From: Alphaproteobacteria bacterium
Lineage (GTDB): Bacteria; Pseudomonadota; Alphaproteobacteria; CAAHEQ01; UBA3637
Reading direction: 5' to 3'
Assembly: GCA_015062385.1 (NCBI GenBank)
Contig: SUUT01000002.1
Span: 83,059-147,058, forward strand
DNA: 64,000 bases
The notes beneath the pieces were generated by a model. The model made no database searches. It had not been told where the DNA came from and saw nothing but the letters and a program-made list of their open reading frames with translations. Positions 1-64,000 of the stretch are shown here, one piece after another (position 1 is the first letter of the stretch; every line of letters starts with the position of its first letter). The position numbers were made by a program, and so were the translations under genes.

Positions 1-395
1 TGGTTCGAACACGCTTGAAGCATTTCATAAACGGAACGAATGCCAAATAGTGTTCCTTTTCCGGCCCGACAACTGTAAGAATGTTCGTAAAAAACATTTT
101 CAAACAATCGAAGCAGTTTACCGATAACCAAATGATGAACAATCCTGTCCCGAAAGTTTGCCGCAAACACTTCTCTCAGGACAGGATGCCTGACAATAAA
201 GGCATTAGACGGGGCAATATGATATGTATGTGCCGTGATGTCTTGCCATAAGTTAATCAGATTTTGCTCATAGTTTGCTTCAAACTTTAATGCTGCCATG
301 CTGTGACGTTTATGTCTTCTGCAATCAAAATAGGCTTGAAACACTTCTTCCAAAGTAATATCCGATAATAAGTGATAAAAAGTAAGTTGTTCCAT
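1..395 (-). CDS. DGR-type reverse transcriptase, N-terminal part (continues beyond window start)
   Basis: Manual translation of the minus strand from ATG at 395 is open to the window edge: MEQLTFYHLLSDITLEEVFQAYFDCRRHKRHSMAALKFEANYEQNLINLWQDITAHTYHIAPSNAFIVRHPVLREVFAANFRDRIVHHLVIGKLLRLFENVFYEHSYSCRAGKGTLFGI... The FRDRIVHH and YSCRAGKGT motifs are typical of DGR/retron-like RT N-terminal regions. Not in the ORF track because it is edge-truncated. Confidence 0.88.
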   Translation of the reverse strand, partial: MEQLTFYHLLSDITLEEVFQAYFDCRRHKRHSMAALKFEANYEQNLINLWQDITAHTYHIAPSNAFIVRHPVLREVFAANFRDRIVHHLVIGKLLRLFENVFYEHSYSCRAGKGTLFGIRSVYEMLQACSN

Positions 396-422
396 AGTGA
401 CTTTTTTATTTTAAAGGCGGGG

Positions 423-540
423 TTATAAACATAAGGCGTTGTTGTTGTTGGTTCGTGTGTTTGTGTTCACATTACCATTATTGAGATTAACGTTATAGGC
501 GGCACTGCACCGCTATAAAGTTGGAGGATTACCGCCTCCA
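423..540 (-). repeat. Candidate DGR template repeat (TR); boundaries approximate
   Basis: Non-coding, adenine-rich on the minus strand between avd and RT: ...TATAACGTTAATCTCAATAATGGTAATGTGAACACAAACACACGAACCAACAACAACAACGCCTTATGTTTATAA. Reads YNVNLNNGNVNTNTRTNNNNALCL* in one frame; the AAY clusters are the classic DGR mutagenesis template pattern. Confidence 0.85.
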
Positions 541-628
541 CGGGTAGTCAACACTGTTTTATATACCAAACAAACGTTCGGTGATTGACCCTTTTAAAAT
601 AAAACACTTGCTCGCTCAAGGTAACGAT

Positions 629-1015
629 TTATTCATTCTCCTTGATTCCGGCACTTGTTTTTAACTGTTGCTTTCTCCTTTCCGCTTTGTACCAAGCACT
701 TGCTTGGGAGGTAATTGATTCCATTGTTTGTGCCAAATAGGCTTGTGCCCGACAACTGATTAAGTTTAAATCTGCACATAGTCTTAGGCAAACCCGTGTC
801 TTTTCCAGTTGAAACATAAAGGTGTTGATGTGTTCCGATTTGTCTTCGCTGTGGTTTGCTCGTGATATTATGGCACATAGTTCTAAGGCACTGTCGTTAA
901 GCGTGTTCCCCAATGTATATTTATGTTCCCGTGAAAATTTTGTCGTGTACTGATGTATATCCCGTATCAGTTGATACGTTGCTATGTATATCGGTAATTT
1001 ATCACTGCGTGTCAT
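629..1015 (-). CDS. avd: DGR accessory protein Avd-like (four-helix bundle)
   Basis: Protein from internal Met: MTRSDKLPIYIATYQLIRDIHQYTTKFSREHKYTLGNTLNDSALELCAIISRANHS...LEKTRVCLRLCADLNLISCRAQAYLAQTMESITSQASAWYKAE. Has the Avd/four-helix-bundle pattern (K.SREHKYTLG..L, LEK.R..LRL..DL.L) and sits beside the TR and RT. Confidence 0.85.
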   Translation of the reverse strand: MTRSDKLPIYIATYQLIRDIHQYTTKFSREHKYTLGNTLNDSALELCAIISRANHSEDKSEHINTFMFQLEKTRVCLRLCADLNLISCRAQAYLAQTMESITSQASAWYKAERRKQQLKTSAGIKENE

Positions 1016-1023
1016 AAAATGGT

Positions 1024-2805
1024 TTACTCCACAACAGGGCATTCGCCCAAATCATTTAAGTTAAAGTACATATCCAAACAAACGCCCCACAACGGATTAC
1101 TGCCTTTGGCATCAACCGTATCGGTACAGCCTTTTGATTTAAAGTTCATATAACAATATTGTTTTCGAGGGCAATCTGTTTGAACGGATAACATTTTTTC
1201 CAAATCAGGCATTTCCATTTCACAAGACGGATTTTTATTATTCATATCGGCACAAGCCCCGTAAATAATACCCGTATAATTAGCACCGGCTGCTCCGGTA
1301 CATGTTTCTGTTGTGAATGACAGATAACAATATTGACCTTTGGGACAATCGGATATGGATTGTACCATTTCTTGTGCATCGGGTAAATTAAGAGAGCAGG
1401 ATGGATTTTTGTTATCCATAAAGGCACATACTCCATGAAGTGTTCCTGTGTGGTTTGCACCGGCGGCAGAGGTACACGTATTGTTTTTAAATGACAAATA
1501 ACAATACTGACCATTCGGACACCCTTTGCTTTCTTTGACCATTTCTCCCGAAGATGGCATATCCGTTGAGCAAGAGGGATTTTTATTGTTCATATCGGAA
1601 CAAACACCATAAATCGTTCCCGTATGGTTTGCTCCGGCAGAACTCGTACAAGAATCGTTTTTAAATGACAGATAGCAATATTGTCCGCTAGGGCATCCGT
1701 TAGATTGTGTCACCATATCCCCCTCAGAAGCCTTTTGAACGGCACAGGAAGCGTTTTTATTGTTCATATCGGTACAAACCCCATAAATGGTCTCTGCCCC
1801 CGTTGCAGACACGCTGGAACTGCAATCTGACGTTTTAAATGATAAATAACAATATTGTCCACTGGGGCAAGCAGTTCCGATAGTCATATTAAGTGTTTCT
1901 CCGTCTGATGCCAATCCGTTTGTATAAGAGCAATTTGTAGTCAATGTCATTGTATCTGATGAAACAGTAAAAGCACAATTTGTATGCATACCCATTGTTT
2001 CATCCGAAACTTCATAAGAACAATTTGTACTTAACGTCATTGTTTCATCGGATATCCGATAGGAACAGCCGGCTTTTCCTTTCATTTCGGCATTTTCAAA
2101 GCTGTATTTGCAAAAACCATCCGATTCGGGACATTCATCAACATTTTGTCCGCAAATTGTATTGCCTCCACAGCACCAACGCCGTTCTCCGGACCAGCAT
2201 TCACTTTCATTTTCGGCATCACAAATCGGATTGCAAAATGTGCGGGATTCGTTGGGTTCTTTTCCGACAGGACATTCATAACAAGTCCCCGTATTGGCAT
2301 TGCAGTATCCGCCTTCCGATTCAACACATTCTTCGTTTGTTTCACAATCTTTACCGGGGGCACGTGTGCCGTTAAAGGCAAAAATAATATCCATTGGTTC
2401 CGGTGTACAACTTGTTACGGCACCGATCGTTGTTTCTTCATGTTCAATTTCTTGATAAAAAGATAATTGTTCATTGTTGCCCAGTTGCATAATCAGTTGG
2501 CACATTTCATTATCTATATTTTCAACAAGAACAAAGGTATCGCCGTCTTCATCTTTTCCGGTAAACATGTTGTATCCGCATTTGGGGGTAAAATCAACCG
2601 GTGTCCAATTGGTTTCTGCCTCGTTAACCCCTTGTGCATTGGCATAGGCGATATGTGCTTCTTGGATTAATAAATTAGCGGTATATTTTTTCATCGCATA
2701 GCGATATCCTAATATCCCGCAGACAGATAAAATACCGATAATGGCTAAAACCCCTAGAATTTCTACCATACTTCGTCCGGCTTGTGCGTTCTTGTATTTT
2801 TTCAT
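1024..2805 (-). CDS. Prepilin-like Cys-rich surface protein with tandem repeats
   Basis: N-terminus GRSMVEILGVLAIIGILSVCGILGYRYAM is a type IV prepilin-like signal (G|xxxxE plus hydrophobic helix). C-terminal half has about five ~58-60 aa repeats 'CPxGQYCYLSFK...C...GTIYGVCxDMNNKNPSC'. Confidence 0.8.
   Translation of the reverse strand: MKKYKNAQAGRSMVEILGVLAIIGILSVCGILGYRYAMKKYTANLLIQEAHIAYANAQGVNEAETNWTPVDFTPKCGYNMFTGKDEDGDTFVLVENIDNEMCQLIMQLGNNEQLSFYQEIEHEETTIGAVTSCTPEPMDIIFAFNGTRAPGKDCETNEECVESEGGYCNANTGTCYECPVGKEPNESRTFCNPICDAENESECWSGERRWCCGGNTICGQNVDECPESDGFCKYSFENAEMKGKAGCSYRISDETMTLSTNCSYEVSDETMGMHTNCAFTVSSDTMTLTTNCSYTNGLASDGETLNMTIGTACPSGQYCYLSFKTSDCSSSVSATGAETIYGVCTDMNNKNASCAVQKASEGDMVTQSNGCPSGQYCYLSFKNDSCTSSAGANHTGTIYGVCSDMNNKNPSCSTDMPSSGEMVKESKGCPNGQYCYLSFKNNTCTSAAGANHTGTLHGVCAFMDNKNPSCSLNLPDAQEMVQSISDCPKGQYCYLSFTTETCTGAAGANYTGIIYGACADMNNKNPSCEMEMPDLEKMLSVQTDCPRKQYCYMNFKSKGCTDTVDAKGSNPLWGVCLDMYFNLNDLGECPVVE
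1060..1875 (-). repeat. About five tandem ~175-bp coding repeats within the 593-aa protein
   Basis: The 'caatattg' core (encoding QYCY) recurs about every 175 bp near 1153, 1327, 1503, 1677 and 1853. Confidence 0.8.
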
Positions 2806-2842
2806 ATTTTCTCCATAAGTCTTGTTGCATATTAATGAGTGT

Positions 2843-2997
2843 AATAAAAGGTACGTATAATTGCAACATTTTTTTTCACATTTTTGAATTTTTTTTGATT
2901 TTTACTAACTAATTCAATAAAAACAATAATTTTTCATTTTTGAAAAAAGTCGATTTTTGAGATTCGAAGCGGGAAAAAAAGGTACGTTTTTGTGCAT
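2843..2997 (+). repeat. Dispersed ~155-bp element, copy A (flipped relative to its downstream gene)
   Basis: Plus strand AATAAAAGGTACGTATAATTGCAACATTTTTTTTCAC...GATTCGAAGCGGGAAAAAAAGGTACGTTTTTGTGCA. Reverse complement matches copies at 25600 and 47971. Confidence 0.75.
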
Positions 2998-3240
2998 ATA
3001 TCGTTTTTAACGGATGATATTTTGATGTTAAAATTATTATGTTATGATGAGATTCTGAGTAAATTTGAATATTGATAACCCTTTGATATCTATGTTAATA
3101 TGAACTTGTTTCAGATTCTTGGGAAAAACCGGCACAAACGATGTCCCATTATCGTCATGAGACTCCGATTTTGGGCATGGGATAAAAGAAGAAATACAAT
3201 AAAGGGGAATGTTTTCTCGCTAAACTGTCAATATACAACA

Positions 3241-3266
3241 ATCCCCCGATTGGGCGGTCGGGGGAT
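3241..3266. terminator. Strong GC hairpin, possible terminator for the 3273-6629 gene
   Basis: ATCCCCCGAttgggcggTCGGGGGAT; no clear U-tract on the minus strand. Confidence 0.45.
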
Positions 3267-3272
3267 TAAATT

Positions 3273-6200
3273 TTATTCGGTTACCAATTTTTTGGCTGTT
3301 TGATAATCAAACTTGCCTGTTCCTAACACTGGCGGTTGTTTCATATAAATAACTTTTTTCGGTACCCATAATTCAGATAAACCTGTCTTTTTAAAATATG
3401 TTTGAATTTCTTTTGTTGATGCATTCTCTGCTGCCGTTACTAAAATCAATTGTTCGCCTTTTTTTGCATCGGGCAAGGTAATAATACCTTGTGTGATATT
3501 CGGATACATTTTTTCCAAAGCTTGTTCAACGGCTGTTAAAGATACCATTTCGCCGGCAATTTTGGCAAAACGTTTGGCTCGTCCTTGAATGGAAATAAAA
3601 TCATTTTCATCCAAAGAAACAATATCCCCTGTATTGTACCAACCATTTTTTGTCGGTTGCAAAACATTTGGTTTTTCGGCTTTCATATATCCTAACATAA
3701 CATTATCGCCTTTTACCCACAGTTCACCACCGGTTTCAATACCTTCAATTGGTTTAATTTTCATTTCCATCCCCGGTAATAAACGACCAACTGTTCCGTA
3801 TTTTAGATACATAGGCGTATTTAAAGAAATAACGGGTGCAGTTTCTGTTGCCCCATAGCCTTCCAAAATCCGAACCCCGAATTTTTTCATCCATAAATCA
3901 GCAGTTGTTTCTTTTAGTTTTTCACCACCGACAATCGCATATTTTACACCAAAGAAATCAAACGGATTTGCCATGCGACCATAGCCGGAAAGGAATGTAT
4001 CCGTTCCACAAATAATGGTTGCGTTTGAATCGTATGTTAATTCAGGCACAATTCGATAATGCAGTGGGGAAGGGTAATAAAATGTTCTAATACCCGATAG
4101 TGTTGTCATAATAGAACCGACACACAAACCGAAAGAGTGGAACATCGGTAACGCATTGAAAAATGTATCCGATGCGTTGACGCTTAAAACAGATAAAACC
4201 TGATTGCGATTTGCCTGAATGTTTTTGTGTGACAGTAAAACAGCTTTCGGCATTCCTTCTGAACCGGAGGTAAATAAAACAACTGCCGGTTTCTGCGGGT
4301 CGTTTTGCGGACGTGTCTGTATGAAAGCATCCAGTATGCCTTTTAATTTTGATCCCAAAGTGATTTGAGTAGCAAAATCTTCCATATAAACAACGTTAAA
4401 TTCGGTTTTTAAGGCTTCTTCTAAATGTTCCAGATGTCCCAGTTGAATGAATTGACGAGAGGTCAGAATTGTTTTTAATCCGATTGTTTTTCCACTGGAA
4501 ACAAGTTGTGTCGGTCCCAGTGAAAAGTTCATCATAGCAGGAACTTTGTCAATGCTTTGTAAGGCAAAGAATGAAACCAGATTGACCAATGAGTTTGGCA
4601 ATAATAAACCGATTTTGTCTTCATTCGGAAATGCTTTTTGAAAAGCTCTTCCCAAAACATAAGCCTTTGTTATCATTTTTTTGTAAGTCAACGGAACACG
4701 TTTAATATCTTCGGCAATTTTATGTTTTTTACCATATGTGTGCATGGCATCCAGTAATGAATTAAACAAGTGTTCATTTAAATCTGATGTTTGATACATC
4801 ATATCGGTCATAATATCATATAATTGTTTAGAAATAAATGTTCTTCTATCTCGTCCGAAACAATCTTCCGGCACGTTTAAAACGGTGGGTTTAAGCAAGG
4901 TTAACGAAATATGCGGGAACAGACGGGTTTTATATTTTTTACCCATATACGAAAATTTTGAAAATTGAGCACCTTTAATCCGAATTGGTACAATTTTGGC
5001 TTCGGCTTTGGCGGCAACCACACCGGCCCCCTCATAAATTTTCATTAATCCGCCGGAGGTAGTAATACGTCCTTCCGGAAAAATCATCACTTTTTTGTCT
5101 TTTTTCACTTCTTCAATCAATGACCGAATGGCCATCGGATTGGTCGGATCTAACGGATATAAATCAACCAGAACGGAAAATAGGCGAATATACCATTTTT
5201 TTGCCCATTCTGTATTAATGGCAAATGTGATTTTTTCAGGCATATAAGCAGCAACTAAAATCCCGTCTAATAATGAACAATGATTGGCAATTAATAAAAC
5301 CCGTTTACCGGCTTTGTGGAAATTTTGGATGTTATAAATCCGAATGTGAAAAAGCGGGCTTAATATAATCCGTAAAACAGATTTTAATGTTTCATGAGAC
5401 AATAATTGCATAATGTAAACAGAAACAATCAAGCTCATAACGGCAATAAACAGGAAAAGTGAGGGAATGGAAAAGCCCATACTTAACAAACCGGCTGAAA
5501 TGATTGAAATAACAGCCATTCCGAACGAATTAACAATATTGTTGCCGGCAATAACAGATGCCGTACAAGATTTAGGAGCGTACGTTTGAATAAAAGCATT
5601 AAGTGGAACAATATATAATCCACCAAAAAATGCCATAGCAAACATACAAACGGATAACGCAATACCTCCATTAAGCAAGAAAGCAACTAATCCGAAACTT
5701 TCGCTCGGGGCTTGATAATTTTTGGTTAAGAAATAAAAGATTAATCCGCAAACGGCCATAGCCAAAGATGTTAATGGAACATAGACGGCAGAAACAACAC
5801 CTTTCAACAACTTATTGCAACTGACAGACCCGACACCGACTCCGATAGAGAATAATAATAAAAAGAAAGTAATCACATGTTGTTTGACGTTTAATACCTG
5901 ACTGCATAGTGGGAAAATTTGAGTTAGGATTAAAGCTCCAACCGTCCAAAACCAAGTTGCTCCTAAAATGGATTTCCAAACAATGGGATAAGTATGAATA
6001 AGTTTTAAATTGCTGACTGTTTCGGCAAAAATATTTTTACGAATCGTTAAGGTTGGACGTGGAGCTTTTGCCGTTGGAATGTATCGGGCAGAAATGTATC
6101 CGATAACCGAACAGATAATTAACAGGACTATTGCAGTATTGATGTTTAAAATCGTGCCTAAAACAGCTCCTAAAATAATGGAAACATAAGTTGAAGCTTC

Positions 6201-6629
6201 AATATAACCATTTCCTGCAAGTAATTCATTTTTCTTTAATAATTGTGGTAAAAGAGCGTATTTTATTGGGCCAAAAAAGGCAGACTGGGTTCCCATTAAA
6301 AAGAGTAAAACAATTAAAAGTGTTAGGCTTTTGGTATAAAAAACAATGCCGGTTAAAATCATTAAAACCAATTCAGTAATTTTTAAAAAACGAGCAATTT
6401 TATCCCGATTGTATTTATCGGCAATTTGGCCGGCCGTAGCTGAAAATAAAAAGAAGGGCAGAATAAATAATCCGGCAACAACAGCCGATAAAATATCGGA
6501 TTGTTCCGTCATTTTATAGGCAATCATAACCAATAACATATTTTTGAATAAATTATCGTTAAATGCCCCAAAAAACTGCACAATTAACAAAGGTAAAAAA
6601 CGTTTTGTTTTTAAAATCGGATTAATCAT
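3273..6629 (-). CDS. MFS transporter / 1-acylglycerol-phosphate acyltransferase / AMP-dependent acyl-ACP synthetase fusion (Aas-like)
   Basis: 1118 aa: N-terminal MFS helices; PlsC motif 'NHCSLLDG...FPEGRIT'; AMP-binding motif 'VVLFTSGSEGMPKAV' and 'YGATETAP'. Confidence 0.9.
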   Translation of the reverse strand: MINPILKTKRFLPLLIVQFFGAFNDNLFKNMLLVMIAYKMTEQSDILSAVVAGLFILPFFLFSATAGQIADKYNRDKIARFLKITELVLMILTGIVFYTKSLTLLIVLLFLMGTQSAFFGPIKYALLPQLLKKNELLAGNGYIEASTYVSIILGAVLGTILNINTAIVLLIICSVIGYISARYIPTAKAPRPTLTIRKNIFAETVSNLKLIHTYPIVWKSILGATWFWTVGALILTQIFPLCSQVLNVKQHVITFFLLLFSIGVGVGSVSCNKLLKGVVSAVYVPLTSLAMAVCGLIFYFLTKNYQAPSESFGLVAFLLNGGIALSVCMFAMAFFGGLYIVPLNAFIQTYAPKSCTASVIAGNNIVNSFGMAVISIISAGLLSMGFSIPSLFLFIAVMSLIVSVYIMQLLSHETLKSVLRIILSPLFHIRIYNIQNFHKAGKRVLLIANHCSLLDGILVAAYMPEKITFAINTEWAKKWYIRLFSVLVDLYPLDPTNPMAIRSLIEEVKKDKKVMIFPEGRITTSGGLMKIYEGAGVVAAKAEAKIVPIRIKGAQFSKFSYMGKKYKTRLFPHISLTLLKPTVLNVPEDCFGRDRRTFISKQLYDIMTDMMYQTSDLNEHLFNSLLDAMHTYGKKHKIAEDIKRVPLTYKKMITKAYVLGRAFQKAFPNEDKIGLLLPNSLVNLVSFFALQSIDKVPAMMNFSLGPTQLVSSGKTIGLKTILTSRQFIQLGHLEHLEEALKTEFNVVYMEDFATQITLGSKLKGILDAFIQTRPQNDPQKPAVVLFTSGSEGMPKAVLLSHKNIQANRNQVLSVLSVNASDTFFNALPMFHSFGLCVGSIMTTLSGIRTFYYPSPLHYRIVPELTYDSNATIICGTDTFLSGYGRMANPFDFFGVKYAIVGGEKLKETTADLWMKKFGVRILEGYGATETAPVISLNTPMYLKYGTVGRLLPGMEMKIKPIEGIETGGELWVKGDNVMLGYMKAEKPNVLQPTKNGWYNTGDIVSLDENDFISIQGRAKRFAKIAGEMVSLTAVEQALEKMYPNITQGIITLPDAKKGEQLILVTAAENASTKEIQTYFKKTGLSELWVPKKVIYMKQPPVLGTGKFDYQTAKKLVTE

Positions 6630-6849
6630 ATTGTTTATCTCCTTTTATAACTTAATTTTAAAGTATCATAGTATGATGATTATAAAAAAGCAAGAAAATA
6701 TTATTTTTATTGAAAAATTTAAAACTTGTTTCGTTCGGTAAAAAAACTACCTGAAAAAATATATTCAATAATTTCTTTTTAAGTGGACAAGTTCAAATGT
6801 TTTGTGTATAAGAATGTATTATATTTTTTTGATAGAAAAGGAAGAAAAA

Positions 6850-9800
6850 ATGTCAGATACACCCGTAATGAAAATGTTAGATGCTAATGAAGCAGCCGCT
6901 TTTGTTGCCCATAAATTAAATGAAGTTTCCATTATTTATCCGATTACGCCTTCATCGCCGATGGGCGAATGGTCTGATACTTGGTCAACGGCCGGTGTGA
7001 AAAATATATGGGGTAAAGTTCCGCAAGTGTTGGAAATGCAATCCGAAGCCGGTGCTATTGGAGCCGTCCACGGATCATTACAGGCCGGTTCAATTACTAC
7101 AACTTATACGGCTTCGCAGGGGTTGTTATTGATGATTCCGAATATGTTTAAAATTGCCGGAGAATTAACCCCGTTTGTTATGCATGTGGCCGCCCGTACC
7201 ATTGCAGGGCATGCATTATCTATTTTTGGTGACCATTCAGATGTGATGGCTTGTCGGCAAACAGGGTTTGCTATGATTGCCTCAAATTCCGTGCAGGAAG
7301 CACAAGATATTGCAGTTGTTGCACAAATGTCTACATTCTTATCCCGTATTCCGTTTATTCACTTTTTTGACGGGTTTAGAACATCTCATGAAATCAATAA
7401 AATTATTCCGATTTCCGATTCGGAATTAAAAACATTAATGACTGATATTCCGACAGATTTTACCGTTAAAAACGCATTAAAACCCGAAAATCCGAAAATT
7501 CGGGGAACGGCTCAAAATCCGGATGTTTTCTTTCAAATTAAAGAGGCTGCTAATAAATATTATAATGCTTGTCCGTCCTATGTAGAACAGGCTATGCGTC
7601 AATTTGAAGCAATAACAGGCAGAGCTTATCATTTAATTGAATACAAGGGTGTTGCTGATGCCGAACATGTTGTTGTTGCAATCGGTTCAAGTGTTGAAAC
7701 ATTGGAACAAACGGCAGAAGCCTTAAATGCAATGGGTGGTAAATATGGTGTTATTGGGGTTCGATTATATCGTCCGTTCCCGAAAGAAGCCTTTATCAAT
7801 GCTTTGCCGAAAACAGTTAAATATATTTCTGTATTAGATAGAACAAAAGAATCCGGTTCAGTCGGAGAACCGTTATATTTAGATGTTGTTTCCACATTGG
7901 CCGAAGGAGTTGCAAACGGAACAGTTGCAACAATGCCAAAAATTTTAGGTGGTCGGTATGGATTATCTTCAAAAGAATTTACGCCGGCTATGGCAAAAGC
8001 CGTTTTTGAAAATACACAAAAAGCACATTTTACCGTTGGTATTGATGATGATGTGACGAACTTATCCTTATCATATGATTCTGCTTTTGACATTGAAGGA
8101 AAAGATGTTTCTCGTTGTGTCTTTATCGGTTTGGGGTCAGACGGAACAGTCGGAGCTAATAAGAACTCTATTAAAATTATTGCTGACGGGGAAGATTATT
8201 TCGGACAGGCTTATTTTGTGTATGATTCCAAAAAATCAGGTGGAATGACAACATCGCACTTGCGTTTTTCCAAAAAGCCGATTAAAGCACCATATTTGAT
8301 TAATCAGGCTGATTTTGTGGCGTGTCATCATATGCCGTTTTTATTTAAAACGGATGTATTATCTTTTGCCAATAAAAATGCCGTCTTTTTAATTAATTCA
8401 ACGGAACCGGCCGATAAAGTATGGGATAGTTTGCCGATAGAGGTGCAACAAGAAATTGTTGATAAAAATATTAAATTGTATGCGATTGATGCTGTTGATG
8501 TGGCTCAAAAAACAGGTATGGGACGGCGAATTAACACCATTATGCAAACTTGTTTCTTTGCCATTTCAGGGGTTTTGCCTCGGGAAGAAGCTATTGCAAA
8601 AATTAAAAAAGCCATTGAAAAAACATATGCCCGTAAAGGACAGGATGTTGTAGATGCGAACATCAAAGCCGTTGATGCCTCATTAGCTCATTTGCATGAA
8701 ATTAAAGTCGGAGCTGTTAATTCCGTTCATAAACGGCAAGCCGGTGTACCCTCAACGGCACCGGAATTGATTCAAAAAGTAACAGGTAAAATTATTGAAG
8801 GTCGGGGCGAACAATTACCGGTCAGTGCTCTTGAATGGACAGCAGACGGTACATGGCCGACTGATACGGCAAAATATGAAAAACGCCGAATTGCAACAGC
8901 CATTCCGGAATGGGATCCAAGTGTTTGTATTCAATGTGGTAAATGTGTTTCCGTTTGTCCGCATGCAGCTATTCGGGCAAAAGCCTTTAAAGAAGATGCA
9001 TTAAAAAATGCTCCTGAAAACTTTAAATATACAGATTACAAGGGTAAAGAATTTGCCGGCGAGAAATTTGTATTGCAAGTTGCTCCGGAAGATTGTACCG
9101 GTTGTACGTTATGTACACAAGCATGTCCGGTTAAAAATAAACTCAATCCGGATAAAAAAGCCATCAATATGGTGCCGATTGAAAGTCATTTGGCTGATGA
9201 TATTAAAAATTTTGATTTCTTTATGTCATTGCCTGATGTTGACAGAACTAAATTATCGCCGAAACAAATTAAATCTGTTTCGTTAATGCGACCATTGTTT
9301 GAATTTTCGGGAGCTTGTGCCGGTTGTGGTGAAACACCGTATGTTAAAATGATGACACAGTTATTCGGGGATAGATTGTTGGTTGCTAATGCAACGGGCT
9401 GTTCTTCCATTTATAGTGGAAATTTACCGACAACGCCTTATGCTAAAAACAGTGAAGGCTATGGTCCGGCTTGGGCAAACTCTTTGTTTGAAGATAATGC
9501 TGAATTTGGATTGGGTATGCGGACATCTGTTGATTCTAAAACTGATTTTGCGATGCAATTATTAGGTGAAATGAGCATGGAAATTGGCGAAGACATTGTT
9601 GCTGAAATTGTTAATGCCGAACAGGAAACTGAATCAGATATTCAAGAACAACGCAAACGGATTCAAGCATTAAAAGAACAATTAAAAACCATTGACCATC
9701 CCAGAGCCAAAATTTTAATTGAAAATGCTGATTATTTGGTTAAAAAATCGGTTTGGATTTTAGGCGGTGACGGTTGGGCTTATGACATCGGATACGGTGG

Positions 9801-10392
9801 ATTGGATCATGTTTTGTATTCCGGCAAAAATGTTAATATTATGGTAATGGATACGGAAGTTTATTCCAATACGGGTGGACAACGGTCCAAAGCAACGCCG
9901 ATTGGTGCTTCTGCTAAATTTGCTATGGGTGGAAGTGAATTGCCTCGTAAAGATTTAGGTATGATTGCCATGTCTTCGGGCGGTGTTTATGTTGCCAGTA
10001 TTTCATTAGGGGCAAAAGATATGCATGCGTTGCAGGTTATGAATGAAGCTGAAAGTTTTAACGGTCCTTCTTTAATTATTGCATACAGTCATTGTATTTC
10101 ACATGGATACGATATTGGTAAATTTGGTTTAGAACATCAAAAATTAGCCGTTGAAACAGGATTGTGGCCGTTATATCGGTTTGACCCTAGACGGGTAGAG
10201 CAGGGATTAAATCCGTTTCAATTAGACAGTAAGCCGACAAAGCCGGTCGCTGAATTTATGGAAACTGAAAATCGCTTTAAAGCCGTTCGTCAAAGCAATC
10301 CGAAACATTATGAAGAATTGGTACAAAAAGCACAAGCTCAAATTGACCAACGGTTCAAATTATATGAACGCTTGGCAAAGGGAGATGAATAA
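6850..10392 (+). CDS. nifJ: Pyruvate:ferredoxin (flavodoxin) oxidoreductase
   Basis: MKMLDANEAAAFVAHKLNEVSIIYPITPSSPMGE...; 4Fe-4S motifs CIQCGKCVSVCP and CTGCTLCTQACP; TPP domain 'CAGCGETPYVK'. Start taken at internal Met after RBS-like aaaaggaag. Confidence 0.97.
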   Translation: MSDTPVMKMLDANEAAAFVAHKLNEVSIIYPITPSSPMGEWSDTWSTAGVKNIWGKVPQVLEMQSEAGAIGAVHGSLQAGSITTTYTASQGLLLMIPNMFKIAGELTPFVMHVAARTIAGHALSIFGDHSDVMACRQTGFAMIASNSVQEAQDIAVVAQMSTFLSRIPFIHFFDGFRTSHEINKIIPISDSELKTLMTDIPTDFTVKNALKPENPKIRGTAQNPDVFFQIKEAANKYYNACPSYVEQAMRQFEAITGRAYHLIEYKGVADAEHVVVAIGSSVETLEQTAEALNAMGGKYGVIGVRLYRPFPKEAFINALPKTVKYISVLDRTKESGSVGEPLYLDVVSTLAEGVANGTVATMPKILGGRYGLSSKEFTPAMAKAVFENTQKAHFTVGIDDDVTNLSLSYDSAFDIEGKDVSRCVFIGLGSDGTVGANKNSIKIIADGEDYFGQAYFVYDSKKSGGMTTSHLRFSKKPIKAPYLINQADFVACHHMPFLFKTDVLSFANKNAVFLINSTEPADKVWDSLPIEVQQEIVDKNIKLYAIDAVDVAQKTGMGRRINTIMQTCFFAISGVLPREEAIAKIKKAIEKTYARKGQDVVDANIKAVDASLAHLHEIKVGAVNSVHKRQAGVPSTAPELIQKVTGKIIEGRGEQLPVSALEWTADGTWPTDTAKYEKRRIATAIPEWDPSVCIQCGKCVSVCPHAAIRAKAFKEDALKNAPENFKYTDYKGKEFAGEKFVLQVAPEDCTGCTLCTQACPVKNKLNPDKKAINMVPIESHLADDIKNFDFFMSLPDVDRTKLSPKQIKSVSLMRPLFEFSGACAGCGETPYVKMMTQLFGDRLLVANATGCSSIYSGNLPTTPYAKNSEGYGPAWANSLFEDNAEFGLGMRTSVDSKTDFAMQLLGEMSMEIGEDIVAEIVNAEQETESDIQEQRKRIQALKEQLKTIDHPRAKILIENADYLVKKSVWILGGDGWAYDIGYGGLDHVLYSGKNVNIMVMDTEVYSNTGGQRSKATPIGASAKFAMGGSELPRKDLGMIAMSSGGVYVASISLGAKDMHALQVMNEAESFNGPSLIIAYSHCISHGYDIGKFGLEHQKLAVETGLWPLYRFDPRRVEQGLNPFQLDSKPTKPVAEFMETENRFKAVRQSNPKHYEELVQKAQAQIDQRFKLYERLAKGDE

Positions 10393-10563
10393 TTTTACAG
10401 TGTTTTTAATTGTTTTGAAGATTACCGCCTCTATTTTAGGGGCGGTAATTGTATGAAAATGATAAAATAAAAAAAACATCCGAAACGAATCAATTTTTTG
10501 AATTTTTATATAAATTTTAAATTGATTCGTTTTTGTTTTATATGGTTTTACTATAAGTTTGAC

Positions 10564-10720
10564 TATAAAAAAAGGTACGTTAAAACGCAACATTTTTTTC
10601 ACTTTTTGAGATTTTTTTTTAATTTGAAATAAATTATTATTTTAAAAGGATTTTAGTTTATTTTTATAAATCAACGTGTTTTGCAAAAAGCATCTGCAAA
10701 AAAAGATACCTTTTTTTATA
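10564..10720 (+). repeat. Dispersed ~157-bp element, copy C, with perfect 14-bp terminal inverted repeats
   Basis: TATAAAAAAAGGTA at 10564-10577 and TACCTTTTTTTATA at 10707-10720; interior CGTTAAAACGCAACATTTTTTTCACTTTTTGAG resembles copy A. Confidence 0.75.
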
Positions 10721-10964
10721 CTGTCTTTTGTTAAATGAGTACAGAAGCATAAGATGTTATGTTTGAAAAACCAAAAGGGCGGGAGTAGTATGAAAATAAA
10801 AAAAATAACACATTGAAAATAAATATTTTTTTCAGCATATTAAAATATGTCATAAAAATGCAAAATAATGGTTGACATTTTAAATAGGATTTAATAGGCT
10901 GAAAGAAGCTTCTTCTATGAAGTGAGGAACTTATGATTAATTTTTTAACTAGAGTGAGGTATTT

Positions 10965-13415
10965 ATGAGGTATTCAAATACAGCAATTACAGAACTTTCA
11001 AAAAAATATCGTACAATTTTGAAAAAATGTGCCATTTTAAATGCAGTTGCATTATTGGCTTTATCCACACCGGCTATGGCAGCTCAATATGGTATTGCCG
11101 TGACAGAAAGTAGAGTATACACAGAATCTGCTTTTACAGGTGATGATGTTGGTATTTATTCGGGTAGTGGTGCAACTGGTACATTTACAGCCGAAGATAT
11201 TACTGTTACAGACAGTTTAAGAGGGATTCTTGCAAAAGGAACAGAATCAAAAATTGTTATTGGTAGTGCAAGTGATTATACCAATAGTTTAACCATTTCT
11301 AATAACAATACAGAATCCGGAATTCATGATCGAGGTATTCGTGCCGAAAATGGTGGAACAGTTGAAGTTTATACGGATAATTTAACAATTACCGGTACAG
11401 ATACCTCTTATGCATTACATGCAAGAGGTGGGGACGATTCTTTAACAACAAAAATTGTAGTGAATGCTAAAAATGTAGATATTACAAGCAAAGATTCTCC
11501 AGCAGTTAATGCAAATAATACAGGAATCAGACCGGAAGAAACTTATGCAACAACACAAGTTGATATTGTAGCAGATAATATTAATATTTCTTCTGATACA
11601 ACGGCAGTTTCTGCTATGAGCCAAGGAATTGTTAATATTACGGGTAACACAGTTTTAAATGCTGAAAACGCTATTTTAGGTCGTGGTGATGCACAAATTA
11701 ACATTAACACAACCGACTTGACTAAAACGTTGGTAATGAATGGTAATATTGATTTTGATTATGATAAAAAAACATCAGACTCTGCTATTAATGCTTTCAT
11801 TAATGTTAATTTGAATGGTACTTCTTCTTCATGGACGGGAAATACTGTTAAAAGTTGGGGTGATGATGAACCAGAAGATCCTAATAAGTTAATTGTTTCT
11901 GATGCAACAGTTACACTTAATGACGGGGCAACTTGGAATGCAACAAAAATTACAGCAACTGATACAATGAAACAAACCGCATTAAACTACTTAATTGTTA
12001 AAAAAGGTACAATTAATGTTGCAGACGGGGCCACTGCTTTGGTTGGCGATTTAACGGTAACGGACTTAACGTTAAATGGTATGGTTGAAGCTGATACAGC
12101 TACATTTGAATCCGGTTCAAAATTAACAACTGCTTTGGATGATACTGTTAAAATTAAAGCTAAAAAAGTTACAATTGGTGATGGTTCCACATTGAACTTA
12201 ATCATTGATGGTGCCGTTGAAGAAAAATCATATAACTTTATTGATTCCGCAGATATTACAGGAGCCTTTACAATTGCTGATAACGGTTTATATTCTTTCA
12301 CACAAGATGAAACTGGTACTATTACGGCAAGTCAGAAAAATGCTGATGAAATTGCAGCAGATACAGGGGCTTCTGCTCAGGAAACAAGTGCTTTATTAGC
12401 AATGATTAATGCGGATGGATCAAGTACGGAACAAGGTAATGCATTAGCTTCTGCTTTGTCAACGGCAATGCAATCCGGTGATGCAGCAGTTGCTGTTCAG
12501 GCTGCAAAAGAAGCTGCTCCGACAACAGCACAAGTTGTGACAGGTTTAACCAAAGAAACTGCCAATACAATTGCACAAGTTTCTACGACTCGTTTAGATT
12601 CTATTAAAGGAACAAGCGGTGGTGATACGGTAACAGGGGCCGGTTTGTGGGTTCAAGGATTATATAACCATACAAAACAAAGCACAACATCTTCATCTGA
12701 TGGATTCAAAGCAAATTCACGTGGTTTGGCTGTTGGTGCCGATGCAGAATTATCCGAAACAACAACGTTAGGTTTGGGGTATGGTTATATGGAAACAGAT
12801 GCTGATACTACCGGTCGTGATATTACAGTTGATAGTCATAATGTTTTTGTTTACGGAGAATATCAACCGTCTGAATGGTATGTTAATGCTGTTTTAAATT
12901 ATGGGTTCTCTAAATACAAGGAAGATAAGGCTCCATTGGGTGTTGCATTAAAGAGCAAGTATGATGTTAAATCATATGGAGCAAGCATTATGACCGGTTA
13001 TGATTTTGATAACGGTATTACACCGGAAGCAGGCTTGCGTTATTTGATTGTTGATGCTGAATCATACAATGATGGTGCACAAGACATTAATTCTAAAAAG
13101 AATGATATCTTAACAGCCGTTGCCGGTGTTAAATATACAGCTAATGTCAAAGCTGACAAAGCAATTTTAAAACCGACTGTTCGTTTAGCCGCAACATACG
13201 ACATTGTTTCTGATAGTGATGAAGCAAGTGTTCAAGTTTTGGGTGGTGGTAATTATACCATTAACGGACAGCGTTTACATCGCTTTGGTGTAGAAGCCGG
13301 AGCAGGTGTGACAGCAACTGTTAACAACTGGGATTTCACATTAGAATATAACGGTGCTTTCAGAGAAGATTATCGCTCACAAGGGGGTATCGTCAGAGCA
13401 AGATACAATTTCTAA
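10965..13415 (+). CDS. Autotransporter outer membrane protein (passenger plus beta-barrel)
   Basis: Signal-like N-terminus (..LNAVALLALSTPAMAAQYG); T/S/N-rich repetitive passenger; C-terminal barrel 'GLWVQGLYNHTKQ...GYDFDNGITPEAGLRY...RARYNF' ending in Phe. Confidence 0.9.
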   Translation: MRYSNTAITELSKKYRTILKKCAILNAVALLALSTPAMAAQYGIAVTESRVYTESAFTGDDVGIYSGSGATGTFTAEDITVTDSLRGILAKGTESKIVIGSASDYTNSLTISNNNTESGIHDRGIRAENGGTVEVYTDNLTITGTDTSYALHARGGDDSLTTKIVVNAKNVDITSKDSPAVNANNTGIRPEETYATTQVDIVADNINISSDTTAVSAMSQGIVNITGNTVLNAENAILGRGDAQININTTDLTKTLVMNGNIDFDYDKKTSDSAINAFINVNLNGTSSSWTGNTVKSWGDDEPEDPNKLIVSDATVTLNDGATWNATKITATDTMKQTALNYLIVKKGTINVADGATALVGDLTVTDLTLNGMVEADTATFESGSKLTTALDDTVKIKAKKVTIGDGSTLNLIIDGAVEEKSYNFIDSADITGAFTIADNGLYSFTQDETGTITASQKNADEIAADTGASAQETSALLAMINADGSSTEQGNALASALSTAMQSGDAAVAVQAAKEAAPTTAQVVTGLTKETANTIAQVSTTRLDSIKGTSGGDTVTGAGLWVQGLYNHTKQSTTSSSDGFKANSRGLAVGADAELSETTTLGLGYGYMETDADTTGRDITVDSHNVFVYGEYQPSEWYVNAVLNYGFSKYKEDKAPLGVALKSKYDVKSYGASIMTGYDFDNGITPEAGLRYLIVDAESYNDGAQDINSKKNDILTAVAGVKYTANVKADKAILKPTVRLAATYDIVSDSDEASVQVLGGGNYTINGQRLHRFGVEAGAGVTATVNNWDFTLEYNGAFREDYRSQGGIVRARYNF

Positions 13416-13434
13416 TTGTGTAATTTAATTGGCT

Positions 13435-13477
13435 AAAAAAACCGAGTTGTCAATTTTTATTGAGAACTCGGTTTTCA
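13435..13477 (+). terminator. Rho-independent-like terminator after autotransporter
   Basis: AAAACCGAGTT gtcaatttttattgag AACTCGGTTTTC. Confidence 0.65.
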
Positions 13478-13752
13478 TATTGATTTAGTACAGATAACCC
13501 TCATTTTAATTGAGATTGAGTTATTCTGAGGTTAATGTTAAATAGTAGGGTATGGAATGACATGGGAATACTTATTTTAGAATGCTATTAATCTGATAAA
13601 CGCTGTTTAAAAACATGTCATTTAAAAACAATAAGTTTTAACGTTAAAGAGTAATAATATCCCATATAACAGAGAAAACGGATTTTTTTGACAAAGTTAA
13701 AGTCTTTGCCTAATTTTTTACTATATTTTTTTGTTTTATTGAAAAAAAATAT

Positions 13753-13781
13753 TTGACAATAAGCTGTTTTTATATTATAAT
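13753..13781 (+). promoter_or_regulatory. Perfect sigma70-consensus promoter
   Basis: TTGACA (13753-13758), 17-bp spacer, TATAAT (13776-13781), followed by aaagggg RBS and ATG at 13806. Confidence 0.75.
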
Positions 13782-13805
13782 AAAAAAATATAAAGGGGAT
13801 ATATT

Positions 13806-14750
13806 ATGTATCGATATGATTCAAATAATCAAACAAAAATACCTGATTTAACAGATACTGAAAGTATTGTTAAAGGATTAGAAAAAGCTGTTTCGGATTA
13901 TAAAGAAGCAGTTGAGCATGAGCATAAAAAATTCTTAAAATATGATCAAGAGGGTTTAGGAATTGGTCCGACTAATACACCCCTACCAACATCAAAAACA
14001 CCGACAAAGGAAGATGTTTTTAAAGATGTAGTGGTTCATTTTCATCAAAAAGAGGGCTTGGATGCTATTGATGAACTACTGTCTTCTCGTAAAATCGAAA
14101 CGGTTTCTAACTCAAATGGTTTTTGGACTAAAAGCGGAGTCTATTTAATTGTTGATGAAAAAATAACTTACAACACGAAAGGGATAGATGTTTCTTTAAT
14201 TACCCAAGGACGTGTTCATAATAAAGACGGCATTAATCCTTATACTGTCTTAGGACCGGATGCAAATGGCATTGGTGCCTCTGTTTATAAGACACTTGCC
14301 AGTGGTATAAATAATAATCAATATGACAGCCAAACGACAACGGCTCTCAATGTTTCCTGCGGAAATTACGGGGTAACGATGGGAGAATGGTATCAATTTG
14401 GACCAAGATTAAGTCAAGAAACACAAAAGGGAGTAAAATTTCAATACGGGGATGAAGACGAAGCAAGAGCTTTAACAATAGGAAACGGTCTTATGGCAGA
14501 ATATCGTCAAAAAGCAACCAGTGCTTCAAATTTTATATGGACAGCTTCACATAGTCATAGAGTTTTAACAATGATGATAGGTGTTGATGCACGAGTATCT
14601 GATTATAAATTAGGTGCTGTTGTCGGTATTAATTCTAAAGGGAAAGGTAGTGTTTCGGCCGTTTTGAGAAATAATTCAACGGAAGTATCCGCCAGCCTGG
14701 ATACAGAGGGACATTATGAAGTGAGAGCTGGTTTTTTAATGACTTACTAA
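13806..14750 (+). CDS. Hypothetical protein (314 aa), no recognised family
   Basis: ORF with RBS and consensus promoter; no signal peptide evident; C-terminal third is Gly/aromatic with alternating pattern ending 'YEVRAGFLMTY'. Confidence 0.7.
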   Translation: MYRYDSNNQTKIPDLTDTESIVKGLEKAVSDYKEAVEHEHKKFLKYDQEGLGIGPTNTPLPTSKTPTKEDVFKDVVVHFHQKEGLDAIDELLSSRKIETVSNSNGFWTKSGVYLIVDEKITYNTKGIDVSLITQGRVHNKDGINPYTVLGPDANGIGASVYKTLASGINNNQYDSQTTTALNVSCGNYGVTMGEWYQFGPRLSQETQKGVKFQYGDEDEARALTIGNGLMAEYRQKATSASNFIWTASHSHRVLTMMIGVDARVSDYKLGAVVGINSKGKGSVSAVLRNNSTEVSASLDTEGHYEVRAGFLMTY

Positions 14751-15308
14751 AATTTTTTTATACTGTTTTTCTTAAAGATTCAATATATTTTAATCCGGAA
14801 AATTTTTTCTATACTTGGCAATTTTTATACTTTTTGTTCTGTTATTGATAATACAGTTTTAAATGCTGAAAAGGGAAACCGTTAACATTGACTTTATCAG
14901 ATTGATAAATTACTCAACTTTCTTTTAAAGTGGCATATGCATTTTTTAACTCATCAATATTCAAATCTTTTCTGTTTATTTAAAGCCTTTCTTTTTTTAC
15001 GATAATATAAGAAAAATAGAAACTTAACTTAAATTTTTATTGAATTTTCTTCCAAAAATTACTTGCTACTATTTTTATTTCTTGATCCAATTCATATCTA
15101 TTAGAGGAACTATTCATTATTATAAATTCTAAACGGATCAGAAACCAATTAATTACGGATAAGTAAAAGGTAACAATGTCCAACAAATCCATTCGGATAA
15201 AATGGTATAAAAGTCTTATAGATAGAGTAGGGGTTAAATGTCTTCTACGGGCAAAGTGACGTGCAACTGTGATAGGAAGCAGAAAATCGGGAAAAACAAG
15301 CAATAAAA

Positions 15309-15338
15309 AATCCCCTATAACCAAAAGGTTAAGGGGAT
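15309..15338 (-). terminator. Terminator downstream of tRNA-Ser
   Basis: Minus strand TATCCCCTTAACC tttt GGTTATAGGGGATTTTTTATT. Confidence 0.75.
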
Positions 15339-15340
15339 AA

Positions 15341-15430
15341 TGGCGGATGGGGTGAGATTCGAACTCACGGTGGAGTTACCCCCACGCCGGTTTTCAAGAC
15401 CGGAGCCTTAAACCACTCGACCACCCATCC
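15341..15430 (-). tRNA. tRNA-Ser (anticodon TGA)
   Basis: Reverse complement GGATGGGTGGTCGAGTGGTTTAAGGCTCCGGTCTTGAAAACCGGCGTGGGGGTAACTCCACCGTGAGTTCGAATCTCACCCCATCCGCCA; long variable arm, encoded CCA. Confidence 0.96.
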
Positions 15431-15482
15431 ACTGGTTTTTTTAGGCTGAAATCTTTATGACATAAAAAAAATAAAAAATCAA

Positions 15483-16778
15483 GTGCTTTTTTTAAAAAAA
15501 TGTATTATAGTTATTAAAAATGTTTATGAAAGGGAGATTATGAAACGCTTATTTAAATTTGAGTTTTGTTTTATATTCATTGTTTTCAGTATGTTGTTTT
15601 TCTCTATTAATGTAATTGCTGAAAATTTAAAAGATAAAAAAATATCTGCTGAAAATGTGGCTTTTGAAAAATGGAAAATAGATTTTAAACGTATTGCATT
15701 GAAAAACGGATTAAAATCAACATTTCTTGATTCTGTGTTGCCTCAACTAGATTATTTACCAAAAGTTATTCAATCCGATAAAAAACAAAGCGAATTTTTA
15801 CTAACTTTTTGGGATTATACCGACAGAACAATTACGACAAAACGTATCCAAACAGGGAAAAATTTATCAAAACTCCATGCCGACTTGTTAACAAAAACTG
15901 CTGAAAAATATGGTGTTCATCCGCAAGTTTTGATGGCTTTTTGGGGAATGGAAACAAATTACGGAACATATAAAGGAAATATTGATACATTGGATGCTTT
16001 GGCAACCTTGGCTTTTGATAAAAGGCGTCGCTCTTTTTTTACCAATGAATTAATTACATTGCTAAAATTAATTCAATCAGGTGAAAAAACAACTTTTAAA
16101 GGATCTTGGGCTGGTGCTTTCGGTAATTTTCAATTTATGCCGACAACTTATTACTATTATGCCGTTGATGGAGATGGAGATGGTCAGAAAGATATTATAA
16201 ATTCTTTGCCGGATGCTTTTGAATCAGCGGCCAATTATTTATCAAAAATGGGCTGGAATGTTAATCAGCCTTGGGGAACAGAAGTTATTCTTACAAAAAA
16301 ATTAAACTGGAAAAAAATACCGGAAAATATGAGATTATCCCTTGAAAATTGGGAACAAATGGGTGTTTTGCCGGCTTGTGATAAAAAATGGGCTTCCGAT
16401 ATTAATAAATCTTTAATGGCTCGTCTTGTTTTGCCAAATGGTATAGGTGGTCCTGCATTTTTAACTTTTAAAAACTATGATTTGATAATGAGGTGGAATA
16501 ATTCGGCAATGTATGCCTTATCGGTTGGTATTTTATCAGATAAAATAAAGTATGATATGGCCCCATTGTGTACAAAACGCAATAAACAACAGATATCACG
16601 TTCAGATATTAAATACATACAAGAAAAGTTAAAACAAAAAGGATTGTATACTTTGGAAATTGATGGTATTCTTGGCAAGCAAACCCGTAAAGCAATAAAA
16701 AAATATCAAAAATCGGTTGGTATGGATGAAGATGGGTATCCCTCATTTAAATTACTTAATAAGATGAAAGAAAAATAA
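15483..16778 (+). CDS. mltB: Lytic murein transglycosylase (MltB family) with C-terminal peptidoglycan-binding domain
   Basis: 'FWGMETNYGTYKGNIDTLDALATLAFDKRR' and 'GSWAGAFGNFQFMPTTY'; C-terminal PG_binding_1 'IKYIQEKLKQKGLYTLEIDGILGKQTRKAIKKYQ'. Real start may be 15540. Confidence 0.92.
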   Translation: MLFLKKCIIVIKNVYEREIMKRLFKFEFCFIFIVFSMLFFSINVIAENLKDKKISAENVAFEKWKIDFKRIALKNGLKSTFLDSVLPQLDYLPKVIQSDKKQSEFLLTFWDYTDRTITTKRIQTGKNLSKLHADLLTKTAEKYGVHPQVLMAFWGMETNYGTYKGNIDTLDALATLAFDKRRRSFFTNELITLLKLIQSGEKTTFKGSWAGAFGNFQFMPTTYYYYAVDGDGDGQKDIINSLPDAFESAANYLSKMGWNVNQPWGTEVILTKKLNWKKIPENMRLSLENWEQMGVLPACDKKWASDINKSLMARLVLPNGIGGPAFLTFKNYDLIMRWNNSAMYALSVGILSDKIKYDMAPLCTKRNKQQISRSDIKYIQEKLKQKGLYTLEIDGILGKQTRKAIKKYQKSVGMDEDGYPSFKLLNKMKEK

Positions 16779-16781
16779 AAT

Positions 16782-17771
16782 ATGTATTTGAAAAAAATAT
16801 TATGTTTATCCTGTGCTTTTTGTCTTTTCGGATGTTCCGATAATGGTTTTTTATTTCGGTCTGTCGGCAGTTATAATCAATCAAAATCTGTCGGAACTTA
16901 TCTTGTAGGGGCTCCATATGAGATAAATGGTGTTGTTTACACGCCCAAAGAAGATTATGATTATTTTGATAGTGGAGATGCATTTTGGTATAGTGAAGAT
17001 AAAAATCATCCGTTAACGGCAAACGGTGAAATATATGATAAAAATAAAATGACGGCAATGCATAAAACATTGCCTTTACCGTCCATTGTGAAAATTACAA
17101 ACTTAAATAATCAGATGTCTGCCTTTGTTCGGGTAAATGATCGAGGTCCTTTTGATAATAATCGCATTATGGATGTTTCGGAAGCAACAGCCCGTTATTT
17201 GAATTTTTCAAAAACAAAGGTAACACCGATTCAGATTGAAATAATGGTTTTGGAAAGTCAAAAATTAAAAGAACAATTAAATAAAACACATTTTAATCGA
17301 ATCCTTTCGCTTACTGATACTTCTCAAAAAGAAACTTCAACAAAAATAACACAAGGCGAAACCATTTTGGATTCTGATAAAATTTTATATCCGGGTTTAA
17401 AACAGGAAAAGATTGAAAATTTAAAATTAAAACAGATGGATAAAGATGCTTCTTCATTTAAAACATTATTGAATAAACAAACGTTATCTGATACGCTTAT
17501 TCAACCCGAGAAGAATGCGGTATTATATGCCGGTTCCGGTAAAGAAGGGTATTATGTTCAAATCGGTGCGTTTTCAAAAGAGAAATCTGTTCATAAAATC
17601 CGCCAAAAATTAAAAGCATACGATAATTTAAAAGTAAAAGATAAGTATAAGAACGGGCAATTATTGCACTATGTGCGAATCGGACCGCTTGAAACACAAA
17701 ATAAGGCATTAAAGATACTTGACAAAATCCATAATGAAGGGTATGCTGATGCAACGATTATTTTTGAATAG
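16782..17771 (+). CDS. rlpA: RlpA-like septal ring lytic transglycosylase with SPOR domain (lipoprotein)
   Basis: Lipobox 'FCLFGC'; 'SGDAFWYSEDKNHPLTANGEIYDKNKMTAMHKTLPLPSIVKITNL...VRVNDRGPF'; C-terminal SPOR 'GYYVQIGAFSKEKSVHKIRQKL'. Confidence 0.92.
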   Translation: MYLKKILCLSCAFCLFGCSDNGFLFRSVGSYNQSKSVGTYLVGAPYEINGVVYTPKEDYDYFDSGDAFWYSEDKNHPLTANGEIYDKNKMTAMHKTLPLPSIVKITNLNNQMSAFVRVNDRGPFDNNRIMDVSEATARYLNFSKTKVTPIQIEIMVLESQKLKEQLNKTHFNRILSLTDTSQKETSTKITQGETILDSDKILYPGLKQEKIENLKLKQMDKDASSFKTLLNKQTLSDTLIQPEKNAVLYAGSGKEGYYVQIGAFSKEKSVHKIRQKLKAYDNLKVKDKYKNGQLLHYVRIGPLETQNKALKILDKIHNEGYADATIIFE

Positions 17772-17785
17772 AAAAGGACGAAAAA

Positions 17786-18919
17786 ATGAAAAAACTCCCA
17801 TTATTAACAGGTATTGCTCTTTGTGCATTTTCTGTTTCTGCTCAGGCTTTTGAAACATTGGCAAAGAATGCATTATTGATGGATGCAGATACCGGATACG
17901 TTTTGTTTGAAAAAAATGCAGATATCCCGATGCCTCCGGCTTCAATGAGCAAATTAATGACGGCATATATGATTTTTGATGCATTGAAAAACGGTAAAAT
18001 TACTTTGGATACGGAGTTTATTACATCTGAAAACGCATGGCGAAAAGGTGGTGCCAAAAGTGGTAGTTCAACAATGTTTTTAAATATTGATGAACGTGTA
18101 AAAGTACGTGATTTATTACGAGGAATTATTGTTCAATCCGGTAATGATGCCTGTATTGTGGCGGCTGAAAATATGGCAGGAACTGAAGAAGCTTTTGCTG
18201 AATTAATGACTGAAAAAGCAAAGGAATTAGGTTTGAAAACAGCAACCTTTAAAAATGCGACAGGGTTGCCGGATGAAAAGCATTTAATGAGTGCAAAAGA
18301 TTTGGCAAAATTAGCAAAAATTTTGATTAATGAATTTCCTGAATACTATCCGATATATTCTGAAAAGGAATTTACCCATAATGGTATTAAACAAGGGAAT
18401 CGGAACCCATTGTTATATACTATGCCGGGGGCAGATGGATTAAAAACCGGTCATACAAGTCAATCCGGTTATGGTTTAACAGCTTCAGCAAAATCACCGG
18501 ATGGTCGTCGACTGATTATGGTTATTAACGGATTAGACAGTATGAAAGACCGTTCAGAAGAATCTAAAAAGCTGATGAATTGGGGAATGCTTGGATTTGA
18601 AAACAAAACACTTGTTCAACAAAATCATTTCGTTGAAGAAATACCCGTTTGGTTAGGGGAGGCAAAAACCGTAAAGGCCGTTACAAAAGATGGATATATC
18701 GCAACATTTTCAAAAGGACGTTCTGAGATGCCTAAAATGACAGTTGCTTATGATACGCCCATTCAGGCCCCCATTCAAAAAGGAGAAAAAATCGGTGTAT
18801 TAAAGATTGATACAAATAGTGGGGTTACGCATGATATTGATTTAATTGCCGCCGATACAGTTGAAAAAGTAGGATATTTTGGAAAAATAAAGCACATCGT
18901 TTTATCTTTGTTTCAATAG
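17786..18919 (+). CDS. dacA: D-alanyl-D-alanine carboxypeptidase
   Basis: SxxK 'PPASMSKLMT', 'SGNDAC', 'LKTGHTSQSGYG' motifs; signal peptide. Confidence 0.94.
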   Translation: MKKLPLLTGIALCAFSVSAQAFETLAKNALLMDADTGYVLFEKNADIPMPPASMSKLMTAYMIFDALKNGKITLDTEFITSENAWRKGGAKSGSSTMFLNIDERVKVRDLLRGIIVQSGNDACIVAAENMAGTEEAFAELMTEKAKELGLKTATFKNATGLPDEKHLMSAKDLAKLAKILINEFPEYYPIYSEKEFTHNGIKQGNRNPLLYTMPGADGLKTGHTSQSGYGLTASAKSPDGRRLIMVINGLDSMKDRSEESKKLMNWGMLGFENKTLVQQNHFVEEIPVWLGEAKTVKAVTKDGYIATFSKGRSEMPKMTVAYDTPIQAPIQKGEKIGVLKIDTNSGVTHDIDLIAADTVEKVGYFGKIKHIVLSLFQ

Positions 18920-18928
18920 GGTATTCTA

Positions 18929-19573
18929 ATGACAAAAGGTTTTTTTATCACATTTGAAGGGGGCGAGGGAGCCGGTAAAACAACGCAAATTTCTTTATTA
19001 ACAAAATATTTGCGTGAACATCATTCAAAAGAAGTTGTTTGTACGCGTGAGCCGGGTGGAACAACCGGGGCAGAAGAAATTCGTGATTTACTGGTTAAAG
19101 GCGGACAGGATAGATGGGATAAATTAACGGAATTGTTGTTATTTTCGGCTGCTCGCCGAGATCATTTGGTAAAAAAAATTCTACCAACCGTTCAATCGGG
19201 AAATATTATTTTATCCGATCGTTATGCCGATAGTACAATTGCATATCAATGTTTTGGATACGGTTTTAATGAAGCAGTTTATCACCAGGCAGAATTATTA
19301 TATCAATTAATTGCTGATGATTTTTATCCGGATTTAACAATTATTTTAGATATTGATGTGAAAAAAGGTTTAGAACGCAGTAAAAAGCGGGCAGGGAATA
19401 ATGAACAGCGTTTTGAGGCCATGGATTTATCCTTTCATCAAAACTTAAAAGATGGATTTTTATTTTTAAGTCGTAAATATCCACATCGTTATGCTGTTAT
19501 TGATGCCAATCGTAGCATTGAAGAAATTCATCAGGATATTATTACTGTTGTACGGGAGCGACTAGGTTTATGA
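18929..19573 (+). CDS. tmk: Thymidylate kinase
   Basis: 'FITFEGGEGAGKTTQISLL', 'TREPGGTTGAEEIRDLL', 'LSDRYADSTIAYQ'. Confidence 0.96.
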   Translation: MTKGFFITFEGGEGAGKTTQISLLTKYLREHHSKEVVCTREPGGTTGAEEIRDLLVKGGQDRWDKLTELLLFSAARRDHLVKKILPTVQSGNIILSDRYADSTIAYQCFGYGFNEAVYHQAELLYQLIADDFYPDLTIILDIDVKKGLERSKKRAGNNEQRFEAMDLSFHQNLKDGFLFLSRKYPHRYAVIDANRSIEEIHQDIITVVRERLGL

Positions 19574-20520
19574 CACCTAAAGAACAAATTTTATCAGTCA
19601 TAAAGAAAGGCAAAATCAGTGGATCTTGGCTAATATCCGGTCCAATGGGAACAGGAAAAAAAGAATTTGCATCATCTTTGGCTAATTTCTTAACAACGGG
19701 GGAGTGGATTGATGATCGTTCATATAATCCCAGTATTAAATGGATTGAATGCGGTTTAACCGAAGAAGCTAAAAAAGAAATCCAAAAAATGATTTTAGCC
19801 GGAAAAGAAGTAGAGGAAAATGTAAAAACACAAGCTCGAAAAAAAATTATTTCCATTGAAGATATTCGAGAAGGAATACAATTTTTATCGCTAAAACCCA
19901 CCGAAAACGAATATCGAATTTTAATTGTGTCTTTGGCAGAAGATATGAATTCCAATGCAGCAAATGCACTTTTGAAAATTTTGGAAGAACCCTATCCTCG
20001 TAGCGTGTTAATATTGATTTCTCAAAATACGGGCAAGTTATTACCAACTATCGGATCCCGTTGTCGAAAAATTGTTTTTCCTCAAAAATCATTTGAAGAA
20101 ATATTTGCTTATTTGCAGGAAAAGCATCCAACTAATCAAAATAATGATTTAATTGCCGAATTGGCTGACGGTTCAATTGGCTTAGCGGATATGATTTGTG
20201 AAATAAACGGGTTAGAAATTTATCAAAAGTTAAATTCTTTTTTGCTTCCGTTGAATCAGGTAAATATAGAACAGCTTAATCAATTTATCGAGAACATAAT
20301 TAAAGATGCACAGAGCTATGAATTATTTCAAACATTTTTAATATATTATTTGCGAAAAAAAATTAAGGATTTAGCTATTCAAAAGCATCCGAAAGGAGAA
20401 GTTTTATTAGATATAATGAGTGATGTGCAAAATTTATTTAATAAAATTGACAAACTAAATTTAGATAAAAAACAATCACTTATGAATATTGTTTTGCGTA
20501 TTGCCGGAGAAATTGAATGA
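19570..20520 (+). CDS. holB: DNA polymerase III delta' subunit
   Basis: Overlaps tmk stop by ATGA; 'GSWLISGPMGTGKKEFA...SNAANALLKILEEPYPRSVLILISQNTGKLLPTIGSRCRKI'. Confidence 0.92.
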   Translation: MTPKEQILSVIKKGKISGSWLISGPMGTGKKEFASSLANFLTTGEWIDDRSYNPSIKWIECGLTEEAKKEIQKMILAGKEVEENVKTQARKKIISIEDIREGIQFLSLKPTENEYRILIVSLAEDMNSNAANALLKILEEPYPRSVLILISQNTGKLLPTIGSRCRKIVFPQKSFEEIFAYLQEKHPTNQNNDLIAELADGSIGLADMICEINGLEIYQKLNSFLLPLNQVNIEQLNQFIENIIKDAQSYELFQTFLIYYLRKKIKDLAIQKHPKGEVLLDIMSDVQNLFNKIDKLNLDKKQSLMNIVLRIAGEIE

Positions 20521-21290
20521 TTGACAGTCATTGCCATATCGGAATAGGAGAAGAAGCAGAGAAGGGGATACCGCTATCTGAAACTTTAAACCGGGCAAAA
20601 AATGCCGGTATTTCTCATATTTTAACCGTTGCTTGTTCATTTGATGACATCGATGACTTAAAAGCGATGTTGACATTTCAAAATGTATATGGAGCATTTG
20701 GAATTCATCCGGAAAACTGTTTGAATTTCAGTAGAGAAGGTATATTTGAAGTTTTCGAAGAATTACCAGAATTAATTGCTTTGGGAGAAATCGGTTTAGA
20801 TTATTTTTATGAACCGGAAACACGCCCAAAACAAATACATGCATTTGAAAATCAAATTGAAATTGCAGACCGATTAAATTTACCGATTATCATTCATACC
20901 CGTGATGCAGAAGATGATACAATCAGTATTTTAAAAAGTGCAAAAAATGGAGGCTTGTTAAAAAAATCAGGTGTGTTGCATTGTTTTACAGGCACACAAC
21001 GATTGGCTGACTTTGCATTGGATATGGATTTATATATTTCTGCTTCCGGTATTATCACATTTAAAAATGCACAATCATTGCGAGATATATTTCAACGCAT
21101 ACCATCAAATAGACTGTTGATTGAAACGGATTCACCTTATTTAGCTCCGGTACCGTATAGAGGAAAAGTAAATGAACCGGCATATGTGATTGAAACGGCA
21201 AAATGTTTGGCAGATATAAAGTCATTGAATTATGCAGACCTAGAAAAAATAACAACCGAAAATTTTAATCGTTTATTTATAGAGAGATAA
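20517..21290 (+). CDS. tatD: TatD family metal-dependent hydrolase
   Basis: 'MIDSHCHI', 'GEIGLDYF', 'LPIIIHTRDAEDD', 'IETDSPYLAPVPYRGK'. Confidence 0.95.
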   Translation: MIDSHCHIGIGEEAEKGIPLSETLNRAKNAGISHILTVACSFDDIDDLKAMLTFQNVYGAFGIHPENCLNFSREGIFEVFEELPELIALGEIGLDYFYEPETRPKQIHAFENQIEIADRLNLPIIIHTRDAEDDTISILKSAKNGGLLKKSGVLHCFTGTQRLADFALDMDLYISASGIITFKNAQSLRDIFQRIPSNRLLIETDSPYLAPVPYRGKVNEPAYVIETAKCLADIKSLNYADLEKITTENFNRLFIER

Positions 21291-21295
21291 GAAAA

Positions 21296-22057
21296 ATGAA
21301 AATACGAATTTTAGGTTGCGGTCCGTCACAAGGAATTCCCTCAATTTCCAGAGGGTTTGGGTTGTGTGATGAGAATAATCCTAAGAATATTCGTACTCGA
21401 ACATCTGCATTGATTTATACGAATGATAATCAGAATATATTGATAGATACCTCTCCTGAAATTCGTATTCAGTTATTACGGGCAGGGATGCCTAAAATTG
21501 ATGCAATCTTATATACACATGCCCATTATGATCATATGGGAGGGGCTAATGATTTATATGCTTGGGCTATGGATAAAAAAATAACGCTTCCGATTTATTT
21601 GACATTACAAGATGCTGAAAGATTTAAGCAACAAATGGAGTATGTTTTCAAAACACCGGAAACGCAAACTGCATTTCAATTAAATATTATTGAACCATTT
21701 AAACCATTTTATGTTGGAAATACTAAAATTTTACCGATACGACAATATCACGGTGATGTCATAACAATTGGGTATCGGATTAAGGATTTTGCGTATTCCA
21801 CTGATTTAAAGTCAATGGATAAAGAAGGATTTGAAGCTTTAAAAGGAATAAAAACTTGGATAATGGGCGTTATAACACCGCGTGAGAGTTATAAACACAT
21901 TCATATTATAGAAGCGTTAAACTGGATAAAAAAAATTAAACCGGAAAGAGTTTATTTTACACATATGGGACAAAGAATGGATTATGACTCGTTATGCCAT
22001 GAATTGCCTGAATCTATTCGTCCTGCTTATGATAATCTGTTAATTTCTTTAGATTAA
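21296..22057 (+). CDS. MBL-fold metallohydrolase (PhnP-like)
   Basis: 'ILGCGPSQGIPSISRGFGLCD', 'YTHAHYDHMGGANDL'. Confidence 0.92.
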   Translation: MKIRILGCGPSQGIPSISRGFGLCDENNPKNIRTRTSALIYTNDNQNILIDTSPEIRIQLLRAGMPKIDAILYTHAHYDHMGGANDLYAWAMDKKITLPIYLTLQDAERFKQQMEYVFKTPETQTAFQLNIIEPFKPFYVGNTKILPIRQYHGDVITIGYRIKDFAYSTDLKSMDKEGFEALKGIKTWIMGVITPRESYKHIHIIEALNWIKKIKPERVYFTHMGQRMDYDSLCHELPESIRPAYDNLLISLD

Positions 22058-23345
22058 AAAAGAGCCTGTTTTTAGAATTTTTCTTTTGTTATAAATTAGT
22101 TATTTGTATATTTACCAAAGACTGATAACGATTTAGAGCGAAATTTTCAATCAGAATTAACCTTTGGCATACTTGCTGTTTTTAAAATTCACAAAATGAA
22201 TGAAGGTAAATTTCTAAAGCAGAGAAAACAGATAAAAAATATTCATTCAGATTTACGAAATGTTAAGCATTAGAAAAAAATCTCAACACTGGGAAATTAA
22301 GAGAAAACCAGAGAAAAATCCTGTTTGAAAGTTATAAATATAATTTAATATTTGTTTCTCTATGTGTCTACACTTATTTTTTTTAGTAAAGATATTTTAC
22401 ACAAATAATGTTTTTAAATATCTTATAAAAAATAATTTTATTTTTAATTTCAAAATTTAATAAAATAAAGTTTTTGAAAGACGTTATAATTATGAGATTT
22501 ATTTTGATTTAATTTTTACCCATTACTATACATAATATAAATTATGCGACAAATTACTACATAAAAAAACAGATAAAAACATTAAAAATCATAATATTGC
22601 AAAAAATGTGGATAACTCTGTTTATAAATTAATTTTTAAAATCATCAGGTTTGTTTTCTAAATATTTTTGAAATATTTTTTATTCAAAACAATTTGAATG
22701 AATGAAAATTTTATTAAATCAATCCTTAAATCAGGTTTCTTTTATTAGAAATTTACATGGTATTTTTTTCTCTGACTTATTTTAAAGACTTATTATTTGT
22801 ATTCTTTTACACACATTTTAGTAATTTTTAGATATTATAAAGTTGAACTAAAATTTAATATATCTTCAATCATCAATTTACCGCTTCTTGTTTTTGTTTT
22901 CTGTATTTTAATTTGATAATACTACCTCATAAATTGATGGTATTGTAAATTCATATAAGAATGGTGAGATTCTCGGCAATGTTTTGTTTGAAAATCCGAA
23001 TGACTAATGACTTATGTCTATTCCCTTCTCTAAATAAATATTATTATAAATGAACTGAAAGGATTAAGAGGGTAGCTTTATAGTATTTATTGATAAAAAT
23101 ATTCGGTATTTCCAGAAATTGCCCTGCAATTAGCTTCAAGAAGCATTTCAAAATTCTTACAAAATATCATATTTTCTTTTTGTTTTCATATATTAAATTG
23201 ATTTTTTAGAAATTTTCAGATAAAATCTAAAAGAAATTTTCAGTATAAAACTAATATCAGGACGTTTGTGTTCCCCAAAATCTTTATTTTATAATATACG
23301 AGGAGGAGAGTTTGTGCCCCTCCTCTTTGTCATTTATAAAATTAT

Positions 23346-25559
23346 TTAATCTATAACACAAAGTGCAGGATAGGAATTTGTCGTATAAGTACCATCTATA
23401 TTGCCGAATTCCAGTCCTACCTGATATACTTCGCAAGATGTATATACTTTATCAAGCCAGTAAAAATCATCTCCAACTTTACCAAAGGCTTCCCATAATC
23501 CGGTTACAATTTTTGATATATTATCCTTAACATATGCGTTTGATCCAATTGCTTTATAATGACAATATCCCCATCGACCTAACCCGTCCATGCAATGCAT
23601 ATCATTTGAACCGGCAACTCGTCCGCCAATAGCTTCACAAAAACGATTAGCACTCCACCAAGTCATTTCTAAATTTGGAGTTCCATAAAAAGTTTTTGTT
23701 CCCGTCACTTCTCTGCCATAACCGTCATAGTGGGTCCAGTTGATAGTTGCTTGAATTGCATCATCTTTTGCTACACGACAAATTCCCGTATCAATAAAAG
23801 GTCCTTCAAATTCTATACCACAAGCATATCCCTTCTTTTGATAGCAATAATATCCGTATTTTCCGTCTTTGTTACAATCGGCATTTGTTGTGCAATATTC
23901 AACACATTCTTTTCCATTCCAACGTGTTCCGTCCAAGCAAGGTACACACACATTCATTTTTAAATCACAGGTTGGTTTTGTTTCATCTATACAATGAGTA
24001 TTATTTAAGCATTCGGAACACAAACCCGTATCGGCACAATATAAACCCATATCACAATCATCATTTGTTTCACAAGATGAACAAGTTCCGTTTTTACAAA
24101 TATTTTTACCAATTATTTCAGTGCAATCATCATGAGATAAACACAATACTTGTTCTTCAGGTTCAATCCCTTCAATAATCGCATCATCAACACATAAAGC
24201 ATAATATCCCTCTTCCAGAATTTCTCCATCTATATTTCCGTATTCCAAACCGATACCATATCCGGAACACTCATCAATAATATTAGAAAACCAATACCAA
24301 CCACCATTTAATGCGGTTTTTAATTTTGTTACAACTGTTGAAATATTACCATCTTGCCAAGCATTTGATCCGATATATTTTTTATGACAATAGCCCCAAC
24401 TTCCCACATTATCTGCACATTGAAAATCTGTTGTGGTCACTTGTCTTTTTCCAATGCTTTTACAAAAACGATTGGCACTATGCCAAGTCATTTCTAACTC
24501 CGGAACGGCATAAAAATTTGTTGTTCCATATGTTATTAAGCCTTTTGAGTCTGTTTTGTTCCATTTAACAGTTACTTTTTTCATATCATCTTCTGCAAAA
24601 TGGCATTCTCCTTTATCTTCACGAGGTCCATAAAATTCATATCCGGAACAAGCATATCCTAGTGCATTATAACAGTAATAACCTGTTCTGCCGTTTTTGT
24701 TACACTCCTCATTTGTTTTGCAAGGTAAAACACACCGTTTTCCATTCCATTTTTCTCCATTCGGACAAGGTTCACACGTACTTGTTTTTGTATCGCAATA
24801 AGGTTTAGAGGCATCTTTACAATCTGCATAACTTTGACACTCTACACATCCTTCCGCTGTTTCAATAGGTGTTTGACGTGGACATTGACATATGTTATCA
24901 ATCCATTCTTTGGGCGGATAACACCACTCACAATTGTCCCCAAATTCATATTCATGCCGACAAACACATCCGTATGTCCCATCATCTTTTTGTCGCCATG
25001 CCATTTTGTCCGGACAAGATTGTGGTTCACTGCTTGGATTGTCATCCGGCATATCCGAACCACCGCTTCCGCCATTTCCACCACTACTTCCCCCATCAAA
25101 GTGAGAACCGGATTCAACAGTCGGAGTTGCATTAAAGGAAAACACCATATTTGTTTTGCTGTTTGGGTTTCCGCACATTCTTGTTAAAATAGAAATACCC
25201 ATCTCATTTAAAATGCTTTCTCTTTGCAGGAGTTTTTCACAAACTTTATAAACCACTTTAAATGCTGTTACTTGATAATTACCATCAACGAGCTTGACCA
25301 TAGATTTTTTATCATCCGGTGTATATTCAGGTAGGGCAGATTTTAAAAACCGATTAACCTCCAATGCATGAGAAGCCCGAGAATCCGTTTGAGCCAATGT
25401 TTTAGCCTTGCCAAGAACATCTTGAATTTTACCGGATTGATAGGCTGTTAAGGCATATTGATACATACCGACACCGGCAACGGACAAAACGCCGATAATT
25501 GCCAATACACCTAGCATTTCTACCATACTCCGACCGGTTTCATTGATTTTGATTTGCAT
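23346..25559 (-). CDS. Prepilin-like Cys-rich protein with two copies of a CLec/DUF1566-like C-terminal module
   Basis: 'GRSMVEMLGVLAIIGVLSVAGVGMYQYAL' prepilin-like helix; EGF-like Cys segments; two homologous modules ending 'CSGYGIGLEYGNIDGEILEEGYYALCVDD' and 'CEVYQVGLEFGNIDGTYTTNSYPALCVID'. Confidence 0.82.
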   Translation of the reverse strand: MQIKINETGRSMVEMLGVLAIIGVLSVAGVGMYQYALTAYQSGKIQDVLGKAKTLAQTDSRASHALEVNRFLKSALPEYTPDDKKSMVKLVDGNYQVTAFKVVYKVCEKLLQRESILNEMGISILTRMCGNPNSKTNMVFSFNATPTVESGSHFDGGSSGGNGGSGGSDMPDDNPSSEPQSCPDKMAWRQKDDGTYGCVCRHEYEFGDNCEWCYPPKEWIDNICQCPRQTPIETAEGCVECQSYADCKDASKPYCDTKTSTCEPCPNGEKWNGKRCVLPCKTNEECNKNGRTGYYCYNALGYACSGYEFYGPREDKGECHFAEDDMKKVTVKWNKTDSKGLITYGTTNFYAVPELEMTWHSANRFCKSIGKRQVTTTDFQCADNVGSWGYCHKKYIGSNAWQDGNISTVVTKLKTALNGGWYWFSNIIDECSGYGIGLEYGNIDGEILEEGYYALCVDDAIIEGIEPEEQVLCLSHDDCTEIIGKNICKNGTCSSCETNDDCDMGLYCADTGLCSECLNNTHCIDETKPTCDLKMNVCVPCLDGTRWNGKECVEYCTTNADCNKDGKYGYYCYQKKGYACGIEFEGPFIDTGICRVAKDDAIQATINWTHYDGYGREVTGTKTFYGTPNLEMTWWSANRFCEAIGGRVAGSNDMHCMDGLGRWGYCHYKAIGSNAYVKDNISKIVTGLWEAFGKVGDDFYWLDKVYTSCEVYQVGLEFGNIDGTYTTNSYPALCVID

Positions 25560-25599
25560 GTTTTCTCCTCACTTCATAAAGTTGCATTTATAAAGTGAG

Positions 25600-25753
25600 T
25601 ATAAAAAAAGGGACCTTTTTTTCCCGCTTCGAATCGGCAAAATCGGATTTTGTAAAAAATAAAAGATTATTGTTTGAGTTGAATAAGTTATCTAAAATCA
25701 AAAAAAATGCCAAAATGTGAAAAAAAGTGTTGCATTTATACGTCCCTTTTATT
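25600..25753 (-). repeat. Dispersed ~154-bp element, copy B
   Basis: TATAAAAAAAGGGACCTTTTTTTCCCGCTTCGAATC...GAAAAAAAGTGTTGCATTTATACGTCCCTTTTATT; inverted AAAAGGGAC ends; starts 41 bp upstream of the 25559 ATG. Confidence 0.75.
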
Positions 25754-25839
25754 GCAGATAGATATTCTTACATTAAGATATTACTTCTTTATAGATATTC
25801 CCCACCAAACCGGGGGTTGTCTGTAAGGCATTAATACAA

Positions 25840-25867
25840 CACCAGCGACTATAAAAAGTCGCTGGTG
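25840..25867 (-). terminator. Hairpin downstream of trxA
   Basis: CACCAGCGACTataaaaAGTCGCTGGTG. Confidence 0.6.
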
Positions 25868-25898
25868 GGTATAAGAAAATTTTATCAGGAAAAACAAA

Positions 25899-26207
25899 TT
25901 ATGCGGTAAACCAATTTGCCAATTCGGTTTTTGTTTGAGCTCCTGTTTTTTTATCTACTAATTCCCCGTTTTTAAACATTAAAAATGCCGGAATGCTTTG
26001 AATATTATAAAGTTCCGGTGTGTGGGGGGCTTCATCTACATCCATTTTTACAATTTTAACTTTATCGGCATATTCTTGTGATAATTCGTCCATAATCGGC
26101 AACATTTGTCTGCATGGACCACACCATGTTGCAAAGAAATCCACAACGACAGGTTTGTCGGATTCTAACACTTCTGATTTAAAGTTATCATCATTAATTT
26201 GTTGCAT
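25899..26207 (-). CDS. trxA: Thioredoxin
   Basis: 'VVVDFFATWCGPCRQMLPIMDELSQEY', 'YNIQSIPAFLMFKNGE'. Confidence 0.96.
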   Translation of the reverse strand: MQQINDDNFKSEVLESDKPVVVDFFATWCGPCRQMLPIMDELSQEYADKVKIVKMDVDEAPHTPELYNIQSIPAFLMFKNGELVDKKTGAQTKTELANWFTA

Positions 26208-26278
26208 AAGTTTCTCCTTTTTGTTTGTGTTGTTTTTTTTATTTATATATATTTTTTAATTTGTTTGTCAAGCATGAT

Positions 26279-27310
26279 TTACAAACTTTCCAATGGCCAA
26301 CGGGGACGAGCTTTAAAATCAAAACCATCTGATATCCCCAACAAATGCCTTTCCATGCCGGCCCAAGCAATCATAACACCATTATCCGTACATAAATTGA
26401 CGGGTGGAGCCGAAAAAATCAATCCGTTTTTTTGTGCTTTTTCTTCCAACATTTTACGAACACTTAAATTAGCAGCGACACCTCCGGCGACAACCAAATC
26501 TTTGGCGGTTGGGTATAAGGATTTGAACATGTCAATACCATGATCTAATCTGTCAGACATTTGTTTAATAACTGCTTGCTGAAAAGCCGCACAAATATCT
26601 TGTTTGATTGCCTCTGTTAAATTCGATTGTTTTTCAATACATACCCGAACAGCTGTTTTTAATCCGGAAAATGAAAAATCACACCCTACCCGTCCTTTCA
26701 TTGGTACCGGAAACTGAAATGCTTTCGGATTTCCTTTTTTTGCCCATAATTCTACATTGGGACCTCCGGGGTAACCAACTTCAAGCATTTTGGCCACCTT
26801 GTCAAATGCTTCACCGGCAGAATCATCAATCGTACCACCTAATTTTTTATATTTTCCAACCCCCTCTACAATGAGTAATTGGCAATGTCCACCGGATGTT
26901 AACAACAATAAATACGGAAATTTTACCGGATTTGAGAGCCTTGCCGTTAAAGCATGCCCCTCTAAATGATTAACGGCAATAAACGGTAATTGACGTGCCC
27001 AAGCAATTGCTTTTGCGGTCATAACGCCAACCAAAACGCCACCGATAAGACCTGGTCCACCTGCAACGGCAACAGCAGATAAATCATCATACGTTTTGCC
27101 GGCTTTTTTCATAGCTTCTTTAATTAAAACAATACATTTTTCCAAATGTGCTCTTGCGGCAATTTCCGGAACAACCCCCCCGAATTGTCGATGTTCGTCA
27201 TATTGTGACCAAACAACGGATGATAAAATTTCTTTCTTATCATTAACCAAGGCACAGGCTGTTTCATCACAACTGCTTTCAATACCTAGAACAATTTTTT
27301 CTTTTGTCAT
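26279..27310 (-). CDS. tsaD: tRNA N6-adenosine threonylcarbamoyltransferase
   Basis: 'VLGIESSCDETACALV', 'VNHLEGHALTARL', 'LLTSGGHCQLL', 'VAGGVAANLSVR'; start placed at internal MTKEKIV. Confidence 0.96.
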   Translation of the reverse strand: MTKEKIVLGIESSCDETACALVNDKKEILSSVVWSQYDEHRQFGGVVPEIAARAHLEKCIVLIKEAMKKAGKTYDDLSAVAVAGGPGLIGGVLVGVMTAKAIAWARQLPFIAVNHLEGHALTARLSNPVKFPYLLLLTSGGHCQLLIVEGVGKYKKLGGTIDDSAGEAFDKVAKMLEVGYPGGPNVELWAKKGNPKAFQFPVPMKGRVGCDFSFSGLKTAVRVCIEKQSNLTEAIKQDICAAFQQAVIKQMSDRLDHGIDMFKSLYPTAKDLVVAGGVAANLSVRKMLEEKAQKNGLIFSAPPVNLCTDNGVMIAWAGMERHLLGISDGFDFKARPRWPLESL

Positions 27311-27702
27311 TTTTGTTTGTTCCTTTTTAATGTTATTTGTAAAACACCACCGCTGTTTATCCACTTCGTTTCCCTGATTTTGTGTGAAAAAACAGGTGTT
27401 TCCAACCATAATTCAATTTCACTCTTAATTTTGCCGAGTTGATTAATACCTTTTCCTGTTATGATTTTTATTTGTTTGGATTCTTTTTTATAGTGTAAAT
27501 CAATAAAACTTTTAACGGCATTATACGCTTCTTCCAAGGTATAACCATGCAAATCCAACTCAAACAATAATTCTCTTTTAGGTACACGGTATACGTGTAT
27601 TTGAGGTGGAAATTCTCGCGGATGCTTGTCTGTTTTTCCCGAAAGCGGTTTTACGGTTTGGGTAAACTGATTCCAAACATCTGTGTCTGTTGTTTGTTTC
27701 AT
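27307..27702 (-). CDS. Smr/MutS2-C domain protein
   Basis: 'FELDLHGYTLEEAYNAVKSFIDLHYKKESKQIKIITGKGIN'. Confidence 0.88.
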   Translation of the reverse strand: MKQTTDTDVWNQFTQTVKPLSGKTDKHPREFPPQIHVYRVPKRELLFELDLHGYTLEEAYNAVKSFIDLHYKKESKQIKIITGKGINQLGKIKSEIELWLETPVFSHKIRETKWINSGGVLQITLKRNKQK

Positions 27703-27711
27703 TTGTATGCC

Positions 27712-28743
27712 TCAACTTTTAGGCAATAACAAATAATAAGAACCTTTACTTTTCATCCGGCCGGCTTTATTAAAGGCTTTTTCTCCATGTCCCCAAAAAT
27801 AATCTGCACGAATCCCCCCTTGAATAGCTTTTCCGATATCTTGAGCGACAACTAATTTTTGGATATAAATTCCGTCAGGGTCTTTTGTGTTTAAATAAAC
27901 AGGTGTATGCATGGGAATATAGGTTCTGTCAACAGCAATGGATCGTTCAGGTGTTAAAACAACACCTGCGGATCCGTAAGGGGATTCTCCCTGTATTTCT
28001 TTAAAGAAAATATAACGAGGATTTTCAGCCATGATTTTTCGACCTTTTGAGGGGTTTTCTTTCAACCATTGACGCATGTTTTGCATAGAGTGTAAATTGC
28101 GAACGCCGTATGAAGCAAAAATACTGCCTAATCCTTTAAATTTTCGGTTGTTATTTCCTGCATATCCCAGTTTAATTTCACCATCAGGTGTAATCATCCG
28201 ACCAGACCCTTGAATTTGTAAAATAAATAAATCGACGGGAGAATCCGCCCATGCAATAATAGGCGCATTGATACCGTCTTCTTCGATATCTGCTCGGGTT
28301 GGATAAGTTTTGCCGTTTTGATAGCCATACGGAACACCGTAAACAGGAACCTGCGATTGTGAAACCCGATGACGGGTTCCTGTTAATTCCGCTTCATAAT
28401 AACCGGTCATAATTCCTGTTGTTTCACCATAAGACATAACTAAATATGGGGTTAGCTGATTTTCAATATAGCGTTTAATTTGATACGAATCACTTGTGCG
28501 ATATCGCTGTAATCCGACACAAAAATTAACCCATTGTTGATTGGGATTTTGACAAGATCGTAATAATGCAGGCAACGCTTCTTCAAAGTTTTCATAGCTC
28601 CATCCCGGCAATGCCGTAAACGGAACTTCTTTAAGTTTAAAAGCCCTGCCCTGTGATAAATTATGTGTTGATGGACAACCACATAAAAACAAAGAAACGG
28701 TACAGGTTAATCCAATAGAAAACAGTGAATTTATTTTACTCAT
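27712..28743 (-). CDS. mltA: Murein transglycosylase A (lipoprotein)
   Basis: Lipobox 'LFLCGC'; 'GIMTGYYEAELTGTRHRV', 'LQIQGSGRMITPDGE', 'VAQDIGKAIQGGIRADYFWGHGEKA'; start at internal MSKINS. Confidence 0.93.
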   Translation of the reverse strand: MSKINSLFSIGLTCTVSLFLCGCPSTHNLSQGRAFKLKEVPFTALPGWSYENFEEALPALLRSCQNPNQQWVNFCVGLQRYRTSDSYQIKRYIENQLTPYLVMSYGETTGIMTGYYEAELTGTRHRVSQSQVPVYGVPYGYQNGKTYPTRADIEEDGINAPIIAWADSPVDLFILQIQGSGRMITPDGEIKLGYAGNNNRKFKGLGSIFASYGVRNLHSMQNMRQWLKENPSKGRKIMAENPRYIFFKEIQGESPYGSAGVVLTPERSIAVDRTYIPMHTPVYLNTKDPDGIYIQKLVVAQDIGKAIQGGIRADYFWGHGEKAFNKAGRMKSKGSYYLLLPKS

Positions 28744-29326
28744 AAAAAGCCTCACTTTGGGTTGCATTTAAAACCCATTTATTTTTAATTTTTTTAAATG
28801 TCCAAAAATCAGTTGTTTTGGCTATGCTCATAGCATCACCTTCAATAACATTTCCTTCTGAATCTTTTAAAATATTAATTTGTTCCGTTTCAAAACAAAC
28901 GGTAATTTTATCCTTTTGTTCCGATGTATGTATCACTTCGGCTTTGTTGAAACAAACGAGTGTAAATTCCATTTTTTCCCCCCGTTCTTGCCGTTCTTTG
29001 ATTAATTTTTCAAAGGCTTCAAAAACAGCTGTATCTGTTTGTGAACGTAAAACAGCCAAATCACCACCTGCAAATGATTCGCAAACAGATTGAAATATCA
29101 TTTTTGCTTTTAATAAAAAAGTCTGTTGATTCATTTTTTCCATTTCAACCAAATTAAGCGGTTCTTTTAACAGTTTCATTTCAACAACCTGCCCTGTTTT
29201 TTCAGAAATAAATCTTAATTTCTCAGGAAGTTGAGGTTGTTTGAGAGACTGTTTTCCCAAACTTTTATATAAAACAAAAACCAAAAACGCAATAATTCCG
29301 CCTAAAATGATATTTTCAATAAACAT
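28736..29326 (-). CDS. Tim44/TimA domain-containing membrane-anchored protein
   Basis: N-terminal TM helix then Tim44-like domain; mltA-adjacent location is common in Alphaproteobacteria. Confidence 0.75.
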   Translation of the reverse strand: MFIENIILGGIIAFLVFVLYKSLGKQSLKQPQLPEKLRFISEKTGQVVEMKLLKEPLNLVEMEKMNQQTFLLKAKMIFQSVCESFAGGDLAVLRSQTDTAVFEAFEKLIKERQERGEKMEFTLVCFNKAEVIHTSEQKDKITVCFETEQINILKDSEGNVIEGDAMSIAKTTDFWTFKKIKNKWVLNATQSEAFYE

Positions 29327-29432
29327 TCTGTTCTTTTTTCCTTTTTTTCTCTTTACAATTAAGTTAAACGACTGTATACATATTCTGTATTTAAGCCGAA
29401 AATTAAATTTTTTTCAAGAGGATTTTTACAAA

Positions 29433-29891
29433 ATGACAGAAAATACACAACAAATGGTACCCAATATTCAGGTAAATGCTCAATATATCAAAGATCTTTC
29501 TTTTGAAGCTCCGGCTTTACCGCAAATTTTAACAGAAATTACATCTGCACCGGCAATCAGTGTTAATGTTGATATTCAGGTCAATAAAACAGATAACGAA
29601 AATATGTTTACGGTTGATTTAAACGTAAAAGCTGCCGCACAAACACAAGACACAAAAAAACCGATATTTATCTGTGAATTAACATACGGAGCTTTGGTAA
29701 CACTTGAAGTTCCGAAAGAACACACGGAAGGTGTTTTGTTGGTAGAAATTCCGCAATTATTGTTCCCTTATGCTCGTGCAATTGTTGCCAATACAACACG
29801 TGAAGCCGGTTTGCCTCCATTGCAAATCAACCCAATTGATTTTGCATCTTTATATCGGAATAAAGTGGCACAAACAGAAACAAAACAATAA
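29433..29891 (+). CDS. secB: Protein-export chaperone SecB
   Basis: 'NAQYIKDLSFEAPALPQIL', 'PIFICELTYGALVTLE', 'LLFPYARAIVANTTREAGLPPLQINPIDFASLY'; start at internal MTENTQ. Confidence 0.95.
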   Translation: MTENTQQMVPNIQVNAQYIKDLSFEAPALPQILTEITSAPAISVNVDIQVNKTDNENMFTVDLNVKAAAQTQDTKKPIFICELTYGALVTLEVPKEHTEGVLLVEIPQLLFPYARAIVANTTREAGLPPLQINPIDFASLYRNKVAQTETKQ

Positions 29892-29911
29892 AGAAATAAA
29901 ATTTATACGTT

Positions 29912-29947
29912 AAAAGACAAAAAAGGTTTGCTTTTTTGTCTTTTTTT
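29912..29947 (+). terminator. Rho-independent terminator after secB
   Basis: AAAAGACAAAAAAGgtttgCTTTTTTGTCTTTTTTT. Confidence 0.75.
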
Positions 29948-29989
29948 ATAGTAAGCTACCTTATCATTATATAAATATGAGGTGTTATT

Positions 29990-30400
29990 TTGAAGTATAT
30001 AGCGGAAACAGAAAAGGATACCGTTGAAATTGCAACACAATTTGCTAAAACATTAAAAGCAGGTGATGTTGTTGCGTTATACGGAACACTTGGAGCCGGC
30101 AAAACGGCTTTTTGTCGGGGATTTATTCAATCCTTAACAGGAATGGATATTGAAGTTCCCAGTCCGACATTTACATTGTTACAAACGTACGATACAGATA
30201 TATATCCGGTTTATCATTTTGATATGTATCGATTAAAGCAACCGGAAGAAGCCTATGAGTTAGGGATTGAAGATGCATTTATCGAAGGTGTATCCTTAAT
30301 AGAATGGCCTGAAAAATTAGGCTATTTACTACCTAAAAAACACATTCGTGTGACTATAACGATTTTACCGAATGAAAAACGGGAAATTATTATTGATTGA
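29990..30400 (+). CDS. tsaE: tRNA threonylcarbamoyladenosine biosynthesis ATPase TsaE
   Basis: 'VVALYGTLGAGKTAFCRGFI', 'PSPTFTLLQTYD', 'HFDMYRL'. TTG start possible at 29991. Confidence 0.93.
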   Translation: MKYIAETEKDTVEIATQFAKTLKAGDVVALYGTLGAGKTAFCRGFIQSLTGMDIEVPSPTFTLLQTYDTDIYPVYHFDMYRLKQPEEAYELGIEDAFIEGVSLIEWPEKLGYLLPKKHIRVTITILPNEKREIIID

Positions 30401-30409
30401 GAGGGTGTT

Positions 30410-31420
30410 ATGCAAAGAGATGATTTATTGACACAATTTTTAACACAAGCCGGATGGGAAATGGCACATCGTTCTTTATTGGCACACGATGCTTCGTTCC
30501 GGTGGTATGACAGGTTAACAAAGGATAATGGAGAAAGTATGGTTTTAATGAATGCTCCTATCCCTCAGGAAAATCCGGCACAATTTGCCTTCGTAGATGA
30601 AATTTTGGAAGAAACCGGTGTTAAAGTGCCTCATATTTTTGCCAAAGATTTAACAAACGGTTTTTTATTATTGGAAGATTTTGGTGACAATACATTTACC
30701 CGCTTAATCAATGCAGGAACCGATGAAGAACTCTTATATAGACAAGCGGTTGATTCACTTATTCAAATTCAAAAAAACGTTCATACTAACAAAGGATTAA
30801 AAGAATATGATTTTGACTTAATGTTTTTTGAAGCCTCTTTGTTGCCGTTGTGGTATGCAAAATATGTTTTAAATAAAGAAATCGATTCGGATGGAATGAC
30901 TGAGTTTGAGGCAATCTGGAAAGAATTGTATATGTTGATCCGTCAAGTGCCAAACACATTGGTGCTGTTAGATTATCATGTAGATAATTTAATGATTACA
31001 AAAGATAACAAGTGCGGATTATTGGATTTTCAGGATGCTCGTTTTGGTCCTGTTACGTATGATTTAGCTTCTTTATTGGAAGATGCCCGTCGGTTGGTAT
31101 CAGATGATATTCAACAAAAAATGTTGGCACATTATTTTGAACAAATGCCCGAACACAATACAAAAGCGTTTAAAGAATCTTATCCGATTATGGCGGTACA
31201 GCGTCATACAAAAGTTATTGGTATTTTTGTTCGATTATGCGTCAGAGACGGTAAAAAACGTTATTTAAAACATATCCCGTTTGTTTGGTCTTTATTGGAA
31301 AAACATTTGGATAATCCACTGTTAGCTCGTTATAAAAAATGGCTGGATACATATATTCCAAAAGAAAAACGGTCGATTGTTCCGTTTGCAGATGGAGAAA
31401 TTCCGTCATGTCAAAAATAA
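30410..31420 (+). CDS. amgK: Aminoglycoside phosphotransferase-family sugar kinase (AmgK-like)
   Basis: 'VLLDYHVDNLMI...GLLDFQDARFGPVTYDLASLLEDAR'; upstream of murU. Confidence 0.88.
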   Translation: MQRDDLLTQFLTQAGWEMAHRSLLAHDASFRWYDRLTKDNGESMVLMNAPIPQENPAQFAFVDEILEETGVKVPHIFAKDLTNGFLLLEDFGDNTFTRLINAGTDEELLYRQAVDSLIQIQKNVHTNKGLKEYDFDLMFFEASLLPLWYAKYVLNKEIDSDGMTEFEAIWKELYMLIRQVPNTLVLLDYHVDNLMITKDNKCGLLDFQDARFGPVTYDLASLLEDARRLVSDDIQQKMLAHYFEQMPEHNTKAFKESYPIMAVQRHTKVIGIFVRLCVRDGKKRYLKHIPFVWSLLEKHLDNPLLARYKKWLDTYIPKEKRSIVPFADGEIPSCQK

Positions 31421-32130
31421 AAACAGCAATGATTTTAGCAGCTGGAAGGGGTGTTCGTATGCGGGAATTAACCGATACAAAACCCAAACCGTTGATTGAA
31501 GTTTGTCAGAAGCCGATTATTCATTACATTGTTGAAAAAATGCAGGTTCACCCCATTAACAAAATCGTTGTCAATACTTGCTACAAAGGAGATATGATTA
31601 AAACGGCACTTGCCGATTATGACAATATTGTATTTTCGGATGAAGAAACGGCATTGGAAACCGGAGGCGGTGTTAAAAAAGCCCTTCCCTTATTACAAGA
31701 TGAAGTTTTTTTTGTCAGCAATGCCGATCCTGTTTGGTTAGATAACTCTACAAGTGTTTTTCAACAGTTAGAAGATAGTTGGAATCCGGATGAAACAGAT
31801 ATTCTATTGGCATTAATACCGACACAAAATGCCAAAGGTGATGTAAAAGACGGCAATTACTTTATTGAAAATAATAAACCCCGTCGTCAAAGAGTTGGCG
31901 AGAAAAATATTCCGTATTTGTTTATGGGGATACAAATTATACATTCACGTATATTTAAAAATGTGACAAATACGGTATTTAGTTTACGGGATTTATATGA
32001 TGAAGCTGAACGTAATAACAGATTGGGATACATTATTTTTGACGGAAAATGGTACCATGTCGGCACGCCCGAAGCTCTTCAAGAAACAGAAACAGATTTA
32101 ATACGGGATTTTGAATGCTTGCCACATTAA
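31408..32130 (+). CDS. murU: N-acetylmuramate alpha-1-phosphate uridylyltransferase-like nucleotidyltransferase
   Basis: 'KTAMILAAGRGVRMRELTDTKPKPLIEV', 'LETGGGVKKALPLL'; start at internal MSKIKT. Confidence 0.9.
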   Translation: MSKIKTAMILAAGRGVRMRELTDTKPKPLIEVCQKPIIHYIVEKMQVHPINKIVVNTCYKGDMIKTALADYDNIVFSDEETALETGGGVKKALPLLQDEVFFVSNADPVWLDNSTSVFQQLEDSWNPDETDILLALIPTQNAKGDVKDGNYFIENNKPRRQRVGEKNIPYLFMGIQIIHSRIFKNVTNTVFSLRDLYDEAERNNRLGYIIFDGKWYHVGTPEALQETETDLIRDFECLPH

Positions 32131-34919
32131 ACTTATCTGCTCATTTTGCCGATAAAATCGCTGAAATTGTACTAAACAATCGTCAAAATCCCTTAGATAT
32201 GGCTCAAACGTTAATTATATTGCCGACAAAACGAGCATGTCGCAGTGTGAAAGAGGCTTTTGTTCGCCGATGTGAAAACAAACCGATTTTAATGCCTCAA
32301 ATCAAAGCACTGTTTGACGCAGATGATTTAATTGTCGATATTCCACCTGCAATATCAGAATTGGAACGATTGTTTTTATTGACTCGTTTATGTCAGGCGA
32401 AACCGAACGTAGATTCTTTGGATAAAGCCTTAAAAATTGCGATGAGTTTGTGTAAACTGTTGGATGAGTTTTACACATATGAAGTCTCTTTTGATAACTT
32501 AATCGATTTGGTTGAAGAGCAAAATTTAGCTATTCATTGGCAAGAAAGTATTTTATTTTTAGATATTTTAAAATCAGTATGGCCATCTGTTTTAGCCGAA
32601 AAAGGCAAAATTGATGCCGTTGACAGAAATATTCGTTTAATCAACCATTTGACCTCAAAAATCAATACGCCGATTTTTAAACAATATGTTATTTTGGCAG
32701 GTTTTGACGGCGAAACACCAGCCATTAAAAGATTGATAAAAACATTAAGTTTGAAAAATAATGCATTGATTTTATTTGATGGATTAAATAAAAAAATTGA
32801 AAAAGATGAAGAAAAAAATTTAACAACGCAACACTATCAACAAACACTTTATCATTTATTGCATTATTTAAAGAAAACTCCAAATGAAATACCGGATTTA
32901 TCTGTTTTTCAAACACCTCAGGAAACATTAATACACGAAGCGTTAAAACCGGCAGAACAAACAGATGAATGGCGTTATTCCCAAATAACGGCAGATGTAT
33001 TGCAAAACGTTTATCGAATTGATTGTGAAAATCTGAATGAAGAGGCATTAATAATTGCCTCTATTATGCGAACCGTATTGGAAATACCTGAAAAAACAGC
33101 CGCTCTTGTGACAAATGACCGAAATTTGTCTCGTCGGGTTATTGCAGAAATGAAACGCTGGGGAATTGAATTGGATGATTCGGCAGGAACCCCGTTAAAT
33201 CATACACCAATCGGCGTGTATATGTCTCTTATTGCTGATTATGGTACACAAAACGGAAGTGGTTGTTCAGCTCTAGCCTTACTAAAACATCCGCTATGTG
33301 CCGATTTTTTGTATCCAACAGATTTACGATTAGAAGTAAAAAAAATCGAAAAAGAAGCCCGACAAAAAAATGAAAAATTTATCTATCCGTTTCAAACGGA
33401 TATGAAACCGTTTTTATCCTTTTTCGAACAGAAACAACCTGTTCCGTTTGTTGATATACTAAATGAACACTTAAAAATTGCCGAATTATTGGCGACCAGT
33501 TCCGATAGAACAGGCATTGAACGTCTTTGGGAAACAGATACAGGTGAAACGGCTTATCAGTTTTTTATGCAATTGAAAGAGGAAGCTAAAAATATTGGTA
33601 ATATTTTACCCAAATTATATGCTGAAACATTAACACTATTAATGACAAATATTTCCGTGCGTCCGAAATATGGTATGCATCCCCGTTTGGATGTATTAGG
33701 ACCGATTGAAGCCCGTTTGTCACATCCGGATGTATGTATTATTGGCGGATTAAACGAAGGATCTTTTCCGCAACTGCCGGAATCGGGACCATGGCTTAGT
33801 AGGCAGATGCGAAAAAAAATCGGTTTGCCCTCCCCTGAAAAATTAATTGCTGTTCAAAGTATGGATTTTGCTCATTGTTTTTGTGCAAAAGAAGTATATT
33901 TAACACGTTCATTAAAAGCAGATGGTTCACAAACGATTCCATCTCGCTTTTTATCTCGTTTGGAAGCTGTTTTACAAGGTGCAGGTATTGATTGGCCTCT
34001 TTATAACCCAAGTTGGGTGGCACAATTAACCATACCGGAAGCATTTGAAAAAATTGAACGACCTGCTCCCGTTCCACCCAAAGAATTACGCCCTACTCAA
34101 TTATCTGTAACCGGAATTGAAACATTGATGCGTAATCCATATGGATTATATGCCCGTCATATTTTAAAATTATATCCATTGGAAGATTTAGAGAATTTCA
34201 GTGAAACCAAAACATATGGTACAGCTATTCATACCGCTGTCGAAAAAAGTGTTTCCGAACAAAATTTTAATCAGACATATCTTGTAAACACAATGCAAAC
34301 AACTTTGTGTAACTTAAATGCTTCGGCATCAATGGTTGCGTTGTTACGTCCCAAAATGGAAAATGTTGCCCGTTTTATTATTGAACGCCAAAAAGAAAAA
34401 GCCCCATTGTTAGATACAACTTTTGTTGAAACAAGTGGATCATTTGATTTTAAATTGGATGACGGAACGCTCTTTACTTTAACAGCAAAAGCTGATAGGA
34501 TTGATGTTATAAATGACGGAAGTGTTGAAATTATTGATTATAAAACCGGAACCCTTCCTTCACAAACAGATATCAAAAAAGGATATAGTCCGCAGTTGCC
34601 TTTGGAAGGATTAATTGTCCAACAAGGAGGATTTAAAGAAATTGGTCAAAAAAAGGATATTAAATTAACGTTCTGGAAGTTAGATGGCAAAAAAAATGGA
34701 GGAACAATTCAACAAATCGGCAACGGACGAGATAAAATACCGGTATCAGAAATTATCCAAAACTCTTTTGAGGGAATAAAAAATCTGTTAAATGCGTATA
34801 ATAATGATACAATGCCATATGAAGCATATCCTAAACCCAAATTGGTAAAATATGATGATTATGCCCATTTGGCTCGGGTCAAGGAATGGTTAAGTGAAGA
34901 TGACGAAAGTGAAGAATAA
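32115..34919 (+). CDS. addB: Double-strand break repair protein AddB
   Basis: 934 aa; 'LGPIEARLSHPDVCIIGGLNEGSFPQ', C-terminal nuclease 'VEIIDYKTG'; followed by addA. Confidence 0.93.
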   Translation: MLATLNLSAHFADKIAEIVLNNRQNPLDMAQTLIILPTKRACRSVKEAFVRRCENKPILMPQIKALFDADDLIVDIPPAISELERLFLLTRLCQAKPNVDSLDKALKIAMSLCKLLDEFYTYEVSFDNLIDLVEEQNLAIHWQESILFLDILKSVWPSVLAEKGKIDAVDRNIRLINHLTSKINTPIFKQYVILAGFDGETPAIKRLIKTLSLKNNALILFDGLNKKIEKDEEKNLTTQHYQQTLYHLLHYLKKTPNEIPDLSVFQTPQETLIHEALKPAEQTDEWRYSQITADVLQNVYRIDCENLNEEALIIASIMRTVLEIPEKTAALVTNDRNLSRRVIAEMKRWGIELDDSAGTPLNHTPIGVYMSLIADYGTQNGSGCSALALLKHPLCADFLYPTDLRLEVKKIEKEARQKNEKFIYPFQTDMKPFLSFFEQKQPVPFVDILNEHLKIAELLATSSDRTGIERLWETDTGETAYQFFMQLKEEAKNIGNILPKLYAETLTLLMTNISVRPKYGMHPRLDVLGPIEARLSHPDVCIIGGLNEGSFPQLPESGPWLSRQMRKKIGLPSPEKLIAVQSMDFAHCFCAKEVYLTRSLKADGSQTIPSRFLSRLEAVLQGAGIDWPLYNPSWVAQLTIPEAFEKIERPAPVPPKELRPTQLSVTGIETLMRNPYGLYARHILKLYPLEDLENFSETKTYGTAIHTAVEKSVSEQNFNQTYLVNTMQTTLCNLNASASMVALLRPKMENVARFIIERQKEKAPLLDTTFVETSGSFDFKLDDGTLFTLTAKADRIDVINDGSVEIIDYKTGTLPSQTDIKKGYSPQLPLEGLIVQQGGFKEIGQKKDIKLTFWKLDGKKNGGTIQQIGNGRDKIPVSEIIQNSFEGIKNLLNAYNNDTMPYEAYPKPKLVKYDDYAHLARVKEWLSEDDESEE

Positions 34920-34952
34920 TGATAATATCCAATCAAAGTAAAAGAGGTTAAA

Positions 34953-37900
34953 ATGGAAATTGACTCTCGGATTATCGAGGCACAACGTCAGGCAGCTCAT
35001 CCGCTTAATTCGGTATGGGTATCTGCTTCGGCCGGCTCCGGAAAAACAAAAGTTTTAACGGACAGGGTTTTAAATTTATTATTATCTGATACCCGACCGG
35101 AAAAAATACTTTGCTTGACCTTTACAAAAGCGGCAGCAGCCGAAATGTCAAACCGAATTACGGATAAATTAAAAAAATGGACGATTGCTCCGTTTGATGA
35201 TTTATGCAAAGAATTAACGGAATTACTGGGAGTCCCCCCTTCAAACGAAACCATTTTAAAAGCACGCAAACTGTTTGTAGAAGTATTAGAAGCTCCGGGT
35301 GGTATGAAAATTATGACTATCCATTCTTTTTGTCAATCGGTTTTAGGTCGTTTTCCCATTGAAGCAAAAATCCCACCACAATTTGATGTTATTGATGAAG
35401 CAAAATCTTCTCTTTTAATGAAACAAGTGGTTGATGAAACATTTTTGAATCCTGCTTTTGAATGTGAAATAGATGCATTAAACGGTTATTTTCAAGAACG
35501 AGACATTCAGATAATTTTTAATAATATTTTAAAGAACGAAGCTCGTTTTGCTGATTTATTTCAACAAATTGGTTCATATGAAACAATAAAAAAACAATTA
35601 AAGAAAAAGTATAATTTATCAAAATATCAATCTGAAAATGATATACTTATTGACTTTTTGAATCCGTTAAAATTTTTAAATTATACCCAAGAAGATGTTC
35701 GGGAAGCACAACAAATTTTTGAAGAACGAAAAGCAAATCATTTAACCAAAAATCTGAGTAAAGTTAAAACAAAAAAATTAATCGGAACTGTTGAAGAAGC
35801 CGAAGAAACATTTTTAATTTTGGAACAACTCAATATGTTTCGGATTATTGAATTAACCGGCAGTATTTTGCATCTAATTGAGCAAATTGTTCACCGCTAC
35901 CGTTTATTAAAACAAGAAGAATCCTTAATGGATTACGGAGACTTAATTTACCATACAAAAAAATTACTTACCCAAAGTGGTATGTCGCAATGGGTTATGT
36001 TTAAAATGGATGAAGGTATTGACCATATTTTAGTTGATGAAGCACAAGATACCAATCCGGAACAATGGGAAATCATTCGCTTGATTTCAGAAGAATTTTT
36101 TGCCGGTTTTGGACGAGAAACATCTGTTGTCAGAACAATTTTTGCCGTTGGAGATAAAAAGCAATCCATATATAGTTTTCAGGGGGCTGATCCTTCGGAA
36201 TTTGAACGGATGCATTTCTATTTTAAAAAGAAAGTTTTGGATTCAAAACACCAATTTCAAACCGTCCCGCTCAATGCTTCTTTTCGTTCAACGCAAACGG
36301 TTTTGGATTTGGTTAATGATGTATTACATTTTCCGGTTGCGGCAAAAGGAGTTTTAAATGTTGGAGAAAATGCCGACCATACAGCTGTACGTAAAAAAGA
36401 AGCTGGATTAATTGAAATTTGGCCACTGGTAGAAGTTGAAAAAGAGGAAAATGACTTAATTTGGCCATTACCCAAACGACAAAAAAATGAAAATCCAATA
36501 TCTGTTTTATCTGTCAAAATCGCCAAAAAAATTAAAGATTTTTTAGATAACAAAGAAATTTTAAAGTCTGAAAACAGACCAATTGAACCAAAAGACATTT
36601 TAATCTTAGTGAGCAAACGTAGCGGAATCGTAACTGAATTAGTACGAGCATTGAAAGAAAAAAACGTTCCCGTTGCCGGTATAGACCGATTGGATTTAGG
36701 AAGTCATATTGCTGTTCAGGATTTACTTTCAGCGGCCCGTTTTGCGTTATTGCCGGAAGATGATTTAAATTTAGCAACACTTTTGAAAAGTCCTTTATGC
36801 GGTATTTCCGAAACAGAATTAATGAATTGTTGCATCCATCGGGAAAAACAGTCCTTATGGAGCATCGTTCAAAAGAAGCTGCCTGATATTGCTGAAAAAC
36901 TCCAAAAAATTCAAAATTTAGCCGATAAAATGCCGGTATATGAATTTTTCTCTTATATTTTAAGTCCTATGCATGGACGTAAAGCATTTATTCGCCGATT
37001 AGGATTAGAAGCCAATGAGGCTATTGATGAATTTTTGTCTTTAACGTTACAATATGAGCAATCAGAAACACCATCTTTGCAAAATTTTATTATTTGGTTT
37101 CAAAATCGAAATAACATTATTAAACGTGATATGGACCAAAGCCAACTAAACGCTGTTAAAATCATGACAATACATGGTTCAAAAGGATTACAAGGAAATA
37201 TTGTATTTATGCCGGATGCCCAACGGATTCCGTCTTTATCGGAAAATTTCTTTTGGACAGAGGAAAATCTACCGTTATGGATTGCTCGAAGTGAATTCAA
37301 AAACAGCTTTTTAAATCCGTTATATGAACAGTATAGAAATCTAACGGAAGAAGAATATCATCGATTGTTGTATGTCGCTTTAACCCGTGCACGTGACCGC
37401 CTTTATATTTGTGGTTGGGCAAAACCGAAAAAGAAATCTGATGAGAAAAAAAGTGAAACTCAAACAAAGCCAAACAATGAAACTGCATTGTTGAATTGGT
37501 ATGATTTAATTCAACAGGCGTTACCCGAAAAAGTAAAAACAGATGCATCTGGATATATACATATTGAATCGGAACAAGAAAAAATTCCGGATAAAAAACA
37601 AAAAGACGGTCCGATTTATTTACAATTACCGTTTCCGACATGCTTAAATCATTCAGCCCCAATGGAAACACCGCTTTCCAAACCGTTAATGCCCTCTCGT
37701 TTGGTGGAAAATGAACCACAAACAGAATCACTGGGAACGGGTAATCAAGATTCAGCCTTAAAAAGAGGTATTTTTATTCATAAATTATTGCAATATTTAC
37801 CCGAAATTGAACCGAGTAAAAGAAAAGAAATTGCTTTTCGGTTAAAACCGGATGAAATTGATATTTCAGAGAAATTATTTGATGTTTTTGAAGATCCAAC

Positions 37901-38237
37901 ATTCAACGTGTTATTTGGACAAAATTCGGTTGCAGAAGCCCCCATTACCGGTATTGTTAGCGGTAAAGTATTTTCCGGACAGATAGATAGATTGATTGTT
38001 TTGGATAATGAAGTTTGGATTGTGGATTATAAATCTAACAGATATGTACCTAAATCCCCCAATGAAGTGCATAAAACGTATAAAGCACAATTATATGCAT
38101 ATAATAACTTGATTAAAGATATTTTTCCTGATAAGATAATCAGAACATTTTTATTATGGTGCGAAAATTTAACTTTAATGGAAATGACAGAGACATTGAC
38201 AACGTTTACACCAGAATTTGTAAAGGATAAAAAATGA
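34953..38237 (+). CDS. addA: Double-strand break repair helicase AddA
   Basis: UvrD-like: 'VSASAGSGKTKVLTDRVL', 'ILVDEAQDTNPEQWEII', 'VGDKKQSIYSFQGADP', 'IMTIHGSKGLQGNIVFMPD', nuclease 'VWIVDYKSNR'. Confidence 0.95.
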   Translation: MEIDSRIIEAQRQAAHPLNSVWVSASAGSGKTKVLTDRVLNLLLSDTRPEKILCLTFTKAAAAEMSNRITDKLKKWTIAPFDDLCKELTELLGVPPSNETILKARKLFVEVLEAPGGMKIMTIHSFCQSVLGRFPIEAKIPPQFDVIDEAKSSLLMKQVVDETFLNPAFECEIDALNGYFQERDIQIIFNNILKNEARFADLFQQIGSYETIKKQLKKKYNLSKYQSENDILIDFLNPLKFLNYTQEDVREAQQIFEERKANHLTKNLSKVKTKKLIGTVEEAEETFLILEQLNMFRIIELTGSILHLIEQIVHRYRLLKQEESLMDYGDLIYHTKKLLTQSGMSQWVMFKMDEGIDHILVDEAQDTNPEQWEIIRLISEEFFAGFGRETSVVRTIFAVGDKKQSIYSFQGADPSEFERMHFYFKKKVLDSKHQFQTVPLNASFRSTQTVLDLVNDVLHFPVAAKGVLNVGENADHTAVRKKEAGLIEIWPLVEVEKEENDLIWPLPKRQKNENPISVLSVKIAKKIKDFLDNKEILKSENRPIEPKDILILVSKRSGIVTELVRALKEKNVPVAGIDRLDLGSHIAVQDLLSAARFALLPEDDLNLATLLKSPLCGISETELMNCCIHREKQSLWSIVQKKLPDIAEKLQKIQNLADKMPVYEFFSYILSPMHGRKAFIRRLGLEANEAIDEFLSLTLQYEQSETPSLQNFIIWFQNRNNIIKRDMDQSQLNAVKIMTIHGSKGLQGNIVFMPDAQRIPSLSENFFWTEENLPLWIARSEFKNSFLNPLYEQYRNLTEEEYHRLLYVALTRARDRLYICGWAKPKKKSDEKKSETQTKPNNETALLNWYDLIQQALPEKVKTDASGYIHIESEQEKIPDKKQKDGPIYLQLPFPTCLNHSAPMETPLSKPLMPSRLVENEPQTESLGTGNQDSALKRGIFIHKLLQYLPEIEPSKRKEIAFRLKPDEIDISEKLFDVFEDPTFNVLFGQNSVAEAPITGIVSGKVFSGQIDRLIVLDNEVWIVDYKSNRYVPKSPNEVHKTYKAQLYAYNNLIKDIFPDKIIRTFLLWCENLTLMEMTETLTTFTPEFVKDKK

Positions 38238-38968
38238 AAAAATTAACTTTATTACTCACATTGTTATTAATAGCAGGTTGTTCAAGTATGCCTTCTACGC
38301 CTGATGGATTTGAAATGCGAGAGGCACAAACAGAACATTTTACTATTCCTGTTTGGGAAAAGGCCCCTTTACAATCAAACAAAACAATTCGCTTTTACAT
38401 CAGTGGAAATGGCAATCCAACTCCAAAAGAACCGGTTGCTTTAAATTTGGCAGAAAAAGATAGTTTTAGAAATATTGTTGTTTTATCTCGTCCATGTCAA
38501 TATGCTGATAGTAAATTATGCTCTAATTCTGCCATTTATGGGGTTGGACAATACAGTCCCGAAATTATAAAAGAATTAGAAGAAATTGTTGTGTATTATA
38601 TTCAAAAATATAAATCGCCCAACATTGAATTTGTGGCTTATGACGGAGGAGCTCCGATTGCATTCAGTTTGGCAAGTCAAATCGGACGGGTACAAAAAAT
38701 TGTAACAATTGCCGGTATATTGGATTTAGATGCTTATGTGAATAAAAACAACTTGCCTGCATTTCAAAATGCACAAAATCCGATAAAAATGACAAACAGA
38801 GTTACGCAAATTCCGCAAATTCATTTTGTCGGAGGTAAAGATGAAATCACAACCCGTGGAATGGCCGAACGATTTGTTTCCAAATTAAAAGACCCGCTTT
38901 CAGCCGTTGTTAAAGTAGCTCCTAATATGGGACATGACGGGTGGGAAAAAATTAATTTAAAATATTAA
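38234..38968 (+). CDS. Putative lipoprotein with alpha/beta-hydrolase-like fold
   Basis: Lipobox 'LLIAGCSS'; 'FVAYDGGAPIAFSLAS' nucleophile-elbow-like segment, 'IPQIHFVGGKDEIT', 'MGHDGWE'. Confidence 0.7.
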   Translation: MKKLTLLLTLLLIAGCSSMPSTPDGFEMREAQTEHFTIPVWEKAPLQSNKTIRFYISGNGNPTPKEPVALNLAEKDSFRNIVVLSRPCQYADSKLCSNSAIYGVGQYSPEIIKELEEIVVYYIQKYKSPNIEFVAYDGGAPIAFSLASQIGRVQKIVTIAGILDLDAYVNKNNLPAFQNAQNPIKMTNRVTQIPQIHFVGGKDEITTRGMAERFVSKLKDPLSAVVKVAPNMGHDGWEKINLKY

Positions 38969-39046
38969 CATCAACATACTGTTTTTAATTATTGGAAAAC
39001 TTCTTTTAACAAAACAGAAGTCTGTTTTAAATATGAAAGGATATTA

Positions 39047-39661
39047 ATGTCAACACTTATTATTTGGGATTGGGATAATACTTTAATGAATACACGTCCT
39101 GCTGTAACAGAAGGATTGCAAGATGTTTGCCGTTTTTATCAGTTGCCGGATATTACCCCTGCTGATGTTTTGAATGTTATGACAAATCATCGAGGAGATT
39201 TTTGGCAACGTAATTTTGGAGAAAATGTTCCACAGGCTGTTGCTCGTTATGTAGAATATTATCGTTCACATATGGATATGGTCAAACCATTTGATCAAAC
39301 AGAATCTGTTTTAAATTTTATTCGTTCTTTAAATTTACCTCAAATAATTTTAAGTAATAAGAACCATGAGTCATTGGTTGAAGAAGTAAAACGTCATCAG
39401 TTGGATGAATATTTTGAAGTTATTCAGGGAACAAATGGTCCATTGGGTAAACCGGATGTTGCTTTTGTTGCTCCCCATTTAAATTTATTTAAACCTGAAC
39501 GAATTATTCTTATCGGTGATGGTGTTTCAGATATGTTAATGGCGCAAAATTTAAATGCCGAAGCTATATTAGTTCATCAACCGGATAACACATTACCGCA
39601 TCATCATTATTGTGAAAACTTATCAGATGTTTTATCTGTTTTAAAAACACTTTTGAGCTAA
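39047..39661 (+). CDS. HAD-superfamily hydrolase (phosphoglycolate phosphatase-like)
   Basis: 'IIWDWDNTLMNTRP', 'QIILSNKNHESL', 'PERIILIGDGVSDMLMAQN'. Confidence 0.88.
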   Translation: MSTLIIWDWDNTLMNTRPAVTEGLQDVCRFYQLPDITPADVLNVMTNHRGDFWQRNFGENVPQAVARYVEYYRSHMDMVKPFDQTESVLNFIRSLNLPQIILSNKNHESLVEEVKRHQLDEYFEVIQGTNGPLGKPDVAFVAPHLNLFKPERIILIGDGVSDMLMAQNLNAEAILVHQPDNTLPHHHYCENLSDVLSVLKTLLS

Positions 39662-39686
39662 ACAACAGACTCATTGGCATCACCGG

Positions 39687-40253
39687 TTAAAAATTCATTT
39701 TTTCACAAAACAAATGAAATGCTTTTAAAAACGTCGGATTAAATTCTTCGGCGTTTTTTTGTATCATCTCTTTTAAGGTTGAAACATCAAATGAACAAAG
39801 CCCTTGTGTTTCTTTTGTATCAATTTGATATGGACCGTTATGATAAACTAAAAATACATGATAAAAAGCCCCCTTTTGACCGTTATCTTTATCCGCCCGT
39901 ACAACGCCGATTTCCGAATGAATCATGCCGTTAATTCCGAGTTCTTCTTTTAACTCACGCAAAGCTCCAACTTCGTATGTTTCACCTGCAGAAATGTGTC
40001 CGCCGGAAGAAAACGTCCATTTGTCCGGATGTTTGAATTTTCTCTTTGAAGAACGCTGTAATACCAATTGATTTTCGTTATTTAAAACAAATGTAGCCCC
40101 AATTTGCGTATAACAACCTTTTGGTTTAGGATACGCCCGCCAATGGGAACATACAACTTCATCCTGATCATTAACTAAACTGATAATTTCATTAAAATGC
40201 GGACTGTTTTCAGCACAACGAGCCAAATTAGGAAAATACGGTTTATATGTCAT
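39687..40253 (-). CDS. NUDIX hydrolase
   Basis: Nudix box 'GGHISAGETYEVGALRELKEELGI'. Confidence 0.9.
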   Translation of the reverse strand: MTYKPYFPNLARCAENSPHFNEIISLVNDQDEVVCSHWRAYPKPKGCYTQIGATFVLNNENQLVLQRSSKRKFKHPDKWTFSSGGHISAGETYEVGALRELKEELGINGMIHSEIGVVRADKDNGQKGAFYHVFLVYHNGPYQIDTKETQGLCSFDVSTLKEMIQKNAEEFNPTFLKAFHLFCEKMNF

Positions 40254-40899
40254 TATAAATTTCTCCTTTCGAAGTCATTGAGATGGGTGGTTCTTTATAA
40301 AAACCTTTTAATATTAATTCCGGAGTGCTAAATGTTTTTTTGTTTGTATCATACAAACAAGAAACACAACCACAATTACCGATTTGAATGGATGTTTGCA
40401 ATTGTGTCAAAAACAAATTGGTAATAATTCGCCCGTGAGAAACAATTAAAATATGTTCTTCTGTGCAATTTTCCAATGTTTGATTTAAGTATGTTAAAAC
40501 CCGTTTTTCTGCCTGATTCCACGTTTCTCCATTTGGCATAGAAAGATTAAATCGGTTTGGATTGTTTTTATCATACATATCGTGTAAAAGCCGAGCATAT
40601 TGCAAAGAGATAAATTGTTTGTTTTTACCTTCACAAATTCCGTATGAAAGCTCTTTTAATGCAGGATTAATCATTATCGGTACATTCAGAAAAGAATTGA
40701 TAATATCAGCCGTTTGTATTGCTCGTTTAAGTGAACTGCTTAAAATACGATTAATTGGGTACTTCTCTAATTTTTCGGCGGTTAAAAAAGCCTGTTCCCG
40801 ACCGGTTGAATTTAAAGGAATATCAGTCCAGCCTTGTAATTTTCCGGCAATATTCCAATCGGTTTCCCCATGACGTAAAAAATAAAGTTTTTTATACAT
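40243..40899 (-). CDS. Histidine phosphatase (phosphoglycerate mutase-like)
   Basis: 'LYFLRHGETDWNIAGKLQGWTDIPLNSTGREQA', 'ILIVSHGRI'. Confidence 0.92.
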   Translation of the reverse strand: MYKKLYFLRHGETDWNIAGKLQGWTDIPLNSTGREQAFLTAEKLEKYPINRILSSSLKRAIQTADIINSFLNVPIMINPALKELSYGICEGKNKQFISLQYARLLHDMYDKNNPNRFNLSMPNGETWNQAEKRVLTYLNQTLENCTEEHILIVSHGRIITNLFLTQLQTSIQIGNCGCVSCLYDTNKKTFSTPELILKGFYKEPPISMTSKGEIYNDI

Positions 40900-40995
40900 C
40901 TGATATTCCTTTTAGTATATATTTTATTCAATTATAAAAAAATATCCTTAATTTTTCGTTAAGAATATTTTTTTTAATTTATATAGCATTATGTA

Positions 40996-41442
40996 CTATT
41001 CCCCATATCGAATTTCCCAGCCATCACCATATGGATTAAAAGGACTGTCATCAAGATAAGGATTCCCTGCCCCATATGGATTATTGATACTATCTATGGA
41101 ATATTCACTACCATATCGACCATAGGGATTAGCAATAGAATCCGGATCATACGGATTACTGTTTAAGTTTCCCCGAAAATTCCCGGCAGAATCATAAAGT
41201 TTTGGTGAATTTGAACTATCCCCGTATGGATCCAAAATGGATGTATCATCAAATTGATTGCCAAATTCACCATAAGGATTTTTAATGCTATTCGGAGAAT
41301 ATATACTGCCATATTGTCCGTACGGATTGCTGATCGAGTTAATGTGATATGGATTAACGGTAAATTGTCCTAAATAACGGGCTGTTGCCGTACCGGAAAA
41401 AAGACATATAATTACAATAAAAATAACGAGGTGTTTTTTCAT
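40996..41442 (-). CDS. Secreted NPYG-repeat protein, unknown function
   Basis: Signal peptide; repeated 'NPYGxYGSxYSxxSIxNPYG' units. Confidence 0.7.
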   Translation of the reverse strand: MKKHLVIFIVIICLFSGTATARYLGQFTVNPYHINSISNPYGQYGSIYSPNSIKNPYGEFGNQFDDTSILDPYGDSSNSPKLYDSAGNFRGNLNSNPYDPDSIANPYGRYGSEYSIDSINNPYGAGNPYLDDSPFNPYGDGWEIRYGE

Positions 41443-41579
41443 GGAATATCCTCCTGATGGTTTGTAAATGTATTCTTCTCTTATTTAATTATCCCTCCTT
41501 ATTTAGAAACAAACAAGTACAAAGATTCATTTTTTGTTCTTTTTTTTGTGTTTTTTTTAGAGACCACACGCATAGGTTG

Positions 41580-42371
41580 TTATTTTTGTTTTTGAGGTTT
41601 AGAAAAATGATTTTTAGACCGATTTAATCGCCTTTTTGTTTTTTGGGGACGAATCCCTCGCACAATTAAACCAATCATAATTCCCAACATCACATAACAT
41701 GTTAAACATTCGGCAACTAAAATCATTTTTGAAAAATACGAAATCGGAATAAAATCACCAAAACCGACTGTTGTCATTGTAATAACCGTAAAATAAAGGG
41801 CGTTATAAATATCATGAGAATCATAAAAAGAAATACGTTTATTTAACATATCCTCGCTGGCAGAAATAACGGGGTTATCTGGTATTCGGAATAAAAAATT
41901 GATTAAAGTAAACAAAACAATTAATTGAACAAAGAAACGAAAGAAAATAAAAACTTCTTTATGAGTTACATACTGTCGGGGAGATAAAAAAGATTTCATT
42001 TGTTTGATAAATATGGTAATTTGATAAACAGTAAACGGTAATAAAAAAATACCTGTTATGAAACGAACGGATTCTAAATGTGTAAACGGAGCATATATAC
42101 CGGCAATACAGGCAACAGCATATAAATTGACCGGTTCAGAAATAATCGTGAATGACTTACTTATCCGTTTGGGCAGAATTCGCAATAACAGAACATATCC
42201 ACCGGACAATAATAAACCACTGATTAACGGAAAGATAATATATTGTAAAATCAAGGTATCCGTTAATGTATAAATTGCTTTCGGATAAATCAAAATAATT
42301 GTTTCTAAAAAAAGCAATCCGATAAAGAAAAATAACAAAAACGACATGGTGTATTTGATTAAAATTTGCAT
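41580..42371 (-). CDS. Potassium channel family protein
   Basis: Selectivity filter 'TMTTVGFGDF' between TM helices. Confidence 0.88.
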   Translation of the reverse strand: MQILIKYTMSFLLFFFIGLLFLETIILIYPKAIYTLTDTLILQYIIFPLISGLLLSGGYVLLLRILPKRISKSFTIISEPVNLYAVACIAGIYAPFTHLESVRFITGIFLLPFTVYQITIFIKQMKSFLSPRQYVTHKEVFIFFRFFVQLIVLFTLINFLFRIPDNPVISASEDMLNKRISFYDSHDIYNALYFTVITMTTVGFGDFIPISYFSKMILVAECLTCYVMLGIMIGLIVRGIRPQKTKRRLNRSKNHFSKPQKQK

Positions 42372-42527
42372 TCTTTCCCCCTATATTCTATTTATGTAGA
42401 AAATATTTATTTAAAATCAACAAGAAAAAAGAATATTTTTTATTATCAAATAATTATTTATCACTTTTAATGTAGAAATTAAAAAAGCCTCTCCAAGTTG
42501 GCTACGGCTTTCTACACATAAAAAAAA

Positions 42528-42547
42528 CCTCTTTAAAACAAAAGAGG
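42528..42547 (-). terminator. Terminator downstream of tRNA-Val
   Basis: Minus strand CCTCTTttgttttAAAGAGG followed by TTTTTTTT. Confidence 0.65.
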
Positions 42548-42555
42548 ATTTTGTA

Positions 42556-42630
42556 TGGTGGGTGTGACAGGGATTGAACCTGTGACCCCTACCGTGTGAA
42601 GGTAATGCTCTCCCGCTGAGCTACACACCC
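42556..42630 (-). tRNA. tRNA-Val (anticodon CAC)
   Basis: Reverse complement GGGTGTGTAGCTCAGCGGGAGAGCATTACCTTCACACGGTAGGGGTCACAGGTTCAATCCCTGTCACACCCACCA. Confidence 0.96.
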
Positions 42631-42703
42631 ATCAAAACAATAGAACTTATATCAAAAACAATCTCAGTTGTCAATAAAAAATTAAAAATACGTTGATTTT
42701 TGT

Positions 42704-42732
42704 TTGACATCAGTTATTTCCTTGCGTAAAGT
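42704..42732 (+). promoter_or_regulatory. Probable sigma70 promoter for the Stealth-family gene
   Basis: TTGACA-17 bp-TAAAGT. Confidence 0.5.
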
Positions 42733-42752
42733 ATCAAAACAAGGAAATAAAA

Positions 42753-43775
42753 ATGAAGTTACCGGATAAATCAAAAAAAATTTTAGCAACCCTCGGTTGT
42801 TTGTTGGTTTTAACAATCGGCTATATATGGTTTTATTTTAACAAAGTAAATGAAGTAGATTATCCTGTTGATATGGTTTATTTATGGGTTAATGGACACG
42901 ATGAAGAATGGCAAAAAAAGAAAGAGTTTTGGCAAGCTCAGTATGGAAAATTATCGGATAATGCTATTAATAAAGCTCGCTTTCGTCAGTTTGATGAGTT
43001 AAAATACAGCCTACGTTCAATCGAAAAAAATTTACCCTGGTTACGTTATATTTTTATTGTGACAGATAATCAAACACCGGAATGGCTGAATACAAATCAT
43101 CCCAAAATAAAAATGGTTAATCATATGGATATTTTTCCTGAAAGTGCTTTGCCAACCTTTAATTCTGTCGCCATTGAAACCCGCTTACCCTATATTGATG
43201 AGTTAGCAGAACATTTTTTATTTGCTAACGATGATAATTATGTGCGTGTACCATTAAATAAAAGTTTTTTCTTTGATAAAAACGGAAATCCAAATGTTTT
43301 TGTAAAATTTAAAAAGAAAACGTCAGATAAAAACATGTGGTTATCTCAAATTAAAAAAGCACATGAATTGGTTGCATCAAAATATCCGCTTGATTATGCA
43401 GTTACGCCATCACACAATATTGATGCTTATAGAAAATCTTATTTTTTGGATACAATTAATGAATTTAAAGAAGAATTTTATAAAACAACACATTCTAAAT
43501 TTCGGCAACCGACAGATGTTCAACGAATTATTGTTTCTTTAACTGATAACATGAAAAACAGAACAAATATTTTTGATAAATCAGATTATCGTCATTTTCC
43601 ACCAACTTGCAATAAGGCTTTTTCATTGATTTCTCGAGATTTTTTAACATTAGACGAAGAAATGCCATGCTTATTTTGTTTGAATGATTTTGAGGGAAAA
43701 ACAGACAGGGAAATATTAATAACATTAAAAATTTTAGAATGTTTATTTCCTGAAAAATCAACATTTGAAAAATAA
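42753..43775 (+). CDS. Stealth-family sugar-phosphate transferase (capsule-type)
   Basis: 'VDMVYLWVNGHDEEWQKKKEFW' (CR1-like), 'RFRQFDELKYSLRSIEKNLPWLRYIFIVTDNQTPEWLN...PTFNSVAIETRLPYIDELAEHFLFANDDNYV' (CR2-like); N-terminal TM helix. Confidence 0.85.
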   Translation: MKLPDKSKKILATLGCLLVLTIGYIWFYFNKVNEVDYPVDMVYLWVNGHDEEWQKKKEFWQAQYGKLSDNAINKARFRQFDELKYSLRSIEKNLPWLRYIFIVTDNQTPEWLNTNHPKIKMVNHMDIFPESALPTFNSVAIETRLPYIDELAEHFLFANDDNYVRVPLNKSFFFDKNGNPNVFVKFKKKTSDKNMWLSQIKKAHELVASKYPLDYAVTPSHNIDAYRKSYFLDTINEFKEEFYKTTHSKFRQPTDVQRIIVSLTDNMKNRTNIFDKSDYRHFPPTCNKAFSLISRDFLTLDEEMPCLFCLNDFEGKTDREILITLKILECLFPEKSTFEK

Positions 43776-43868
43776 ATTAAAAATCTGTTTTATAATGCTT
43801 GATTTTTAATGATGTATCAGTTATGATAATGCCAGTTTTATGTTTTGTTATTTAATATGAGGAAAAAA

Positions 43869-46475
43869 ATGTCAAAATACAAGGAAACCAGAAAACTAGA
43901 CGATAAATTCAATTCGGAAGCTATGGAGGAACGCAGTATTCGTTTTTGGGAAGAAAACAACGTTTATCAATATGATAAAACAGCTTCTCGTGAAAATACA
44001 TTTGTTGTGGATACCCCTCCTCCAACTGTGTCGGGGTCTTTGCATATCGGGCATATTTTTTCATACACACAAACAGATGTAATGGTTCGGTATAATCGTA
44101 TGCTTGGCAAATCCATTTTTTACCCAATTGGATGGGATGATAACGGCTTGCCGACAGAACGTCGTGTTCAAAATTATTTTAATATTGCATGTAATCCTAA
44201 TGTGCCGTATGATCCTGATTTTAAACCAATTCATGACCCTAAATCAAAAGAACCACGCAAAGATGTTTCTCGTCAAAATTTTATTGAAGCATGTGATGAA
44301 TTAGTTGTAAATGATGAAAAAATTTTCGAAGATATTTTCCGACACATCGGTCATTCCTATGATTGGAGTTTAAAATACGCAACTATTGATAAAAAGTCAC
44401 GTCGGGAAGCTCAAAAATCATTTTTAGATTTAGTTCATCGGGGATTAGCCAAATCCGTTGAAGCTCCGACTATGTGGGATGTAACGTTCCAATCAGCTGT
44501 TGCACAAGCTGAAATTGAAGACAGAGAAACAGCCGGTTTCTTCCACGATATTCATTTCGGTGTAGAAGGTTCCGATACAAAATTTACCATTGCAACAACT
44601 CGTCCGGAATTTTTGCCGGCTTGTATTGCGGTTGTTGCTCATCCGGATGATGAACGCTATAAACCTTTCTTTGGTAAAAAAGCCATTGTGCCGTTGTTTG
44701 ACATTCCTGTTCCGATTGTGCCGTCTGAACATGCTGAAATGGACAAAGGAACCGGTATTATGATGGTTTGTACATTCGGGGATGCTGCTGACGTCGCTTG
44801 GTGGAAAAAATCCGGTTTGCCGATTAAACAAATTATCGGTTTGGACGGTCGTTTAATGGATATTGAATACGGCAAAGGTAATTTTGTGTCTTTAAATGCC
44901 GAAAAAGCTGTCTCTTATTATGAACAAATCAAAGGATTAAAAGTTAAAGATGCTCGGGCTAAAATTGTTGAATTCTTGCGGGAAAGTGGTGATTTGGTCG
45001 GCGAACCGAAACCGTTAATGCATCCGGTTAAATTCTATGAAAAAGGATCTGTTCCTTTGGAATTTGTTTCTTCTCGTCAATGGTTTGTTTCTATTTTAAA
45101 TTTAAAAAATGAATTATTGGATATGGGTCGCAAAATTAAATGGACTCCAGCACACATGCAATCTCGTTATGAAGCTTGGGTTGAAGGGTTAAATCAAGAT
45201 TGGTGTATTTCCCGTCAACGCTTTTTCGGAGTTCCCTTCCCTGTTTGGTATAAAATTAATGAAAAAGGTGTTATTGATTATGATTCTCCGATATATCCGT
45301 CTGTTGATGAATTACCGATTGATCCGATGATTGCCGTTCCTGCCGGATATACGGAAGAACAACGCAATCAGCCAAACGGTTTTGTCGGAGATAAAGATAT
45401 TATGGATACTTGGGCAACCAGTTCATTAACCCCTCAAATTGCCATGGCTCATGCACCGGCAGGACATCATTTGTCTATGCCGTTTGATATTCGTCCACAA
45501 GCACATGATATTATTCGCACATGGGCATTTTATACGATTATGAAATCTTATGCACATGAGGGCAAAGAACCATGGAATGAAGCATTAATCAGTGGATTTA
45601 TTTTGGATCCGGACAGAAAGAAAATGAGTAAATCCAAAGGAAACGTTATTACCCCTATGGATTTGTTGGTTAAGCATTCAGCAGACGCTGTTCGTTATTG
45701 GGCAAGTCGGGCTAAATTGGGAATGGATACAGCTTTTGAAGAACAAATTATGGAGCAAGGTCGTAAATTAAGCATGAAAATCTTCAATGCTGCAAAATTT
45801 GTATTTATGATGGTTGAAAAATCGGGTATTGATTTGTCTGTTGATTATCATAAAAATATTACAGAAGCAGAAGATAAGGCCTGGATTGCTCATTTGTCAG
45901 ATGTGATTGCTACTGCAAATAAATCTTTTGAAATCAATGACTATGCTTTTGCTCTTGAAGTAACTGAAAAATGTTTCTGGGATTTCTGTGACAACTATTT
46001 GGAATTGGTCAAAGGACGTGCTTACAGTGAAAATCCGATTTCTGCCGTTTCTTCACTTATGTTGACGATTGATGTTTTAATGCGCTTATTTGCACCATTT
46101 TTGAGCTTTACAACAGAAGAAGTTTGGCAATCTCGTCCGTGGGGAACAAGTGATGTTTCCGTTCACAAAGAATCTTTTCCGACTGTTGCCGAATTAAAGG
46201 ATGTATCAGGAGATGAAGCCGTTTATGCAAAATCCGTTTTATTGATTAATTTAATTCGGAAACAAAAAGCAGAAGAAAAACGGTCAGTTAAAACACCGAT
46301 TTTAGAACTGGTTGTTTCAGCTTCTGAAAAAGATATTCCGTTATTAAAACAATCTCAATCAGATATTATCAATGCCGGAAATATTAAAGACAACAACATT
46401 TCTTATGCTGTTGGCAATGAATTAGCACTAACAACCTGCATTTTCGGAGAAGATGAAAAAAAAGTAAAAGCCTAA
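43869..46475 (+). CDS. valS: Valyl-tRNA synthetase
   Basis: 'PPPTVSGSLHIGHIFSYTQTDVMVRYNRMLGKSIFYPIGWDDNGLPTERRVQNYF', 'KMSKSKGN'; start at internal MSKYKE. Confidence 0.96.
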   Translation: MSKYKETRKLDDKFNSEAMEERSIRFWEENNVYQYDKTASRENTFVVDTPPPTVSGSLHIGHIFSYTQTDVMVRYNRMLGKSIFYPIGWDDNGLPTERRVQNYFNIACNPNVPYDPDFKPIHDPKSKEPRKDVSRQNFIEACDELVVNDEKIFEDIFRHIGHSYDWSLKYATIDKKSRREAQKSFLDLVHRGLAKSVEAPTMWDVTFQSAVAQAEIEDRETAGFFHDIHFGVEGSDTKFTIATTRPEFLPACIAVVAHPDDERYKPFFGKKAIVPLFDIPVPIVPSEHAEMDKGTGIMMVCTFGDAADVAWWKKSGLPIKQIIGLDGRLMDIEYGKGNFVSLNAEKAVSYYEQIKGLKVKDARAKIVEFLRESGDLVGEPKPLMHPVKFYEKGSVPLEFVSSRQWFVSILNLKNELLDMGRKIKWTPAHMQSRYEAWVEGLNQDWCISRQRFFGVPFPVWYKINEKGVIDYDSPIYPSVDELPIDPMIAVPAGYTEEQRNQPNGFVGDKDIMDTWATSSLTPQIAMAHAPAGHHLSMPFDIRPQAHDIIRTWAFYTIMKSYAHEGKEPWNEALISGFILDPDRKKMSKSKGNVITPMDLLVKHSADAVRYWASRAKLGMDTAFEEQIMEQGRKLSMKIFNAAKFVFMMVEKSGIDLSVDYHKNITEAEDKAWIAHLSDVIATANKSFEINDYAFALEVTEKCFWDFCDNYLELVKGRAYSENPISAVSSLMLTIDVLMRLFAPFLSFTTEEVWQSRPWGTSDVSVHKESFPTVAELKDVSGDEAVYAKSVLLINLIRKQKAEEKRSVKTPILELVVSASEKDIPLLKQSQSDIINAGNIKDNNISYAVGNELALTTCIFGEDEKKVKA

Positions 46476-46493
46476 TCAGATTTTAATTATAAT

Positions 46494-46530
46494 AAAACGG
46501 TGAGAGACAAAGAGTCAATCACCGTTTTTT
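46494..46530. terminator. Bidirectional terminator between convergent valS and pilin-like gene
   Basis: AAAACGGTGAgagacaaagagtcaaTCACCGTTTTTT. Confidence 0.75.
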
Positions 46531-46546
46531 ATTGAAAACAAATACC

Positions 46547-47932
46547 CTACTCTGTTAAGCAATAATCCACAACCTTATGAAGTTTAAAATTCATACTGCC
46601 GCAGTTATTATCACATTCATTATCCCAAAATTGAATGGTTATATCTGCCAAGCCATTAAATGTAAAATATTTAATCGGTTGATTTCTTAATGCATTTGTT
46701 ACTTGTTTAGTTGTTCCAACATTATATCCCTCACCATTTCCCACAAAATCAGAATCTTTATTAATAATATATCCTAAATTTTTTGTACCCTCAAATACAT
46801 ATGTTGCAAAACCGACCCGCTTCGTCTTACAATTATAATAATGGTATCCATCAACCCATTCAAAATAATATGTCCCTTTTAGTTTACCTAAGTTATTTGT
46901 TGTAATACGGCACTCCCAAACAGAACTATTAATTCCGGTTGAAGCAATATCCATTTCAACCACATCTTCTGTTTTACAAACACATTCGCCATTTTGATTG
47001 GGTTCTAATTCATATTTTGATGTATCACAATAACACACACATGTTTCCCCATCCTGAATCTGTCCCGTTGGACAAGATGTTGCACACGGCGTACACATTT
47101 TTGTTATTGCATCCCAATGTATTTTATCTGTCGGACAAGATTCACACATATTGTTTGTTCCGCATACCGGAGTCGGATTAGCACAATCATCATTCGTTAA
47201 GCATTCCACACACTTTTCATCTTTCCAAATCGGAGAGAAATCCGGACAGCGACACATTACTTCATCTTCAAACCATTCTTTGGGAGGATAACATCGTTCA
47301 CAATTATCCCCGAACTCATATTCATGCCGACAAATACATCCGTATGTACCGTCTTCTTTTTGTCGCCATACCATTTTATCGGGGCAGGTTTCCGGTTCAA
47401 TATTTGGATTATCTATATCCGGCAGATTCGAACTCCCGCTTCCGCTATTTCCGCCCCCATTTCCTCCGCCAAAGTGAGAACCGGATTCAAATGTCGGTGT
47501 TGCATCAAAGGAAAATACCATGCTTGTTTTATTGTTTGGGTTTCCACACGTTTTTGTTAAAATTGAAATACCCATATCATTCAATATACCTTCCTTTTGA
47601 AAGAGCTTTTCACAAATTTTATGTGTCATCTTAAATGCCGTTACCTGATAATTGCCGTCAACCAATTTAACCATAGACTTTTTATCATCCGGCGTATATT
47701 CGGAAAGTGCTGACTTAATAAATCGATTGACTTCTAAGGCATGTGAAGCCCGAGAATCTGTTTGTGCCAATGTTTTGGCTTTTCCGAGAACATCCTGCAC
47801 TTTGCCGGCTTGATAAGCCGTTAACGCATATTGATAGGTTGCAACACCCCCAACGGATAATACCCCGATAATTGCCAGAACCCCCAGCATTTCCACCATT
47901 GAACGACCAAGTTCATTTATTTTAGTTTGCAT
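46547..47932 (-). CDS. Prepilin-like Cys-rich surface protein (461 aa)
   Basis: 'GRSMVEMLGVLAIIGVLSVGGVATYQYALTAYQAGKVQDVLGKAKTLAQTDSRASHALEVNRF' shared with the 737-aa protein; different C-terminal domain. Confidence 0.8.
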   Translation of the reverse strand: MQTKINELGRSMVEMLGVLAIIGVLSVGGVATYQYALTAYQAGKVQDVLGKAKTLAQTDSRASHALEVNRFIKSALSEYTPDDKKSMVKLVDGNYQVTAFKMTHKICEKLFQKEGILNDMGISILTKTCGNPNNKTSMVFSFDATPTFESGSHFGGGNGGGNSGSGSSNLPDIDNPNIEPETCPDKMVWRQKEDGTYGCICRHEYEFGDNCERCYPPKEWFEDEVMCRCPDFSPIWKDEKCVECLTNDDCANPTPVCGTNNMCESCPTDKIHWDAITKMCTPCATSCPTGQIQDGETCVCYCDTSKYELEPNQNGECVCKTEDVVEMDIASTGINSSVWECRITTNNLGKLKGTYYFEWVDGYHYYNCKTKRVGFATYVFEGTKNLGYIINKDSDFVGNGEGYNVGTTKQVTNALRNQPIKYFTFNGLADITIQFWDNECDNNCGSMNFKLHKVVDYCLTE

Positions 47933-47970
47933 ATTTTCCTCACATCATAAAGTTGCATTTATGAAATGAT

Positions 47971-48123
47971 TATAAAAAAAGGGACCTTTTTTTCCCTATT
48001 CAAAATAGAAAAATCTGATTTTTACAGAAATGAAAGATTATTGTTTTAATTTAATAAGTTAATTAAAATCAAAAAAAATGCTAAAAAGTGAAAAAAATTG
48101 TTGCATTTATACGTCCCTTTTAT
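47971..48123 (-). repeat. Dispersed ~153-bp element, copy D
   Basis: TATAAAAAAAGGGACCTTTTTTTCCC...GAAAAAAATTGTTGCATTTATACGTCCCTTTTATT; near-identical to copy B ends; 39 bp upstream of the 47932 ATG. Confidence 0.75.
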
Positions 48124-48200
48124 TGCAACCATTCAAATATTACGAAAAGTGAAGAAACAGAAAATTCTTCAAACTTTATTCTTTTAATCTAAATAGAAAA

Positions 48201-49103
48201 TTAAACAGTATAATAATTTCGAATTTGGTTAATCAACTCATCAAAACAACCGGCTGTTTTTTGAATTTGTTCCTGTATTTGAGGGGTTATATTTGCTACA
48301 TCATTTTTTATTTCGGATAAAACATATTCTTTTATTTTTTCTGGCACATTCTCTTTTAATGCCCATTGAATGGTCGCATTATATGTGAATTTCCAAAACC
48401 AAGCCATGTAAGAAACAGCTGTATCAGCAAATGTTTGAATATCGGAAAATAAAACATATTCCCGCTGGATAGCTCTGTTAAATACTTTATCCGATATAAC
48501 CGGTATTTTTGGTTTATTCCGATATGGAATAATAAACGTATAATCCAATATGTTTGATAATGTATCGGCATCCTTAACTAAATAACACACATTTTTAACA
48601 AATTGCTTATCCTTATTGCTTAAAGAATGATATTGTTGATTAACAGTTAACACACTATTTTGAAGAGTATCCGATAATTTTTGAAAACGGGGATGTAAAC
48701 ACAAATCCTTTTCGGACAAATCCAAAAAATCCATATCCGTTTGATCATGAACCAATACAGCACTTAATATGGCAATATCATTCAGTTGATAGGTATCAAT
48801 TAACCATTGCATACCTGCTGCACCATGCTGAAATCCTTCAATTTTGCTACCATCTTCCCTCAACTCAAAGGCCCGTCCGATATCATGCATCAACAAAGCC
48901 AATGAAACTCGTTGTTTATCCTTATCTGATAATTGATGAAATATCGGTTCAGACTGCATTAGTTCTTCACCAACTTTTACAACTTGAAGCGTATGAAAAT
49001 ATTTCAACATTAACCAATCTTTATTTAATGCCGTATAACGTTTATAGTAAATATCAGCAGCTCGAAATACATCTAATACATCCGTATAATAATTAGGCAT
49101 CAA
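48201..49103 (-). CDS. HD domain-containing protein
   Basis: 'SLALLMHDIGRAFELREDGSKIEGFQHGAAG'. Confidence 0.82.
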   Translation of the reverse strand: MMPNYYTDVLDVFRAADIYYKRYTALNKDWLMLKYFHTLQVVKVGEELMQSEPIFHQLSDKDKQRVSLALLMHDIGRAFELREDGSKIEGFQHGAAGMQWLIDTYQLNDIAILSAVLVHDQTDMDFLDLSEKDLCLHPRFQKLSDTLQNSVLTVNQQYHSLSNKDKQFVKNVCYLVKDADTLSNILDYTFIIPYRNKPKIPVISDKVFNRAIQREYVLFSDIQTFADTAVSYMAWFWKFTYNATIQWALKENVPEKIKEYVLSEIKNDVANITPQIQEQIQKTAGCFDELINQIRNYYTV

Positions 49104-49785
49104 CCGTTTCCTTTTGTAAGTATTTTTCCAAATATTCCAACCAATCTGCTAAATTCTGTTCGGCAAAAAAACACCGCAGAAAATCAATCATAATTTTTTC
49201 TCGTTTTTCAGCCTCTGCTCTACCAGATTTTGTTCGCATAGCTTTTTTTAATTTTAATAATTTGTCAAAAAAATGATTGATGGATGAATTACCTTCCCGA
49301 AATAAATTTTTATATTCTGCTTGCGTTAAATCATCTTTGGGAAAAGAATTTTCATCAAATAACGTAATGCCAAAAGCCCCGCCAAATAAAATTGTTCGAG
49401 AAATACCGATTGCCCCCATCGCATCCAATTTATCCGCATCCGATAAAATAGCCTGTTCAATTGTTTTAAATGACGGATTAGCCCCACTGTTTGCAAAAGA
49501 TGATTCTTGTATCGTTTCCAATATTCGACAAACTGTTTTCGCTGATAACGGCAATGTTTTTAAAAATGTTTCCGCCCGTTTTCCGTCCCCACCGAATTTA
49601 TGATCATCCACATCATGCAATAATGCACTCATTTTAACGACAAATACATCCGCAGACGGTTCTGTTTTTAAAATAAAATCTACATTTTTATAAACCCGTT
49701 CCAAATGAGAAAAATCATGTCCGGATGTGTCTTTTTGATGATAATTTTTTACAAATGCTCTTGTTTGTTGCAAAATTTGTTGCAT
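49093..49785 (-). CDS. HD domain-containing phosphohydrolase (YedJ-like)
   Basis: 'SGHDFSHLERVYKNVDFI...KMSALLHDVDDHKF', 'LSDADKLDAMGAIGISRT'. Confidence 0.88.
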   Translation of the reverse strand: MQQILQQTRAFVKNYHQKDTSGHDFSHLERVYKNVDFILKTEPSADVFVVKMSALLHDVDDHKFGGDGKRAETFLKTLPLSAKTVCRILETIQESSFANSGANPSFKTIEQAILSDADKLDAMGAIGISRTILFGGAFGITLFDENSFPKDDLTQAEYKNLFREGNSSINHFFDKLLKLKKAMRTKSGRAEAEKREKIMIDFLRCFFAEQNLADWLEYLEKYLQKETVDA

Positions 49786-49786
49786 A

Positions 49787-50956
49787 TTAAATTGCCTTTT
49801 TCTTTAAAATAATCAATGAACAAATAAAAACACCTATTTTAACCAGAATTGCCGTTAAAATTGCTGTTCGAGCTCCATATTTATCTGCAATCAATCCCAT
49901 TAAAACAAGAGCAAATACCATAAAAATACCGGATAAGCACGAAATAATGGATTTCATAGTAGCTCGTTGTTCGGATGAAAATTCCTGTTGCATAATATCA
50001 GCACAACTTGTTTTTTCAGAACCATAAAACAAACTAACAGTCGCCATAATAAACGGTGAAAAGACATTATTTAAAGTAACCCCGACCAATCGAACAAATG
50101 CATTTCCAAACATGGCTCCAAAAAACAATTTAACCACACTAATTTTGCGAAAATAAGGAACAATAAAAAAGCCGATTATTCCCAAAATGTGTTTGATACC
50201 CCGAACAATATTGACCCCCCATTCTTTCACAAATGCCTGATAATATGCCCCTTCAAAACGAAACGTAGCCATTCCGAAAGCCGTATCAATCATTTCAATT
50301 CCGGCATAAAAACGTAATTTTTTATTTTGCCATAATTTTTTAAAAGCAAGCTGAAAATGTGTCCATGAATTTGATGTTTTCCGTTTTTGTGTGCATTTAG
50401 GTTCAACAAAAAACCATACAACAACAAATTGAGCAATAAAGGGGATAACAGATACCCACGCTAATACCTGTAATGAACAAAAATATGTAATCACCGCGGC
50501 CATAACGGCACTGACAGACAATCCGATTTGTCCCCATCCACGGCTTTTAGCATATTGAATTTTAAAATTTTCCCGTTCACCCAATTCATCCATTGTTTCG
50601 TAAATTAAGGCTTCATCCGTGCCGGATTTAACAGCTTCTGCCGTTCCCCATAAAAAAGCCCCGAGAAAAAGTAAAAACGAATACTGAAAAGACCCTGCCA
50701 ACGCCCACAATAAAAAAGCCAAACAAACAAGAATGGGGGAGCATAACAGCGTTTTTCTGCGACCGATTTTATCTGAAAACAAACCGGCCGGAATTTCCAT
50801 AACTGTTGTAGAAAGTGATGAAATGGCAAAAACAGCCATTGCTAAAGCATACGATTGCGTAATTGTTTCAAAATAAACAACAGCCAAAGAAGATAAAAAC
50901 CATAATCCGCCTAAAAACTGTGTTAATTTAAATAAAATGATATTTCTGTGAATCAT
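49787..50956 (-). CDS. MFS transporter
   Basis: 12-TM-like; 'AGLFSDKIGRRKTLLCSPILV'. Confidence 0.9.
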   Translation of the reverse strand: MIHRNIILFKLTQFLGGLWFLSSLAVVYFETITQSYALAMAVFAISSLSTTVMEIPAGLFSDKIGRRKTLLCSPILVCLAFLLWALAGSFQYSFLLFLGAFLWGTAEAVKSGTDEALIYETMDELGERENFKIQYAKSRGWGQIGLSVSAVMAAVITYFCSLQVLAWVSVIPFIAQFVVVWFFVEPKCTQKRKTSNSWTHFQLAFKKLWQNKKLRFYAGIEMIDTAFGMATFRFEGAYYQAFVKEWGVNIVRGIKHILGIIGFFIVPYFRKISVVKLFFGAMFGNAFVRLVGVTLNNVFSPFIMATVSLFYGSEKTSCADIMQQEFSSEQRATMKSIISCLSGIFMVFALVLMGLIADKYGARTAILTAILVKIGVFICSLIILKKKAI

Positions 50957-51078
50957 ATAATCTCCTTAAATATTATGGGAAAGTATACAAAAATATTCAA
51001 ATAAATGCAATAAATATATCGACAAATAAACACTCTTTAAAATATTATTTGTTAAAGAGAAAAATCAAAATTCCATTA

Positions 51079-52518
51079 TCAGCGTATTATGCCTTTATCA
51101 ATTATATTAATGGCTTGTTTAGCTGATTTTTTCGCTTTTTTCTGCTGTTTTTCCCGTAAAATATTATTTTTTTCAATTCTACGAAGTGCCGATTCTACAT
51201 AATGAATACTACACGCTTTTCTTGTTACACTTTCTTTGGGATTATAAACTGTTTGTTCAGGGGGCATGATTTTATTTTTAACTGTTTCATTTAAAACATG
51301 TTTTATTGCCGGTGTATTATCTGTTAAAGCAACAGTTAAAGCATTTTGACCATTACAAACGATATCCGGTTTATGCCCAATACACTCTATATTTCCTCCT
51401 TCTTTGTCCCAATATGTTAATTTTGTCACGCCAACTCGCATTAAAAACCCACATGGCAAATGAATTTGCCCTTGTTGAAATTGTTGTTGGCCATATGTAT
51501 TTTCTCCGATATAACGCACTTTGGGATGATGATAAAAAAGCGTATAGGCTGATTCCGCAGCTGATCCGTTATGGCGATCCATTAAAACATCAATCTCGCC
51601 CTGAAACCCGTCCCTTTCATTAAATGCATAATAAGATTGTGTTTCATCAAACAATATGATATTCTTCCCCGAAAAATGATAACGAGGACAGTGTTTTACG
51701 CCATCATTAAAACGAGAAAAAATACCATGTGTATGATATATGTAATCTGACAAAGGCGAATCTTTAATTTCACACCATTTATACGGATTTAAATAATTAC
51801 CATATGTTCGACGGGCAATATGATAAATGGCTCTGTCTTCTCCGCCAACATTACCCCGTACATCTAAAATGATTTTATCCCAATTTTGACCGCCTTCGTA
51901 AATTGAATCAAAGGTTGTAATAAATTCTTTCCATCTTTCATAAGAATAATCACACCCTAATGATGCAATAGAAATTAACAAAATATTTTTATTATTCCAG
52001 TTGAGTGTACCAATCTCCCACTTTGGTAGATTGTTTTCATCAAATTCTTGTTTAACAACCTGATATCCATCCAGTCGTTTAGGCGATTTCATTAAATTTT
52101 GACCGCAATCTGCTTGTGCTCTTTCTGCCCTTTTAGAACCGATCCAATTAGCCCCTGTTCCCACTATACAATGTCTGTCTAAAATATATTGATGTGCCGT
52201 TTGCATTATTTGGTATATAAAATCTAAGGCCGACATTGGCACCTGAATTTGTTGATACAGTTCAACAATCTGTTGTTTAAATTTTGTATTGTTTTCCAAT
52301 CCAAATCCTTCAAATCCAACATGCTCATGCATTAATTTTGCATAAGTCGCTAAATTTTTTCGTTGCTCATCAACACTTAATATTTTACTTTCCAATTCCG
52401 GTCGGGGAATACGCTCAACAAATTCTTTAAATGTGACGCCGTTTTTAACCGGCATCATTAATTCTTCATCTGATACGGATGAAATAATATCGTAAAAATC
52501 ACATGTTTGTTTATTCAT
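51079..52518 (-). CDS. S41-family peptidase-like protein
   Basis: 'KIILDVRGNVGGEDRAIYHIA', 'DRHNGSAAESAYTLFYHHPKVRYIGENTYGQQQF'. Confidence 0.82.
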   Translation of the reverse strand: MNKQTCDFYDIISSVSDEELMMPVKNGVTFKEFVERIPRPELESKILSVDEQRKNLATYAKLMHEHVGFEGFGLENNTKFKQQIVELYQQIQVPMSALDFIYQIMQTAHQYILDRHCIVGTGANWIGSKRAERAQADCGQNLMKSPKRLDGYQVVKQEFDENNLPKWEIGTLNWNNKNILLISIASLGCDYSYERWKEFITTFDSIYEGGQNWDKIILDVRGNVGGEDRAIYHIARRTYGNYLNPYKWCEIKDSPLSDYIYHTHGIFSRFNDGVKHCPRYHFSGKNIILFDETQSYYAFNERDGFQGEIDVLMDRHNGSAAESAYTLFYHHPKVRYIGENTYGQQQFQQGQIHLPCGFLMRVGVTKLTYWDKEGGNIECIGHKPDIVCNGQNALTVALTDNTPAIKHVLNETVKNKIMPPEQTVYNPKESVTRKACSIHYVESALRRIEKNNILREKQQKKAKKSAKQAINIIDKGIIR

Positions 52519-52616
52519 ATAATATCCTTACTATCTGTTTATTATATCACAAATCAATATCTTGTCAAACGAAAACAATCATCTAACTATCAATTTTCCA
52601 AATGATTTTTTTATAC

Positions 52617-52640
52617 AAAAAGGAGCCGTAAAAGCTCCTT
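52617..52640 (-). terminator. Terminator downstream of tolB
   Basis: Minus strand AAGGAGCttttacgGCTCCTTTTT. Confidence 0.75.
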
Positions 52641-52645
52641 AAATT

Positions 52646-53965
52646 TTAATGTAATAACGGGGACCAAGCCGGATCGGATGCATCATGTGGGGTTAGTATC
52701 TCCCGTTCATTATATCCGGTAATATCTATGGAATATAATTTAGGCATGCCACCCCGTCCGTATTTATCCGATCGCCCTTGACGATAAAACATTAAAACAC
52801 GTCCGTTCGGAGCCCATGTGGGTGATTCAACCAAAAATCCGTTTGTAATAAGTCGTTCTCCCGAACCATCCGGTTTAATAACACCGATATGGAACTGTCC
52901 GTGTCTGATTTTGGTAAACGCAATATAATCACCCCGTGGAGACCAAACCGGTGTTGCATATGTCCCTTCTCCAAAACTAATCCGATGAACATTACTTCCG
53001 TCTGCATTCATAATATATAATTGCTGATTACCCCCTCTATCAGAGTTAAACACAATTTGTTTTCCATCCGGTGAATAACTGGGTGAGGTATTGATGGACG
53101 GATGATTTGTTAATCGTTTCTTTTCTCTGGTTCGTAAGTTATACGTATAAATATCGGCATTTCCCCGATTAGCTAAACTCATAATCAAATTATCACCGTC
53201 CGGAGCAAAACGGGGAGCAAACGTCATCCCCGGAAAATTACCGACTAATGAAGATTTGCGGGTTGCCAAATTCATAATATAAACTTTTGGTTTTCCATCT
53301 TGATATGAAAAATAAGTCACTTCACGCATATTGGGTGAAAAACGAGGCGTTAAAACCAAATCTTTACCATTTGTTAAATAAACAACGTTTTCGCCATCCT
53401 GATCCATAACCGCTAACTTTTTAACACGATTTAATTGATTACCCGTTTCGGAAATAAACGCAATCCGTGTATCAAAATATCCTTTTTCCCCTGTCATTCG
53501 TTCATAAATATAATCAGCAATCATATGTGCTACTTTTCGCCACGACTCTGCCGGAGCCGTAAATGATTTCGCTTCCATTTGTGTTTGAGCAAACACATCC
53601 CAAATTCTAAATGAAACATTTAATTTTGTCCCCTGCTCTTTAATGGTTCCATAAATAAGAGCCTGTGCCTGAATGGCTTGCCAATCAGCAAAATTGGGGC
53701 GGGTATTTGTATTGGTAAATTTTTGAATATACGCATCCGGACTGATATATCTAAACAAACCGGAACGTTCCAAATCTGCCACAACAACAGCCGTAATTTC
53801 TTTACCTAAATCAGATGTTGCCCAATCATCACTGATTAAATCCTGCATGGCAAATGGTAACGGTTCCGATTGAGCTCCGCTGACATCAATTCTCAATTCT
53901 GCCTGAACATTTTGCCCAAAACATAACAAACAGAACACTAAAAACATTTTAAATAATTTACTCAT
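52646..53965 (-). CDS. tolB: Tol-Pal system protein TolB
   Basis: Beta-propeller repeats '[33 protein letters not shown]'. Confidence 0.96.
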
Positions 53966-54949
53966 CTAAAAAACTCCTCCGTCAATTGGATTCATCCGAA
54001 AATAAATCTCTTTCCATGAACTATAATTTTCCGGATGCTTGGTTGACAAAATTTTAAAAGGTGATTCTGCCCCCAATCCGTCACATATATAAATGGCCCG
54101 CTTGGCACTATCGGCCATTGACCGAAACACCGGATCATTTTTCATATTCAATATACGCACACTGCTGATTCTTCCGTCTTTATTCACGTATGCTTTTAAT
54201 TCAACAATCATTTTATCAGCATTTTCAACACCTGCATTCACATTCCAACAACCTCGTATCTTATTTGCAATTAAGTCTTTTTCCGAAATTGTCAATGCTT
54301 CCAATCGACTACCGCCTGTTCCGCCTTTAATTCCGTTATTTACCTCTAAACCGCTCTCAGGCGTTGTATCCATATCGGTTTCGGGGGCCGGATTAGCCGG
54401 TTTTTTCACTTTTTCAACTGAGGCTAATAAACTTTTCAGTCCGTCTGATTGTGCTGTTTTTTGGGGTTGTGGTTTAGCCACCGGTTTCGGCGTTTGTTTT
54501 GGGGTCGGTTTTGGTTTTTGAACAGTTTTTTTCTTTGTTTCGGTCTTTTTTACTTTTTTGGATTCATTGACTTTAACAGCATCTTTTTGGGTCGGTTTTG
54601 CTTGCGGTTTAACCGGTTCCGGCTTTTTAACAACCGGTTCTTTCTTTACCGTTGGTGTTTTTGTAGCCGGTTTCTTTTCTTTAGGTTTAGACTGTGGTTT
54701 CGGTGCCGTTGCTTTTTTCGGTTCTTTCTTTTTAACCTTAACTTCCGGTGGTAAATTTGTTTTATCAGATAATTGAACCTTTGTCAAATCAACCATTAAA
54801 ATAGCCGGAGGTGTTTTTTCAAATTCATTTGTCTGCCATGAAAAATTAAACAGCATTAAGAATAGAATAATGACATGTAAACCAACAGACAACCCCAAGG
54901 AATAAGATTGTCTTTGTGCTGCTTCAATATCATTATATAAATCACTCAT
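53966..54949 (-). CDS. tolA: TolA-like protein
   Basis: N-terminal TM, long Lys/Pro-rich linker, C-terminal TonB/TolA-like domain; between tolR and tolB. Confidence 0.88.
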   Translation of the reverse strand: MSDLYNDIEAAQRQSYSLGLSVGLHVIILFLMLFNFSWQTNEFEKTPPAILMVDLTKVQLSDKTNLPPEVKVKKKEPKKATAPKPQSKPKEKKPATKTPTVKKEPVVKKPEPVKPQAKPTQKDAVKVNESKKVKKTETKKKTVQKPKPTPKQTPKPVAKPQPQKTAQSDGLKSLLASVEKVKKPANPAPETDMDTTPESGLEVNNGIKGGTGGSRLEALTISEKDLIANKIRGCWNVNAGVENADKMIVELKAYVNKDGRISSVRILNMKNDPVFRSMADSAKRAIYICDGLGAESPFKILSTKHPENYSSWKEIYFRMNPIDGGVF

Positions 54950-54967
54950 TCTATTTACCTTTTTTGT

Positions 54968-55381
54968 TTACGGCATAACAACTTTTGCATCTGTTTTCAA
55001 TCCAACCTGTGTAAATCCGGCAGACCGAAGCAACGCCATTACTTCAATAACCGTTCCGTATGCCGAATCTTTATCACCGCTGATAACCATACCGATTGCC
55101 GGATTTTCAGCGACAATAGCTTGTATCTTTTTAATTAATCCGACTTTTTCAACTTTATCCGTTCCAATATAAATTTGACCTTTGGCATCTATGCTGATAT
55201 CTAACGTTTTATCCTGTCCTTCAATCTGTTTTCCATCTCCTTTCGGCAAATTAAGAGGAATCCCTGATGTCAACAAGGGGGCGGTTATCATAAAAATTGC
55301 CAATAAGGAGGTCATAACGTCAATCAATGGTGTTAAATTAACTTCTGCCCGAATTTTTGTTTTACGAATAGAACGTGGCAT
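54968..55381 (-). CDS. tolR: TolR (ExbD family)
   Basis: 'AEVNLTPLIDVMTSLLAIFMITAPLLTSGIPLNLPK'. Confidence 0.94.
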   Translation of the reverse strand: MPRSIRKTKIRAEVNLTPLIDVMTSLLAIFMITAPLLTSGIPLNLPKGDGKQIEGQDKTLDISIDAKGQIYIGTDKVEKVGLIKKIQAIVAENPAIGMVISGDKDSAYGTVIEVMALLRSAGFTQVGLKTDAKVVMP

Positions 55382-55383
55382 TC

Positions 55384-56082
55384 CTATGCCTCCACATGTT
55401 CAATCTGACGAGATAAAATAGCACTTAATTCATCGGAAAATGTTTCCATTCGGTGTGCAATTCGATCAATATCATTTGATAATTTATTATAAGCAATCAC
55501 TGCCGGAATAGCAGCAATCAAACCGACCGCCGTTGTAAATAACGCTTCGGCAACACCGGGGGCAACGGCTGCAATATTGGTACTTTGCGTTAAACCGATG
55601 GCATTAAAACTGTCCATAATTCCCCAAACGGTACCAAACAAACCCAATAACGGAGCAACAGAACCGGTAGAAGCCAAAAAAATCATCTTTGTTTCCATTT
55701 TATCCACTTGTTTATCAATGGCAATTTGCATTACTTTGTCAATTCGTTCCTGAATTTTAATATTGGAACCGGCTTTTTTCTTTTCGGTTAAAGAGCGGCG
55801 AAACTCCTGAATAGCCGTTACAAAAATCAATGCCAATGGATTTGATGGATTTTGAGCATGACTATTATAAATAGCCTCTAATGAACCACCAGACCAAAAC
55901 TGTTCTTCAAAAGCTTTCATTCCAAAACGTATCCGTTTGAATAAAAAGGCTTTATCAAAAATAATTGCCCAACAGCAAACCGAAGCAAAAAGCAATCCTA
56001 AAATTAATAATTTCATAAACACATCGGAATCCATAAACATTCCGTACATGGATAATGATGATCTGACGGCTTCTTCCTGCAT
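55384..56082 (-). CDS. tolQ: TolQ (MotA/TolQ/ExbB proton channel)
   Basis: 'LASTGSVAPLLGLFGTVWGIMDSFNAIG...VAPGVAEALFTTAVGLIAAIPAVIAYNKL'. Confidence 0.95.
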   Translation of the reverse strand: MQEEAVRSSLSMYGMFMDSDVFMKLLILGLLFASVCCWAIIFDKAFLFKRIRFGMKAFEEQFWSGGSLEAIYNSHAQNPSNPLALIFVTAIQEFRRSLTEKKKAGSNIKIQERIDKVMQIAIDKQVDKMETKMIFLASTGSVAPLLGLFGTVWGIMDSFNAIGLTQSTNIAAVAPGVAEALFTTAVGLIAAIPAVIAYNKLSNDIDRIAHRMETFSDELSAILSRQIEHVEA

Positions 56083-56084
56083 AC

Positions 56085-56492
56085 TTAATTCTCCTTGTTA
56101 TAGTGTGTAAATTGTTCTTTTAAATCATTCGGTATCCGAACGGGACGTAAATTTTCAGGATTAACAAAGGCTAACTGCAACCGAATGACAACCAACGTTT
56201 CATCTCCTCGTATGAATGTTTGTTCCATTTCCATACTGGCATTTTTAATATCTGTCACAACGGTTTGAATAGTAATTAATTCATCTAATCGAGCCGGTTT
56301 ACGATAATCAATATGAACCTGTCTTAAAACAAAGGCAACACCCTGCTCAATTAATTTTGTATTTGACAATCCCATATCAAAAAGCAATTCGGAACGAGCC
56401 CGTTCGGCAAAATCCAAATACTTGGAATGATATACGATACCGCCGGCATCTGTATCCTGATAATAAATATGTAAATTCATTTGATGAATCAT
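56085..56492 (-). CDS. ybgC: Acyl-CoA thioesterase YbgC
   Basis: 'HIYYQDTDAGGIVYHSKYLDFAERARSELL'. Confidence 0.95.
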   Translation of the reverse strand: MIHQMNLHIYYQDTDAGGIVYHSKYLDFAERARSELLFDMGLSNTKLIEQGVAFVLRQVHIDYRKPARLDELITIQTVVTDIKNASMEMEQTFIRGDETLVVIRLQLAFVNPENLRPVRIPNDLKEQFTHYNKEN

Positions 56493-56503
56493 TTTGTATT
56501 CCT

Positions 56504-57529
56504 TTATAAATTTTCCAACAAATTACCTTGCAAAGAATTATTCGGCACTGTCATACCCAGATGTTTCCATCCGGCCTGTGAAATAATTCGTCCTCTTGGT
56601 GTTCGCATAACCAATCCCAACTGCATTAAATACGGCTCAATAATTTCTTCCAACGTATCCCGTTCTTCTGATAAAGCGGCACAAAGCGTATCAGCCCCAA
56701 CCGGTCCACCGGCATATTTTTCGGCAATACAGCGTAAATATCGCCTATCCATTAAATCTAATCCGAATTTATCAACATCCAAACGGGTTAAAGCCATATC
56801 AGCCAAAGATTTATCAACTATCTTATCTCCGGCGAAATCTCGCACTCGTCGCAACAATCGTCCGGCTATACGAGGCGTTCCCCGAGAACGACAAGCAATT
56901 TCATGTGCCCCGTCATCACTCATTTTTAAATTGAGTAAACGAGCCCCTCGTGTGACAATTTTCATTAAATCTTCGGTCGTATAAAATTCCAAACGTAACG
57001 GAATACCGAATCGGTCTCTTAACGGATTAGATAATAAACCGGAACGTGTTGTTGCCCCAACCAATGTAAACGGTGGTAAATCAATTCTGACTGAACGAGC
57101 TGCCGGTCCTTCGCCGATAATAATATCCAACTGAAAATCTTCCATTGCCGAATATAAAACTTCTTCCACCGTTGGATTCAAGCGATGAATTTCATCAATA
57201 AACAAAACATCCCGTGGTTCTAGATTGGTTAAAATGGAAGCCAAATCACCGGCTTTGGAAATCATCGGTCCGGATGTGGGACGAAACCCAACCCCTAACT
57301 CTTTGGATATAATTTGTGCAAGTGTTGTTTTTCCAAGCCCCGGCGGACCAAACAACAATGTATGATCTAATGCATCGGAACGTTTACGTGCTGCCTCAAT
57401 AAAAACCTGTAAATTTTCACAGATATTTTTTTGTCCTACAAAGTCAGATAAACTTTGCGGACGCAATCCGGTGTATAATTCTTCATCACCGGCAACTTTT
57501 TGAGGTGTAATTAAACGATGTTCTGCCAT
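56504..57529 (-). CDS. ruvB: Holliday junction branch migration helicase RuvB
   Basis: '[12 protein letters not shown]', '[17 protein letters not shown]', '[23 protein letters not shown]', '[11 protein letters not shown]'. Confidence 0.97.
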
Positions 57530-57757
57530 TTTATTCCTGTTCCGTTCTATCTTACCCCACTATATATTATTTAAAAAAAAAGTCAATAGACAGAAACAAT
57601 TTTCTCTTTAAATATTTTCACGCTTAAACCGATTTGAGCAACAAAAAGAAACAGATTTTCAACAAAAAAACACCCTTCGTCTATTTTTTTTCAAAAAAAG
57701 CACATAAAAAGTCTTTCTTTTTTTAAAAAGATATGTTATATGATTAACGCTTAACGA

Positions 57758-57841
57758 GCGGACGTGGTGGAATGGTAGACACGACGGTCTTAGAAGCCGT
57801 TGCCGAAAGGCGTGGGAGTTCGAGTCTCTTCGTCCGCACCA
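57758..57841 (+). tRNA. tRNA-Leu (anticodon TAG)
   Basis: GCGGACGTGGTGGAATGGTAGACACGACGGTCTTAGAAGCCGTTGCCGAAAGGCGTGGGAGTTCGAGTCTCTTCGTCCGCACCA. Confidence 0.96.
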
Positions 57842-57872
57842 AAAATGTTTGATATAAAAGGATTTATTAGAT

Positions 57873-59216
57873 ATGACAAAGACAAAGTTAGCTCATTCTT
57901 TTACAGTTGTTATTCCTGCAAAAGAATTTACAGACAAACAAAATGAAAAATTAGAACAAATTCGCAAAGAAGCAAAAATTCAAGGTTTCCGTCCGGGTCA
58001 AGCCCCGATGAATATCATTAAAGCAAAATATGAAAATGCCGTTAAAGGGGAAGCTTTGGATGATTTAATTCAATCTTACACAGAAAAAACATTTGCCGAT
58101 AATAACATTAAACCGGCATTGCGACCACAAGTTGAAATTACAAAATTTGAAGACGGACAAGATATTGAATACAAAATTGACGTTGAAGCGTTACCGGAAA
58201 TCAAACCGGCTGATTTAAAATCATTAACCGTTGAAAAAATTACGGCTGTTGCCGGCGAAAAAGAAGTTAATGAAGCTTTGGCAAAATTAGCAACTGCTCG
58301 TAAAACAACGGAAGTTGTTGATGAAAAACGAGCAACCAAAACCGGTGACGTTATTGTTATTGACTTTGTCGGTACAATTGACGGCGAAGAATTCAAAGGC
58401 GGAAACGGTAAAGATTATTACTTAGATTTAGGTTCAAACACCTTTATTCCGGGATTTGAAGATCAATTAACAGGAAAAAACATTGGCGAAACCGTTGATG
58501 TAAACGTTTCATTCCCTGAAAATTATCATGCAAAACATTTGGCAGGCAAAAAGGCTTTGTTCAAAGTTGACATCAAAGAATTGCGTAAATACAAAGAAGC
58601 TGAAATCAATGATGATTTTGCAAAATCTTTCGGAGCAGAATCTTTGGAAACCTTCAAAAAAACAATTGAAGAAGAATTAAACAAAGAATACGCAAACGTT
58701 GCTCGTATGCATACAAAACGTGCTTTATTGGATGTTTTGGCTGAAACGCACACATTTGATGTTCCACAAGGGATGGTTGATTTAGAATTTGACGCTATCT
58801 GGAAACAATTTGAAGAAGCCAAAAAGAATAATCGCTTGGATGAAGAAGAAAAATCAAAATCCGAAGATGAATTAAAAGCTGATTATAAAGACATTGCAGA
58901 ACGCCGTGTTCGTTTAGGTTTGTTATTGGCAGAAATTGCAAATGAAAACAAAATTACATTAACTAACGAAGATTTGACACAGGCTGTTATGGCAGAAGCC
59001 CGCAGATATCCGGGTCAAGAAAAATTCATCTTTGAATACTATCAAAAAAATCCAAAAGCATTGGATGCTTTAAAAGCCCCGTTGTTTGAAGAAAAAGTTG
59101 TTGATTTTGTTTTGGAACAAGTTCAAACTTCCGAAAAGAAATTAACTGCCGAAGAATTGTATGCTTACAATCCGGAAGCTCCGAAAACAACAAAAAAAGC
59201 TAAAAAAACAAAATAA
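57873..59216 (+). CDS. tig: Trigger factor
   Basis: 'IQGFRPGQAPMNIIKAKYE', PPIase 'DVIVIDFVGTIDGEEFKGGNGKDYYLDLGSNTFIPGFEDQLTGK'; followed by clpP-clpX-lon. Confidence 0.95.
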   Translation: MTKTKLAHSFTVVIPAKEFTDKQNEKLEQIRKEAKIQGFRPGQAPMNIIKAKYENAVKGEALDDLIQSYTEKTFADNNIKPALRPQVEITKFEDGQDIEYKIDVEALPEIKPADLKSLTVEKITAVAGEKEVNEALAKLATARKTTEVVDEKRATKTGDVIVIDFVGTIDGEEFKGGNGKDYYLDLGSNTFIPGFEDQLTGKNIGETVDVNVSFPENYHAKHLAGKKALFKVDIKELRKYKEAEINDDFAKSFGAESLETFKKTIEEELNKEYANVARMHTKRALLDVLAETHTFDVPQGMVDLEFDAIWKQFEEAKKNNRLDEEEKSKSEDELKADYKDIAERRVRLGLLLAEIANENKITLTNEDLTQAVMAEARRYPGQEKFIFEYYQKNPKALDALKAPLFEEKVVDFVLEQVQTSEKKLTAEELYAYNPEAPKTTKKAKKTK

Positions 59217-59227
59217 AGGATTAAAAA

Positions 59228-59854
59228 ATGCGTACAGATTGGATAAGCCCGTTAACAAATACTTTGGTACCAACGGTTATTGAACAAACCGGACGGGGCG
59301 AAAGAGCTTTTGACATATATTCCCGTTTATTAAAAGAACGGATTATCTTTTTAACGGGTCAAGTCAATGACGATGTGGCAAGTTTAATCTGTGCACAACT
59401 TTTGTTTTTAGAAGCAGAAGATTCAAAGAAAGAAATTTCTTTTTATATCAACTCTCCGGGCGGTGTTGTCACATCCGGATTGGCTATTTTGGACACAATG
59501 AATTACATTAAGTGTCCGGTATCCACCGTTGTAATGGGACAAGCCGCTTCAATGGGGAGTTTATTATTGTGTTGCGGGGCAAAAGGTCGCCGTTTTGCCT
59601 TGCCGAATGCACGGGTTATGATACATCAACCGTCCGGAGGTTTCCAAGGTCAGGCAACAGATATTGAAATTCATGCTAAAGAAATTTTATCCATCAAAGC
59701 ACGGTTAAATCAAATTTATGTCGAACAAACAGGGCAAGACTTAGACACGATTGAACGGGCAATGGAACGGGATAATTTTATGACGGCGGAAGAAGCCCAA
59801 AAATTCGGTTTAATTGACGAAGTAATTAAAACCCGCATTTCAGATGCACAATAA
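59228..59854 (+). CDS. clpP: ATP-dependent Clp protease proteolytic subunit
   Basis: '[20 protein letters not shown]', '[17 protein letters not shown]', '[10 protein letters not shown]'. Confidence 0.97.
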
Positions 59855-59893
59855 GCCATCATATAAAAGATAAATAATATTAAGGGATGCCAG

Positions 59894-61234
59894 ATGATTA
59901 AAGATAACAACAATATACTTAATCCAAATATAAAATGTTCATTTTGTAATAAAAGTCAGGATGAAGTTATCAGTTTAATTGCCGGCAAACCCATTAAAAC
60001 GGCAGACAACAAAGAACAAATGGTTTTCATTTGTGACGAATGTGTCGATTTATGTTTGGGAATTATCGAAGAACAAGCCCAGGAAAATGGTAAAACACAT
60101 CGTAAAAAAGCAAAAGCATCTAATTTATCATTGGCACATATCAATGCACAAGATGATAAAGAATCTTTGACGAACATCCAATTAAAATCACCACAGGAAT
60201 TACATAAAATTTTAGACGAATACGTTATCGGACAAGAACGGGCAAAAAAAATATTATCCGTATCGGTTTATAACCACTATAAACGATTATTATCCAACAC
60301 GCAAAACAATGATGTGGAAATTGAAAAATCAAACGTTTTGTTATTAGGTCCAACTGGTTGTGGAAAAACTTTACTTGCCAAAACATTGGCCAAAACATTG
60401 GATGTTCCCTTTGCCATTGCCGATGCAACAACGTTAACCGAAGCGGGCTATGTTGGGGAAGATGTTGAAAATGTTGTTTTAAAATTATTACAAAATGCCA
60501 ATTATGACGTCGCAAAAGCCGAACGGGGTATTATATACATTGATGAAATTGATAAAATCTCTCGTAAATCAGATGGTCCGTCTATCACAAGAGATGTTTC
60601 CGGTGAAGGAGTGCAACAAGCCTTATTAAAAATGATTGAAGGAACGGTAGCTTCTTTGCCACCTCAAGGGGGACGAAAACACCCAAATCAGGAGTACATA
60701 AAGGTTAATACACAAAACATTTTATTTATCTGCGGCGGAGCATTTGCCGGTTTAGAAAAAGTAATTGAAAGACGAGAATCAAAATACACAATCGGATTCG
60801 GTACAGATGCAAAATCCGGTGAAAAGAAAAATATCGGCGAATTACTGGAAAAACTAGAACCGACCGATTTATTAAAGTACGGTTTAATTCCGGAATTTAT
60901 TGGACGGCTTCCCGTTATTGTCAGTTTAGAAGAGTTAAACGAAGATGCGTTGATTCGCATATTAAAAGAACCAAAGAATGCACTTGTAAAACAATATCAA
61001 GCTTTATGCAAAATGGAAAATGTCAAATTAACATTTACAGATGAGGCTTTAAAAGCTGTTGCACACAATGCCATAGAAAGAAAAACAGGTGCACGGGGAC
61101 TTCGTTCCATTATGGAAAACACATTGATGGACATTATGTATGATTTACCGACAATGACCGGTTTAAAAGAAGTTGTTATCAGTAAAGAAACAATTGAAAA
61201 GAAAGAAAAACCTACTTTTATTTTTGAAAAATAA
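59894..61234 (+). CDS. clpX: ATP-dependent Clp protease ATP-binding subunit ClpX
   Basis: N-terminal zinc finger '[11 protein letters not shown]...CDECVDLC'; '[18 protein letters not shown]'. Confidence 0.97.
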
Positions 61235-61317
61235 AAAAAAGTTGTTTTTTCCTCTTTACATTTGCCGTAAAAATACATACATATATATCATTCTAATTTT
61301 TATCAAGGGGATGACAA

Positions 61318-63684
61318 ATGAGCACAGAAACAATTACAGACGGACTTTATCCTGTATTGCCGTTGCGGGATATTATTGTTTTTCCGCACGTTGTCGCACC
61401 GTTATTTGTCGGTCGTGACAAATCCATTGCCGCTGTTGAAAATGCTATGAGCGGTAATAAAAAAGTATTTTTAACGGCACAAACGGATGCATTGGTTGAT
61501 ACACCCTACTCCGGCGATTTATACAAAGTTGGTACATTGGCTAATATTTTACAACTGTTAAAATTGCCGGATGGAACAATCAAAATCTTGGTTGAAGGTG
61601 TTAAACGGGCACAGGTGGAAGAATGGTCTCAAAATAATTCATTTTTTGAAGCACATATTTCTCTTTTACATGATGAAAAAGGAGATGATTCCGAAACAGA
61701 AGCATTAATGCGTTCCGTTCGGGATCAATTTGAAAATTACGTTCGATTAAATAAACGAATCGGACCGGAAGTTTTGGTTGCCATTCATCAAATCCATGAT
61801 CCGGCAAAATTTGCAGATATTGTTGCAACACATGTTTTATTAAAAGTTGAAACAAAACAAAAGATTTTGGAATGCTCCTCCGTTCATGAACGTTTAGAAA
61901 AAATTTATGCTGAAATCGAAAAAGAAATCGGTGTTTTACAAGTTGAACGTAAAATTCGCAAACGTGTAAAACGACAGATGGAAAAGAGTCAACGAGAATA
62001 TTATTTGAATGAACAAATGAAAGCCATTCAAAAAGAATTAGGAGATTCCGAAGACGGCGGAGAAATTAAAAACATTGAAAAGAAAATCAAAAAAGCCGGT
62101 ATGCCCAAGGATGCCCGAGAAAAAGCACTTTCAGAATTACGTAAATTGCAAATGATGGGTCCGATGTCTGCTGAATCCGGGGTAGTACGGAATTATTTAG
62201 ATTGGTTAACGGCAATTCCTTGGCGTAAAAAATCCGTTTTACAACAAGATTTAACCGAAGCAAAACGTATTTTAGATGAAGACCACTATGGTTTGGAAAA
62301 AGTCAAAGAACGCATTTTGGAATTTTTAGCTGTTCAAAAAAGAACAAATTGTTTAAAAGGGTCAATTTTATGTTTAGTCGGCCCTCCAGGGGTTGGTAAA
62401 ACATCTTTGGGGCAATCCATTGCCCGTGCAACAGGACGTAATTTTGTACGTGCTTCGCTTGGCGGTATGCATGACGAATCGGAAATCAGAGGTCATAGAC
62501 GAACCTATATCGGTTCTATGCCGGGAAAAATTATTCAAAGTATGAAAAAAGCAAAAACAATTAATCCGTTGTTTTTGTTAGATGAAATTGATAAACTTGG
62601 TAATGACTATCGGGGTGACCCTTCCTCTGCTTTGTTGGAAGTGTTAGATCCGGAACAAAATACATCCTTTAATGACAATTATTTAGAAGTAGATTATGAT
62701 TTATCTCACGTTATGTTCATTACAACGGCAAATACGTTAAAAATGCCTCGTCCGTTGTTGGACAGAATGGAAATTATTCAACTTTCCGGTTATACGGAAG
62801 ATGAAAAAGTACAAATCGCAAAACAACACTTAATTGATAAGCAATTTAAATTAACGGGTTTAAAATCAGATGAATTGACAATTACGGATGAAACAATCGT
62901 CAAATTAATTCGCAATTATACACGGGAAGCCGGCGTTCGTAATTTAGAAAGAGAAATTGCTAACATTGCCCGAAAAGTTTTAAAAGAAATTCAGGTAGAA
63001 GGCATCCAATCAGTTACTGTTACACCGGAAAATTTAAAGAAATATGCCGGCATTGAAAAATATTCATTTGGTTTAGCCGAAAAAGAAGATCAAATCGGTA
63101 CAACAACCGGTTTAGCTTGGACAGAAGTTGGTGGTGAAATTTTATCCATTGAAGCTGTCACAATGTCGGGCAAAGGAACAGTTCAATTAACCGGACAGTT
63201 AGGTGATGTAATGAAAGAATCTGTTGGGGCGGCCTATTCATTTATCAGGGCACATGCAAATGAATTTGGTATTTCAAATGAAATGTTTGAAAAAAATGAT
63301 GTTCATGTCCATGTTCCCGAGGGGGCAACACCAAAAGATGGACCATCTGCCGGCATTGCTATGTTGACATCCCTTGTTTCAACATTTACGGGAATTCCCG
63401 TTCGGAAAGATATTGCTATGACGGGAGAAATTACCTTGAGGGGTCATGTTTTGCCAATTGGAGGATTAAAAGAAAAATTATTAGCCGCCCTAAGAGCAGG
63501 AATTAAAACTGTTTTAATTCCGCAGGAAAATCTTAAAGATTTAGAAGAAATTCCCAACAACGTTAAAGACGGCATGGAAATTATACCGGTCACACGAGCA
63601 GAAGAAGTTTTAAAATATGCACTTACAACACCGTTAAAACCAATTCGGGAAGAAAAAACAACAAAAAAAGAAAAGCAAAAATAA
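61318..63684 (+). CDS. lon: Endopeptidase La (Lon)
   Basis: 'LVGPPGVGKTSLGQSIA', 'VHVPEGATPKDGPSAGIAMLTSL', 'PIGGLKEKLLAALRAG'. Confidence 0.98.
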   Translation: MSTETITDGLYPVLPLRDIIVFPHVVAPLFVGRDKSIAAVENAMSGNKKVFLTAQTDALVDTPYSGDLYKVGTLANILQLLKLPDGTIKILVEGVKRAQVEEWSQNNSFFEAHISLLHDEKGDDSETEALMRSVRDQFENYVRLNKRIGPEVLVAIHQIHDPAKFADIVATHVLLKVETKQKILECSSVHERLEKIYAEIEKEIGVLQVERKIRKRVKRQMEKSQREYYLNEQMKAIQKELGDSEDGGEIKNIEKKIKKAGMPKDAREKALSELRKLQMMGPMSAESGVVRNYLDWLTAIPWRKKSVLQQDLTEAKRILDEDHYGLEKVKERILEFLAVQKRTNCLKGSILCLVGPPGVGKTSLGQSIARATGRNFVRASLGGMHDESEIRGHRRTYIGSMPGKIIQSMKKAKTINPLFLLDEIDKLGNDYRGDPSSALLEVLDPEQNTSFNDNYLEVDYDLSHVMFITTANTLKMPRPLLDRMEIIQLSGYTEDEKVQIAKQHLIDKQFKLTGLKSDELTITDETIVKLIRNYTREAGVRNLEREIANIARKVLKEIQVEGIQSVTVTPENLKKYAGIEKYSFGLAEKEDQIGTTTGLAWTEVGGEILSIEAVTMSGKGTVQLTGQLGDVMKESVGAAYSFIRAHANEFGISNEMFEKNDVHVHVPEGATPKDGPSAGIAMLTSLVSTFTGIPVRKDIAMTGEITLRGHVLPIGGLKEKLLAALRAGIKTVLIPQENLKDLEEIPNNVKDGMEIIPVTRAEEVLKYALTTPLKPIREEKTTKKEKQK

Positions 63685-63705
63685 ATTATTTCTTCAAGTT
63701 CAATT

Positions 63706-63739
63706 AAAAACCATCGGTTAAAAATCCGATGGTTTTTTT
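63706..63739 (+). terminator. Rho-independent terminator after lon
   Basis: AAAAACCATCGGttaaaaatCCGATGGTTTTTTT. Confidence 0.85.
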
Positions 63740-63797
63740 GTAAAGAGAAAACCACCGGCTAGGCCGGTGGTTCCGTAGAGCTTATAGCTTTACATCC

Positions 63798-63866
63798 AAA
63801 AAATCCTTTCGTATAAGAAGAAATGACGGTCTGCAAACAGTCATAAAAAAGAAAGGATTTTTTAAA
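63798..63866 (+). promoter_or_regulatory. Leader stem-loop sequestering the tnpA ribosome-binding site
   Basis: AAAAAATCCTTTC (63798-63810) pairs with GAAAGGATTTTTT (63851-63863), burying GAAAGGA just upstream of the ATG. Confidence 0.75.
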
Positions 63867-64000
63867 ATGGACAATTATAAATTATCACATACAAGTTGGA
63901 ATTGCAAGTACCACGTTGTATTCGCTCCGAAGTATCGTAGAAAAGCATTTTATGGAAGTAGAAGGCTGGAAATAGGGAGGATATTAAGGGAATTGTGTAA
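63867..64000 (+). CDS. tnpA: IS200/IS605 TnpA (Y1 transposase), N-terminal part
   Basis: Manual translation MDNYKLSHTSWNCKYHVVFAPKYRRKAFYGSRRLEIGRILRELC..., the typical TnpA start. Confidence 0.93.
   Translation, partial: MDNYKLSHTSWNCKYHVVFAPKYRRKAFYGSRRLEIGRILRELC

Follow-up and report, generated by a model that had tools for sequence, protein, structure and literature searches.

Probable Invertible Promoter Switches Upstream of Roughly 100 Prepilin-Like Genes in an Uncultured Gut Alphaproteobacterium

In the Escherichia coli fimS switch, an invertible promoter before pilus genes, the tyrosine recombinases FimB and FimE act at one locus, and the whole promoter lies inside the inverted segment. 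The invertases Hin and Gin each serve one segment and use 26-bp dyad sites (hix sites) with a 2-bp centre. A one-base change in the core blocks Hin ligation in the inverted orientation (PMC4817059). In Bacteroides fragilis, 13 inverted regions, seven of which are capsule promoters, belong to the master serine DNA invertase Mpi (PMC4747536), and PhaseFinder analysis of a 125-strain gut community reported up to 181 invertons per genome, with related groups of 2 to 72 members (PMC11892184). Among open-licence papers, we found no literature on invertons in Alphaproteobacteria.

Here we analysed a 64,000-nucleotide stretch of DNA (the window) from the 1.81-Mb genome of an uncultured gut alphaproteobacterium (G000; 45 contigs, 99% complete), in which a preliminary description had noted four copies (A to D) of a ~155-bp promoter-like element. 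We consider it very likely that this element is an invertible promoter switch (inverton) with a split promoter, driven by a serine recombinase, probably of the Mpi family, and serving about 100 prepilin-like genes. It resembles the B. fragilis Mpi system in that the candidate enzyme belongs to the same NCBIfam serine recombinase family and in having, by inference here, many dispersed promoters of surface molecules; the Hin and Gin systems in its 26-bp dyad sites with a 2-bp centre; fimS in placing an invertible promoter before pilus-type genes; and the gut invertons in being an intergenic switch bounded by inverted repeats near surface genes. In contrast to the 13 regions and capsule operons of B. 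fragilis, there are at least 110 copies here, in an alphaproteobacterium and before prepilin-like genes, and only a part of the promoter seems to be inverted. Besides, the copies are spread genome-wide, unlike the single segment of Hin or Gin, and they form one group of at least 110 in a single genome, compared with 2 to 72 for the inverton groups. The site core also differs from what we take to be the B. fragilis Mpi consensus. The kind of system is known from B. fragilis; what seems to be new is its scale, the lineage in which it occurs, the pilin repertoire that it serves, and the split promoter.

The four copies and their genes are arranged in the window as follows.

1024-2805, minus strand: prepilin-like gene of copy A, 593 aa
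2837-2843: -10 box TACACTC of copy A
2843-2997, minus strand: copy A, ON toward gene 1024-2805 (-35 box TTGCAA, 17-bp spacer, -10 box TACACT)
2843-2855 and 2974-2986: cores of copy A
2853-2867: GTTGCAATTATACGT of copy A
10561-10567, minus strand: -10-like box TATAGTC on one side of copy C
10564-10720, minus strand: copy C, with -10-like boxes on both sides
10577-10591, minus strand: -35 end GTTGCGTTTTAACGT of copy C, pointing away from the autotransporter gene (OFF for that gene)
10717-10723, plus strand: -10-like box TATACTG on the other side of copy C
10965-13415, plus strand: autotransporter gene downstream of copy C (beta-domain PF03797, Pfam E = 3e-41)
23346-25559, minus strand: prepilin-like gene of copy B, 737 aa
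25597-25603, minus strand: fixed -10 box TATACTC of copy B
25597-25615, minus strand: gene-side site of copy B, with core TATAAAAAAAGGGACC (25600-25615, plus strand) overlapping the fixed -10 box TATACT
25600-25753, plus strand: copy B, OFF, its A-tract/-35 end pointing away from gene 23346-25559
25729-25743, plus strand: A-tract/-35 module GTTGCATTTATACGT of copy B, within the far end (25729-25757)
25741-25757, plus strand: second core CGTCCCTTTTATTGCAG of copy B
46547-47932, minus strand: prepilin-like gene of copy D, 461 aa
47968-47974, minus strand: -10 box TATAATC of copy D
47971-48123, plus strand: copy D, OFF
48100-48114, plus strand: GTTGCATTTATACGT of copy D

The four copies first described were all recovered at these positions, and so were their inverted end AAAAGG(G/T)AC, the perfect 14-bp inverted end TATAAAAAAAGGTA of copy C, and the distances to the genes: copy A is followed after 38 bp by a prepilin-like open reading frame (ORF), copy B after 41 bp, and copy D after 39 bp, and the autotransporter ORF comes 245 bp downstream of copy C. 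Read in the direction of the gene, copy A is oriented opposite to B and D: its ...GTTGCAATTATACGTACC end adjoins the gene side, whereas B and D point this end away from the gene and have ...GAAGCGGGAAAAAAAGGTCCC at the gene side. The prepilin-like proteins of the window match PF07963 (N_methyl) at the right place, the N-terminus, with scores below the cut-off, and are presumed to be displayed on the surface. Prepilin N-terminus matches number 104 in the genome, compared with 8 to 11 in three element-free relatives and 32 in a fourth, and the genome encodes one prepilin peptidase (PF01478; contig C3, 29.6 kb). At C3:27735-29962, an element and short pilin-like genes lie together with this sole peptidase gene.

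The family extends far beyond the four copies, as the further genome search proposed in the preliminary description revealed. An nhmmer profile built from A to D and run on stretches around pattern-match places detected at least 110 copies (E = 1e-6 to 1e-37). A 29-base pattern from the -35 end had 114 genome matches at up to three mismatches (reversed control, 0), and the end motif AAAAAAAGGKMC had 213 (control, 1). After 12 copies too close to a contig end for scoring of the gene side were set aside, a prepilin-like start (GRSMVEMLGVLAIIGVLS and variants) was found within 400 bp of 88 of the 98 remaining copies, in most cases with ~75 bp between the prepilin motif and the end of the profile match. 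The proposal of a shared cis-regulatory cassette for surface proteins is supported, and copies are tied to prepilin start regions rather than scattered at random. Copies without a prepilin-like gene include that of the window autotransporter and others before ORFs judged by eye to be ankyrin-like. In wider collections of genomes and viral contigs, from which near relatives of the window may be missing, the exact element pattern had no match. Several contigs of the genome end inside an element (e.g., C2:56337, C12:3, C13:2, C19:3, and C26:100651), and such breaks are what repeats, or a sample with mixed orientations, would be expected to produce.

Each element carries the dyad site (AAAAAAAGG-TN-CC...) at both ends. 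A gap of 8 nt separates the TTGCAN -35-like box from the variable base of the centre in every one of 106 copies, and a -10 hexamer of the type TA(T/C)A(A/C)T occurs at one fixed offset outside the core, with a gap of 8 nt from core to -10 on the gene side. Because both gaps are 8 nt, joining the two boxes yields a 17-bp spacer, which was found for 92 potential and 9 present joins, and likewise in the sister species. Of the 110 copies, 93 have the -10 box opposite the -35 end, 6 have it next to that end, 3 have one on each side, and 8 have none; the box is on the gene's side in every copy with an assignable prepilin gene. When copy B was inverted in silico at the central dinucleotide, the result was TTGCAT-17-TATACT, a layout as in copy A. 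A generic sigma-70 scan gave no signal above chance and is uninformative here, since TTGCAT agrees with the -35 consensus at TTG alone.

The switch appears to carry only a part of the promoter. The invertible segment would contribute an A-tract and a TTG -35 box just inside one end, and the -10 box would stay fixed in the flank beside the gene. With the -35 end toward the gene, the two boxes would come to lie 17 bp apart and the gene would be ON; after inversion, the -35 box would give way to a GC-containing end (GAAGCGGGAAAAAAAGG), and the gene would be OFF. Control of transcription by orientation is a prediction from this geometry. In the assembly, whose orientation represents the majority state, 94 of the 110 copies are OFF, 6 are ON (A among them), and 10 were not called. 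In related species, TTGCA is often present at both ends and the A-tract is the constant difference, so that the effect of orientation may depend on the A-tract alone. In G007 to G009, the sites are AAACGTACGTTT-like and bound a segment of similar length, and in 12 of the 14 copies that could be scored, the A-tract end does not face the prepilin gene but points the other way.

A recombination signature was found in the ends themselves. For 103 copies, the left and right end sites were aligned, and each column was tested for whether the base on the left predicts that on the right. At the variable base of the dyad centre, the ends agree in 102 of 103 copies (59.8 expected; z = 10.8), and this base falls into three classes among more than 100 natural site variants in one genome. 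Other columns show a weaker excess (z up to 4.4), in the flanks or where variants are few, and position -3 has G at one end and C at the other in nearly all copies. Because the centre matches and position -3 differs, strand exchange appears to require identical bases over no more than about four positions. Such matching of the ends is characteristic of a conservative, site-specific exchange whose overlap is very short, as in serine recombinases with a 2-bp overlap. As in Hin and Gin, the end sites are dyads whose 2-bp centres match between both sites.

Both orientations are present within the genome, and among 42 copies in the examined contigs of a sister species (G004), 35 are OFF, 5 are ON, and 2 were not called. 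With locus identity defined by the flank on the non-gene side, 22 loci pair up between the two species: orientation is shared at 18, clearly inverted at 3 (C12:81018 versus L242, 92% identity over 2496 bp; C9:34312 versus L236, 90% over 2238 bp; C12:101163 versus L233, 90% over 1379 bp), and inverted on a short match at 1 (C32:17287 versus L229, 88% over 179 bp). In all four, homology starts no more than 4 bp from the element; the gene side of L236 is known from the -10 box alone, as the contig ends there. Single reads can bridge the short stretch where the flank meets the element end, so assembly errors caused by the 155-bp repeat would probably not mimic these inversions easily. Inversion between close strains had been proposed as a check, and 3 to 4 of 22 orthologous loci are inverted in the sister species; together with both orientations in one genome and the matched base at the crossover centre, this strengthens the earlier suggestion of site-specific invertibility. 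We infer that inversion probably continues in living populations.

In the proposed mechanism, the two inverted end sites would be recombined by a serine recombinase, most likely of the Mpi family. The sole intact member of this family ("master DNA invertase") in the genome is encoded near dnaA and outside the window (C26:78020-78769), and two further copies are broken. Its translation contains the serine recombinase catalytic motifs YIRVSS, SRLGRS, and ERQLISDRTR, matches PF00239 (E = 1e-30), aligns to the Gin invertase over ~190 residues, and scores 271.3 bits against NCBIfam NF009949 (cut-off, 272), compared with 264 to 269 bits for its orthologues and 276 for a more distant alphaproteobacterial paralogue. 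The gene order dnaA-hsp20-small ORF-mpi-SH3-dut is common to G000 and G006 to G008; a G009 contig (L257) has the same neighbourhood as far as the record extends, and in G004 a contig end cuts mpi, leaving the C-terminal 42 residues followed by SH3 and dut. A close mpi orthologue was found in just those congeners that carry elements, namely, G000, G004, G008 (190 pattern matches, often two per element; control, 0), G009 (171 matches), G007 (56 matches), and G006, which lay outside the pattern-search sample and has elements by weak matches. G001, G002, and G005 had no element and only more distant Mpi paralogues, and the single weak match in G003 was no element on inspection. Based on this co-occurrence and the short overlap, the Mpi-type serine recombinase near dnaA most likely inverts the elements. 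The orphan recombinase suggested in the preliminary description is most likely no neighbour of the elements but this enzyme, which would act genome-wide. Large serine recombinases on C26, one of them CcrB-like, were set aside as being of the wrong type.

The site type finds independent support in two Fibrobacterota metagenome-assembled genomes, in which mpi lies behind a short segment bounded by similar, 26- to 29-bp inverted A/T-rich dyads 82 or 103 bp apart (L267:2160-2270 and L269:2844-2975), likely a self-inverting promoter of the invertase. Near mpi in Bacteroidota loci, no such dyads were found, and elsewhere only unrelated short repeats.

A small stand-alone tyrosine recombinase could instead invert the elements, as FimB and FimE invert fimS. 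Two candidates (198 aa, C12:71 kb; 193 aa, C12:131.5 kb, next to ruvA) are of FimB/FimE size, weakly similar to tyrosine-type DNA invertases, and each encoded no more than ~3 kb from an element (at C12:74495 and at C12:134358). Neither tracks the element, however: G004 has at least 42 elements and no intact orthologue of either, and the 193-aa protein occurs at 92 to 96% identity in G001 and G005, both without the element. Furthermore, tyrosine recombinases usually need 6 to 8 bases of overlap, whereas the ends here require identity over about four at most. We therefore disfavour a FimB/FimE-type switch as quite improbable on grounds of distribution and overlap width. Less probable still, and in our view very improbable, is an element that does not invert today, either as a mobile repeat of the MITE type or as a fixed promoter region duplicated together with a prepilin gene as that gene multiplied. 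Many near-identical copies in one genome and the expansion of the gene family itself would fit such an origin, but a mobile repeat would hardly place 88 of 98 scorable copies before one gene family at a near-constant distance, and gene-and-promoter copying alone yields neither opposite orientations between fixed flanks nor inverted orthologous loci nor matched central bases. Placement, fixed promoter geometry, and the inverted orthologous loci led us to discard both versions.

A further alternative is that the elements do invert but hold the whole promoter inside the segment, the outer -10-like box being only part of a recombination half-site. The Mpi and fim switches that are well known do keep the entire promoter within the invertible segment; in the present family, most copies have a TATACG-like box immediately inward of the -35 end, and there is overlap between the outer boxes and the A/T-rich half-site. 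Yet the outer TATAAT/TATACT/TACACT box keeps a constant offset; 93 copies have it opposite the -35 end, and wherever a prepilin gene was assigned, the box is on that gene's side, whereas the inner box is not conserved in copy C or in the relatives. We regard this alternative as unlikely and prefer the split promoter.

If the split-promoter switch operates as proposed, one enzyme acting on at least 110 mostly OFF copies could give each cell a small, changing subset from a repertoire of roughly 100 prepilin-like surface proteins, and so set which few of them that cell makes. The family would then rank among the largest sets of promoter switches that one enzyme seems to operate, here in uncultured gut Alphaproteobacteria, and it suggests a way for commensals with genomes of 1.3 to 1.8 Mb to vary a large repertoire of surface proteins. 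With more than 100 site variants and three central-base classes, ordinary metagenomic reads could also show directly which sequence rules govern Mpi-type recombination and promoter switching.

Many orthologous loci combine a far-side flank that is 90 to 98% identical between the two species with a different prepilin gene on the gene side; examples with flanks of 93 to 98% identity are C9:67960/L249 (contig C8 of G004), C3:52658/L223, C12:88230/L222, and C42:60775/L224. These cases are suggestive of gene exchange at the elements or of chimeric contigs, and they could be partly misassembly, as G004 consists of 310 contigs. It is conceivable, though we would not call it probable, that the elements are shuffling points at which the same recombinase swaps whole prepilin genes between loci. 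If so, the genus would run antigenic variation by ~100 split-promoter switches plus gene exchange. At L249, 133 bp are 99% identical to the start region of the window gene of copy A, with the element oriented opposite to A. Many genomes of family f1 carry several Mpi paralogues, which suggests several parallel inversion systems with site families of their own.
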